A stretch of DNA of 50,010 nucleotides from Terriglobia bacterium. Its GTDB lineage: Bacteria; Acidobacteriota; Terriglobia; Bryobacterales; Bryobacteraceae. The translations under genes were made by a program, and so were the position numbers. The notes under the pieces were generated by a model, which saw only the letters and a list, made by a program, of their open reading frames with translations, had not been told where the DNA came from and ran no database searches. This document shows, in pieces, positions 1 to 50,010 of the stretch; position 1 is the stretch's first letter, and each line of letters starts with the position of its first letter. The stretch spans positions 1 to 50,010 of the forward strand of contig JAJPJN010000069.1 in the NCBI GenBank assembly GCA_021324185.1. The letters are read 5' to 3'.

Positions 1-882
1 GATGAGCGGAGAAGGCGGGTGGAGATGAATGTCGCCTAGAAGCTTGGCGCCGAAGTATGCCATCGTGAATGGTTTTTGCGCGATGGTGGCAGACGTTACG
101 CCTTTTTGCATCCAATCAAGCGTTTCGGAATCCGTGTCCATGGCTACGATTACGACTTTACCTGTCATTCCAGCGCGGCTGACCGCGTCAGCGACGCCAC
201 CGCACGACCTGGATTCGAGACACACGAAAGCATCGACTTTCGCTTTGCTATCCAGCAGTTTCTTTGCGTTGTCATAGGCAAAGCCCGAGATATCCGGCTG
301 CTCCTCCAGATCGACTACCTTGATCACCTTGATATCGGGATGAGTTGCAAACGCGGCCTGGTAGCCGGAGAGCCGGTCGTTTTGGTTCATCTGCGAGGGC
401 AGACGATAGACGACTACGTTTCCTTTGTTGTTGAGCAGCTTGGAAGCCAGATTGCCGCCGAGTACACCGGCGTTGTAATTGTCGGTTCCGACAAAGAAGA
501 GACGCTTGCTGTTGGGGGCATCGGAATCCATGGTGATAACGGGAATACCTTGCTGCATGGCGGCGTCGATATCCGGGCCAATAATGCTGGCGTCTGCCAC
601 GGAGACCAAAATGCCAGCCGGTTTTTGCGCCATCACCCTGCGGAAGGCATCGTGTTCGGCTTGCGGGTCATGGCCATCAGGACCCTGCATCTCTGCCTTC
701 ACGCCCATTTCGGTAGCGGCGTGATTTAGACCGGCCAGAGCAGTCTGCCAATACTGAACTTTGGTGTTGGCAGCAACCAGGAAGTACTTCTCGCCAGGAC
801 TGTGAGGATTGGAGGAACATCCTGCCAAGAATAAGAAAGCCCCTGTTAAAGAGGACGCAAGCAGTATCCGGTTCTTGAGCAT
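1..882 (-). CDS. Sugar ABC transporter substrate-binding lipoprotein (3' end outside window)
   Basis: This gene runs off the left edge, so only the first 294 residues are present. The ATG at 882 opens a lipoprotein signal peptide with lipobox LAGC (Cys22). The mature part has the periplasmic-binding-protein type I order seen in ribose/xylose/galactose binders (Peripla_BP_4): an 'AQKPAGILVSVAD' stretch, then 'GIPVITMDSDAPNS', 'VGTDNYNAG' and later 'CLESRSCGGVADAVSRAG' with 'VAMDTDSETL'. It should sit anchored outside the inner membrane and deliver a sugar or similar small ligand to an ABC permease. The permease and ATPase genes are not in the window. It diverges from the hydrolase at 927 with a 44-nt gap. 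The ligand cannot be assigned from sequence. Confidence 0.88.
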   Translation of the reverse strand, partial: MLKNRILLASSLTGAFLFLAGCSSNPHSPGEKYFLVAANTKVQYWQTALAGLNHAATEMGVKAEMQGPDGHDPQAEHDAFRRVMAQKPAGILVSVADASIIGPDIDAAMQQGIPVITMDSDAPNSKRLFFVGTDNYNAGVLGGNLASKLLNNKGNVVVYRLPSQMNQNDRLSGYQAAFATHPDIKVIKVVDLEEQPDISGFAYDNAKKLLDSKAKVDAFVCLESRSCGGVADAVSRAGMTGKVVIVAMDTDSETLDWMQKGVTSATIAQKPFTMAYFGAKLLGDIHLHPPSPLI

Positions 883-926
883 ATCCGATTAAACGTGGAC
901 TATATCATAGCGGGTCTAGGCCAAAG

Positions 927-1598
927 ATGTGCAACATAAGCGCTTTTGAGTGCAATGGCGTATCCGGTTTCCTGCATCAGCCGGGGGCGGCTAGCTGCGG
1001 CGCTCTGGCGCTAACGCACGGAGCGGGCAGCGATTGCAATGCACGCCTTCTTGTCGCACTGGCAGAGGCCTTTTGCGCCCGGAATTGGACCGTGCTTCGC
1101 TACAATCTGGCGTTTCGCCGCAACCGGCCGTTCGGCCCACCCTTACCGGCATACGCGGCGGCGGATCAGACCAGCGTCAAAAATGCCGTTGCGGAGTTGC
1201 GCAAGCTGACCGGCGGCACCGTGGTAGCCGCAGGGCATTCGTACGGAGGACGGCAAACGACGATGCTGGCGGCGGAAGAGCCTGCATTGTGTGAGGCGCT
1301 AATTGCGTTCTCATATCCGCTTCATCCGCCCAAGAAGCCGGAGCAATTACGGACGGCTCATTTCCCGAGCCTGAGGATTCCTGTGCTGTTCGCGCAGGGC
1401 AGCGTTGACGGATTTGGAACGGTTGCGGAGATGCAAAATGCGATGCAGATGATTCCTGGGCCGGCGCGCCTGGCCGTTGTCCAAGGCGCGGGGCATGATC
1501 TCAAGAGCGGCAAGTTCAATATAGACGGACTCGTTATTCGCGAGCTGGATGCGATGCTAAGCGATCATTGCTCCCACCCGCCTCCGAGCGCATTATAA
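927..1598 (+). CDS. Alpha/beta hydrolase of the TEX30/KANSL3-like type
   Basis: This is a 223-residue cytoplasmic alpha/beta hydrolase with no signal peptide. The nucleophile elbow GHSYGG places Ser105, the acid is probably Asp161 in 'GSVDGFG', and His190 lies in 'GAGHDL', so the catalytic triad is complete. The N-terminal 'LTHGAGSD' provides the oxyanion-side HGAG motif. The length and the short cap fit the bacterial relatives of TEX30/KANSL3 ('dienelactone-hydrolase-like'), whose substrates are unknown. Its 3' end overlaps the convergent outer-membrane-factor gene by 34 bp. The ATG at 927 is the first start; no strong ribosome site is visible. Confidence 0.85.
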   Translation: MCNISAFECNGVSGFLHQPGAASCGALALTHGAGSDCNARLLVALAEAFCARNWTVLRYNLAFRRNRPFGPPLPAYAAADQTSVKNAVAELRKLTGGTVVAAGHSYGGRQTTMLAAEEPALCEALIAFSYPLHPPKKPEQLRTAHFPSLRIPVLFAQGSVDGFGTVAEMQNAMQMIPGPARLAVVQGAGHDLKSGKFNIDGLVIRELDAMLSDHCSHPPPSAL

Positions 1599-2971
1599 AG
1601 CTGTACGAGTGACAGCCTCTCATTCAGGCGCGCCTGCGCCAGACCTAGCTCGGCTGCGTAATAAGTGGTCTCATTCGTCAATACTTCGAGATAACTTGCT
1701 ACGCCGCCGCGATACCGAATTTCAGATAACTGGGCGGCTTCACGCGCGGCAGCGGCGAGCGCTTCCTGATGAGCGCGATAATCGCGATACTTGCCATAAG
1801 CGACCAGCGAGTCGGACACTTCGCGAAAAGCCGTCTGAATGGTTTGCTCATAAGTGAGCACATATTGCTGTTTCTGTTCTTCGGCAAGGTGAACATTCGC
1901 GCGTAAACTGCCGGCGTTAAAGATAGGTTGAGTAAGTGAGGCCGTATAATTCCAGATCCGGTTTGATCCTCTGAAAAGATTGCCGAGTCCGATGCTCTCC
2001 AGCCCGGCCGACCCGGTGAGCGCAATCTGCGGGAACAGTTGCGCGCGGGCTGCGCCGATTTCGGCGTTCGCTGCAATGAGTTGCTGTTCGGCTTGTTGAA
2101 TATCCGGGCGGCGCTCCAAAAGACGTGAAGGTATTCCGGCAGGCACGGTCTCCGGCAGCGGTTCGTCTTCGAGTTTGCGGCCGCGCGGGATGCTGTGCGG
2201 GTTCTCGCCGATGAGAATGCTGATCTGATTTTCACTCTGCGCAATCAGGCGCTCTGTATTGGGAATATTTCCGGCGGCTTCCTCGACAAGTTGCTCTGCC
2301 TGACGCACGTCCACAAGCGAGGTGGCGCCGCCTCGTTCGAGTGTCTGTGTCAGTTTGAGTGATTCCTGGCGCGAGGCCAGAGTCTGCTTTGAAATCTCCA
2401 GTTGGGAATCGAGCTCGCGAAGCTGAAAATACGCTGTCGCGAGGTTTTCGATGAACGTGTCGACGACAGCGCGCTTGTTCCATTGCGCCTGTAACAGGTT
2501 CGCGCGCGCAGCTTCTGTCGCGCGGCGGTATCGGCCCCAAAAGTCGAGATTCCAGGAGACGGCGGCGGTCAGCTCGTCGGCGACGTATGAAAAACCGGGA
2601 AAAGCGCCCGGAATGGATGGGGACTTGATGCCGGTTACCGACGGCCCAGCGGAAGCATTGGGAAACTCGTTGGCTCGCGTGATTATGACTTGCTGGTAAG
2701 CCTGCAGAATTCGGGAGGCGGCAATACGAACGTCGAAGTTTTGGAAAAGGCCGGTACGAATGAGCTTCTGTAACTCCTCGTCCTGAAAAACAGACCACCA
2801 TTTCTCATCACCCAGCGAAGCTGCGCTTGCGCTGCCCGTCAAGTCAGGAGTTGCGCCGCGATATGTCGCCGGCGCGTTTATCTGCGGGCGTTTGTAATTG
2901 GGGCCAACCAGACAGCCGGTGAGCAGAGTAAAGGCGGCTATAAGGCCGACGGCTGAAAGTTTGCGTTTCAT
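1565..2971 (-). CDS. RND efflux outer membrane factor lipoprotein (NodT/OprM family)
   Basis: This is the outer membrane channel of a tripartite drug efflux pump. I chose the ATG at 2971 because it opens a clean lipoprotein signal ([10 protein letters not shown]..., lipobox LTGC, Cys20). The longer reading frame upstream lies inside the RND gene. The 468-residue product starts '[10 protein letters not shown]', the hallmark of NodT-type outer membrane factors. It then has two OEP repeats with long helices (for example '[22 protein letters not shown]' and '[19 protein letters not shown]'). The start overlaps the RND stop as ATGA (4 nt), indicating translational coupling. It is the last gene of the tetR-MFP-RND-OMF operon. 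Confidence 0.93.
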
Positions 2972-5900
2972 GCCGGGGCCGCCTTCGATTTGCGCGACAG
3001 TTTCTTCGATATCTTTTCGACGACATCGAACATAACGGGAATGAAAAAGATCGCGATGAGCGAAGCCGCCAGCATGCCGCCGATAACGGCGGTTCCCAAA
3101 ATCCGGCGGGACATGGCTCCCGAGCCTTGCGCGCGCCACAGCGGAACGCAACCTAAAATAAACGCAAACGCGGTCATCAGAATAGGCCGCAACCGGATGC
3201 GCGCTCCCGTCAAAGCCGCCTCTTCAATGCTCTTGCCGCGCTCTTCGTACTCTCTCTTTGCATACTCCACGATTAAGATGGCGTTCTTGGCGGCCAGACC
3301 AATGAGCATAATCAGCCCTATCTGCGCGTAGACATCGTTATCGAAATGCCGCGACCAGAGAAACAGGTAGGCGCCAAGAACAGCAATGGGCGTGCTGAGC
3401 AGCACGCTGAAGGGCAGCGACCAGCTTTCATATTGGGCGGCGAGAATGAGAAATACAAAAATGAGCGAAAGCCCGAAGATCAACATGACCGGGACGCCCT
3501 GCGAAGCCTTTTGCTCCTGAAAAGACATGCCGCTGTAATCGAAGCCCATCTCATGCGGCATGGTCTGCGCGAATGTCTCTTCGAGCGCTTTCATTGCCTG
3601 GCCCGAGCTGTAGCCGGGCGCTGCCTGCGCATTAATCTGAGCAGCGTTGTACTCGTTGTAGCGCAGAATAAATTCGGGTCCTTCGATGTTTTTCAGTTGC
3701 GCTACTGATCTGAGCGGCACCATCTGATTCTGGCCATTTGTGATATAAAAGTGCTCTATTTCGTCGGCGCTGGTACGATAATTTCCTTCCGCCTCGACAT
3801 ACACTTGCCATTGCCTGCCGAAGCGGTTGAAGTAATTGACCAGATACCCGCCTAAGAACGTTTGCAGCGTTTGATAAACTTCGCCGATGTTAATGCCTTG
3901 CCGCTGGACCTTCATTCGATCGACATCTATATACTGTTGGGGAACGCTGGGAAGATAACTTGTGCTGACGCCAACGATCTCTTTTCTCTTGCGTACTGCG
4001 GCCACAAACTTATCGACGTTTTGAGTTAGAAAATCAAGTGACGAGCCGGACCGGTCTTCCAACAGGAATGTCACACCGCCGGAGGTGCCTACGCCCGGAA
4101 TGGCCGGCGGAGTGAAAGAAAATGCGATGCCGTCCTGTACCTTGGATAATTCGCTGGTGATGTGATCGCGAATGGCGGTATATTGCTCACCGGCTGACTT
4201 TCTTTCGCTCCATGGTTTCTCGGTCACAAAGAAGAAAGCGCTATATGTGTTCTGAACCAGACTCAGCAGGCTAAAGCCGATGACCGACGTGCAGCCCTGA
4301 ATGCCGGGCGTATTCAGGATAATTTTTTCAACCTGCTGCGCGGCGGCGGAGGTGCGCTGCAAGGACGCGGCATTGGGGAGTTGCAAAGAGACGAAGATGT
4401 AGCCCTGATCCTCTTCGGGCAGGAACGATGTGGGCAGTCTGGACCCGATTAAGAATGCGACCAGGCCAACTGCGGCGAGAAAGAGGAAGGAGAATCCGGC
4501 CTTTCTGATGAGCCTGCCGGAAGTCCGTACATAGCCTTCGGTGGCCCGTCCGAAGGTCCGGTTGAACCAGGTAAAGAAGCGCGCCAGCAAGCCTCTCGAT
4601 TCCTTCCTCGGCCGCAGTAACATGGCTGCGAGTGCGGGGCTAAGTGACAGCGCATTGAAGGCGGAGAAAATAACGGAAATGGCTATGGTGACCGCGAACT
4701 GCTGGTAAAGTCTGCCGGTAATACCCGGCGTGAACACGGTAGGCACAAAGACGGCGGTAAGAATCAGTGCGGTTGCGATGACCGGGCCGGAGACTTCCTT
4801 CATGGCCTGCAATGCCGCATCGCGTGGTTTCATTCCCTCTTCGATATGCCGCTCAACTGCTTCCACCACGACGATGGCGTCATCTACGACAAGGCCGATT
4901 GCCAGGACAAGTCCGAACAGTGACAAGGTATTAACTGAAAAGCCCAGCAAAGGAAATACGACGAATGTGCCAATGAGCGAAACCGGAACGGCGGCCAGCG
5001 GAATAATGGTGGCGCGCCATCCCTGTAGGAATATGTACACGACCAGGATTACTAACGCGAGCGCTTCTAATAACGTGTGTAGAATTTCATCCATGCCTGT
5101 GGTCACTGCAAGCGTGGTATCCAAGCTCACGGTATAGGCGAGCCCTTGCGGGAAGCGCTGCGCCAGTTGGCTCATGGCCTGGCGAACGGCTTTTGCGGCG
5201 TTTACGGCATTGGAACCCGGTAGCTGATAGATGGCGAGAATGGCCGAGGGTTTCCCGTTGTAGCGGCCGGTGAGATTGTAAGTCTGGGCGCCGAGTTCAA
5301 TCCGCGCAACATCGCTCAAGCGCAGGTTGGAGCCATCGGGATTCGCTCTCAAAATGATATTGCCGAACTCTTCCGGGGATTCCAGGCGGCCTTGCGCGCG
5401 CACCGTGTAGGTGAATTGCTGGCCATTCGGGACGGGCTCCCCGCCAATTTGTCCCGCCGGGTTTACGGTGTTCTGTACATTCAGAGCTGAGATGATCTGG
5501 GGAACTGTGACCTGCAACGCCGCCAACCGATCGGGATTTACCCAGCAGCGCATGGCGTATTGACCGGCTCCGAAAACTTGCACGCGGGCAATACCCGGAG
5601 TGCGAGTTAGTTGATCCACTAAATTGATGTAAGCGTAATTTGCCAGAAAAACGCTGTCGTAAGCTCCGTTGGGCGAGTACAGGGCAATGAGCATGAGTGG
5701 CGAGCTAAGCGATTTCAGCACCGTAACTCCGGCAGTATTTACCAGGGCCGGAAGCTGGGACTGCGCCTGGCTGACGCGCAACTGTGTTAGTACCTGATCG
5801 ATATTAGAGTCCGTATTTACATCGAAGTTAACCCGAATCTGGCTCTGGCCGTTATTGGCGTTAATCGATTGCATGTAATTCATGTTGTCGACACCGCTGA

Positions 5901-6105
5901 TTTGTTCTTCGAGCGGGGTTGCAACAGACTGGGTAAGCGTTTGGGCGTCGGCTCCGGCATAGAGAGCAGTAACCTGAATTTCCGGAGGAACGATTTGCGG
6001 AAACTGGGCTACGGGCAAGCGCAGGAATGAAATAAAGCCGACGAGCACCATCACGATTGCAATGACAATCGCGACGATTGGCCGTCTGATAAAAAAATTC
6101 GCCAT
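2968..6105 (-). CDS. RND multidrug efflux permease, HAE1 (AcrB/MexB-like)
   Basis: This 1045-residue inner membrane proton/drug antiporter is full length for the family. It starts '[16 protein letters not shown]', typical of HAE1 pumps. The proton-relay aspartates lie in '[12 protein letters not shown]' at Asp408/Asp409 (AcrB Asp407/Asp408), and the TM10 lysine is in '[17 protein letters not shown]'. Two large periplasmic loops follow TM1 and TM7, with docking and porter segments such as '[17 protein letters not shown]'. It lies 2 nt downstream of the membrane fusion protein gene and overlaps the outer membrane factor by 4 nt, so all three pump parts are co-translated. Substrates are expected to be hydrophobic toxins or drugs; specificity cannot be read from the sequence. 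Confidence 0.95.
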
Positions 6106-6107
6106 GA

Positions 6108-7388
6108 CTATTGCCCTTCGGCCCGGCCCTTATAAGGAGACGCGATTTGCGTGGTATCGGCTCGCGGTGTAACTTGCTCGCCGGGCCGGACCTTGGAAGT
6201 GCCTTCGGAGACCACCCGGTCGCCGATTTGGAGTCCTTGGCGAATCACCCACATTTGACCCACCCGGTCGCCGACTTGAACAGGTTGTATTTTGATGCGA
6301 TTGTTGGAATCGAGAACAGCGACCTGGTAAGTGCCCTGAATTTCTGTAACTGCGCGTTGCGGCACCAGCAGCGCATTCTGGTTCATGGCGGTGAGGGCGG
6401 TAATGCGTCCGAACTCGCCGGGGCGCAGGATATTTCCCGGATTCGGAAATTCGCCGACAATTTCAATGGTCCCGGTTTGTGTGTTCACCTGCCGGTCGGC
6501 AAACAGGATTCGACCGCCGTGTGGATAGGTCTGGTCATTGGCTAACGTAAGTTTCAATGGAACCGGATTTTTGGCGCGCAGAAAATCAATGGTCTGGTCC
6601 GGTTCAATCTTTCCGGCAACAGCTAGGTATTCTTGCTCACTGATCGAGAAGTAGGCCTTGATCGGATTCACTTGGGAAACAGTGGTAAGCACGGTGGTTG
6701 GCGTCACGAGATTGCCAATTTGGATGGCGGTAATTCCGGCGATTCCGTCGATCAAGGATTTCACCTTGGTGAAGCCAAGGTTCAACTCTGCCGTTTCTAC
6801 CGCGGCTTGGGCAGACTGGATGGCTGCTTCAGCGGACGCAATCAGCGCCTCGTCTTGCTTTTGGGTTTGAATGTCGTTATCAAGCTGGCTTTGCGCGATG
6901 GCATGAGCCTGCGCCAGCGGAGTATCGCGCCGGACGTTGATGGCCGCAAGTCCCAGTTGCGCTTTCGCCTGCCCGAGCTGCCCCTGGGCTTGCGCGAGTT
7001 GTCCCTTCGCTTGATCAAGCGCTGCCTGAAACGGCCGCGGATCGATCTCGAAAAGAATCTGATTCTTTCTGACCAAGGAGCCCTCGCGGAAATCCTGCTT
7101 TACTAAGTAGCCAGTGACCTGCGGCTGGATATTGGCATTTACGAAACCCTGCAGCGTAGTTACCCAGTTTCCGTAAATAGGGACGTTTTCCTGCGTGACA
7201 GTTACAAAACCGACAACAGGTGGTGGCGGCGCCGATGCCGATTGCGATTTCCCGCCGCAGGATGATATGAACAGGTAAGGGCCCAGCCCCACAAGAACTG
7301 GAGCCGAAAGACGCAAGAATATGCTTCGAAAAAACAATGCAATCGCCTTATTGGGTGGTGTGTGAGTTTGTGAGCCGCGAATCGGCAT
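6108..7388 (-). CDS. RND efflux periplasmic adaptor (membrane fusion protein, AcrA/MexA-like)
   Basis: This 426-residue adaptor links the RND permease to the outer membrane channel. An N-terminal membrane segment (residues about 25-43) ends in 'FISSCGG', a probable lipid-attachment cysteine. A split biotinyl-lipoyl domain follows ('[30 protein letters not shown]'), then an Ala/Gln-rich alpha-hairpin (about 125-215), beta-barrel and membrane-proximal domains ('[17 protein letters not shown]'). The ATG at 7388 overlaps the tetR 3' end by 41 bp and has no clear ribosome site, so translation is probably coupled or the true start lies slightly inside. It is followed after 2 nt by the RND gene. Confidence 0.93.
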
Positions 7389-7977
7389 AGCAGGCGAGCA
7401 ATAGTTTGTATTCGTAAATTATCCGTTTCCGTTTGCGCGGCTCAGTTTGCAGATATTGTTCGCTGCAGCTTTTGATGAGCTGCATGCAAACGGCGGCGTA
7501 GATTTTCGCCTCTGCTTGCGTTGCACCACTGCTTGCAGAGATGAAAAACTTTGCAATTCGTTGCTCCAAATGCATGCGAATCCTGGTATTCCAAGTGCTC
7601 TTAGGAGCGTGCTGAAGCGCCAAAGCCACGGGATGTGTGTCAATGTAGTCGACCGTTACCTGAATCAGGCGATTCAACGTTTCCCTCAAATTGAGGTGTT
7701 TGGTTGGCCTGAGGAGGGGCATCCAGAGTTTTTCTATCTCTTGACCGCAGTGCGTGTGCAGCGCGCAGGCGATGGACTCTTTATTGGGAAAGAACTGATA
7801 CAGCGAGCCGATTGCGGCGTGTGCGCGTTCGGCAATTTCGCTCATGGTGGCGGCTTCATATCCTTTTTCGGCCAAGACTTCGGAGGCGGCATCAAGGAGC
7901 GCCATGACTCGTTTTTGTCCACGCGGCTGTTGAGGCAGACGGCGCGGCGCCAGAGCAGAACGCGAGGGCATGCTCAT
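7348..7977 (-). CDS. TetR/AcrR family transcriptional regulator
   Basis: This is the first gene of the efflux operon and probably its repressor. The frame is open to a TTG at 8025, but the first ATG in frame is at 7977 and gives a normal 209-residue TetR protein. The DNA-binding domain spans residues about 22-70: 'RVMALLDAASEVLAEKGYEAATMSEIAERAHAAIGSLYQFFPNKESI', with the recognition helix around 'AHAAIGSLYQFF'. The C-terminal ligand domain is unspecialised. The gene overlaps the adaptor gene by 41 bp. A short palindrome at 7988-8003 just upstream is a possible operator. Ligand-released autorepression of the whole operon is the family norm; here it is inference. Confidence 0.9.
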   Translation of the reverse strand: MSMPSRSALAPRRLPQQPRGQKRVMALLDAASEVLAEKGYEAATMSEIAERAHAAIGSLYQFFPNKESIACALHTHCGQEIEKLWMPLLRPTKHLNLRETLNRLIQVTVDYIDTHPVALALQHAPKSTWNTRIRMHLEQRIAKFFISASSGATQAEAKIYAAVCMQLIKSCSEQYLQTEPRKRKRIIYEYKLLLACYADSRLTNSHTTQ

Positions 7978-7987
7978 CTTTAGAGAT

Positions 7988-8003
7988 ATGAGCCCAGCCT
8001 CAT
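7988..8003. promoter_or_regulatory. Possible TetR operator (short palindrome)
   Basis: The inverted repeat ATGAG-N6-CTCAT lies 10-26 nt upstream of the chosen tetR start codon, where an autoregulatory operator would be expected. The arms are only 5 nt, shorter than most TetR operators, so chance occurrence is possible. Confidence 0.25.
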
Positions 8004-8085
8004 GTTTCAGGAAATCTGCTTTCAATTTGCGTTTGGCGGGTGCGGTGATAGTAGATCCGTTATACTCAGAATGCTTCCACCAAGA

Positions 8086-8174
8086 GCTGGAGTGGCGGAA
8101 CTGGCAGACGCACGGGACTCAAAATCCCGCGCCCTTCACTGGGCATGAGAGTTCGACCCTCTCCTCCAGCACCA
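8086..8174 (+). tRNA. tRNA-Leu (anticodon CAA)
   Basis: All arms can be folded by eye. The acceptor stem GCTGGAG pairs with CTCCAGC, followed by A and an encoded CCA. The anticodon stem CGGGA/TCCCG encloses the loop CTCAAAA, giving anticodon CAA (codon UUG). The long variable arm GCCC-TTCACT-GGGC is diagnostic of class II tRNAs, and the T arm is GAGAG-TTCGACC-CTCTC. Total length is 89 nt. A TATACT box at 8061-8066 lies at a sensible distance for a -10 element, but no good -35 is visible. Confidence 0.97.
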
Positions 8175-8260
8175 CACAAAATCAGCGGCAGGCCCGATGT
8201 TTGCGCGCCGTTGCTAAACTGAAGATTACAGTTCACTTCATGCATCGAGGGAAGCTCTAA

Positions 8261-9505
8261 ATGCCTGTGCGGGCGCGCCGGAAATCCGTCGTGGTCGATG
8301 TCGGCGGCGTTAAAGTCGGCGGGACGAATCCAATCGTCGTTCAATCCATGACCAATACCGATACGGCGGATACGGGCGCCACGGTGAATCAGGTTATGGA
8401 ACTGGCGCGCGCGGGGTCTGAGTTAGTGCGCGTCACTGTAAATACCGAAGAAGCCGCTCAGGCCGTTCCAAAGATTGTTGAGACGTTGCGCAATTTTGGC
8501 GTGAACGTTCCGATTATCGGCGACTTTCATTACAACGGGCATATTCTGCTGAAGAAGTATCCGGATTGCGCGCGCGCGCTGGCCAAGTATCGCATCAATC
8601 CCGGCAATGTGAACATCGGCCGCAAGCAGGACGACAATTTCCGCATCATGATCGAAGCGGCGATTGAGTATGACCGGCCGGTGCGCATCGGAGTGAATTG
8701 GGGTTCCCTGGATTCGGTCCTGCTGACGCAGATGATGGATGAAAACTCCAGGTTGCCCGACCCGCTGGACGCCATGGAAGTAACGATGCGCGCCATTGTC
8801 GAGAGCGCGCTTCGCAGCGCCGAAAATGCCGAGCGTTACGGCTTGGCACACAACAAGATCATTCTCAGCGCAAAGTGTAGCAATGTGCAGGACCTGATTC
8901 ACGTCTACGAGATGCTGGGGGCGCGCTGCGATTACCCGCTGCATCTCGGGCTGACGGAAGCCGGTCTCGGATCGAAGGGCATCGTTGCCACAACGGCCGC
9001 CCTGTCCATTCTTCTGCAGCAGGGAATCGGGGACACGATCCGCGCCTCGCTAACTCCGCTGCCGAACGGCGATCGAACGGAAGAAGTGATCGTTTGCCAG
9101 CAGATCCTGCAAGCCCTCAATCTGCGCAGCTTTACTCCGCAGGTGGCGGCATGTCCTGGCTGTGGCCGCACTACGAGCACGTTTTTCCAGGACATGGCGG
9201 ATCAGATTCAGACGTATCTGCGCGAGCAGATGCCCGTCTGGCGCGAAAAGTATGCGGGTGTGGAAGAGATGAAAGTCGCGGTGATGGGCTGTGTCGTGAA
9301 CGGTCCGGGCGAGTCGAAGCACGCGAATATCGGGATCTCGCTTCCGGGCACGTTTGAGAAGCCTGTCGCGCCTGTTTATGTAGATGGCAAGCTCTCCACC
9401 ACGCTTCGCGGTGATCACATCGTCGCGGAATTTCGCGCTATTCTCGACGACTACGTTGCGAATCGCTACGGCGCTGCCGAGCCGGTAGCGGAAACCGTTG
9501 CCTGA
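8261..9505 (+). CDS. ispG: 4-hydroxy-3-methylbut-2-enyl-diphosphate synthase (MEP pathway)
   Basis: IspG (GcpE) is the [4Fe-4S] enzyme that reductively opens MEcPP to HMBPP, the penultimate step of non-mevalonate isoprenoid synthesis. The 414-residue product is the compact bacterial form without the plant/Chlamydia insert domain. The N-terminal TIM-barrel part starts '[28 protein letters not shown]'. The cluster ligands are Cys298 and Cys301 in 'CPGCGRTT' and Cys344 in 'GCVVNGPGE', with the fourth ligand Glu351. A ribosome site GAGGGA lies about 9 nt before the ATG at 8261. The downstream membrane protein overlaps its end by 8 nt. Confidence 0.97.
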
Positions 9506-10691
9506 CGACCAGCAGATACAACACCTTACTCAACAGATCGAGAACCTCTCGTCTGAAGTAGCGCAGTTGCGGGAACGCGTGGCGCAGTTAGAACACGGCG
9601 CCGGGTTGCCCGCTTTGCACGGCACACGCAGGGTAGCGCAGTACCCAGCGGCTGCGCCGGTTTCGGCGGCCGCGCCTCCAGGCATCACGGGTCTAAAGTT
9701 GCTCAACCGCGCGGGCGCGTTGACGCTTTTCATCGGCATCATCTTTTTTTTCAAGTACGCCGTCGATAACGAATGGATTGGCGCTGCGGGCCGTGTGGTA
9801 CTTGGAGTGGTGGTGGGCTTGGTGCTGCTTGGCGCCGGCGAATGGCTGCGAAAGCATGGGCAAACTGTTTTTGCGCAAGGCGTGAGCGCCTGCGGTGTCG
9901 CCACCATTTATATTTCCGCCTATGCGGCCTGTAGTTACTACAAACTGATCAATCCCGCCTCTGCCTTTATTGCTTTTGTCGCGATCTCAGCCGGCGCTCT
10001 GCTGCTTTCACTCCGGTCTTCGGATGTGGTGCTGGCGATTGTCGGTTACTTGGGCGCAGTTGCGGCTCCAGGGCTGTTTCGGGTTCTGAGTCCGAATGTC
10101 TGGACCTGGGTGAGTTTTGTCTATCTGTTTGTTCTTCAGGTGCTCGTATTGATCCAGGCGGGTGGGCAATTCCGGCGCTTGCTGCCGCCGCTGACTGCAG
10201 CGGCTATCACGATTCAGACGTTTTGGGTAATCAATCCCAAACATCCGATCGTTTGCGTTTTATTTTTCTTTGCGCTGGCCGCGCTGCACTTTCGCTCGCC
10301 AAAAGCGGGCGCCGGCGGTTCACAGATCGCCTCAGACGCCTACGTTCTTGGCCACATTTTTGTGCTGCTTGCCGGCATGCGATTTCTTGTCTTTTGGTTT
10401 ACCAATTTCGGTATGCCGGAGACGCGATCGAGCCTCCTCAGCGAAGCTGGTTCCATCTTTCTGGGAATCTACGGCGTGCTGCTGTTAATTTCGGCAGTGC
10501 TGCGCAGATCCACTGTTGACCGTATCATCGGCCTGGCTCTGCTGGGCGTGGTGATCGGCAAGCTGTATGTGGTGGATGTTTGGCTTTTGACGCGGGTCTA
10601 TCGGATCAGCGCCTTCGTAGCGCTCGGGCTCTTGCTGCTTGTCAGCTCGTATGTGTACTCTCGCTGGAAGCAGCGGAGTTCGGGGGCTTGA
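9498..10691 (+). CDS. DUF2339-type polytopic membrane protein, short form
   Basis: This protein of unknown function matches the DUF2339 pattern. A soluble N-terminal coiled coil (residues about 5-35, '[25 protein letters not shown]') leads through a Pro/Ala linker to '[32 protein letters not shown]', and about ten membrane segments run to the C-terminus. At 397 residues it is shorter than most family members (often 600-1000). The only start upstream of the coiled coil is a TTG at 9498, inside the last codons of ispG, which implies coupled translation. It converges on the small secreted-protein gene with a 4-nt gap. Confidence 0.8.
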
Positions 10692-10695
10692 TGAA

Positions 10696-11139
10696 TTAGC
10701 GCCAGATGCTCATCGCATGGGCGACGGCCCGCTGCGCTTCGTCAATATGCATCCAGGCGCGATCGCGAAGGCCGCGCGCTGCAGGATTGTCTTCTTCGTG
10801 ATCCAGATCGTGACGGGCGCGGCTCAGTACATCCTGTGCGCGCCTCAACCGCTCGGGCGGCAGCCAGTGCGCATCAATGGGTGGGTGGGCGTTGGGATTC
10901 TTACCATCCTCCCAGGCGGCCCGCCGGATTTCTTGTAGAGCACGATCGATCTCCGCCACCGCGCGCTCGTCATCGCGAGCGACGCGGCCCCACTGCGGTC
11001 CTGCTTCGAGTAGCGCTCGCGCATACCTTAGATCAGAAAGCGCGCGATCGTATCCGGGATGCCGGCCCGGCATTTGCGCACCTGCTCCAATGGGCAACAT
11101 AAACAGTGTTAACAAAACAGCATGCGAAGTTCGTAGCAT
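10696..11139 (-). CDS. Small secreted helical protein, function unknown
   Basis: This 147-residue protein has a cleavable signal peptide (MLRTSHAVLLTLFMLPIGAGAQ). The mature chain is charged and predicted helical, rich in Arg, Ala and Asp, with two similar helical stretches ('ALSDLRYARALLEAG' and 'RLRRAQDVLSRARHDLDH'). I do not recognise a named family, though similar small exported helical proteins are common in Acidobacteriota. The start is well supported: AGGAG lies a few bases before the ATG at 11139. It follows the twin hairpins that end the ABC operon, so it probably has its own promoter or depends on read-through. Confidence 0.7.
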   Translation of the reverse strand: MLRTSHAVLLTLFMLPIGAGAQMPGRHPGYDRALSDLRYARALLEAGPQWGRVARDDERAVAEIDRALQEIRRAAWEDGKNPNAHPPIDAHWLPPERLRRAQDVLSRARHDLDHEEDNPAARGLRDRAWMHIDEAQRAVAHAMSIWR

Positions 11140-11160
11140 TTCTTCTCCTGTTTATTTTCT

Positions 11161-11198
11161 TAAAATCGCGCACAACGGGCAACAGGCACCCTGTGCGC
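11161..11198 (-). terminator. Second, tandem terminator-like hairpin
   Basis: Read on the minus strand, GCGCACA-GGG pairs with CCC-(GT)-TGTGCGC, then CGATTTTA follows. This is the second copy of the unit and lies about 20 nt before the ribosome site of the small secreted-protein gene. It may back up the first terminator or shape that leader. Confidence 0.5.
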
Positions 11199-11206
11199 TT
11201 GTTAAT

Positions 11207-11243
11207 TAAAATCGCGCACAACGGGCAACAACGCCCTGTGCGT
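11207..11243 (-). terminator. Terminator-like hairpin, first encountered downstream of the permease gene
   Basis: Read on the minus strand, CGCACA-GGGC folds back on GCCC-(GT)-TGTGCG and is followed by CGATTTTAATT. It sits just after the stop of the ABC permease/beta-lactamase gene, so it would end that operon. The T tail is short (four T). Confidence 0.55.
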
Positions 11244-11257
11244 TTGTTATTTTGATG

Positions 11258-14134
11258 CTATTGAAAACTCCTTTTCGGCAGTGGGTCGACGTTTATCTGG
11301 AATGAAGCAGGGGCTAGTGCCGAGGCCGCGCCCGAAGGTGCCACCGGAAGCACGCCATCGCGGTGCCGCAGTCCCAGACCGAGAATTGCCGGTTCGAGCT
11401 CGTCATCGAATTGGACCGTAGCTTCTTCCGATTTGGCGAGTACTGCCGTTCGCCAACGAATTGCGCCGGCCGCTAGGGTGAGAACAGCTACTAGTGCAGT
11501 GAGTCGCAGAGGATGCTCCAGCAGGCTGCGTTCGAACGCGGCGCCTTGATTCAGCCGGTATGCGAGTCCAACGAAAGCCAGGAACGCCATATGGAAATAC
11601 GATCTGCCGGGCAAATACGAACAGGTGAACGGAATCTTCTGAAAGCCAGCGACTGAAAGCTCTGTCACGACGATTCCGATCAGTCCGACAATTACCATGT
11701 GGGCCGTTGCCGCGGGCCACGGCCACAAGATGAACAACGGCGCTGCAATTGCCGCCCAGACAGGCGCAACGGCAAGCCCGTAAATTGCCCGCCGGGCTGC
11801 TACGGCGCATTCCGGCACGCCGGGGGCGGGCACGATCCTAAAAATCCAGTTCGCGCGGAGCTCAAGCGGCATCGAGAACACAACGCGCGTTCCCACCACT
11901 GTTGCGCATATGATAAGGATGCTCGATACCAGCAGCGACACATTCGCCCTATACCAAGGGTCGGCTGCCGAGCCCACGTACTGGCCGAAAACAGGCACTT
12001 TCGATATAAAGATTCCCAACCCGAGCGCCATCCCAAGGTAGAAAATCAGAATCATCCGGTGCTGCCGGCTGCGTAACAAGGTCCGCACTGCGAATTGACC
12101 TACGGCCGTTTCGAGCGAATTCCCGAATGGCGGTAGCCACCGCAGCCGCGCAGAGGGCAGTATGTCGGATTGCTCGGCAATTTTTGGCAGCGTACGAAAA
12201 TAGCAGATTGTGTATGCGCCGGCCCCGCCGCACATCGAAATCGCGAGCCCCATCCAGGCCCGCTGCGCCCACGGAGCAAGCATGAACGGCAAAGGTCCAT
12301 TGAGCGCTTGAAACAATCCGAAAAACCAATACGACGGCAATAGCGACAGCAGCCCTCGGTTCTCCAGCAGCACCCCCGGTCCGGCAAACGGCCCTTGCAG
12401 AAAGTAGACCGCCAGCAAGAGACAGAAACAAGCTAGCTGCAGCAACGATGAGACGCGTAGAAATATCTGTCGCGGCAGCAGTTGCGCCACGCCCTGCACA
12501 GTCAGCACGCAACAGAAGACAAAAGCGCCCCCAGCGAATAATGCAATCCAGTAAGCGGCGAACGATCGCAGCGTGTTCACGAATCCGGCTCTTCCCGCCT
12601 CGAGCCACGTGGCAAGCGAAATCGCCGGCTCACCCGTTAACCTCTGCCGAATGTGCTCGCCCAGTTGCTCGGGATTGAGGATCAGGTTCGGGCCGGTATT
12701 GATCAGCACCACGACAGCGTAGCCGCCCTGCGGATGAAACAAAACAAAGCTGGTGTAACCTCCGGTTGCGCCGCTGTGCTCAAATATTCCGGAGTTGGCG
12801 CGATGAAACCATGCGAGCGCGATCCGGCGGTCATCTCCAACATCCGCACGAAGCCGGTGCGATTCTGTCAGCGCCGCCGCAAGCGTTGGAAATTTTCGCG
12901 GATTTAGTTGCGCTTCGAGATACGTGAGCATGTCACCAGCGGTCGTGCGAATCCCTCCGGCGCCTGCCAATGCATCCAAATCCCAGACATGAACAGGCCT
13001 GTGCGGCGCATTCCCGCTATGCCCCTGAATTAAGCGCTCCCATTGCTCCTGTGAAAGCGAAACGACGGTATCGTTCATGCCGAGGGGCCCGGTAATCTCC
13101 CGCCTCAGAAGCTCCGGGTAGGTCGTTCCCGCTCTGTTTGCGAGCGCCTGGCCCAGCAGTCCGAAACCAAGGTTGCTATACAAGTACGAAGGATGCGCTG
13201 GACGTCTCACCCCTCGTTTCGCGATGTACGCGTATAAATTCGCTGGATGATAGTCAGCATAGGGGTTCGTCTTGTCCACTGGATCGAAGTTATCGGGCAT
13301 TCGCGGCAACCCGGAGTGTTGTGTCGCCAGATCGAGCAGTGTAATCTCGTTGCCTTTCGGCTTGGCGACGGTAGCTTGCGGCAACAGCACACGCACGCGC
13401 TCATCTAAGGTAACTTTTCCTTCTATGACCATCTGCGCCAGCAGTAATCCCGTAAATGTCTTCGACACGGAACCGACCTCGAAGATTGAGTCGGGCTTCG
13501 CAGTTCCGTACGTGAACACACGCCGCCCGCCATGCTCCACCACTCCGATTGCGATCCCAGCGTCATCACCCAAGGCCAGCCTGCCGCTTCCGGGTTCTCG
13601 CGCCTTGGTCATATCGCGGTCCAGCACGGGCTGCAAGCCGGTTACGTCCACTGGAGCCAGCGCGCGATCATACTTGGGTGGTGGCAGCGTCGGCGCGGCT
13701 GAGAAAGCAAATGGCGCGACAATGCCCGGCAGAACATTGAGGCACAGCACCGTAATGCTCAACGCGGTGGCCACCGCGGCAACTTTGGACAAAAACATCG
13801 TGTGCGCCCGCAACGGCAACGGGCTAAGCACCATAACGTCGCGCCGGTCCGGGAACATGGACTCCCAACTCAAAACCGCAAACAAGCCGACCACGAGCAT
13901 CGTTGTGGCAATGATGAAGTGTTCCGTGGCCCAGGTGAACAGCAACCCCACTTCGGATGGAGTGCTGTCCGTCATGATCACGGCCGGAAGCAGCACCCAA
14001 AAACTGAAAAGCACGAGCAGCGCTGCAAATTGTCCGAGCAGTTTCCTGATATCCCCCTGGGGCGCGAGCAGTTCCAGGTCGATGATGCGAAAAAGAAATT
14101 CGCGATACAGCACGCGCAATTGAAGCTTCATCAC
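11258..14134 (-). CDS. ABC-2 type permease with an inserted serine beta-lactamase-like domain
   Basis: This 958-residue protein combines a membrane permease with a class C beta-lactamase/serine hydrolase domain. Residues about 33-54, 72-92 and 116-148 are three membrane segments. Residues about 160-505 form the hydrolase, with active-site SxxK at Ser222-Lys225 ('GSVSKTF'), YxN at Tyr319-Asn321 ('YSNLG') and the KTG-like HSG at 453-455, so the catalytic set is complete. Residues about 524-895 return to membrane helices ('TLRSFAAYWIALFAGGAFVFCCVL', 'AVRTLLRSRQHRMILIFYLG') typical of acidobacterial ABC permeases. Three helices before the insert put it outside the cytoplasm if the N-terminus is inside. 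The partner ATPase gene ends 10 nt upstream. Substrate unknown. No stop or frameshift marks the domain borders. Confidence 0.88.
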   Translation of the reverse strand: MMKLQLRVLYREFLFRIIDLELLAPQGDIRKLLGQFAALLVLFSFWVLLPAVIMTDSTPSEVGLLFTWATEHFIIATTMLVVGLFAVLSWESMFPDRRDVMVLSPLPLRAHTMFLSKVAAVATALSITVLCLNVLPGIVAPFAFSAAPTLPPPKYDRALAPVDVTGLQPVLDRDMTKAREPGSGRLALGDDAGIAIGVVEHGGRRVFTYGTAKPDSIFEVGSVSKTFTGLLLAQMVIEGKVTLDERVRVLLPQATVAKPKGNEITLLDLATQHSGLPRMPDNFDPVDKTNPYADYHPANLYAYIAKRGVRRPAHPSYLYSNLGFGLLGQALANRAGTTYPELLRREITGPLGMNDTVVSLSQEQWERLIQGHSGNAPHRPVHVWDLDALAGAGGIRTTAGDMLTYLEAQLNPRKFPTLAAALTESHRLRADVGDDRRIALAWFHRANSGIFEHSGATGGYTSFVLFHPQGGYAVVVLINTGPNLILNPEQLGEHIRQRLTGEPAISLATWLEAGRAGFVNTLRSFAAYWIALFAGGAFVFCCVLTVQGVAQLLPRQIFLRVSSLLQLACFCLLLAVYFLQGPFAGPGVLLENRGLLSLLPSYWFFGLFQALNGPLPFMLAPWAQRAWMGLAISMCGGAGAYTICYFRTLPKIAEQSDILPSARLRWLPPFGNSLETAVGQFAVRTLLRSRQHRMILIFYLGMALGLGIFISKVPVFGQYVGSAADPWYRANVSLLVSSILIICATVVGTRVVFSMPLELRANWIFRIVPAPGVPECAVAARRAIYGLAVAPVWAAIAAPLFILWPWPAATAHMVIVGLIGIVVTELSVAGFQKIPFTCSYLPGRSYFHMAFLAFVGLAYRLNQGAAFERSLLEHPLRLTALVAVLTLAAGAIRWRTAVLAKSEEATVQFDDELEPAILGLGLRHRDGVLPVAPSGAASALAPASFQINVDPLPKRSFQ

Positions 14135-14144
14135 GCTGGGCGCC

Positions 14145-14909
14145 TCAGGCCAGAATCAGATTTGCGATTTCCCGAGAAATGCTTTCCGTGTCCTGCTCCA
14201 CTGCCAACTGCGAAAAGATCTGTTCAAGCGTCGGCAGCGCCATCAGCGTCCGCAGCGCTTCAATGGAATCGTCGGCAACAATCGTTCCGCGGTGCAGAAT
14301 CACCACGTGAGAGCAGATCCGCTCCACTGTCTCGAGCTCATGCGAACTGAACAGCACCACTTTCCCGCGCGCGGCGAACTCTCGGACCAGGCTGCGCACC
14401 ACCAGCCCGAACGTCACATCGAGCCCGGAAAAAGGCTCGTCCAGCAAAATCAGATCGGGATTATGCAGCAGCGCCGCCGAAAGCAGCACTTTCTGCCGCA
14501 TTCCTTTGGAATAAGAAGATAAAGGCAGGTCTCGATCGCCGCGGAGAGAAAAGAGCCGCAGCAAACCGTCGATCTTATCTGCTGAAGAGTGCCGCGGAAG
14601 ACCTCGCAACTGCGCGACCATCGTTAGGTATTCCAGCCCCGTCAAGTGCGAATAAAGATGCGGCTCTTCGGGGACATAGCCGGTGCGCCGCTTGAATTCA
14701 AACCAGTTGCGCTCCACCGGTTCACCATCGAACAGAATGGCCCCCCGAGTCGGTTCTACCAGGCCGGTGATCATCTTCAGCGTGGTTGACTTGCCCGACC
14801 CGTTCGGCCCCAGGTAACCAGTAATCTCTCCCGCGCGCGCCGTGAAACTTACATCGTTTACAGCCGGAATGCTAGAGTACAGCTTTGTAACGCCACGTAG
14901 TTCGAGCAC
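14145..14909 (-). CDS. ABC transporter ATP-binding protein (CcmA/NatA-like)
   Basis: This is the ATPase partner of the permease directly downstream. The 254-residue protein has Walker A GPNGSGKST (34-42), a glutamate-type Q-loop region 'GYVPEEPHLYSHLTG', the signature 'SYSKGMRQK' (132-140), Walker B 'LILLDEP' with catalytic Glu158, and the switch histidine in 'SSHELETVE'. This pattern is usual for ATPases of ABC-2 exporters. The start is a GTG at 14909; there is no ATG that would keep the N-terminal 'MLELRGVTKLYSS'. It lies 26 nt after the small membrane protein gene and 10 nt before the permease gene. Confidence 0.95.
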   Translation of the reverse strand: MLELRGVTKLYSSIPAVNDVSFTARAGEITGYLGPNGSGKSTTLKMITGLVEPTRGAILFDGEPVERNWFEFKRRTGYVPEEPHLYSHLTGLEYLTMVAQLRGLPRHSSADKIDGLLRLFSLRGDRDLPLSSYSKGMRQKVLLSAALLHNPDLILLDEPFSGLDVTFGLVVRSLVREFAARGKVVLFSSHELETVERICSHVVILHRGTIVADDSIEALRTLMALPTLEQIFSQLAVEQDTESISREIANLILA

Positions 14910-14935
14910 TGAATACCTTTAGGTTTCCAGAAGTT

Positions 14936-15193
14936 CTACCTGCCGAGTCCCAAACAAGACAAAATTAGACGATGGCCGAGGATCAGGTTCACCAGGATAC
15001 CTATGCCAAACTTCCAAAGGCCCGACCGGAAGAGCCACTGCCGGCAAAGAGAAATAAAACAATCAAGCAGAAGCGCTATGCCGGTTTCAGATGTTTGCCT
15101 CAGATCAAAGATCCACAGCAATTCCTCCCCAAATCGTTCTTCGAACCCAATCGGATGCAACCAAAGTAAACCGCGATAAAGAGCCCGGATCAC
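14936..15193 (-). CDS. Small membrane protein resembling the N-terminus of ADOP permeases
   Basis: The 85-residue product begins 'IRALYRGLLWLHPIGFEERFGEELLWIF'. This resembles the amphipathic N-terminal segment ('LYR-L-YP--F-E-FG-EML--F') that precedes the MacB-like core in acidobacterial ADOP permeases and also occurs as a stand-alone gene in PadR-ABC operons. One or two hydrophobic segments follow (about 38-53 and 58-80). The GTG start at 15193 overlaps the PadR stop as GTGA, so translation is coupled. A role as accessory or assembly subunit for the ABC transporter is inferred from position only. Confidence 0.75.
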   Translation of the reverse strand: MIRALYRGLLWLHPIGFEERFGEELLWIFDLRQTSETGIALLLDCFISLCRQWLFRSGLWKFGIGILVNLILGHRLILSCLGLGR

Positions 15194-15540
15194 GTTGAGC
15201 TCCCTTGAAATCCCAAATGCAGCTTTGCCTCGCGGATTGCTTGTTCTAAACGCGCGATCTCTGTCGAAAGGACGCGCCGCCCAAGCTTGCTTAACCGGTA
15301 GTACCGGCGTCTGGATTCGGCGCCTGTTGAGGAATTCTCAGTCTCTTCGACCAAGCGCTCCTTCATGAGCTTCTGAAGGTTGTCATACAGCGTGCCGGGA
15401 CCCAGCTTGTAGCGTCCACTCGATTGACGGGCGATATCTTGCATGATTCCGTACCCATGGCGCTCTTCGGCAGCCAGGGAAAGCAAAATGTGCAGCGCTG
15501 CAGGTGAAAGAGGCGAAAAGCGCTCGAAATCGTGTTTCAC
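15190..15540 (-). CDS. PadR family transcriptional regulator
   Basis: This 116-residue regulator has the winged-helix PadR signature: 'LSPAALHILLSLAAEERHGYGIMQDIARQSSGRYKLGPGTLYDNLQKLMKERLVEE', then the wing 'SRRRYYRLSKLGRRVLSTEIARLEQAI'. It is the first gene of the ABC operon and most likely represses its own promoter. The start is a GTG at 15540. A consensus sigma70 promoter ends only about 11 nt upstream, so the message would have almost no leader. Confidence 0.95.
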   Translation of the reverse strand: MKHDFERFSPLSPAALHILLSLAAEERHGYGIMQDIARQSSGRYKLGPGTLYDNLQKLMKERLVEETENSSTGAESRRRYYRLSKLGRRVLSTEIARLEQAIREAKLHLGFQGSST

Positions 15541-15551
15541 GGTCGATTTCC

Positions 15552-15580
15552 GTTATACCGGATTCCGACTGTCGTGTCAA
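15552..15580 (-). promoter_or_regulatory. Sigma70 promoter of the PadR-ABC operon
   Basis: On the minus strand TTGACA (15575-15580) and TATAAC (15552-15557) are separated by exactly 17 bp, an almost perfect sigma70 promoter. Transcription should begin near 15545, about 5 nt before the GTG start of padR, giving a nearly leaderless mRNA. Confidence 0.8.
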
Positions 15581-15685
15581 CCTCTATTCAAGACTTTCCA
15601 TCACGTACACCGTTTCCGGAATCCAAAAGGCAACGCCATAAAAAACCGAAAAGGCGCAGTAAGGTGCTGAAACGCCAGGCGCAGA

Positions 15686-18481
15686 TCAGTGCCTTTGCAC
15701 CAACTTCTGTATTTCGTCCAGTTCTTTTCCCGCCTCGGCCCATTTACCCTCTGCGCTTAGGTCCTTATAGCGCTGCAAATGAGTCCTTATCGCCTCTAAC
15801 GTTTGTTCCGCCTGATTTGTTGACGGCTGGGCCGGCGGAAGAGCGCCAGCGGTCGTCTGCGCCTGGGCCGCATTAGCGTTCGTGGTTTCGGAAGCCGGGC
15901 GCACGTTGACCGGTTCCGTGCCGCCGGTTAATCCGATCAGTTGCTGAAGCGCCTCTTCGTAAGTGTTGGCATAGGCAAGCAGGTTGCCCATAACCAAAGC
16001 TACTTTCTTCAATTGCGGCATGCTCGCCTGAGCTGCTTGGATGTAAATGGGCTCCACATACAGAAAACTATTGTTAATCGGCAAAACCAACGTTTGGCCG
16101 CGCAATACTTGTGACCCCTGTTGGTTCCAAAGGCTTAGATCCTTAGAAATCGTTTGGTCCTGATTCACGCGCCCATCGATCTGGATAGGGCCATAGATGA
16201 AATTCTGTTTCGAGAGTTGTTCAAAGACTAACTCACCCAGGTGGGCCCCATCGCAGCGCGCGTACATCACGCCGATTAAATTATTCTTACCGGCGGGAGT
16301 GAACGTGGTAATCAGCATGAACTCCGGCGTGTCGCTGTTGGGAAGCGTCGCAACCACATATGTTGGAGAAACAAAACTACCTTCGGAGCCGCCCTGCTGG
16401 CGTCCGGCAGTCCGGGCCAAATCCCACATGTCCGCGCGATTGTAGAACGATTCCGCATCGCGCATGTGAAAGGCGCGATAGATTTCCGCCTGCGCGCTGA
16501 ACAGTGTTTCCGGGTAGCGCGCATGGCGTCTCAAGTCGGCGGGCATGGCCGATTCCGGCTTGAACAATTGCGGAAACAGGTGCCAGTAGGCTTGTATTAA
16601 TACGTCATCCGGAGCGAACACATACATGTTCGTCTCGCCGGTATAGGCATCGACAGTTGCCTTGACTGAATTGCGAATGTAATTGATCTGCTGATCCTGA
16701 ACGTCCATCTCGCGCGAATACGGATGAACGCTCGAGGTCATGTAGCCATCAACGATCCAAACCAAACGCCCGGCATCTGTAACTACCAGGTAGGGATCAG
16801 GGTCCCACGTCAGAAAACCCGCGAGCGTATGTAGACGGTCCGTGATGGGCCGGTGAATCATCATCCGGCTGTGGCCCGTCATGTAGCTCGTAAGCAAAAT
16901 ATTCGGGTCGCCATAGGAAACGGCTGCGGCTAGCCGATCGAGAAAAGAGACAGAAATTCCACCGCTGTCGTTATAAGTGGTGTACACGCTCTGTGATCCG
17001 GAGGGATAGTTGAACTCGGGCTGTGACGTGTCGACAAAAACAGGTTCGTGGGCCTCTTCGCTGTAGTAAATCTCCGGTTTAGTAAGTTGAAGACTCCTGG
17101 TGGTTACATCCGGCGGCGCATTTTCGATCAGCAATACTGGCAGGCCGTCCGGAGTGATGCGATTTGCCTCCGCCATCACCAGGCCATAGCCATGTGTGTA
17201 AATCAGATGAGTATTAATCCAGCGATTGCTGGCAGCGCCGAGTTGACGAATCTCAAGCTCACGGGGTGCTACCAGTACCTGGCGTATGTTGCCGTCGATG
17301 TTATAGCGGTCCACATCGGCGGTGAGATAGACGTATGGCCGAAGCGGCTGAATCTGGGAGATAGTATCGTGAAACGCCTGAAAATCCCAAAGGCGCACAT
17401 TGTCGAGCAGCGCCTTATGCTTTGTGTAATCGATGGGCACTTGAAGCTTTGCTTCAAGCGTGGTTTCTGTCACCCGCTGGTTTAGGCCATAGGCGGAGCG
17501 AGTAGCTTCAATATGGTGCTGAATGTAGGGCCTTTCGAGCGCGAGCTCATTCGGACGCACGTAAACCGCCGCGATAATACCCGGAACGAACCATCGCACT
17601 GGAAGCAGCAGTAATAAAAGCAGCGCGAATCGCCCGCGCCGCGCCAAAACGAGTACTGCTGCGAGAATCGCGCCCGCAATCAACATCCATTGCAGCGGCA
17701 GCGTGACGTGATCTGCCACCCAGTCGACGCCGACTAAGTAGGTTCCATGATCGTCCAGCAACATCCCATACCGGCTGAAGAAAAATTCGAGCGAGATCCC
17801 CAGCAGCACGATGGCAATGAGAAGCCGGACAAAGCGCGAATTGAATGCTTCTCCTAATGCACTGCCCTCAAATTCAAAGCTGGCTGGCGTGGCGAAATTG
17901 GGCAGGTGTCTATACAGGTTCTCGGCGTGTGATGCCGCCCAGTAGATGATTAGCGAGATCACCGCGCCGGTGAGCACGACGCGCAACAGCATGCTGTAGA
18001 AAGGCAGAAGAAAAAAGTAAAAGTGGAGCGGGTTGCCGAAAATGGGATCGACAAATTCGCGTGGCGACGGGGTAATGCGCAGGCCTCCGAAGTAGCGGAC
18101 CACAGTCCAGTTGTTGACTGTGGCATTGGCCACGATGATGGCGAGAACAGCTAAAGCCACCAGTGCGATCTTCGAAACGGCCGAGCGGTTAAAGACTCCG
18201 AGCAGCGGCGCGTCTTTGTTGCGGCGGGTTCCGAACCGGAATGCGATCCAGAACGCCGCGAAGAACAACACACATGCCAACGCGACCGGGCCAGAGCTGT
18301 ATATGAGCAGGCTCATCCAGGTATCGAGTTGATGCATCTCGCTCCACCACGAGTAATCGATCCATGTCGAGGCGATGAACCGGGATGCAATAAAGATGAT
18401 GAAGAGGGCGACGATGACAAATAGCAGTACGCTTCGTCTTCTTTGCCGCTCGCCGATGTAGCGGTCTCTTTGTACGCGCAA
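15686..18481 (-). CDS. UPF0182 family membrane protein
   Basis: This 931-residue protein belongs to the UPF0182 (COG1615) family, whose function is not established. About seven N-terminal membrane segments lie between residues 18 and 310 ('SVLLFVIVALFIIFIASRF', 'FYFFLLPFYSMLLRVVLTGAVISLIIYW'). A large extracytoplasmic region follows with the family's conserved stretches, for example 'NIRLWDFQAFHDTISQIQPLRPYV' and 'YTHGYGLVMAEANRITPDGLPVLLIENAPP'. A Gln/Ala-rich linker leads to a short C-terminal helical tail. The only start near the N-terminus is a TTG at 18481. It lies 18 nt downstream of the LysR gene on the same strand, so the two may share a transcript. Confidence 0.92.
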   Translation of the reverse strand: MRVQRDRYIGERQRRRSVLLFVIVALFIIFIASRFIASTWIDYSWWSEMHQLDTWMSLLIYSSGPVALACVLFFAAFWIAFRFGTRRNKDAPLLGVFNRSAVSKIALVALAVLAIIVANATVNNWTVVRYFGGLRITPSPREFVDPIFGNPLHFYFFLLPFYSMLLRVVLTGAVISLIIYWAASHAENLYRHLPNFATPASFEFEGSALGEAFNSRFVRLLIAIVLLGISLEFFFSRYGMLLDDHGTYLVGVDWVADHVTLPLQWMLIAGAILAAVLVLARRGRFALLLLLLLPVRWFVPGIIAAVYVRPNELALERPYIQHHIEATRSAYGLNQRVTETTLEAKLQVPIDYTKHKALLDNVRLWDFQAFHDTISQIQPLRPYVYLTADVDRYNIDGNIRQVLVAPRELEIRQLGAASNRWINTHLIYTHGYGLVMAEANRITPDGLPVLLIENAPPDVTTRSLQLTKPEIYYSEEAHEPVFVDTSQPEFNYPSGSQSVYTTYNDSGGISVSFLDRLAAAVSYGDPNILLTSYMTGHSRMMIHRPITDRLHTLAGFLTWDPDPYLVVTDAGRLVWIVDGYMTSSVHPYSREMDVQDQQINYIRNSVKATVDAYTGETNMYVFAPDDVLIQAYWHLFPQLFKPESAMPADLRRHARYPETLFSAQAEIYRAFHMRDAESFYNRADMWDLARTAGRQQGGSEGSFVSPTYVVATLPNSDTPEFMLITTFTPAGKNNLIGVMYARCDGAHLGELVFEQLSKQNFIYGPIQIDGRVNQDQTISKDLSLWNQQGSQVLRGQTLVLPINNSFLYVEPIYIQAAQASMPQLKKVALVMGNLLAYANTYEEALQQLIGLTGGTEPVNVRPASETTNANAAQAQTTAGALPPAQPSTNQAEQTLEAIRTHLQRYKDLSAEGKWAEAGKELDEIQKLVQRH

Positions 18482-18499
18482 ACAGCGAGTATATCGCCG

Positions 18500-19414
18500 T
18501 TACGCGGCCGTGCGGCGGTTTTCTGCGCGCAAAATAGCGAGCAATCCGGCCATTACAGCGGTGAACACCTTACGGCGGCGATGGACGATGCGGACCGGGC
18601 GATAAAGCTCCGGTGGATCCAGTTTCAGCGCCACCATGCGGCCTTGCTCCAAATCCTCCCGCATCACGCGTTCCGGCATGATGCTGATGCCCGCGTGGTG
18701 CGCTACCGCTTCCTTGATCATCTGCAGGTTGTCGAAATGCATGCTGATTTCAACCTTGACTTTGTGCTCCTTAAAATAGCGCTCGATGTGGGATTGAATC
18801 GGCAGATCGTCATCAAAGCCGATGAATGTCGAACCTTCGAGCGCCGAAGCGGTCACCTTCCGGCGTTTTGCCAGCGGATGATGCGGCGCTACCGCAACCA
18901 CCATTTCTTCGTCCCGCCACGGCAGTGCGATGATGTCGCGCGAGGATTCGGCATAGCTCATCAGGCCCAAATCGGCCTGATCTTCCGCCACCGCTTCCCA
19001 AACGCGCTCCGGGCGAAGATAGGAAACTTGCAACTCCGCCTCCGGAAATTTGCCTGCGAAGTGCCGCTCGAGTTCTGACATCTCCGTCAGCCCGACCGAA
19101 TAGATGGCTGCCAGCCGGACGGTTCCGGTGGTGGCGCGCTTGAGACGCGCCAGCTCTGCCTCCAATTCTTCATGCCGCCGAAGGACTTCGCGGCAGTACT
19201 CCAATACAATTTTGCCCGCCGGCGTAATTACGAGGGGCCGGCGCGTGCGATCAAACAGCTCCGCCCCGAGCTCGCGCTCCGCTTCCCGAAGCGCCTGACT
19301 GGCGGCCGACTGGCTTAGCTCATTGGCCTGTGCGGCCTTGCTGACGCTCTTGTGGTGCGCTACGTCACGTATCAGGCGAAGAGTGGAGAGGTTCACAAAG
19401 CCGTAGGATAACAT
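18500..19414 (-). CDS. LysR family regulator divergent from glutamate synthase (GltC-like position)
   Basis: This 304-residue LysR-type regulator has an N-terminal winged helix-turn-helix (about residues 10-65, 'SVSKAAQANELSQSAASQALREAERELGAELFDR') and a two-lobed effector domain ('TGTVRLAAIYSVGLTEM...', 'GISIMPERVM'). It is transcribed away from gltB with about 100 nt between the start codons, the arrangement of gltC/gltAB in Bacillus. A palindrome overlapping the gltB -35 box fits a LysR site. The GltC-like role is therefore inferred from context. The ATG at 19414 is the natural start. Confidence 0.9.
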   Translation of the reverse strand: MLSYGFVNLSTLRLIRDVAHHKSVSKAAQANELSQSAASQALREAERELGAELFDRTRRPLVITPAGKIVLEYCREVLRRHEELEAELARLKRATTGTVRLAAIYSVGLTEMSELERHFAGKFPEAELQVSYLRPERVWEAVAEDQADLGLMSYAESSRDIIALPWRDEEMVVAVAPHHPLAKRRKVTASALEGSTFIGFDDDLPIQSHIERYFKEHKVKVEISMHFDNLQMIKEAVAHHAGISIMPERVMREDLEQGRMVALKLDPPELYRPVRIVHRRRKVFTAVMAGLLAILRAENRRTAA

Positions 19415-19438
19415 AAGAATTTCTGATATAGCGAGCGA

Positions 19439-19453
19439 TCAAATTCGATTTGA
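19439..19453. promoter_or_regulatory. LysR-type operator candidate between lysR and gltB
   Basis: The perfect inverted repeat TCAAAT-TCG-ATTTGA lies in the divergent intergenic region and includes the T-N11-A spacing typical of LysR sites. Its right arm overlaps the gltB -35 hexamer, so a bound regulator could repress or contact RNA polymerase there. Confidence 0.6.
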
Positions 19454-19478
19454 CTAATATTGTCCAGATCGGTATACT
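19450..19478 (+). promoter_or_regulatory. Sigma70 promoter of gltBD
   Basis: TTGACT (19450-19455) and TATACT (19473-19478) are spaced by 17 bp. Transcription should start near 19485, which rules out upstream in-frame starts for gltB and supports the GTG at 19514 (or the ATG at 19502). Confidence 0.8.
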
Positions 19479-19513
19479 GGCTTTTCCCCCACGTTCGCGG
19501 AATGGAGGTACTA

Positions 19514-22500
19514 GTGTCCCTGAACGATGCGCCGCCAGTATTAAACGGCTTGCCCCCGCAACAAGGGCTGTATGATCCAGCGCACGAGCACGATGCCTGC
19601 GGGATCGGCTTTGTTGTGCGCATCAACGGCGAGCCGTCGCACGACATTATCCAGAAGGGCCTGGAAATTCTGGTGAACCTGCGGCATCGCGGCGCTTGCG
19701 GCTGCGATTCCGAAACCGGCGATGGCGCCGGCGTTCTGATTCAAATTCCGCATGAATTCTTTGCCCGCGAAACGGCTTCATTGGGCATTCGCCTCCCGGA
19801 TGCCGGCGAGTACGGCGTCGCCATGTGCTTTCTGCCGGTAGAACGCCAGCAGCGTCTCGCCTGCGAGGGCATTCTCGAAAAAATTTCGCGTGAAGAGGGG
19901 CTGATGGTGCTGGGCTGGCGCGATACGCCGGTTCAGGTAGATGCTATTGGCCGGGTCGCGCGTGCATCGCAGCCCTATATTGAACAATTTTTCGTTGGGT
20001 GTCCGGAGGGTCTGAGTACAGAGCAGTTCGAGCGCAAACTTTACGTGGTCCGCAAGCGTGCTGAAGCGGCTATTGCATGTTCGGACATGCGGGACAAGAG
20101 CTTTTTCTACATCCCGTCGTTTTCCGCGCGCACCATTGTTTACAAGGGCCTGCTGTTAGCCCATCAGATTGGCGAATTTTATAACGAACTGCTCGACCCT
20201 GCGGCCAAGAGCGCCTTGTGCCTTGTGCATCAGCGCTTCTCGACCAATACGTTTCCCACGTGGCAGCTGGCGCACCCGTTTCGGTATCTCTGCCATAACG
20301 GGGAGATCAACACGATCCGCGGCAATATCAACTGGATGAACGCGCGCCAGGCGGTGATGACATCGCCGAACTTCGAAGACATCAAAAAAATTTACCCGGT
20401 CATCCAGCCGGGCATCAGTGACTCGGCTGCTCTCGATAACGCGGTGGAGTTGCTCACCATGGCGGGACGCACATTGCCCCACGTGATGGCGATGTTAATT
20501 CCTGAAGCCTGGGATGCAGATGTGACGATGTCGCAGGAAAAGCGAGCGTTCTACGAATACCATGCATCTTTGATGGAACCGTGGGATGGCCCGGCGGCAG
20601 TTGCCTTCACCGACGGCAACGTGATTGGCGCCACGCTCGATCGCAATGGCCTTCGTCCCGCGCGCTATCTGGTGACCAACGATGGATTGCTTGTCATGGC
20701 GTCAGAAACCGGAGTGCTTCCGTTTCAGCCGGATGAGATCGTCTACAAGGGGCGGCTGCAGCCGGGAAAGATGCTTCTTGTGGATCTGGAGCAGGGCCGC
20801 ATTGTCCCCGACGAAGAAATCAAGCACAGTCTGGCGACGCGCAAGCCGTATGAAGAGTGGTTGAAACAGAATCAGATCACTCTGCAAAGCCTGCCGGAGC
20901 CCACGCGCATCCAGCCTTCCGATCACGCTACCGTGATCTCGCGCCAGCGCTGTTTCGGCTATACGGATGAGGATGTTCGGATGCTCCTCTCGCCCATGGC
21001 CATTAACGGAGAAGAGGCCATCGGCTCGATGGGCACGGACACACCACTTGCCTGTTTATCTGACAAGCCGCAATTACTGTTTAACTATTTCAAGCAGCTT
21101 TTTGCGCAGGTAACCAACCCGCCCATCGATCCGATCCGGGAAGACATGGTGATGTCGCTCACCAGCTATATCGGTACGGAGCGCAACATTCTCGCCGAGA
21201 CGCCGGAGAACTGTCACACGCTCAAGATGCCGCATCCGGTGTTGACGAATCGCGATCTCGAAAAGCTGCGGCGCGTCTCGCGCGGCGATCTGCTTGCCTC
21301 CACGCTTCCCACCATCTTCGATGTGCTCGAAGGCGAGCGCGGGCTGAAGCGGGCGCTTGATAGCCTCTGCCGGCGCGCTTCGCTGGCTGTCAAAGCCGGC
21401 TACACGCTGCTGATCCTTTCTGACCGCGGTATCGACGAAGAGTTTGCGCCGATACCCAGCCTGCTCGCGTTGACGGCCGTTCACAATCACCTGACTCGTG
21501 AAGGAACGCGCACCGGGGTCGCGCTGATCATCGAATCGGGCGAGCCACGCGAAGTGATGCATTACGCGCTGCTGATTGGCTATGGCGCCAGCGCAATTAA
21601 TCCCTATCTGGCGATTGAAACGATTGAGGAGCTTGCCGCCAGTGGTGAACTCACTCACGGCATTACGCCTGAAGCTGCCATTAAAAACTACGTGAAAGCA
21701 GTGAATAAGGGGCTGCTGAAGATCTTTTCAAAGATGGGCGTTTCCACGTTGCAGAGTTACCGCGGCGCGCAGCTCTTTGAAGCCGTTGGCCTGAATCAGG
21801 AATTGATCGATCAGTACTTCACCGGCACGGCCTCCCGCATTGAAGGGGTTGGGTTGGACGTTCTGGCGAATGATGCCATTCAGAACCACGCTCTCGGCTT
21901 TCGCCCGATTTCGGAATCGGAGACCGAGCTGCCAGTGGGTGGCAACTACTATTACCGCGTAAACGGGGAGAATCATCTGCTGAACCCGCAGACGGTAAGC
22001 ACGCTGCAACATGCTGTGCGGCAGGAAAGCTACGCCACTTTTGAGCAGTACGCCTCGGCAATTGACGAGCAGAACGAAAAGCTCTATACATTGCGCGGTT
22101 TGATGCAATTGAAGACCCTTGCGCATCCGTTGCCGCTTGCAGAGGTGGAACCAGCGAGCGAGATTGTGAAGCGCTTTGCCACCGGCGCCATGTCGTTTGG
22201 CTCGATTAGCGCCGAAGCACACGAGACGTTAGCAATTGCTATGAACCGCATCGGTGGCCGTTCGAACACGGGCGAGGGCGGGGAAGACGAATCGCGTTTT
22301 ATTCCGCTGCCCAACGGCGATTCGCGGCGGAGCGCAATCAAGCAGGTGGCCTCAGCGCGCTTCGGCGTGACGACGCATTATTTGGTGAATGCTGACGAGC
22401 TGCAGATCAAAATCGCACAAGGCGCCAAGCCCGGTGAAGGCGGTCAACTGCCCGGCCACAAAGTGGACGAGACGATTGCGCGCGTCCGGCATTCCATTCC

Positions 22501-24115
22501 GGGCGTCGGGCTGATTTCGCCGCCGCCGCACCACGATATCTATTCCATTGAAGATCTTTCGCAACTGATTTTTGACTTGAAGAACGTCAACCCGGCTGCG
22601 CGTGTTTCGGTCAAGCTCGTCGCCGAAGGGGGCGTAGGGACCGTCGCGGCGGGCGTCGCAAAGGCGCGTGCCGATGTTGTTCTCATCAGCGGTTATGACG
22701 GCGGCACCGGCGCTTCTCCGCTCACTTCCATCAAGCATGCCGGAACTCCGTGGGAACTCGGCCTGGCGGAAACCCAGCAGGTGCTCGTGATGAACGATTT
22801 GCGCAGCCGCATCCGCGTGCAGGTGGACGGCAAGCTCCAGACCGGCCGCGATGTGGTGATCGCAGCGCTTCTCGGCGCCGAGGAATTTGGTTTTTCCACG
22901 GCGCCGCTGGTCGCCATGGGCTGCATCATGATGCGCAAATGCCATCTGAATACCTGCCCGGTCGGCATCGCGACGCAAAATCCGGAACTGCGCAAGAAAT
23001 TTCAGGGCACGCCGGAGCACGTCATCAATTTCTTCTTTTTTATTGCAGAACAGGTGCGCGAGTGGATGGCGAAGCTCGGGTTCCGCACCATGGACGAGAT
23101 GATCGGCCGGGTGGACATGCTCGAAATGCGTCCCGCCGTCGATCATTGGAAAGCGCGCGAACTGGATTTCTCCACTATTCTGTACAACCCGCAGGTCCCG
23201 GCGCGTGTAGGCCGGAGGCGGATCATGGCGCAGGATCACCGCCTCGACGAAGCGCTCGATCACACGTTGCTGCGACTCGCCCAGCCTGCGTTAGACAGCG
23301 GCACTCCGGTGAATCTCGATCTCAAGATTCGAAACGTGCATCGTGCAGTGGGCGCGATGCTGAGCGGAGAAGTCGCTCGGCGCTACGGTTCAGTTGGATT
23401 AGCGGAGGATACCATCCGCATTCGGTTTGAAGGCAGTGCCGGTCAGAGCTTTGGAGCTTTTCTCGCGCCCGGCATTACCTTGCTTCTCGAAGGCGACACG
23501 AATGATTACACGGGTAAGGGCCTGTCTGGGGGAAAAATCGCAATCTATCCGCCGCGAGCTTCCACATTTAAGCCCGAAGAAAATATTCTGGTCGGCAACA
23601 CCGTGCTTTACGGCGCCACCAGCGGCGAAGCCTATTTCAGCGGCATCGCGGGCGAACGCTTCGCTGTGCGAAATTCAGGTGCAGTGGCGGTTGTGGAGGG
23701 TGTCGGCGATCACGCCTGCGAATACATGACCCGCGGCACAATCGTTGTGCTTGGGCAAACAGGCCGTAACTTCGCTGCCGGAATGAGCGGAGGAATCGCT
23801 TACGTTTTCGATCCTGCGGGCGATTTCGCCAGGGTCCGTTGCAATCGCGCCGGTGTCGATGTTGAGCCTATCTTCGATCCCGCGGACGTGCTTGCTCTAC
23901 AGACACTGATCGAAAAACACGTGCTGTATACGGGAAGCCCGCTAGGCAGACGAATTCTTGATCAGTGGCCGCAACCGGTGCGATGTTTCGTGAAAGTGTT
24001 CCCGCACGAGTACAAGCGCGTTCTGCAGGCAGGTTCTGCTCGCGCCGCGAAGCCTGACAGACCCGCGCCCGCTCTTGAGCTACTTCCTGCCGTCGTTTCC
24101 GGAGGGATGAGGTGA
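19514..24115 (+). CDS. gltB: Glutamate synthase large (alpha) subunit
   Basis: GltB converts 2-oxoglutarate plus glutamine into two glutamates, with electrons delivered by GltD. I place the start at the GTG at 19514, 5 nt after GGAGG (19504-19508); an ATG at 19502 is the alternative. This gives 1533 residues, normal for the family. A short propeptide precedes Cys29 ('EHDACGIGF'), the class II glutaminase nucleophile exposed after cleavage. The central domain and FMN barrel follow ('[16 protein letters not shown]' near residue 913). The [3Fe-4S] cysteines are Cys1137, Cys1143 and Cys1148 ('[15 protein letters not shown]'), and the C-terminal beta-helix is rich in GG repeats ('GMSGGIAYV'). It overlaps gltD by 1 nt. 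Confidence 0.98.
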
Positions 24116-25539
24116 TGGGAAAACCAACCGGATTTCTGGAATACACCAGAGAATTGCCCCCGCGCCGGCCTGTGCTCGAGCGCGTCAATGATTGGTTCGA
24201 AGTCTACCAGGACTTCCCAACACACAAGGTCCAGTATCAGGCCGCGCGCTGCATGGATTGCGGCGTTCCGTTCTGCCACACGGGTTGCCCTCTCAACAAC
24301 CTAATTCCGGACTGGAACGATCTTGTCTATCGCGACCGCTGGCGCGATGCGCTTCGTGCGCTCCATGCCACAAACAATTTCCCTGAATTCACTGGCCGTA
24401 TCTGCCCCGCTCCGTGCGAAGAGGCTTGTGTGCTGGGCATCAATGAGCCGCCAGTCACCATCAAGCTGGTTGAGCAACACATCATTGATTACGCCTTTCA
24501 AGCCGGCTGGATACAGCCGGAGCCTCCGCGCCGCCGCACTGGGAAGCGCGTTGCCATTGTCGGCTCCGGGCCTGCTGGATTGGCGGCAGCGCAACAGTTG
24601 AATCGCGCCGGTCACAACGTTGTCGTGCTCGAAAAGCACGACCGCATCGGAGGGCTGCTCCGCTACGGGATTCCCGATTTCAAGCTGGAGAAAAGCTGGG
24701 TTGACCGCCGCCTCGAGCAGCTAATTGCAGAAGGCGTGGAATTTCGCACGAACGTTCATATCGGCGCTGATATTCCGGCCGAGGAACTCTTGCGGCAATA
24801 CGATGCCGTTCTGCTTGCCATAGGCGCGGAGCAACATCGTGATCTCGACATCCCAGGCCGGAATCTAAACGGTATTCACTTCGCGATGGATTACCTCACC
24901 CAGCAAAACAGGCACTGCGCAGGTGACGTCTTGAACGAAACCGAGGAGATTTCGGCCGCAGGTAAACGAGTCATTATTATTGGTGGCGGCGACACCGGTG
25001 CAGATTGCCTCGGCACGGCGCACCGGCAAAAAGCGGCGTCGGTGCATCAACTGCAGATCCATCCGATGCCTCCCGAAAATCGTCATCCGTCGACGCCGTG
25101 GCCGCTATGGCCCTTGAAGCTGCGAATTGAAGCGGCACACGAAGAAGGTGGGGTGCGCGAATGGAGCGTGCTCACAACTCACTTTTCGGGTGACGAAGAG
25201 GGCAACGTGAAACGGCTGCACTGTGTGCGCGTAGGTCCTAAACCGGCGCTGGAGCGCATGCCAAACAGCGAGTTCTATTTGGATGCCGACCTCGTCCTCA
25301 TCGCGATCGGCTTCGCCGGTCCGGTGCACAGCGGATTACTGGAGCAATTGCCTCTCAAACTTGACGTGCGCGGCAATATTGAAACCAATGGAGCTTATGC
25401 GACCTCCGTCCCGCGTGTCTTCTCTGCCGGCGATGCCCGGCGCGGCCAGTCACTCGTGGTCTGGGCGATTGCCGAAGGCCGTAAGGCCGCCCATCATATT
25501 GATCAATTTTTGATGGGCGGGAGCAATCTGCCTGTTTAG
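24115..25539 (+). CDS. gltD: Glutamate synthase small (beta) subunit
   Basis: GltD oxidises NAD(P)H through FAD and passes electrons to GltB. The 474-residue protein has an N-terminal ferredoxin-like region with cysteines at 46, 49, 54 and 58 ('[13 protein letters not shown]') and 97, 101 and 105 ('CPAPCEEAC'). The FAD Rossmann motif is GSGPAG (150-155) and a second nucleotide site is '[11 protein letters not shown]' (about 288-298). The ATG at 24115 overlaps the gltB stop as TGATG and is preceded by GGAGG and GAGG, so the pair is tightly coupled. The length is normal for the family. Confidence 0.98.
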
Positions 25540-25573
25540 CATTCCTTACTTACTACACTGAAACAAGGAGTCA

Positions 25574-26839
25574 ATGGGGTCGAATGTAGCCGAGCCGCGC
25601 GCGAGCGGTGTAGCCGTACTCGCGGGTGAGCACGCGCCCGAAAAAGCGCTGTTCGGAATTCTTGCGGCCATCAGTTTCTGCCACCTGCTAAATGACATGG
25701 TGCAGTCGCTGATCCCGGCCATCTATCCGATCCTCAAGTCTTCCTTTCATCTCGATTTCGGCCAGATCGGGCTGATCAGCTTCACTTATCAACTCGTCGC
25801 GTCACTGCTGCAGCCATTTGTCGGTTTGTATACGGATAAGCGCCCGAAGCCCTACTCACTTGCAATTGGGATGACCCTCACGCTTGCTGGTCTGCTGCTG
25901 CTTGCGACAGCATCGCGGTTCAGCATGCTGCTCATTGCCGCCGGATTCGTCGGGGTGGGGTCATCGATTTTTCATCCCGAATCCTCGCGTGTGGCTCGTA
26001 TGGCATCCGGAGGCCAGCATGGGTTGGCGCAATCGCTGTTCCAGGTGGGCGGAAATGCCGGTTCGGCGTTAGGGCCGCTGTTAGCGGCATTTCTTGTTCT
26101 GCCGAAAGGACAGCACAGCATTGCCTGGTGTTCGCTCGCGACGTTGCTCGGAATCGTTATTCTGTTTCGAATCGGGAACTGGTATAAGTTCGCCGGGACG
26201 GGCCCGAAATCGGACCGCCGCGTCGCGTTGCAACGCCCGGCGCTGTCTTCGAAAAAGATTGCTTTTTCGATAGCCATTCTCGTTGCGCTGATCTTTTCAA
26301 AGTATTTCTATCTGGCCAGCCTGGGAAGTTACTACACTTTCTATCTCATTACTAAGTTCCACGTTACGGTGCGCACGGCCCAATTACTTCTGTTTCTGTT
26401 TTTGGGCGCAGCGGCGGTGGGAACTGTTGCGGGCGGGCCCATCGGAGACCGCATGGGCCGCAAGCTCGTAATCTGGTGGTCGATTCTCGGCGTGCTGCCG
26501 TTCACGCTGATGCTGCCCTACGCGAACCTCTTCTGGACCGCTATTCTCACGGTTATCATCGGCCTGATTCTTGCATCGGCCTTCACCGCCATCCTTGTTT
26601 ATGCGCAAGAACTGATGCCCGGCAAAATCGGCATGGTTTCCGGCCTCTTCTTCGGATTCGCATTCGGTATGGGCGGAGTAGGCGCAGCGGTTCTAGGCAA
26701 AGTAGCAGATGCCACCAGCATTACGTTCGTGTATCACGTCTGCTCGTATTTGCCTGTTATCGGGCTGTTGACCGCCTTTCTTCCGAATGTGGAAAAGAGA
26801 AAGGTGCGGCAGGCGGTTTCGCCTGCCAAGGTTCATTAA
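25574..26839 (+). CDS. MFS transporter, fosmidomycin-resistance (Fsr) type
   Basis: This 421-residue, 12-helix major facilitator closely follows the Fsr pattern: '[35 protein letters not shown]' in TM1-2, the loop motif '[14 protein letters not shown]', and '[21 protein letters not shown]' in TM5. Family members export fosmidomycin and related compounds, but many are unassigned and the native substrate here is unknown. AAGGAG lies a few bases before the ATG at 25574. It follows gltD by 34 nt on the same strand and may be a distal member of that operon. Its stop codon overlaps the convergent ahcY stop. Confidence 0.88.
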
Positions 26840-28266
26840 TACCGGTAATGATCGGCCTTGTACGGCCCTTCAACCGGTACGCCCAGATACTCTGCTTGCT
26901 TTGGACTAAGGGTCGTCAGCTTCGCGCCGATCTTGTCCAAATGCAGGCGCGCCACTTCTTCATCCAGCTTTTTCGGTAACGTGTAAACGCCTGTCTTATA
27001 CGTGTCGCGATTCTTCCAGAGGTCGAGCTGTGCTAGCGTCTGGTTTGAAAAGCTGTTGCTCATAACAAAGCTCGGGTGACCGGTCGCGCAGCCCAGGTTT
27101 ACCAGGCGGCCTTCGGCCAGCAGGAAGATGCTATGGCCGTCCGGAAAAGTGTACATGTCTACTTGAGGCTTGATGTTGGTGCGTTTCACGCCTTTGGCTT
27201 CATTCAGCCGGTCCACCTGAATTTCGTTATCGAAGTGGCCGATATTGCAGACAATCGCCTGGTCCTTCATGTACTGCATGTGCTCCAGAGTGATGATGTC
27301 CACGTTGCCGGTGCACGTGACGTAAATATCGCCCCGGCCGAGTGTGTCTTCGATGGTCGTGACTTCGAAGCCTTCCATAGCGGCCTGCAACGCATTGATG
27401 GGATCAATTTCAGTAACCACAACTCGCGCGCCCATACCGCGCAGCGAATGTGCTGAACCCTTGCCGACATCTCCGTAGCCGCAAATCACGGCAACTTTGC
27501 CAGCCAGCATCACATCGGTCGCGCGTTTGATTCCATCGGCCAGCGACTCCCGGCATCCGTATAAGTTGTCGAATTTTGATTTCGTGACGGAATCATTGAC
27601 GTTGATGGCGGGAACCAGCAACTTGCCCGTTTCCTGCATCTTGTACAAGCGGTGAACGCCTGTCGTTGTCTCTTCCGAAACGCCGCGCCATTCTTTCGCG
27701 ATGTTGTGCCAGCGCTGCGGGTCTTCTCTATGAATCTTCTTCAGTAGATCTTTGATGACTTTTTCTTCGTGACTGGCCGAAGCCGTGTTCACCCAATCAC
27801 TGCCTTCTTCGAGCTCGTAGCCTTTGTGAATGAGCAGCGTGACGTCGCCGCCGTCATCGACTACCAACTGCGGACCTTTTCCACCCGGATGGCTGATGGC
27901 CTGATAGGTGCACCACCAATACTCTTCGAGCGTTTCACCCTTCCAGGCGAATACCGGTACCCCGGCTGCCGCGATGGCAGCGGCGGCGTGATCCTGCGTA
28001 GAAAAAATATTGCAGCTTGCCCAGCGCACGTCTGCGCCCAATTCCACGAGCGTCTCAATCAGGACCGCGGTCTGGATCGTCATGTGCAGCGAGCCTGTGA
28101 CACGCACGCCCTGCAGCGGTTTTTCCGGTGCGTACTTCTCGCGAATAGCCATTAAGCCGGGCATTTCGTGCTCGGCAATTTGAATCTCTTTGCGGCCCCA
28201 ATCGGCTAAGCCTAAATCGGCAACCTTGTATTCGGACGCAGTTCTATTGAGAGCTAATGTAGACAT
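26836..28266 (-). CDS. ahcY: Adenosylhomocysteinase (S-adenosyl-L-homocysteine hydrolase)
   Basis: AhcY removes S-adenosylhomocysteine, the by-product of methylation, by cleaving it to homocysteine and adenosine. The 476-residue form includes the usual bacterial insert (about 150-190, '[33 protein letters not shown]'). Substrate residues lie in '[15 protein letters not shown]' and '[19 protein letters not shown]'. The NAD site is GYGDVGKG (263-270), and the C-terminus ends in the typical 'PYKADHYRY' with its lysine and tyrosine. AAAGGA sits directly before the ATG at 28266, an unusually short spacing. I looked for an SAH riboswitch upstream and saw no convincing match. Confidence 0.98.
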
Positions 28267-28301
28267 TCCTTTCTATGATACCGAGGTAGCGCGTTTTCTC
28301 G

Positions 28302-28325
28302 AAGCTCCAGACAGTACTAGAGCTT
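28302..28325. other. Inverted repeat between porin and ahcY genes
   Basis: AAGCTC-N12-GAGCTT can form a 6-bp hairpin in the 80-nt gap after the porin stop and before ahcY. There is no T run on either side, so it is not a standard terminator. It may be an mRNA structure or a protein site. Confidence 0.3.
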
Positions 28326-28346
28326 ACATCCGATGACGCCGACTCG

Positions 28347-29783
28347 TTACCAGCTTCCCTGCTTGCCGCCGAACCACCACAGAAAGCCCAACGTCGCGGT
28401 ATTTTGCTCGCGTTTCAGCACCCCCAGCAGATTTGTGTAGAAGTAAGGTTGGTTTGAAAAATCACGCCGCCATTCGCCCATAAGCTGGAAACCTTCCTCG
28501 AAGCGGTACGCGAGTGTGAGCGTATTTTCCTTAACGGCTTGAGTTGTTCCAGTAAAGAGTCCGCCGCGGTCGGACAGATATTCGGCTCGGGCCCCGGCGT
28601 ACAGCTTAGGCGTGATCTGATATTTCAAATAGGCCGCCCCGCCATCCGTGTGTGCCGGATACGAATTGGCGTGCAGACGTTCAATGAAATCATCAGCCTC
28701 AATCGCAAACAGCCATTTCGGATTCACCTGCCAGCTTAAGTAGCTATCAAAGATGTGCAGTTTGCCCGTGGCCGAGTTCCGGATAGGTTCAAACGGCACG
28801 CCTTGCAGCACCGGTGCATCGGGAGGTGCGTTGCCGTTCGGATAATAGATCACGTCCGGATGTTCCTGGCCCAGATAATATTGAACGTTCCAACTGATTT
28901 TCTTATTGGGCGTAATCGCAAATCCAATAAGTTGATCCTTAAATCCATTGAACGGCTCGCTTTGATTCGTTCCGTTTACAACCCAGTAATTTACTGCGAA
29001 CATATCGTTGAACTTATAATTAGCCCGCATGCCTAAGTGATAGAACGGTAAAAAGGCGAACCAAAACGAGCGCGAATAATTGATCTGATCTTTGGTGTAG
29101 TTGTTTTCGTATCCTAACGAGCTTGCAAACTTACCTACATCGATCGTCAACCCCTTGCCGATGGGCGCAACATACGTCCCGTAAGCCTGAAAAATGTTGC
29201 GATAGATATTCGGGCGTGGTTCGTTGGATGGATTGCCCTGAGACGATTGCGTCGCTTGCCCATACTGCAAATCGAGCCGCAATCCGAATCGCTTCCCGTG
29301 ATCCGGATCTGCGGCGTCCTCGAAAATCACGCCTGTCTGGTTAATGCTAAATGCATTGCTCAAAACGTCGAAGGCGCGCAGCTCATTGGCGCGGCCGATT
29401 GGTTGATTGAAGTTATAGCCGTAATAAGCGTCCAGATAGAAGTTGATCGTAGGGCCGGCCGGGACGGTATTTGGTGCCGGTGCGGCGGTCTGCGGCTGCG
29501 GTGCTGCTGCGGCCGTGCTAGATACTTCCGCCGGGCCAGTAGCCGTGGCAGGCAATGGCGTCTGCACGGTAGGGGTCCCGGCGGCCGATTTCTTCTCCAA
29601 CTCATCCACGCGCGCCTGCAGCTTCTCTACAAGCGCGCGCAGCTCCACAACCTGCTGGGTGAGATTTGCGTTATCCTGGCTGCCGGTTTGTTGCGGAGCA
29701 GAGGCATTCTGGGCCGAAATAAACGCAGGGAACAGAAAAAGATACATAGTTCCGGAGATTAAGATAAACAAGTGAGCGCGCAT
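28347..29783 (-). CDS. Outer membrane porin, OmpL-like beta-barrel (BBP2 family)
   Basis: I chose the ATG at 29783 because it starts a clean signal peptide (MRAHLFILISGTMYLFLFPAFISAQ); a GTG 30 nt upstream would only lengthen it. In the 478-residue product a coiled-coil segment ('LTQQVVELRALVEKLQARVDELEKK', about 39-66) and a Pro/Ala/Thr linker precede a beta-barrel starting 'INFYLDAYYGYNFNQPIG'. The barrel has the alternating aromatic strands of putative beta-barrel porin-2 proteins ('DVGKFASSLGYENN', 'WNVQYYLGQEHPD') and ends in an aromatic residue. It should form an outer membrane channel; the coiled coil may reach toward peptidoglycan. Solute unknown. Confidence 0.87.
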   Translation of the reverse strand: MRAHLFILISGTMYLFLFPAFISAQNASAPQQTGSQDNANLTQQVVELRALVEKLQARVDELEKKSAAGTPTVQTPLPATATGPAEVSSTAAAAPQPQTAAPAPNTVPAGPTINFYLDAYYGYNFNQPIGRANELRAFDVLSNAFSINQTGVIFEDAADPDHGKRFGLRLDLQYGQATQSSQGNPSNEPRPNIYRNIFQAYGTYVAPIGKGLTIDVGKFASSLGYENNYTKDQINYSRSFWFAFLPFYHLGMRANYKFNDMFAVNYWVVNGTNQSEPFNGFKDQLIGFAITPNKKISWNVQYYLGQEHPDVIYYPNGNAPPDAPVLQGVPFEPIRNSATGKLHIFDSYLSWQVNPKWLFAIEADDFIERLHANSYPAHTDGGAAYLKYQITPKLYAGARAEYLSDRGGLFTGTTQAVKENTLTLAYRFEEGFQLMGEWRRDFSNQPYFYTNLLGVLKREQNTATLGFLWWFGGKQGSW

Positions 29784-29932
29784 AGGTTTTTCGCCAATGT
29801 TTCTGGCTTCCACTTTACCGAGCAGTGGCTAAAGAGGACCTTAAGACCGGCTAAGAATCGTGTTTAACGGTAGCCGGAGCATTGACGGTTTTACGAGGCC
29901 CCCCAGCGTTAAATAAGCACTACGCTAATCTC

Positions 29933-30922
29933 ATGGACCGACGACAAGCTCTTAACGCCATAGCAGGCGCGGGAATTGCGGCACTGAGCCGGGCGCAATC
30001 GACCGGTGATACTGCCCAAGCGAATGGAATGATCTACCGGAAGCTCGGCAGCACGGGGGAGCGCGTCTCCGCCATCGGGATCGGCGGCGCTCATTTGGGC
30101 AGGCCGAGCGAGCAGGACGCAATCGCCATCGTGCGTTCCGCGCTCGATCGCGGAATCACTTTCCTCGATAATTGCTGGGATTATTCAAACGGCGAATGCG
30201 AAGTTCGCATGGGCAAAGCTTTGCGCGACGGCTACCGCCAAAAAGCCTTCCTCATGACGAAGTTCGATGGCCGCACGCGGCAGGCCGCCGCGCAGCAGAT
30301 CGATCAATCACTGCAGCGTTTGCAGACCGATCACATCGATCTCATTCAATATCACGAAAATATTCGGCTGGATGATCCTGACCGTTTCTTTGCCGACGGC
30401 GGCGCGGTCGAAGCCGTGATGGCGGCCAAACAAGCCGGCAAGGTGCGCTATATCGGCTTTACCGGCCATAAGGACCCGCTCGTGCACGAGCGCATGCTGG
30501 AGATTGCCAAGCTGCACAATTTCCACTTTGATGCCTGCCAGATGCCGTTGAACCCCATGGACGCGCACTTCCGCAGCTTTGCCAATAATGTGGTGCCCAA
30601 ACTGGTGGAACAGGGTATCGCGGTGTTGGGAATGAAGCCGATGGGCAGCGGAGATCTTCTCAAAAGCAATACCGTTACGCCCATCGAGTGTCTCCACTAT
30701 GCCCTGAATCTGCCGACTTCGGTTGTCATCACCGGCTGCGACAGTATGAAAATTCTCGATCAGGCATTCGAGGCCGCACGCACCTTCAAGCCTATGACCG
30801 AAGCAGAGGTCATTGCGATTCTGGACAAAACGCGGGTCGCTGCGGCCACCGGCAAATTCGAGCGCTTCAAGACGAGCGCGGTCTTCGACGGCACCATCAG
30901 AAACCCGCAATGGATGGGATGA
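29933..30922 (+). CDS. Aldo/keto reductase with a Tat-like N-terminus
   Basis: The 329-residue product starts at the ATG at 29933 with MDRRQALNAIAGAGIAAL, a twin-arginine followed by a hydrophobic stretch, which suggests Tat export of the folded enzyme. The reductase barrel begins 'MIYRKLGSTGERVSAIGIGGAHLG'. The catalytic tetrad is visible as Asp79, Tyr84, Lys110 and His141 ('LDNCWDYSNG', 'MTKFDG', 'IQYHEN'). Substrate unknown. The upstream in-frame GTT/GTG-side extension does not look coding. It converges on the S9 peptidase with an 11-nt gap. Confidence 0.88.
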   Translation: MDRRQALNAIAGAGIAALSRAQSTGDTAQANGMIYRKLGSTGERVSAIGIGGAHLGRPSEQDAIAIVRSALDRGITFLDNCWDYSNGECEVRMGKALRDGYRQKAFLMTKFDGRTRQAAAQQIDQSLQRLQTDHIDLIQYHENIRLDDPDRFFADGGAVEAVMAAKQAGKVRYIGFTGHKDPLVHERMLEIAKLHNFHFDACQMPLNPMDAHFRSFANNVVPKLVEQGIAVLGMKPMGSGDLLKSNTVTPIECLHYALNLPTSVVITGCDSMKILDQAFEAARTFKPMTEAEVIAILDKTRVAAATGKFERFKTSAVFDGTIRNPQWMG

Positions 30923-30933
30923 CCGGCTAAGCC

Positions 30934-32910
30934 CTATCGGGTGCCCAAATACTGATCGAACCACGCCAGCATGCGGCGCATCCGGTCCAGCCGGTCTTTC
31001 TGATCGTGAAATCCGTGCCCTTCGCCCGCATAGACGACCAGTTTGGTCGGAATGCCAAGCGTTTCGAGCGCATGCCAGAATTCGAACGATTGCGGCGCGG
31101 GACATTCGCCGTCCCGTTCACCCACAATAACCAGCGTCGGCGTCTTGACGTTCTTAATAAAGTTGATCGGCGAACTCTTCGCGTAAACGGCTGGATCGTT
31201 GTAGACGGATGCTCCGAAATAAGGAATCATCCATTCGTCGATTGAGTTCTCCCCGTAATAGCTCAGCCAATCGGCAATGCCGGCGCCTGCGACCGCGGCG
31301 CGAAAACGATGTGTCTGCGTGACGGTCCACATCGTCATGTATCCGCCATAGCTCCAGCCGGTGATTCCAATCCGGTTGGTATCGACAGGAACTTTTGCAG
31401 TCGCCGTATCCAATCCGGCAAGTATGTCGCGCAGATCGCCGCCACCGAAATCCTTCACATTCGCGCGCGTAAACGCTTCGCCTTGCCCGTAACTGCCGCG
31501 CGGATTGGGAAACAATACGAAGTAGCCCAGGCCTGCGAGCACCGACATATCGAAGTTCGAACTCGGCCAAGCTGAGGCTCGCTGGTTTGCGGGCCCGCCG
31601 TGGACCTCCACCACCATGGGATAGCGTTGATTCGGGTTGAAGTGTTCAGGGTAAAGTAGCCAGCCCTGTATAGTGAGCCCGCCGCTTGTCCAATGGATAC
31701 TTTCAGCCTTGCCCCAGTGTGGCTGCTGTCCCGCATTCACATGCGTGATCTGTTCCCACGCGCCTGCCTGACCCGCCCAAACCTCTGGCGGGTGCTGCCA
31801 TGTGGATTGGATTGCGATCGCGGTGTGGGCATCCGCTGCAAACGCCAGATTCGGATAATTGCCTTCGGCGTGCAAAACATTTGGACCTTGCCAGAGAGTT
31901 TGCATCTGCCCGCCGGAAGCCGGCAGAACGGCAATTGCGCTGCCCCCATCTACGTCCTCAGACAGAAGTAGCTCATGATTGTTCTTCCACATCAGCCAGG
32001 AGGCAGACATCTTCGCCCCCGCAGTAATGTCATGTGCCGCGCCTCCTGCCGGGTTGACCAGGAAAACATCACCGCCGGTGAATCCTTCATCGCTCATCAG
32101 CCCGTCGATCAAAGCGATGCGCGTTCCATCCGGCGACCAGCGCGGCACCGCAATCTGCTGTTCCTTATCAGGTGTAAAAATCACTCGCATCTGTCCCGAT
32201 GCGATGTCCACGCGGTACAGCTTCGCAATCCACCAGTTGTTATCTGCCGGGCCCGGCGCGGCAATGGCGGCGAACTGCTTTCCGTCCGGCCCCCAATCGT
32301 ATTCATAAATGTTCAGATTCGCGGGGCTCACCGGCTTCAAGGATCCGCCGCTCCGGGCGTCTACCAACGTGAGCCGCTGATTGTGGATTGCACTACCGAT
32401 TTCGCCCACCGCTGCAGGCTCTGCTTCGAGCGGGCCTCCGCCTCCTCCGCCCTGTGCATATAAAAACGCCAGGTGCGTGTCATCTGGCGACCAGCGGATA
32501 TCTCGCGCGTAGCCGTTCAAATCCGCGATCTTCCGGTACTTGCCGGTGGCAACGTCCATGATAAAGATCTGATCGTGGGAGGGGGTGCTCGCGAAGAATG
32601 CGAGCCGTGTGCTGTCTTTCGACCAAGCAAATCCGCTGCACGCCGTTTTGCTTTGCGCGCCGGTAGGCTCAATGGCCATCGGCTTAGCGCCGGTTTCCGA
32701 TCGATTTAGCAAATAGCTGCGCTTCCCGCCGCTAGGGTCAGTCTGGGTCCATGTGATCCAGCGGCCGTCAGGAGAAATGGATGGATCGGAAAAAGTTGTC
32801 GTGCGATCCAGTTCCTGCAACAGCGCGTCGCTTCGCTGCTGTTGCGCCGTTAATCCCACTGGGACCAGTAAAAGCGCAGCCGCGGCCGGAAGAAAAAGAT
32901 ACCTGTTCAT
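30934..32910 (-). CDS. Exported S9 family peptidase (acylaminoacyl-peptidase/prolyl oligopeptidase type)
   Basis: This 658-residue secreted peptidase has a signal peptide (MNRYLFLPAAAALLLVPVGLTAQ), then a PD40-type beta-propeller (about 35-390, repeats such as 'DPSISPDGRWITW', 'DIRWSPDDTHLAF', 'VPRWSPDGTRIAL'). The alpha/beta-hydrolase domain places Ser520 in 'GWSYGGYM', Asp600 in 'GERDGECP' and His632 in 'GEGHGF'. It should cleave short peptides in the periplasm. GGGGAG lies about 4 nt before the ATG at 32910. It is 30 nt downstream of the aspartyl-protease-like gene on the same strand. Confidence 0.94.
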   Translation of the reverse strand: MNRYLFLPAAAALLLVPVGLTAQQQRSDALLQELDRTTTFSDPSISPDGRWITWTQTDPSGGKRSYLLNRSETGAKPMAIEPTGAQSKTACSGFAWSKDSTRLAFFASTPSHDQIFIMDVATGKYRKIADLNGYARDIRWSPDDTHLAFLYAQGGGGGGPLEAEPAAVGEIGSAIHNQRLTLVDARSGGSLKPVSPANLNIYEYDWGPDGKQFAAIAAPGPADNNWWIAKLYRVDIASGQMRVIFTPDKEQQIAVPRWSPDGTRIALIDGLMSDEGFTGGDVFLVNPAGGAAHDITAGAKMSASWLMWKNNHELLLSEDVDGGSAIAVLPASGGQMQTLWQGPNVLHAEGNYPNLAFAADAHTAIAIQSTWQHPPEVWAGQAGAWEQITHVNAGQQPHWGKAESIHWTSGGLTIQGWLLYPEHFNPNQRYPMVVEVHGGPANQRASAWPSSNFDMSVLAGLGYFVLFPNPRGSYGQGEAFTRANVKDFGGGDLRDILAGLDTATAKVPVDTNRIGITGWSYGGYMTMWTVTQTHRFRAAVAGAGIADWLSYYGENSIDEWMIPYFGASVYNDPAVYAKSSPINFIKNVKTPTLVIVGERDGECPAPQSFEFWHALETLGIPTKLVVYAGEGHGFHDQKDRLDRMRRMLAWFDQYLGTR

Positions 32911-32940
32911 GTGCTCCCCGAAGCAGCCAGTATAGAGACT

Positions 32941-33912
32941 TCACTTCACAGAACTTGCCGCTGTTCCGGCATCCAACCAGAAGCGCATGCCTTTGAAGTC
33001 GAACACCGCGGTTGCATGACTGAGAAGGCCGCTGCCCACCGTGGCATCGTAGCTGACCGCATTCGGATGATCATCGGAAGTAAAAAAATACAGCGGAAGA
33101 TCCTGGCCGAGTGGAACAGATTGCCATGCCTCAGCGGCTCCATCAGCTTGCGCGAGTTTCACGCCGCCCTGCAGATACGGAAAGAACTCTTTGTGTTTTG
33201 CTTTTGCAAGCTTCTTCAGGCCCAGTTTTTGCACCGACCCGGGATAGATCAACATCGTGCCGGTGAATAGCGTATCGATCTGAGCGTCTACGGGCTCTGC
33301 GTTCACAGAAAAACCGGTTGCCGTCAACGTGAGTGGGCCGTAATTGCCTACATGCCCCACTTTCAGATCGCTGCACGTTTGCGGGCACGCCGGCGGCGCA
33401 TCAAGCGGTTCCGAGAGCCGAACCAGGTGATGCGCATAGTCGATCTGCAGCATCCGGTTGTGAAAGGCCGTATACGTGAGCGCCCCATCGGCCGGAAACG
33501 GCGGCAATTTCTCACCCGGTTTATCGGGCTGCGGCGTGGTGTCTATCACCATAAACGGGAAATCACCCATCGGCAAATCGCCAATCTTCGCACCGGGTGC
33601 AGTCGTCTGTTGGACCTGAGATACGTCCGTGTTCTGTTCGGTTTTCAACGGTTGCAGGGTGGCGCCTAGAGATTGCGCGGCCTTGATATCCAGGTAAGAA
33701 TTCGCTTCCGCCGTGTCGATCAGCAGGCGCAAAGTCTTGCCGCTGGATGTGGACATCTCGATGCAGGGCAGTCCAGCGCAATCAAGCAGCGGCACTTCTA
33801 CAAGGCGCGGCTGTGATGTGGCATTTTGCTGCGGCCCTGGCAGCGGGCCGCTCAAAGCTGCTTGAGCTGCTAGCGCAACGGTCAAGACCAGCCAGAGAAC
33901 GAATACCCTCAT
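32941..33912 (-). CDS. Secreted retropepsin-like aspartyl protease homologue, degenerate
   Basis: This 323-residue protein has a signal peptide (MRVFVLWLVLTVALAAQA) and looks like a two-lobed aspartyl-protease fold. Lobe 1 has 'LRLLIDTAEANSYLD' (Asp66-Thr67-Ala68) and lobe 2 'AQIDTLFTGTMLIYP' (Asp213-Thr214-Leu215), positions where active enzymes have DTG or DSG. 'YTAFHNRMLQIDY' and 'GSGLLSHATAVFDFKGMRFWLD' are typical lobe-ending strands. The glycine of both catalytic triplets is replaced, so activity is doubtful. GGAGAG precedes the ATG at 33912. It lies 52 nt after the mdtC-like gene and 30 nt before the S9 peptidase gene. Confidence 0.7.
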   Translation of the reverse strand: MRVFVLWLVLTVALAAQAALSGPLPGPQQNATSQPRLVEVPLLDCAGLPCIEMSTSSGKTLRLLIDTAEANSYLDIKAAQSLGATLQPLKTEQNTDVSQVQQTTAPGAKIGDLPMGDFPFMVIDTTPQPDKPGEKLPPFPADGALTYTAFHNRMLQIDYAHHLVRLSEPLDAPPACPQTCSDLKVGHVGNYGPLTLTATGFSVNAEPVDAQIDTLFTGTMLIYPGSVQKLGLKKLAKAKHKEFFPYLQGGVKLAQADGAAEAWQSVPLGQDLPLYFFTSDDHPNAVSYDATVGSGLLSHATAVFDFKGMRFWLDAGTAASSVK

Positions 33913-33964
33913 CTCTCCAGTTTCACCCGTCGTGCTTCCGGCTCTTTACCTCCGGCTTCGAACG

Positions 33965-36900
33965 CTACGGCGTATCCGTCAGCATCGTCTGCAGTCGCGG
34001 GCTGAGCTGGCGTGCGCTGCCGAACCAGTTCTGCAGCCGGTCGAGATACAGATAAACCACTGGAGTCGTGTACAGCGTTAGAAGCTGGCTGACCATCAAT
34101 CCGCCCACGATGCTGATACCGAGCGGGCGCCGCATCTCAGAACCCGTGCCCGTTCCTAGCGCCAGCGGCAGCCCTCCCAAAAGCGCGGCCATGGTGGTCA
34201 TAATGATGGGCCGGAAGCGCAGCAGACACGCTTCATAGATGGCGTATTTCGGAGCGAGCCCCTGTTTGCGCTCGGTTTCCAGCGCAAAGTCGATCATCAT
34301 GATGGCGTTTTTCTTCACAATCCCGATCAGAAGGATAATGCCGATCAGGGCAATGACGGTGAGATCCGTACCGGAGACAAGAAGCGCGAGCAAAGCTCCC
34401 ACACCGGCCGATGGAAGCGTCGAAAGAATGGTGATCGGGTGAATATAGCTCTCGTACAGCATTCCGAGAACGATGTAGACCGCCACCAGCGCCGCCAAAA
34501 TCAACAGCGGTTCCGTTTCCAGCGAGGTCTGGAAAGCTTTTGCCGTACCGGCAAAGGCGCCGTGCACGTTGGCCGGCATGCCGATGTCGTTTTGCGCGCG
34601 TTCCACGGCGTCTACGGCATCGCTCAACGCGCTGCCCGGCGCCAGCGCGAAGGACAAAGTGATGGACGGGAACTGGCCCTGATGATTCACGGCCAGCGAG
34701 CTGAGCGTCGTGCGGAAGTGAGTAAATGTTGAAATCGGCACCGCCGTGCCGGTGTTTGTCTTGACGTAGATCAACTGCAGCGACTGCGGATTCTGCTGAA
34801 ATTCAGGCAACACTTCCATCACTACGTGATATTGATTGATACCCGTATACATCGTAGAGACCTGCCGCTGGCCGAAAGCGCTATAGAGCACGGTATCGAC
34901 ATCCGCCGGCCGGATGCCTAAACGCGAAGCGGTGCTGCGGTCGATGACTACATCCGTAGTCAAGCCATGAATTTGCTGGTCGCTATTGGCGTCGAGCACA
35001 ACCGGAATTCGTTTCATGCGCTCGAGCAGCTTCGGCGCCCATTCGTTCAGGTCCTGCAAACTATCGGACTGCAACGTGTATTGATACTGAGAATTGCTGC
35101 CACGCCCGCCAACGCGGAAATCCTGAAACGCTTGCATGTAAAGCGTCGCGCCGGGAATTCGCGCGAGTTTGCCACGCAGCCGGTTAATCACCTGATCGGC
35201 GCTCGCCTTTCGCTCGCTCAGTGGCTTAAGCTGAATCTGCACGCCGGCATTGTTGAGCGTTCCGCCGCCCGTGTTGCCTTCTACATCTTGTACGGCCGGA
35301 TCCTGCTGGACGATGGCCACCATCTGATGCATCTTCTCCCGCATGGCAGCAAACGAGATATCCTGATCCGCTACGATCTGACCGCCAATGCGGCCCGTAT
35401 CCTGCTGCGGGAAGAACCCTTTGGGAACCACGATGTAGAGATAAATGCTGATGCCGATGGTCACCAGTGTGATCACGAGCGTAAGCGCCGGATTGCGAAG
35501 CACAACTGCCAGGCTCCTTGCATAAGCGCCGTGAACTGCGTTAAACGCGTTCTCGCTGAGCCGGTATAAAAAGTTGTGCCGGCGCCCGTGCTGGGACTTC
35601 AGGAACTGCGAGCACATCATCGGCGTCGTGGTGAGCGAAACCAGCAGCGAGATCGTAATCGCAACCGTCAGGGTGACAGCAAATTCGCGGAAAAGGCGCC
35701 CGATAATGCCTCCCATCAGCAGAATGGGAATGAACACCGCAACCAGCGATGTGCTCATCGAAAGCACTGTGAAACCGATTTCTTTTGCGCCTTGCAGCGC
35801 CGCGCGCATAGGCGTCCAGCCTTGCTCCAGGTAGCGGCTGATGTTCTCAATCACCACAATCGCGTCGTCGACGACGAACCCCGTTGAGACCGTCAGGGCC
35901 ATCAGCGACAGATTGTCGAGCGTATAGCCCATCAAGTACATCACGCCGAATGTTCCCAACAGCGATAACGGGACGGCGATGCCGGGGATTATCGTCGCCC
36001 AAACATTACGCAGGAAGAAGAAGACAACGAGGACAACCAGGCAGATGGAAATCAGCAGCGTGATTTCGACGTCGGTGATGGAAGCGCGAATGGTGAGCGT
36101 TCGATCCTGCGCCACTGTTAAGTGAACCGCCGGAGGAATCGACGCCTGCAATAAAGGTAGAACCGCTCGGATGCGGTCCACCGTATCGATGATGTTCGCA
36201 GCCGGCTGCCGCGATACCGCCATCACGACCGACGGCTTGCCGTTGTCGAGCGCGTCGTTACGAACGTTCTCGACCGATTCGATCACATTGCCGATATCTT
36301 CAAGGCGCACCGGAGCCCCGTTGCGATATGCCACGATCAGGGGTGCGTACTGGGGCGCATGGAAAAGCTGGTCCGTTGCGTTGACCTGCCAGCGAATTTG
36401 GTCGTTGCTTAAATCGCCTTTTGCCTGGTGGGCGTTGGCGTTTCGAAGCGTATTGGCAACATCGACCAGGCCAATGCCCATGTTGTTCAGCAGCGTAGGA
36501 TTGACCTGAACGCGAACCGCCGGACGCGAGCTGCCCCACGTGTTGACCTGCCCCACGCCTTCGATCTGCGAGATTTTCTGCGCCAGAATCGAGTCCGCAA
36601 TGTCATACATCTGCCCGCGCGTGTAAACGTCCGACGTCAGAGCAAGATTCATGATCGGCTGGTCGGCCGGGTTCGATTTCCAATAACCCGGATTACTCGG
36701 CAGATCGGCAGGCAACTGGCCGCGTGCCGCGTTGATCGCCGCCTGCACATCGCGCGCTGCCGCATTAATATCTCGCGAGAGATCGAATTGCAGCGTCACG
36801 TGCGTGCTGCTCAACTGGCTCGAAGAGGTCATCTCGGTGACGGCGGCGATGCGTCCGAATAGCCGCTCCAGCGGAGTAGCCACCGCGGACGCCATAGTCT

Positions 36901-37069
36901 CCGGGCTGGCGCCGGGCAGATTCGCGAACACCGAGATAGTCGGAAACTCCACTTCCGGCAGCGAGGCGACCGGAAGTAAACGGAAAGCAAGAACGCCGGA
37001 AAGCGCCAGCGCGGCGGTCAATAGCGATGTCGCAATCGGTCGCTTGATGAACGGCGCAGAAAGATTCAT
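33965..37069 (-). CDS. RND efflux permease, MdtC-like
   Basis: This 1034-residue RND protein is the second permease of an mdtABC-like operon. It starts 'MNLSAPFIKRPIATSLLTAALALSGVLAF', as MdtC does. The proton-relay aspartates are in '[23 protein letters not shown]' and the TM10 lysines in '[17 protein letters not shown]'. In the E. coli system MdtB and MdtC form a B2C heterotrimer with different roles; the side-by-side pair here suggests the same. The gene starts 4 nt after the mdtB-like stop. It is full length, with no frame damage. Confidence 0.94.
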   Translation of the reverse strand: MNLSAPFIKRPIATSLLTAALALSGVLAFRLLPVASLPEVEFPTISVFANLPGASPETMASAVATPLERLFGRIAAVTEMTSSSQLSSTHVTLQFDLSRDINAAARDVQAAINAARGQLPADLPSNPGYWKSNPADQPIMNLALTSDVYTRGQMYDIADSILAQKISQIEGVGQVNTWGSSRPAVRVQVNPTLLNNMGIGLVDVANTLRNANAHQAKGDLSNDQIRWQVNATDQLFHAPQYAPLIVAYRNGAPVRLEDIGNVIESVENVRNDALDNGKPSVVMAVSRQPAANIIDTVDRIRAVLPLLQASIPPAVHLTVAQDRTLTIRASITDVEITLLISICLVVLVVFFFLRNVWATIIPGIAVPLSLLGTFGVMYLMGYTLDNLSLMALTVSTGFVVDDAIVVIENISRYLEQGWTPMRAALQGAKEIGFTVLSMSTSLVAVFIPILLMGGIIGRLFREFAVTLTVAITISLLVSLTTTPMMCSQFLKSQHGRRHNFLYRLSENAFNAVHGAYARSLAVVLRNPALTLVITLVTIGISIYLYIVVPKGFFPQQDTGRIGGQIVADQDISFAAMREKMHQMVAIVQQDPAVQDVEGNTGGGTLNNAGVQIQLKPLSERKASADQVINRLRGKLARIPGATLYMQAFQDFRVGGRGSNSQYQYTLQSDSLQDLNEWAPKLLERMKRIPVVLDANSDQQIHGLTTDVVIDRSTASRLGIRPADVDTVLYSAFGQRQVSTMYTGINQYHVVMEVLPEFQQNPQSLQLIYVKTNTGTAVPISTFTHFRTTLSSLAVNHQGQFPSITLSFALAPGSALSDAVDAVERAQNDIGMPANVHGAFAGTAKAFQTSLETEPLLILAALVAVYIVLGMLYESYIHPITILSTLPSAGVGALLALLVSGTDLTVIALIGIILLIGIVKKNAIMMIDFALETERKQGLAPKYAIYEACLLRFRPIIMTTMAALLGGLPLALGTGTGSEMRRPLGISIVGGLMVSQLLTLYTTPVVYLYLDRLQNWFGSARQLSPRLQTMLTDTP

Positions 37070-37073
37070 GGCA

Positions 37074-40000
37074 TCAGTCTCCGTGCACCGGTTCCAGGTG
37101 CTGTCCTATGCCCGATTGCGCGGCCGAGCGGCCGGTCAGACGTTTCGCCAGGCGGTCAAAATAGAGGTAAACAACAGGCGTGGTGTACAGAGTGAGCACC
37201 TGGCTGAGAAGCAAGCCGCCGACGATCGTAATTCCCAGGGGACGCCGCAATTCCGATCCGACGCCCGTTCCCAGCGCAAGCGGTAAGCCGCCGAAAAGCG
37301 CCGCCATCGTGGTCATCATGATGGGCCGGAAGCGCAGCAGGCAGGCTTGATAGATGGCCTCAAGCGGCGGTTTGCCGTCGCGGCGCTCGGCTTCGAGCGC
37401 GAAATCGATCATCATGATGGCGTTCTTCTTGACAATACCGATCAGAAGGATAATGCCGATCAGCGACACGATATTGAAGTCATCGCGGCAGATGTAGATC
37501 GCAAGAATGGCGCCTACGCCCGCTGAGGGAAGCGTCGACAAAATCGTGATCGGGTGAATGTAGCTTTCGTACAACACTCCCAGCACGATGTACACCACCA
37601 CCAGCGCGGCCAGAATCAGATACGCCTCGTTTGCAAGCGAGTTCTGAAAAGCCGCAGCCGTTCCTTGAAACGTTGCATGAATGCTCGCCGGCAGCCCGAT
37701 ATCCTGCTCCGCCTGCCGAATGTCTTTGACCGCAGTGCCCAGCGATACATTCGGAGGCAGGTTGAACGAAATCGTGACCACCGGGAACTGGCCCTGATGA
37801 TTGACCGTAATCGGAACCGTGCTGGTCTCGATGTGCGTGAACGAGCTGAGCGGAACCTCTGTGCCGTTAGATGAGTGAATGTAGATATCCGATAGGGCGC
37901 TGGGGTTGCGGCGAAACTCCGGCGCAACTTCCAGCACGACGTGATACTGGTTCAACTGCGTGAACATCGTCGAGACCAGGCGCTGGCCGAAGGCATCGTA
38001 GAGCGTATCGTCGATCTGTTGCATCCCGATGCCTAGCCGCGCCGCTGTATCGCGGTCGACGACCAGAATTGTTTGCAAGCCGCCGTTCTGCTGGTCGGTG
38101 GCCACATCGCGCAAGCTGGGCATTGTCTTTAGCTTGTCCACAAGGCGGGTCGTCCAAACGGCCAGTTCCTTGGGATCCGCGTCTTCGAGCGTGTACTGAT
38201 ACTGCGTTCGGCTGACGCGATCTTCCACGGTGAGATCTTGCACCGGCTGCATGAACAACGTAATGCCTTCTACTTGCGCCAGCTTCGGCTGCAACCGCCG
38301 GATCACCTCGCTCGCGGAAATCCGCCGCTCATCGAGCGGCTTCAGGTTGATCTGAATTCGCCCGCTATTCATAGTTGTGTTGATGCCGTCGACGCCGATA
38401 AAAGACGACAGGTTCTGAACTGCGGGATCCTGCAGAATAACCTTGGCTAACGCCTGCTGCCGGTCAGACATCGCCTCAAATGAGACATCCTGCGGTGCTT
38501 CGGAGATGCCCAGGATAACGCCGGTATCTTGCAGCGGGAAAAAGCCCTTCGGCACGGCGATGTAAAGCAGGATTGTGCCCACCAGGGTCGCAACTGTCAC
38601 GGCCAGTGTAAGCGGTTGATGCCGCAGAACCCATTCGAGGGTCGATCCGTATTTCGCGATGACCCAATTAAACATGTGCTCTGACTTTCGATAAAACCAG
38701 GTCTGTTGCGATTCCTCTTTGTGCCGCAATATCTTGGCGCACATCATCGGCGTAAGCGTCAGAGAGACAACGGCGGAGACCAGGATCGTCACCGCCAGCG
38801 TGATGGCAAATTCGCGGAACAGCCGGCCGACGATATCGCCCATGAATAACAACGGAATCAAGACAGCAATCAGCGAAACCGTCAACGAAACAATCGTGAA
38901 GCCAATCTCTTCAGAACCCCGCAGAGCCGCGCGCAGCGGCGTATCGCCATGCTCCAGATATCGCGAGATGTTCTCGATCATGACGATGGCGTCATCCACA
39001 ACGAATCCGGTGGAGATCGTCAGCGCCATCAGCGTCAGATTATTCAGGCTGTAGCCCAGCAGGTACATGACACCGAACGTCCCCACCAGCGACAACGGCA
39101 CGGCAACGCTGGGAATGACGGTTGCCGCCAGATTGCGCAGGAACAAGAAAATCACCATCACGACCAGAAACACCGTGAGCACCAGTTCGTACTTCACGTC
39201 CTGGACAGAAGCCCGGATAGTTATCGTACGGTCGGTCAGCGTTTGAATATCCACCGAGGCCGGAATGGAAACGCGCAACTGCGGCAGCAGTGCCTTCACG
39301 CGATCGACTACGGCGATGATGTTCGCTCCCGGCTGGCGCTGAATGTTAACAATGACTGCGGGAACGGTGTTCATCCAGGCTGCCTGGCGCGTGTTCTCCG
39401 CGCCGTCCACTACATCCGCCACATCCTCTAGCCGCACGGGCGCGCCATTCTTGTACGCGATGATGACCGGCTTATAACCGGAGCTGCTCAGAATCTGATC
39501 GTTCGCGCCAATCGTGTATGCCTGGCGGATCCCGTCGAAATTGCCTTTGGCTTGGTTCAGGTTGGTTTGATTTAAAGCGGTGCGAACGTCTTCGAGACTT
39601 AGCCCATACGCGGCAAGAGCGGTCGGGTTCACGCGGATGCGCACCGCCGGTTTCTGCCCGCCGCTGATGGTCACAAGACCTACACCGGGAAGCTGTGAAA
39701 TCTTCTGAGACAGCGTTGTATCGGCAAGATCCTCCACTTTCGTGAGCGGCATGGTTTTCGACATCAGCGCCAGCGTCAGAATGGGCGCATCCGCCGGGTT
39801 CACCTTGCTGTAAATGGGTGGATTCGGAAGGTCGGGCGGGAGATAGGTTCCTGCCGCGTTGATCGAGGCTTGCACCTGCTGCTCGGCGATGTCGATATTG
39901 AGATCCAGATCGAACTGAAGCGTGATGATCGAGCTCCCGAAAGAGCTGGTCGATGTCATCTGCTTCAGACCGGGAACCTGACCGAACGTGCGCTCGAGCG

Positions 40001-40196
40001 GCGCTGTCACAGAGGACGCCATCACATCCGGACTGGCGCCCGGATAAAACGTGAGGCACTGTATGGTGGGGTAATCGACTTCCGGCAGCGCCGAAACGGG
40101 AAGCTGTTTATAGGCGATGGCGCCGGCAATCAAAATGCCAGCCATCAAAAGGGACGTAGCGACCGGCCGGAGAATAAACGGCCGAGAAGGACTCAT
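37074..40196 (-). CDS. RND efflux permease, MdtB-like
   Basis: This 1040-residue RND permease is homologous to its downstream neighbour but clearly diverged. It starts '[45 protein letters not shown]', matching MdtB. The proton-relay site is '[23 protein letters not shown]' and TM10 has '[23 protein letters not shown]'. Its ATG overlaps the adaptor stop as ATGA (4 nt), so translation is coupled. It is expected to assemble with the MdtC-like protein and the MdtA-like adaptor. The outer membrane channel must come from elsewhere; one candidate is the OMF encoded at 1565-2971. Confidence 0.94.
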
Positions 40197-41557
40197 TGTT
40201 GCTGGCTCCGTTTGCCTCGTTTGCTACCCGGTCGCGGGCTGCCGGCGCCATCCGAATCGCTTGTGCCCGTGCCGCGCAGCGTCACGTGCATGCCTTCGGT
40301 CAGCTTCTCGGCGCCGTCAACAACTACGCTTTCCCCGGCCTGCAGGCCGTCTTCAATGGTTACGTCGTTTCCTTCGCTCAGCCCGATCTTCACCGGGCGC
40401 GCGCTCACCGTGTTATCGTCATTGATCACGTAAACGAACGTGCCGGTCGGGCCGCGTTGAATCGCCACTGCCGGTACGATGATCGCGTTGTGCCTGGTGT
40501 CCAGCCAGAGCTTCACATTCACAAACTGATTCGGAAACAGGGCGCCGTTTTCATTGGGGAAAATCGCTTTCAAGCGCGACGTGCCGGTAGTGGTATCGAT
40601 CTGGTTATCGACCGTCAGCAGTGTACCTTCGGCCAGCTTCTGGCGCTGGTCGCGGTCGTATGCGTCGGCGCGCATTTTTGCTCCGGCGCGCAGCTTCTGC
40701 AGAACTTGCGGCAGTTGATCTTCCGGAATCGTGAACAGAACCGCGATGGGTTCTATCTGCGCAATCACCGCCAGCCCGTTCGGGTCGGAAGCGTGAACCA
40801 TATTGCCGGCATCCACCAGGCGCAGGCCGATACGCCCGCTGATAGGCGCTGTGATCTTCGTATACGTCAGGTTCAAGCGGGCGCTTGCGATGGCCGCGTT
40901 GGCAGCGGCTATGGCGGCGTTATCTGCTTCAATCGATCCGCGGATCTGGTCCGCAGTGGCTTTCTGCGTATCGAGTTGCTGCTGGGCGATGATGTTGTCT
41001 TTAAACAGTTGCTGATCGCGTACATAGTTCACTTGCGCATCGCGCAGAGCGGCTTCATCTTTCGCCAGGGTGCCCTTCGCCTGATCCAGATTCCCCATCG
41101 CCTGCTGAAGAGCTACCTCGAACGGCTCGGGATCAATCGTCGCCAGAACGTCGCCTTGATGCACGTATTGACCTTCTTTGAAGTTAACGGTCTTTAGTTG
41201 GCCATCCACGCGCGGCTTCACGGTCACCGTGTTGAAGGCTGTGACAGTCCCCAATCCTGTGAGATAGACGGGCATATCACCTTCATGGGCTTTCGCCGCC
41301 GCAACCGGAATATTGCGGACGCGCATCGCCCCTTTCTTTGAGGCGATCGCGGCTTGCTTGCTGCTCTCATACAGGTACAGGCGATAGCATCCGTAGCCGA
41401 TGAGCCCAAAAACCAGCAGCCAAACCCACCAGTAACGGGCCGAACTGTTGCCGTGAGATTCAAGGTCGGGAAGCTGCGCCGGGGGAGTGTGAAGCGGTAA
41501 TGGTTCGTGCTCGGCAGGTCGAGTCGGGTGCGGTTCAAGTGCGCCGGGAGGCTGCAT
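40193..41557 (-). CDS. RND efflux periplasmic adaptor, MdtA-like
   Basis: This 454-residue membrane fusion protein is the first gene of the mdtABC-like operon. A proline-rich cytoplasmic tail (1-40) precedes one membrane anchor (42-61, '[20 protein letters not shown]'), so it is an anchored protein rather than a lipoprotein. The lipoyl halves ('[43 protein letters not shown]'), an Ala/Gln-rich hairpin (about 140-200) and beta-barrel parts ('[20 protein letters not shown]') follow. The C-terminus is Gly/Ser/Lys/Arg-rich. AAGGA lies about 9 nt before the ATG at 41557. No regulator is adjacent. Confidence 0.94.
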
Positions 41558-41763
41558 TCAGGAGTTCCTTTTCAAATGGTTAAACAAGCGGACGGCAAAA
41601 CAGGCCTAAACTGATTGGCTATCTGGCTATTATGCTCTTCAGTTAGATGCAAAGCGGGCTGCGCGTTGCATTCAATGACCTCAAAGACGAACCAAAAGAT
41701 ACAGACGTTACCCTATGGGATCGGTTTGTTGGTCTTAAGTCACTGATGCTATTGGCGTAACGA
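41558..41763. other. Divergent intergenic region between mdtA-like gene and nagB
   Basis: These 206 bases separate divergent genes and must hold both promoters. I found no convincing -35/-10 pair. They contain the inverted repeat at 41647-41671 and a short direct repeat (TGGCTATC/TGGCTATT near 41615-41631). Confidence 0.5.
41647..41671. promoter_or_regulatory. Possible operator: inverted repeat ATGCAA-N13-TTGCAT
   Basis: Perfect 6-nt arms with a 13-nt GC-rich spacer lie midway between the divergent efflux operon and nagB. A two-helical-turn spacing of half-sites would suit a dimeric regulator, but no regulator gene is adjacent. Confidence 0.3.
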
Positions 41764-42496
41764 ATGATCCGTTTATTTCCAGACAGAGCCCAATTGGCGC
41801 GTGCTGCGGCCTTTCACGCAGCCCGGTCCTTGCGGCGTTTGCTGGGCCAAAATAGTACCGTTCGCCTGCTCGCCGCGACCGGCGCTTCGCAATTGGATTT
41901 TTTGCAAAACTTAACGCAGGAGAGCGGGATCGATTGGGCTAGAGTCGAGCTGTTTCACCTGGACGAATACGTTGGGCTCGATCGTGAGCATCCGGCCAGC
42001 TTTGCCCGGTTACATAAAAGAAAGGATCGTAGAACCGCTCGGAATTGGCAGGTTCCACCTTTTAGACGGCTTGCGCGACCCGTACGAGATGGCCCGCGAG
42101 ATGGGCGCTGCGCTGGCAGCCGCGCCGGTCCACCTGGCGTTTTGCGGGATCGGTGAAAACGGCCATTTAGCCTTCAACGATCCTCCGGCGGATTTCGAAG
42201 CCGCTGCACCCTACCTTGTAGTCGATCTCGACGAGGCGTGCCGGCGCCAGCAGGTCGGGGAAGGCTGGTTTGCTTCGCTCGAAAACGTTCCAAAGCGGGC
42301 GATCACGATTTCAATTCCCTGGCTGCTCAAATCAGGCGAGATCCTTTGCATTGTTCCCGATGCCCGCAAAGCAGTAGCCGTGAAGGCATCCCTGGAAGGG
42401 CCTGTCTCGCCGCTTGCCCCGGCTTCCATCTTGCGCCTGCACCCCAATGCGCACATTTTTCTGGACCAGGATTCAGCGGGTCTCCTGGGCAAATAA
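41764..42496 (+). pseudogene. nagB: Glucosamine-6-phosphate deaminase with a 1-nt frameshift
   Basis: NagB converts glucosamine-6-phosphate to fructose-6-phosphate and ammonia. The first part (from the ATG at 41764) contains '[13 protein letters not shown]' (Asp67, Glu68). At 42010-42011 an extra T breaks the frame. Removing one T joins 'HPASFAR' to '[15 protein letters not shown]' and restores a 243-residue protein with '[15 protein letters not shown]' (near 128-138) and the usual C-terminus ending at 42496. As given, translation stops at 42156 after about 130 residues and loses the catalytic histidine loop. This is either a recent inactivating mutation or a sequence error. No strong ribosome site is seen. 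It converges on the ankyrin gene with a 4-nt gap. Confidence 0.88.
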
Positions 42497-42500
42497 CAAG

Positions 42501-43655
42501 CTACTCGGATGCTCCCAGAGACCGCAGAGTTGCTGCCATTTCCGCCTGCGCCCTCCCGCCGCCATAGAGTGCCCAACCGAGGGGTGTACCGTTCCACACC
42601 GTGTCCCTGATATCCAGCCGCGCCCCACGCTCAACCAGGAGCCGCACCACCGGCTCGTGGCCTCCCACGACGGCCTGATGCAGTGGCGTGGAGTGCGGAT
42701 GATTCCCTTCGGGGTTGTAACGGTTCGGGTCTTCGCCAGCGTCGAGCAGGAGCCGGACAACTTCTGCATGCCCGTGCTGTGCAGCTAAAGAAAGCGCTCG
42801 GTGCCGCGCCTCCGTATCAGCCGGAAGCAGCCGGATAACATCGTCCAACCGGCCCAATCCGGCAGCCGCGGGCAAATCGATACGCGCCCCGCGCCTTGCC
42901 AATGTCTTGGCGGCATCGATCATGCCGAAAGCCAGTGCAGTATGCAGCGGAGTCCCCCATTTTCGTGTGCCGTGCCCTTCGATCGCTGCGCTGAAATCCA
43001 GCAGCAACTCAATCAGCGGCGCCTGCAGTCCCGCCTCTGCCGGAGGGCCGCTCGATACCAGCATGCTCATTGTCGTGCACGCTGCGCCGTACATGTCGGC
43101 GAGCGCGTCTGGTTCGGCGCCAGCCTCGAGCAGAGCGCGCGCGATCTCGACGGCGTTGGGCGGCGTTTTCTGCCGGTATCCCTCTACGCCATTAGCGGCG
43201 ATATAGTGCAGCAACGTGGCGCGGTGAACGGGCGGGTCGAAACAGCACACGCGGCTGGAACGTGCACGGATGAGAGCCGGATCACGCCCGAGCGCCGCTT
43301 TGAGCGCGGCGAGATCGCCATTGATGACGGATTCCACCGCGGATTCGAATTCGAAAACGGGGCCTTCCTGCGAGACAGCCTCGACGTGCGCAGCGAGCGA
43401 GGGCCAGTCAAGGAAATCGTAGTAGCGGGCAATCGCGAGGCGCGCATCATCGAGTGAAAGGCCGGCATCGCGAATCTCGGATTCTGGAATGAACTTCGGC
43501 CGCCATTTGATCTTCTCGTCCAGGAAGCGCGGGTGCTTGCGATGGAACAGATCGATTGCCGCCGGATCCGCGGCCCGGTGGCCGGCGAGCAGCCCTTCCG
43601 CCTGTTGCTCATACGCAACCAGTGGTGACCTGAACGGGAGTGCCGTCACTTTCAT
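42501..43655 (-). CDS. Ankyrin repeat protein
   Basis: This 384-residue protein has no signal peptide or membrane segment. The first 100 residues are a non-repeat helical region ('GHRAADPAAIDLFHRKHPRF', 'LSLDDARLAIARYYDFLDWPSLAAHV') seen in other bacterial ankyrin proteins. Ankyrin units follow from about residue 102: 'TLLHYIAANG', 'EIARALLEAGAEPDALA', 'TPLHTALAFGMIDAAKTLARRGARID', 'ALSLAAQHGHAEVVRLLLDAGEDPN', 'TPLHQAVVGGHEPVVRLLVERGARLD' and 'TPLGWALYGG'. It is expected to mediate protein contacts; the partner is unknown. The ATG at 43655 is well placed. Confidence 0.9.
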   Translation of the reverse strand: MKVTALPFRSPLVAYEQQAEGLLAGHRAADPAAIDLFHRKHPRFLDEKIKWRPKFIPESEIRDAGLSLDDARLAIARYYDFLDWPSLAAHVEAVSQEGPVFEFESAVESVINGDLAALKAALGRDPALIRARSSRVCCFDPPVHRATLLHYIAANGVEGYRQKTPPNAVEIARALLEAGAEPDALADMYGAACTTMSMLVSSGPPAEAGLQAPLIELLLDFSAAIEGHGTRKWGTPLHTALAFGMIDAAKTLARRGARIDLPAAAGLGRLDDVIRLLPADTEARHRALSLAAQHGHAEVVRLLLDAGEDPNRYNPEGNHPHSTPLHQAVVGGHEPVVRLLVERGARLDIRDTVWNGTPLGWALYGGGRAQAEMAATLRSLGASE

Positions 43656-43732
43656 GCCGGGATGGTATCAGAAGAAACGTCCTGGCTGGCTGGTGTGCGT
43701 TCAGGCGCCAAGCCGGGCAAAAACTTGCCGCG

Positions 43733-44577
43733 TCATGGCCTCGCCATTTTTTCGATATCTTCCTGAGCGACATCCGGCCCGACAATCTGCCGGATCGCGA
43801 CCTCCAATACTTCATCTCTGCCGGCGCTAATACCTTTCACGGTCGGTTCGGCTTTCAGGTCGGGAATAATGCCGATTCGCTGTGTCGGCCGTTTGTCGGG
43901 ATAGAATACGGCAACTTCAAAGCGCCATAAGCAGGCTCGTGTTCAAAAATCGGGTTTCCCACGCTAAGAGCCCGCGAGACATAAAACTGGTTTTTATCAA
44001 CTGGCCTGTTCTTGTAAATAGCTCGTAAACGCCCGCTCAGCGCCTCGCCAAGCAGCTCTTCATTTGACAACCAGTCGAGATCAGGACGGAAATAGAGATC
44101 CTCTTCTTCTAAGTGCGCGCAATTGTCGCCACAATCCTCAACGGGTCCTAAATGGTCAATCCACTGAACCATCGCCTGATTCGCCTGTGCCGGATTTTGT
44201 GCCGCGAGAACTGCCGGCATGATCCGAAAGAGTTCAAAATCCCACTGGTAGCGGCCCCGCCGGACCTCTGGATGATAGTACTTCAGAAATCCCCAAACCT
44301 TTCCGAGCGTCATCAGGTTTGTAATTTGCACGTTGGTTAATTGCTTCAGCGCGAGGCGCGAGCCCTTCTCGAACTCGCGATCCGTGTCGAAAAGGGTTTG
44401 TTGCCGCTCGTACTTGGGAGCCTCCCTGATGGGCTTGCTATCAGCCGCCGGACCTAGTTCGAAACCTAATGCGCTTTTGAATCCCGCACGGTCTATGGGC
44501 TGTTGGCAAATGGCCAACTGAGCTGGAACAAGCAGTACGGCAATCGCGAGGGTGAGCAGCCGCATAGCGATAAGCAT
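43733..44577 (-). pseudogene. S41 family (C-terminal-processing type) peptidase, internally deleted
   Basis: The 5' part encodes a signal peptide (MRLLTLAIAVLLVPAQLAICQ from the ATG at 44565, or MLIAM from 44577) and the N-terminal domain of a known S41 type: 'LMTLGKVWGFLKYYHPEVRRGRYQWDFELFRIMP', then 'LDWLSNEELLGEALSG' and 'GNPIFEHEPAYGALK'. That frame stops at 43855. In the next frame the C-terminal tail of the same family continues directly: 'VAVFYPDKRPTQRIGIIPDLKAEPTVKGISAGRDEVLEVAI', ending at 43733. The PDZ and catalytic core between them is missing, with the junction near 43916-43920. This is a dead gene with an internal out-of-frame deletion. Confidence 0.85.
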
Positions 44578-44597
44578 ATCCGCTGGCAGGCTCTCCA

Positions 44598-45695
44598 CTA
44601 TCCCCGTACTGGCTTACTTACAGGTGACGGCGTGCCAAGCGGTAACCGCGACCCCAGCTCTTTCGCAAATATCTTGGCAACCAGGTACAGAAACACCAGC
44701 GCAAAGACAATGATCCCCAACTGCTGTAAGAAAGAAGCATTCGTCCCGTCTCCCACCAGCGCTAGCGCCGCAAAGCAAACCAGAAGGTGCGCGCAGAACA
44801 CTTCGAGCGAGGCTTGCCCCAGGACCAGCGCTGGCCCTCTGCCCAGCCATCTCACAGTTCGCGGCTGTACAGCGGCGAAAAGCACCGCTACTGCCGCGAA
44901 ATTCAGAATCCTCAACGGCCCTAAGTGCCACTTATCCAGCAGCGCGGCCCAAGGCGGAGCATTCAAGATGTCCCACAGATGCGTGTGTCGCGCGATCAAA
45001 AAGAAAATCGCAATCAGGGCCGAGCATAAAATCGCTGGCTTCGGATGCGGAGGAATAACTGCCAGGCCTGGACGCCCTGCTCCAACCCACAACCCGGCGA
45101 TCCACAATAGCTGCCAGGCAGTAAGATCGAAAGCGCCTAACGCGCTAAATGGGATGTCTATATGAGGCAACCGTACAATCACCGCGTAACTTGCCGCGCG
45201 TAATCCGAATTGCGCCGCAGTCCACAGCAGCAAACTCGGAATCAAAACAATATGCCAACCCCAACGGCGGCCGGCCCACAACACAAATGGGGTTCCAAGC
45301 AGAAAAAGAATATAGATCGGCAGAATATCGAGCAGCGGCGGCCGGTAAATCAGCAGTACGGAGGCAACAATGCCGTCAATTGGATGCGCCAGGTAGAAAT
45401 CGAGCAATCCCTGCAAGCTGGGCTGCTTCGTGTGAACAGCAATTCGCGCGACCACCGTAAACGCGATGCCCAAAAGGAAAAGATGATAGGCATACAGCCG
45501 TCCCGCACGCGCGCCCAGCCTTTGCCAGATAAAAGGGAATCCCTCTTGCTCCAGCTTGGGCCCGAAAACCCGCCCACACAGCAGGGCCGACAGAAAAATA
45601 AACCCTTCCGCTGCCGATACGAACCCGAACGGCTGATTGGAATAGACGTTCACGTGTGTCGGCAAATGTGTCAGCGTCATCCAGACCAATAACAA
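44598..45695 (-). CDS. OpgC-type membrane acyltransferase, start codon uncertain
   Basis: The product is a polytopic membrane protein of about 365 residues with roughly ten helices, matching the OpgC family, whose E. coli member succinylates osmoregulated periplasmic glucans. Typical stretches are 'LLLVWMTLTHLP', 'FGFVSAAEGFIFLSALLCGRV' and 'RRWGWHIVLIPSLLLW'. The coordinates use a TTG at 45695, but the conserved 'RRKPELDGARG' lies just upstream in the same open frame, which runs back to a stop at 45866 without any ATG, GTG or TTG. A CTG at 45713 or a rare ATT/ATC start would be needed to include it, or the start was lost. An OpgG/OpgH partner is not nearby. Confidence 0.75.
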   Translation of the reverse strand: MLLVWMTLTHLPTHVNVYSNQPFGFVSAAEGFIFLSALLCGRVFGPKLEQEGFPFIWQRLGARAGRLYAYHLFLLGIAFTVVARIAVHTKQPSLQGLLDFYLAHPIDGIVASVLLIYRPPLLDILPIYILFLLGTPFVLWAGRRWGWHIVLIPSLLLWTAAQFGLRAASYAVIVRLPHIDIPFSALGAFDLTAWQLLWIAGLWVGAGRPGLAVIPPHPKPAILCSALIAIFFLIARHTHLWDILNAPPWAALLDKWHLGPLRILNFAAVAVLFAAVQPRTVRWLGRGPALVLGQASLEVFCAHLLVCFAALALVGDGTNASFLQQLGIIVFALVFLYLVAKIFAKELGSRLPLGTPSPVSKPVRG

Positions 45696-45936
45696 TCCGC
45701 GCGCGCCATCCAGCTCAGGTTTTCGCCGGGAGACGATGGGAGCCGCCGATTCGGATGCTGGCGCGTGGATCGCGGGGGCCGCGGCTGGTGTGAGAGGTGG
45801 AATTGGCGTTCTCCCGAGGGGCTGACCTGGCCCGTTCCTCCGTTGGACGATATTGCTGAATACTCAGCTACGGTCTGGTTGTGCCTCCTCTCACTATCGC
45901 CTTCCTTCCTTTAAGCTGAAACTAGACCGTCCCGGC

Positions 45937-46980
45937 ATGAAAGAACTTGAGCAAATCCTGGCACTGTGGTCGCAACTGGAGGCCAAAGGTGAACCGGCCG
46001 TCCTGGCCACTGTTGTGAAAACCAGCGGCTCCTCCTACCGCTTGCCTGGTGCTCGCCTGCTGTTATCTCCCACCGGGCAGCGCGCCGGATCCGTGAGTGG
46101 CGGTTGCCTCGAAGACGATCTGCTCAAGAAAGCCTGGTGGTTAACCGAGAACGGGCCCGTAGTCCGGCGCTATGACACCACGCCCGATGGCGAAATCGCT
46201 GCAGAATACGGACTCGGCTGTAACGGCATCATTCACGTCCTTTTAGAGCGCCTTTCGCCCGGCCAGGCCGGTATCCTGCAACTCATCCGGCAAGTGCGCC
46301 AAACGCGAACACCCGCTGTTGTCGAACACATTCTCGCGCCCGCGCGTGCCGTAGGGTCTTTCCGCATCACGAGCAACACGCCGGAGCCAGCCGGTAGTCA
46401 ATTTGAGTTCTTCACCGAAACCCTTACGCCTCCTTTACGTCTGCTGATATTTGGCGCCGGTGATGATGCTGTTCCGCTCGTCACGCAAGCTAAGTTTCTG
46501 GGCTGGGAAGTTTGGGTGTTCGATGGCCGCGCCCATTATGCGCGCAGAGATAAATTTCCTCACGCCGACGAGGTAATTGTTCGCACTCCCGGCGGCCCTG
46601 ACCCATCCTTACCAATTGATGATTGGACCGCGGCAGTGCTCATGAACCATAGCTACAGCCAGGATATGCAGATGCTCAAGGAACTTTCCGGCCGCGACTT
46701 GCGCTATTTGGGAATCTTGGGCCCGCGAAAGCGCGCCTTGCAGATGTTGAGCGAGGCCGGCCTTCAATCGTTCATCGCCCAGCCGGTATTACACGCTCCC
46801 ATGGGATTGGATATTGGAGCCGACGGTCCCGAGCAGGTAGCGCTCGCCGTGGTCGCCGAAATTCAGGCCACTCTGAATTGCCGGCGTGGCGGGCCGCTAC
46901 GCGATCGCACCGGTTCTATTCACGCGAGCGAATCCTCTGCGCCGGAGAATGTCTGGGTTCAATCTATCGTTTGCGCGTAG
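45937..46980 (+). CDS. XdhC family protein (molybdenum cofactor insertion/protection)
   Basis: XdhC/CoxI proteins bind and help sulfurate molybdenum cofactor before insertion into xanthine dehydrogenase-type enzymes. From the ATG at 45937 the product has 347 residues. The N-terminal domain has 'ATVVKTSGSSYRLPGARLLL' and 'GSVSGGCLEDDLL' (cysteine in GGCLE, 55-59). The C-terminal Rossmann domain has GAGDDA (173-178), 'MNHSYSQDMQML' and 'YLGILGPRKR'. The frame extends upstream to 45853, but that part does not resemble the family. No molybdenum hydroxylase genes are in the window. It is followed after 7 nt by the next gene. Confidence 0.9.
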   Translation: MKELEQILALWSQLEAKGEPAVLATVVKTSGSSYRLPGARLLLSPTGQRAGSVSGGCLEDDLLKKAWWLTENGPVVRRYDTTPDGEIAAEYGLGCNGIIHVLLERLSPGQAGILQLIRQVRQTRTPAVVEHILAPARAVGSFRITSNTPEPAGSQFEFFTETLTPPLRLLIFGAGDDAVPLVTQAKFLGWEVWVFDGRAHYARRDKFPHADEVIVRTPGGPDPSLPIDDWTAAVLMNHSYSQDMQMLKELSGRDLRYLGILGPRKRALQMLSEAGLQSFIAQPVLHAPMGLDIGADGPEQVALAVVAEIQATLNCRRGGPLRDRTGSIHASESSAPENVWVQSIVCA

Positions 46981-46987
46981 GTTTTAA

Positions 46988-47800
46988 GTGAAACATAGCG
47001 TCAAATTGGCTGTCGTCGTCGCAGTCTGCTCCTTAGCTGTGGCTTCTCTTTCGAGTACCGCCCAAGCTCCTGCAAATAAAGGTCAGGAGGTAATCGATCG
47101 GGCCATAGCCGCCCTGGGAGGCGACCACTTTCTGGGCATGAAAAATCGCGTCGCCAAGGGCCGGATCTACTCGTTTTTCCACGATGAACTGAGCGGGTTC
47201 GACGTCACTACCACTTACACCGAGTATCTGCCGCAGGTTCCTCCCAATGGGCTCGGCATTCGGGAGCGCGAGGTTTTGGGAAAAAAACAGGATTATTCGT
47301 ATCTGTTTTTACCCGATCAGGCCTGGGACATTACCTTCCGTGGCGCCCGTCCCATTGACGACGACGCCTGGAACCGCTACGTCCGCACGACGGAAAACGA
47401 CGTTCTCTATATCTTGAAGGTCCGTCACAACGAACCGGGTTTGCAATACGATTACGCCGGCAGCGAAGTTTATCTCAGCGCGCATGTCGAGGTGGTGGAT
47501 ATTACCGACGCAAAAGATCGTACCGTGCGTGTCTATTTCGACCACAACACGTTCTTGCCCATCCGTGAAACATTCGCCTGGCAGGACTCGCAAACGCGTG
47601 AGCACAACGATGAAGAGATTGATTACGACAAGTGGCGCGACGCCGGCGAGGGCGTAATGTGGCCATTCACTATCGAACGGCAGCGCAACGGATACAAAAC
47701 CTATCAGATGTTCGCCAGCCGCGTAGATGTCAATCAACCGATTCCGCCCAAAACGTTTGAGCTGCCGCCCGGCGCGAAAATCCTCAAAAAAGTGAGTTAG
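46988..47800 (+). CDS. Secreted protein of unknown function, LolA-like in appearance
   Basis: This 270-residue protein begins with a GTG at 46988 and a signal peptide (KHSVKLAVVVAVCSLAVASLSSTAQA). The mature part reads 'KGQEVIDRAIAALGGDHFLGMKNRVAKGRIYSF', followed by beta-rich segments ('VRVYFDHNTFLPIRETFAWQD', 'GVMWPFTIERQRNGYKTYQMFAS') and 'KTFELPPGAKILKK'. Such 'YFD-xTxLPxRE' and 'PxxFELPPGA' patterns occur in lipoprotein-sorting-like (LolA/LppX fold) proteins of Acidobacteriota. No function is known. It follows xdhC by 7 nt and probably shares its transcript. Confidence 0.75.
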   Translation: MKHSVKLAVVVAVCSLAVASLSSTAQAPANKGQEVIDRAIAALGGDHFLGMKNRVAKGRIYSFFHDELSGFDVTTTYTEYLPQVPPNGLGIREREVLGKKQDYSYLFLPDQAWDITFRGARPIDDDAWNRYVRTTENDVLYILKVRHNEPGLQYDYAGSEVYLSAHVEVVDITDAKDRTVRVYFDHNTFLPIRETFAWQDSQTREHNDEEIDYDKWRDAGEGVMWPFTIERQRNGYKTYQMFASRVDVNQPIPPKTFELPPGAKILKKVS

Positions 47801-47878
47801 CGCGTCGCCCCGGGTTTGCTCCGGATTGCTACAATTTCTTCCTAAGCGCTTTTTGAAACGCCGCGCGCCGGCTCAATC

Positions 47879-48805
47879 ATGGATCTCGATCAGCTTCATA
47901 CCTTCTTAGAGATCGTTCGTTTGAAGAGCTTTTCGAAGGCGGCATTAACCTGCTATCGCACCCAGCCGGCGATCAGCGCCCAGGTGCGGCAGCTTGAGCA
48001 GGAGCTGAACACAACCCTATTCGAGCGCCTCGGCACCAGGATCTCGCTCACCGTCGCAGGACGCATTTTTGCCGGCTACGCTGAACAGATTCTCGCGTTG
48101 CGCCGGCAGGCGCAGGATGCGATCAATGAACTCGAAAAGGTGCCGCGCGGCGAATTGATCATTGCGGCCAACGAGGCCACCTGCATCTATGTCCTGCCGG
48201 GCGTGTTCGCCGAATTCAAAAAGCAGTTTCCGAATGTTCAGCTTTCCGTCGACCGTTCCTACGGCACGCGAGTCGTCCAGGCAGTCCTCGACAACCTGGC
48301 CGATTTCGGAATCACCCAGCTTCCCGTACAGGAAAAAAAATTGCAAGTGGCGAAAATCCATTCCGACGAGATCAAGCTGCTTGTTCCTCCCGGCCACCGG
48401 CTCACATCCCGCGAGCGAGTGCTGCCTCGGGATCTCGTGGGCGAACAGTTGCTGCTTCCCAAGACCGGAACCACGCGCGCGCGCCTGAATCAATGGCTCG
48501 ACCCCGTACAGGAGGAACTCAACATCTCCATGGAGCTGGATTCGACAGAGATGATTAAGCGCTTCGTGATGGCTAACCTCGGCCTGTCCTTTTTGGCGGC
48601 CTCGCATTGCCAGGAAGAAGTCTCCGCGAATAAACTGGCTGCCGTTTCGCTCGGTCCCGAACCAATGATGCGGCGTGTCGGTCTGATCTACCGGCGCGAT
48701 AAGTCGCTTTCCAAAGCGGCGCTGGGTTTTATTCAGGTGACCCTCGCTCATGCAGGTCATCAGATGCCGGCCGGCAGTCAGCTCCTCAGGGCCTCTGGAT
48801 CATAA
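47879..48805 (+). CDS. LysR family transcriptional regulator
   Basis: This 308-residue LysR regulator has its helix-turn-helix at about 14-37 ('KSFSKAALTCYRTQPAISAQVRQLEQELNTTLFERLGTRISLT'). The effector domain starts 'RGELIIAANEATCIYVLPGVFAEFKKQFPNVQLSV', resembling CysL/CbbR-type members. Its targets cannot be told; the neighbours are the xdhC pair upstream and two small genes downstream on the same strand, so there is no classical divergent partner. The ATG at 47879 is the natural start. Confidence 0.92.
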   Translation: MDLDQLHTFLEIVRLKSFSKAALTCYRTQPAISAQVRQLEQELNTTLFERLGTRISLTVAGRIFAGYAEQILALRRQAQDAINELEKVPRGELIIAANEATCIYVLPGVFAEFKKQFPNVQLSVDRSYGTRVVQAVLDNLADFGITQLPVQEKKLQVAKIHSDEIKLLVPPGHRLTSRERVLPRDLVGEQLLLPKTGTTRARLNQWLDPVQEELNISMELDSTEMIKRFVMANLGLSFLAASHCQEEVSANKLAAVSLGPEPMMRRVGLIYRRDKSLSKAALGFIQVTLAHAGHQMPAGSQLLRASGS

Positions 48806-48818
48806 TAGGTTGGGAAGC

Positions 48819-49199
48819 ATGGCTGTTCTCACCGCAAAGAGTTCCACCATATTCGTAGCCACCGGCGAGGGTACGCTGGTTTACCGGTCCATAAAAGATA
48901 TACCTGTTCCGTTGCGGCGTAAGCTTCAGGAATCGATGGAGGGAATGCATTCCGCCACCATTCTGATTGCGGATAAGCGCGGGCGCGAAGAGCTGATTCG
49001 CGCCTTACAGGGGCAGCCGAGCAGTGTCCAGTGCCGGCTCGCTGAGCTCCACCGCAGCCGCCAGCAGCGCGCGCAAGCCGCGGCTGAACCCCCGCCCAAA
49101 ACGCATGGCCGTTTGCGCTCCCTGCGAGATTGGCTCGAACTACTACTCCCCTTGGCAGTAGGGGCTTCTCTTTGGTTCTTCATCCAGTCCCGCTTCTAA
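48819..49199 (+). CDS. Small C-tail-anchored membrane protein, function unknown
   Basis: From the ATG at 48819, 14 nt after the LysR stop, this encodes 126 residues. A soluble N-terminal part ('TGEGTLVYRSIKDIPVPLRRKLQESMEGMHSATILIADKRGREELIRALQG') is followed by a basic Gln/Arg/Ala-rich linker and one C-terminal membrane helix ('WLELLLPLAVGASLWFFIQS'). This suggests a tail-anchored inner membrane protein with its body in the cytoplasm. I do not recognise a named family. A weak GGGAAG serves as ribosome site. Confidence 0.65.
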   Translation: MAVLTAKSSTIFVATGEGTLVYRSIKDIPVPLRRKLQESMEGMHSATILIADKRGREELIRALQGQPSSVQCRLAELHRSRQQRAQAAAEPPPKTHGRLRSLRDWLELLLPLAVGASLWFFIQSRF

Positions 49200-49289
49200 A
49201 CTTCCACCCTGAAATTCCTAAAGCTCCTCTAAATCTGCGCCGATTAGTACGGCAAGCGCGCAGCTCATCCTGCGCGATTTTGGAAAATC

Positions 49290-49643
49290 ATGAATTCGAT
49301 GTCAGATCACCATCGACCCGGGGTCCTGCAGATTCCGTCTCCTGACCCAAATGGAACCAAGAGAAAGCTCGAATGCGAAGTAGAAGCCATGCAGGGCAAG
49401 CGCCTGATTCTGTCTACGGCCGAATGCATTCGGGAATCGACCGCTGTCAGCATCGAATACGAAGACACCCTGTTATTGGGCGAAGTCGTTCTCTGTTCTG
49501 GCGTCGGCCAGACCTGGAAAGTCGAAGTACGCATCGAGCAGATGCTCACCGGTTTGCAAAGCCTTATGGCCCTGCGCGCGCAATTGCTAAGCGATAGCCC
49601 GGCCGCCCCGCTGCCATTGATGCCAGTCGGCATGCGCAATTAA
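49290..49643 (+). CDS. Small PilZ-like protein
   Basis: This 117-residue soluble protein has the short beta-barrel pattern of PilZ-like domains: 'KLECEVEAMQGKRLILSTAECIRESTAVSIEYEDTLLLGEVVLCSGVGQTWKVEVRIEQML'. The 'LLLGEVV-C' strand is characteristic of many small acidobacterial PilZ relatives. The N-terminal RxxxR and D/NxSxxG motifs needed for c-di-GMP binding are not evident, so ligand binding is doubtful. It starts 90 nt after the tail-anchored protein gene. The nearby ATG at 49299 is an alternative start. Confidence 0.55.
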   Translation: MNSMSDHHRPGVLQIPSPDPNGTKRKLECEVEAMQGKRLILSTAECIRESTAVSIEYEDTLLLGEVVLCSGVGQTWKVEVRIEQMLTGLQSLMALRAQLLSDSPAAPLPLMPVGMRN

Positions 49644-49655
49644 CCGCTAATGTAG

Positions 49656-49765
49656 TGTCCAACAAATAGCTGGACATAAAGGCCGGGCGAACCGCGCGGT
49701 AGAAAACCTGCTCTCCGATCCTCGGATGCATCAGGGGTCCCGTTCTCTTTGGGACCCAACCCGGC
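49656..49765 (+). ncRNA. Candidate structured RNA (unclassified)
   Basis: TGTCCA-N9-TGGACA (49656-49676) is followed by an outer helix GCCGGG (49682-49687) with CCCGGC (49760-49765). Inside it lie ACCGCGCGGT, TCCGA-TCC-TCGGA and the 7-bp hairpin GGGTCCC (49735-49741)/GGGACCC (49751-49757). This density of compatible helices suggests a folded RNA. It matches no riboswitch, SRP, tmRNA or RNase P motif that I recognise. Either strand could be the sense strand. Confidence 0.35.
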
Positions 49766-49883
49766 TATCGAATCGTTCCCAAAACTCCAGTCACGCCGTT
49801 CTTTTCTTTTATCATCAATAACTTACCTCCAAACCCTTGCAGCCGCATGAGACACTGATAATAGCAATAGATTTCCCGGAAAC

Positions 49884-49925
49884 ACGCCGGTAGAGGCCGC
49901 TTACCCTCTCCGGCGTTTTTCTTTT
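49884..49925 (+). terminator. Strong intrinsic terminator
   Basis: ACGCCGG (49884-49890) pairs with CCGGCGT (49910-49916). After one bulged T, AGAGG (49892-49896) pairs with CCTCT (49905-49909). The run TTTTTCTTTTT follows. This is the clearest Rho-independent terminator in the window. It may end the candidate RNA or attenuate the gene that starts 30 nt later. Confidence 0.85.
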
Positions 49926-49953
49926 TCCACCACCAGAAAGGAATTTTTCAAAT

Positions 49954-50010
49954 ATGGCGACAGCCGCACAAGTCAAAGCAAACCGCGAGAACGCAAAGAA
50001 GTCATCCGGA
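49954..50010 (+). CDS. Start of a gene encoding an 'ANR-NA-KS-G' type small protein (truncated by window)
   Basis: The ATG at 49954 opens a frame of 19 codons to the window edge: 'MATAAQVKANRENAKKSSG'. This opening resembles a widespread family of short proteins in Acidobacteriota and Planctomycetota ('AANRRNAQKSTGPKTxEGK'), whose function is unknown. AAAGGA lies about 13 nt upstream, a rather long spacing. Confidence 0.6.
   Translation, partial: MATAAQVKANRENAKKSSG

Follow-up and report, generated by a model that had tools for sequence, protein, structure and literature searches.

Why would an ABC exporter carry a serine hydrolase within its own membrane domain? A gene in the window, by which we mean the whole stretch of 50,010 nucleotides from a Terriglobia bacterium that was analyzed, raises this question: an ORF reading of the window gives a single open frame of 958 codons on the minus strand (11258..14134) that encodes both. 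In some soil Acidobacteria, a single chain thus combines a pump with an enzyme that could cut molecules just outside the cell. The parts of this frame and its neighbors are as follows.

11258..14134, minus strand: fused ABC-2 permease and S12 serine hydrolase, 958 aa (957 if the start is the ATG at 14131)
13679..14134, minus strand: permease part 1, N-terminus and TM1-TM3 (residues 1-152); matches unfused permeases, helices modeled
12593..13678, minus strand: S12 hydrolase insert and its linkers (residues 153-514), located in the outer loop from TM3 to TM4
13460..13471, minus strand: SVSK motif, with nucleophile Ser222 and Lys225
13172..13180, minus strand: YSN motif, residues 319-321
12770..12778, minus strand: HSG motif, residues 453-455
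11258..12592, minus strand: permease part 2, TM4-TM12 (residues 515-958), from unfused relatives, model and fold comparison
14145..14909, minus strand: ABC ATPase, presumed partner of the permease (PF00005, 110.8 bits; Walker A, signature-like YSKGM, Walker B and H-loop)
14936..15193, minus strand: small ORF between regulator and ATPase, with relatives also in L077, L078 and L086
15190..15540, minus strand: PadR-type regulator (PF03551, 63.4 bits, cut-off 27)

Because GC (0.57-0.59) and GC3 (0.64-0.72) are similar across the three parts of the frame, the insert is not distinguishable by composition.

The inserted domain is an S12 serine hydrolase. Its match to PF00144 covers residues 192-482 and scores 187 bits against a gathering cut-off of 27, Ser222-Lys225, Tyr319-Asn321 and His453-Gly455 are all present, and the domain has the S12 fold. 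A preliminary description of the locus had called it a class C beta-lactamase or serine hydrolase; the second half of this assignment stood, whereas for the first the domain reaches 121.9 bits with the NCBIfam model bla_class_C, below the cut-off of 415. Class C beta-lactamases have KTG as their third motif, and the window domain has HSG in its place. The score with the AmpH model PRK10662.1 (NCBIfam) was also under its cut-off (137.1 bits, cut-off 266). The same description had such a domain normally standing alone or with an anchor of its own; in line with this, a simple hydropathy criterion assigned a signal peptide or anchor to all 13 of the nearest (long-type) stand-alone relatives and to 7/11 more distant ones.

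Assigning the flanks was less direct. Both outer parts match unfused permeases, but they match no Pfam family, and searches of Pfam, NCBIfam (25 of 46 families listed) and PADLOC returned nothing useful outside the hydrolase domain. No Pfam ABC2 model matched over its cut-off, with 1/31 members touching PF12698 at E 0.47, and PF16949 searched in 151 genomes gave one sub-threshold match. Because VIA-align on the fused model tested residues 160-501 only, an unfused permease was modeled alone. The fold of residues 1-288 of this model (the first six helices) is common to ABCG transporters, NosDFY, KpsM, WzmWzt and TarGH. Foldseek alone gave no match for the permease model at E 0.001 (ABC rows had E 0.3 or worse, with probability up to 0.99), and a profile search with the permease alignment gave none at E 1 against solved structures. 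Comparison of the permease halves with each other, with 16 ABC2_membrane_2 proteins and with six MacB-like tails by hhalign also gave none; these runs had no positive control, the control pair (ABC2_membrane_2 against the MacB-like tails) likewise giving nothing.

The ABC-2 or type V fold and the partner ATPase gene support a full-length 12-helix exporter permease of this type, with the insert predicted to lie in the outer loop of the first half. In the model, the helices of part 1 span residues 29-56, 61-88 and 110-146, and topology supports an outward-facing hydrolase domain; its catalytic residues are in place. The domain is tethered at both ends, to TM3 and TM4, unlike a domain anchored at one end. 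Frame, motifs and model thus agree with the preliminary description that a complete hydrolase sits inside an ABC exporter permease, on the outer side by topology, and the ABC-2 fold places the outer parts among ABC permeases as it had proposed.

Several surveys asked how widespread the fusion is. With the hydrolase domain as query, 6/399 genomes of the class (G000, G149, G195, G290, G296 and G356) hold it within a frame of more than 900 aa; at most five candidates were scored per genome, so fused forms may be missed. The same applies to a phylum draw of 396 genomes (two candidates scored per genome), where the fused form appeared only in the window's own genome at E 1e-60. A pattern scan of the species-genome collection found 100 relatives, and among the best 80, which were kept and are all Acidobacteriota by their titles, 12 are full-length fused proteins (L077-L088). 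As L079, L080 and L087 are the same loci as those of G296, G149 and G290, the distinct fused proteins number 15 (the window, G195, G356 and L077-L088); L089 is a further frame that starts inside the domain. No plasmid record holds 80% of the query in one place.

Permease frames were collected by searching with the window protein, with near relatives over-represented. There were 106, of which 94 are distinct and one of these broken, and the 93 usable frames replace a first count of 15/101 that held duplicate loci and one broken copy. Projection shows an insert of 333-389 residues in 15 of them and no insert in the other 78 (-7 to 23 residues). All 15 inserts are the same domain at the same site, in proteins down to 42% identical to the window protein (12 aligned). 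An assembly or annotation artefact joining two genes was considered, given that the window genome is a draft of 184 contigs and that all 12 named fused records come from metagenome assemblies, but the fused frames in 12 different named records refute it, leaving it practically no chance. Fused frames also occur in genomes with few contigs (about 3 in G195, 2 in G356). With the fusion present in many assemblies, it is not the case that all close homologs are two adjacent genes.

To trace the origin of the fusion, domains and permeases were placed in separate trees. In the tree of 42 domains, the 15 inserted ones form one clade (98/92) amid stand-alone relatives; matches shorter than 230 residues (L089 and the broken copy in L079) and duplicates (L037, L038, L040, L176, L177 and L190) were left out. 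The permease tree, built without the insert, holds 54 sequences, namely 50 rows (35 unfused, 15 fused) and 4 outgroups. Unfused rows were admitted if their C part was at least 33% identical across 300 residues or more, lower ones being dropped; the loci dropped from this tree are L037, L038, L040, L044, L053, L060, L061, L064, L065 and L190. Here one 34-row clade (96/98) contains all 15 fused permeases, intermingled with 19 unfused ones. The tree needs five insert changes, at least three of them forced by starred branches, and grouping all fused permeases together is rejected (p-AU 0.0035). Most simply, a single secreted S12 domain would have been captured into the TM3-TM4 loop. Both trees are compatible with one capture and later loss, or later recombination between copies, although several captures from one unsampled source could also explain them.

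All five fused-bearing genomes checked (G000, G149, G195, G290 and G296) contain further permease matches. Fragments of a second permease copy adjoin intact ones at L079:7625-8878, L080:1706-2743 and L054:4214-4534; what is left of the second copy in L079 is the N part, the C-terminal tail and, of the hydrolase, the first third. Such extra and broken copies near fused genes (L079, L080) provide material for exchange between copies. L095:1804-3594 is unfused although the permease tree places it with the window's fused clade; its TM3-TM4 linker is about 20 residues longer than usual, perhaps the scar of a lost insert.

The catalytic residues of the insert are kept in most fused proteins. Ser, Lys and HxG are present in all 15 domains, Tyr in 14 and Asn in 12 (two have His, one Asp); the exception for Tyr is L079, where DSD replaces YSN. 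Across seven fused-gene pairs, dN/dS is 0.14-0.24 for the insert, 0.06-0.15 for the N part and 0.12-0.23 for the C part, at dS of 0.55-1.45, of which the larger distances are near saturation. Judged by these ratios, purifying selection is acting on the insert as on the host permease.

The genes upstream suggest what the fused protein might do. The ATPase, the small ORF and the PadR gene all lie upstream of the permease in the same direction, with 10 bases between ATPase and permease. A relative of the ATPase is directly upstream in 14/15 fused loci, the 15th being at a contig end, and PadR relatives adjoin the fused genes of L077, L078 and L086 (4/15 fused loci in all, some flanks being short). 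Among the NCBIfam matches listed, the drrA model for a daunorubicin-resistance ATPase scores best with the ATPase (198.4 bits, under its cut-off of 312). Most of the insert-free permease relatives listed also have an ATPase gene.

We tentatively favor, at somewhat below an even chance, a 12-helix exporter permease whose captured outer-loop S12 domain cleaves an exported or competing compound outside the cell. Sequence, trees and models bear out the fusion together with its position and conservation, and likewise the catalytic residues and the extracytoplasmic kin of the domain. An amphipathic amide or ester compound would be pumped out, with two copies of the neighboring ATPase as the motor, and the hydrolase domain above the exit would cleave either this compound as it emerges or a molecule of the same kind that competes with it. 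From the usual behavior of PadR proteins, the regulator may turn the operon on in response to the compound. Because 78/93 permeases are insert-free and the trees imply loss or exchange, the pump manages without the insert elsewhere, and the lack of a hydrolase in most relatives fetched, together with the lost Tyr in L079, argues against a strict need for hydrolysis.

The same operon would suit efflux, with its PadR regulator and drrA-like ATPase (below cut-off). The domain might then destroy an incoming amide, ester, D-peptide or beta-lactam outside while the pump clears that compound from the membrane; a common target would be the only link between the two activities. S12-type D-peptidases, BogQ and TriF, inactivate peptide antibiotics (PMC8127968). 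We nevertheless regard detoxification as unlikely, as the domain falls under the class C beta-lactamase cut-off and has HSG instead of KTG.

Relatives with other hydrolase arrangements bear on the link between the two activities. In L093 (SZAS TMP-7), the gene immediately after an unfused permease encodes a secreted hydrolase that is related to the inserted domain but stands alone. Such an arrangement as two neighboring genes supports a functional link between permease and hydrolase, tempered by the fact that no ATPase above 45% identity is listed at the locus. Among the nearest stand-alone hydrolases, with roughly 6 kb or less examined on each side, only the L093/L190 one adjoins such a permease. 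The first 240 or so residues of this hydrolase (L093:6682-8481) seem to be two similar repeats and have no Pfam match. That permease and hydrolase each occur alone in relatives, and that the trees imply capture with later loss or exchange, would also be expected if the insertion were only a membrane anchor for the hydrolase, uncoupled from transport. We consider this improbable, since one site has been kept in 15 proteins of such divergence and L093 has the same pair as neighbors without fusion.

Three permease relatives have a C-terminal alpha/beta-hydrolase domain (L041:5533-8280, L042:2990-5713 and L058:1765-4002). Their nucleophile sites read GDQFG, GASFG and GHGIG, respectively, and the tails of L041 and L058 look catalytically dead. 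The three support hydrolysis as a theme of the permease family, although only L042 keeps GxSxG. A long C-terminal extension, which by its sequence resembles a second permease of the MacB kind, is found in L043:6548-10843, L044:5503-9924, L050:4446-8651 and L051:1274-5359, and in the further relatives L052:1102-5928, L135:4902-9179 and L148:2865-7247. In L130:4977-7829, the permease frame runs into a TIM-barrel isomerase-like part with an unknown residue at the joint, which may be an assembly gap.

Some ABC systems are mechanotransmitters rather than pumps. Permease conformation might accordingly switch the hydrolase, or binding by the hydrolase might switch the ATPase, which we also think has a low probability. 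The preliminary description had suggested either a transporter that may process its own substrate outside the membrane or a hydrolase that may sense cell-wall fragments or beta-lactams and signal to the ATPase. The connection of the domain to TM3 and TM4 at both ends would suit such a gated enzyme or sensor, and the L041 and L058 tails without the GxSxG serine would suit binding domains. Against it, Ser and Lys are retained in 15/15 fused domains, and the ATPase gene beside most insert-free relatives listed implies that the ATPase has another job. Mechanical coupling of this kind is similarly doubtful; opening and closing of the permease would move TM3 and TM4, so that ATP hydrolysis inside gates catalysis outside, or acylation reports to the ATPase.

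The locus is a case of an enzyme captured in the outer loop of an exporter, apparently through a single event. Related genomes hold fused, unfused and next-door versions, which allow direct tests of what fusion adds. Covalent serine probes aimed at the enzyme part could also help to identify what is transported by a pump family without a Pfam match here.

Among the papers listed for the open PMC literature, we recognized none that describes an S12 domain as an insert of an ABC-2 permease. The membrane part of ABCG transporters, NosDFY, KpsM, WzmWzt and TarGH, which share the fold of the first six helices, is six helices per chain, and to our knowledge none has a hydrolase domain of this kind. 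The chains of the mycobacterial efflux pump (8k1n, 8k1o, 8k1p and 8k1m; 8-10% identity) are 509-530 residues long, too short to accommodate such a domain. The stand-alone Acidobacteriota S12 hydrolases (L187-L189, L191-L197, L199, L200 and L093) have the same domain, 46-61% identical to that of the window, with SxxK and YSN in 13/13 and HxG in 12/13. In these 13, a signal peptide or anchor replaces the permease helices, and the domain begins 149-295 residues into the frame in 12/13.

A close parallel is with ZmaM, EdeA and PamJ, in which an S12 peptidase and an ABC half-transporter domain are likewise in one chain; ClbP, a related protein, has its catalytic domain outside the membrane (PMC9889268). 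However, the ZmaM type has a ClbP-like peptidase followed by a C-terminal ABC half-transporter, whereas in the fused protein the hydrolase is set between TM3 and TM4 and a gene of its own encodes the ATPase. In the prodrug peptidases, the Tyr motif ends in Ser or Thr (PMC9889268), in contrast to Asn in 12, His in 2 and Asp in 1 of the 15 fused domains. A link to NRPS genes is not supported in this genome, whose 184 contigs contain one condensation-domain fragment and no other, on contig C2 and not on C31. The fused protein thus departs from the ZmaM group in three features, namely domain order, Tyr motif and NRPS neighborhood; PF00144 proteins that have membrane helices but no NRPS neighbors were put aside by the authors of PMC9889268. 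By analogy, ZmaM-type proteins and the fused protein may nonetheless work alike in principle.
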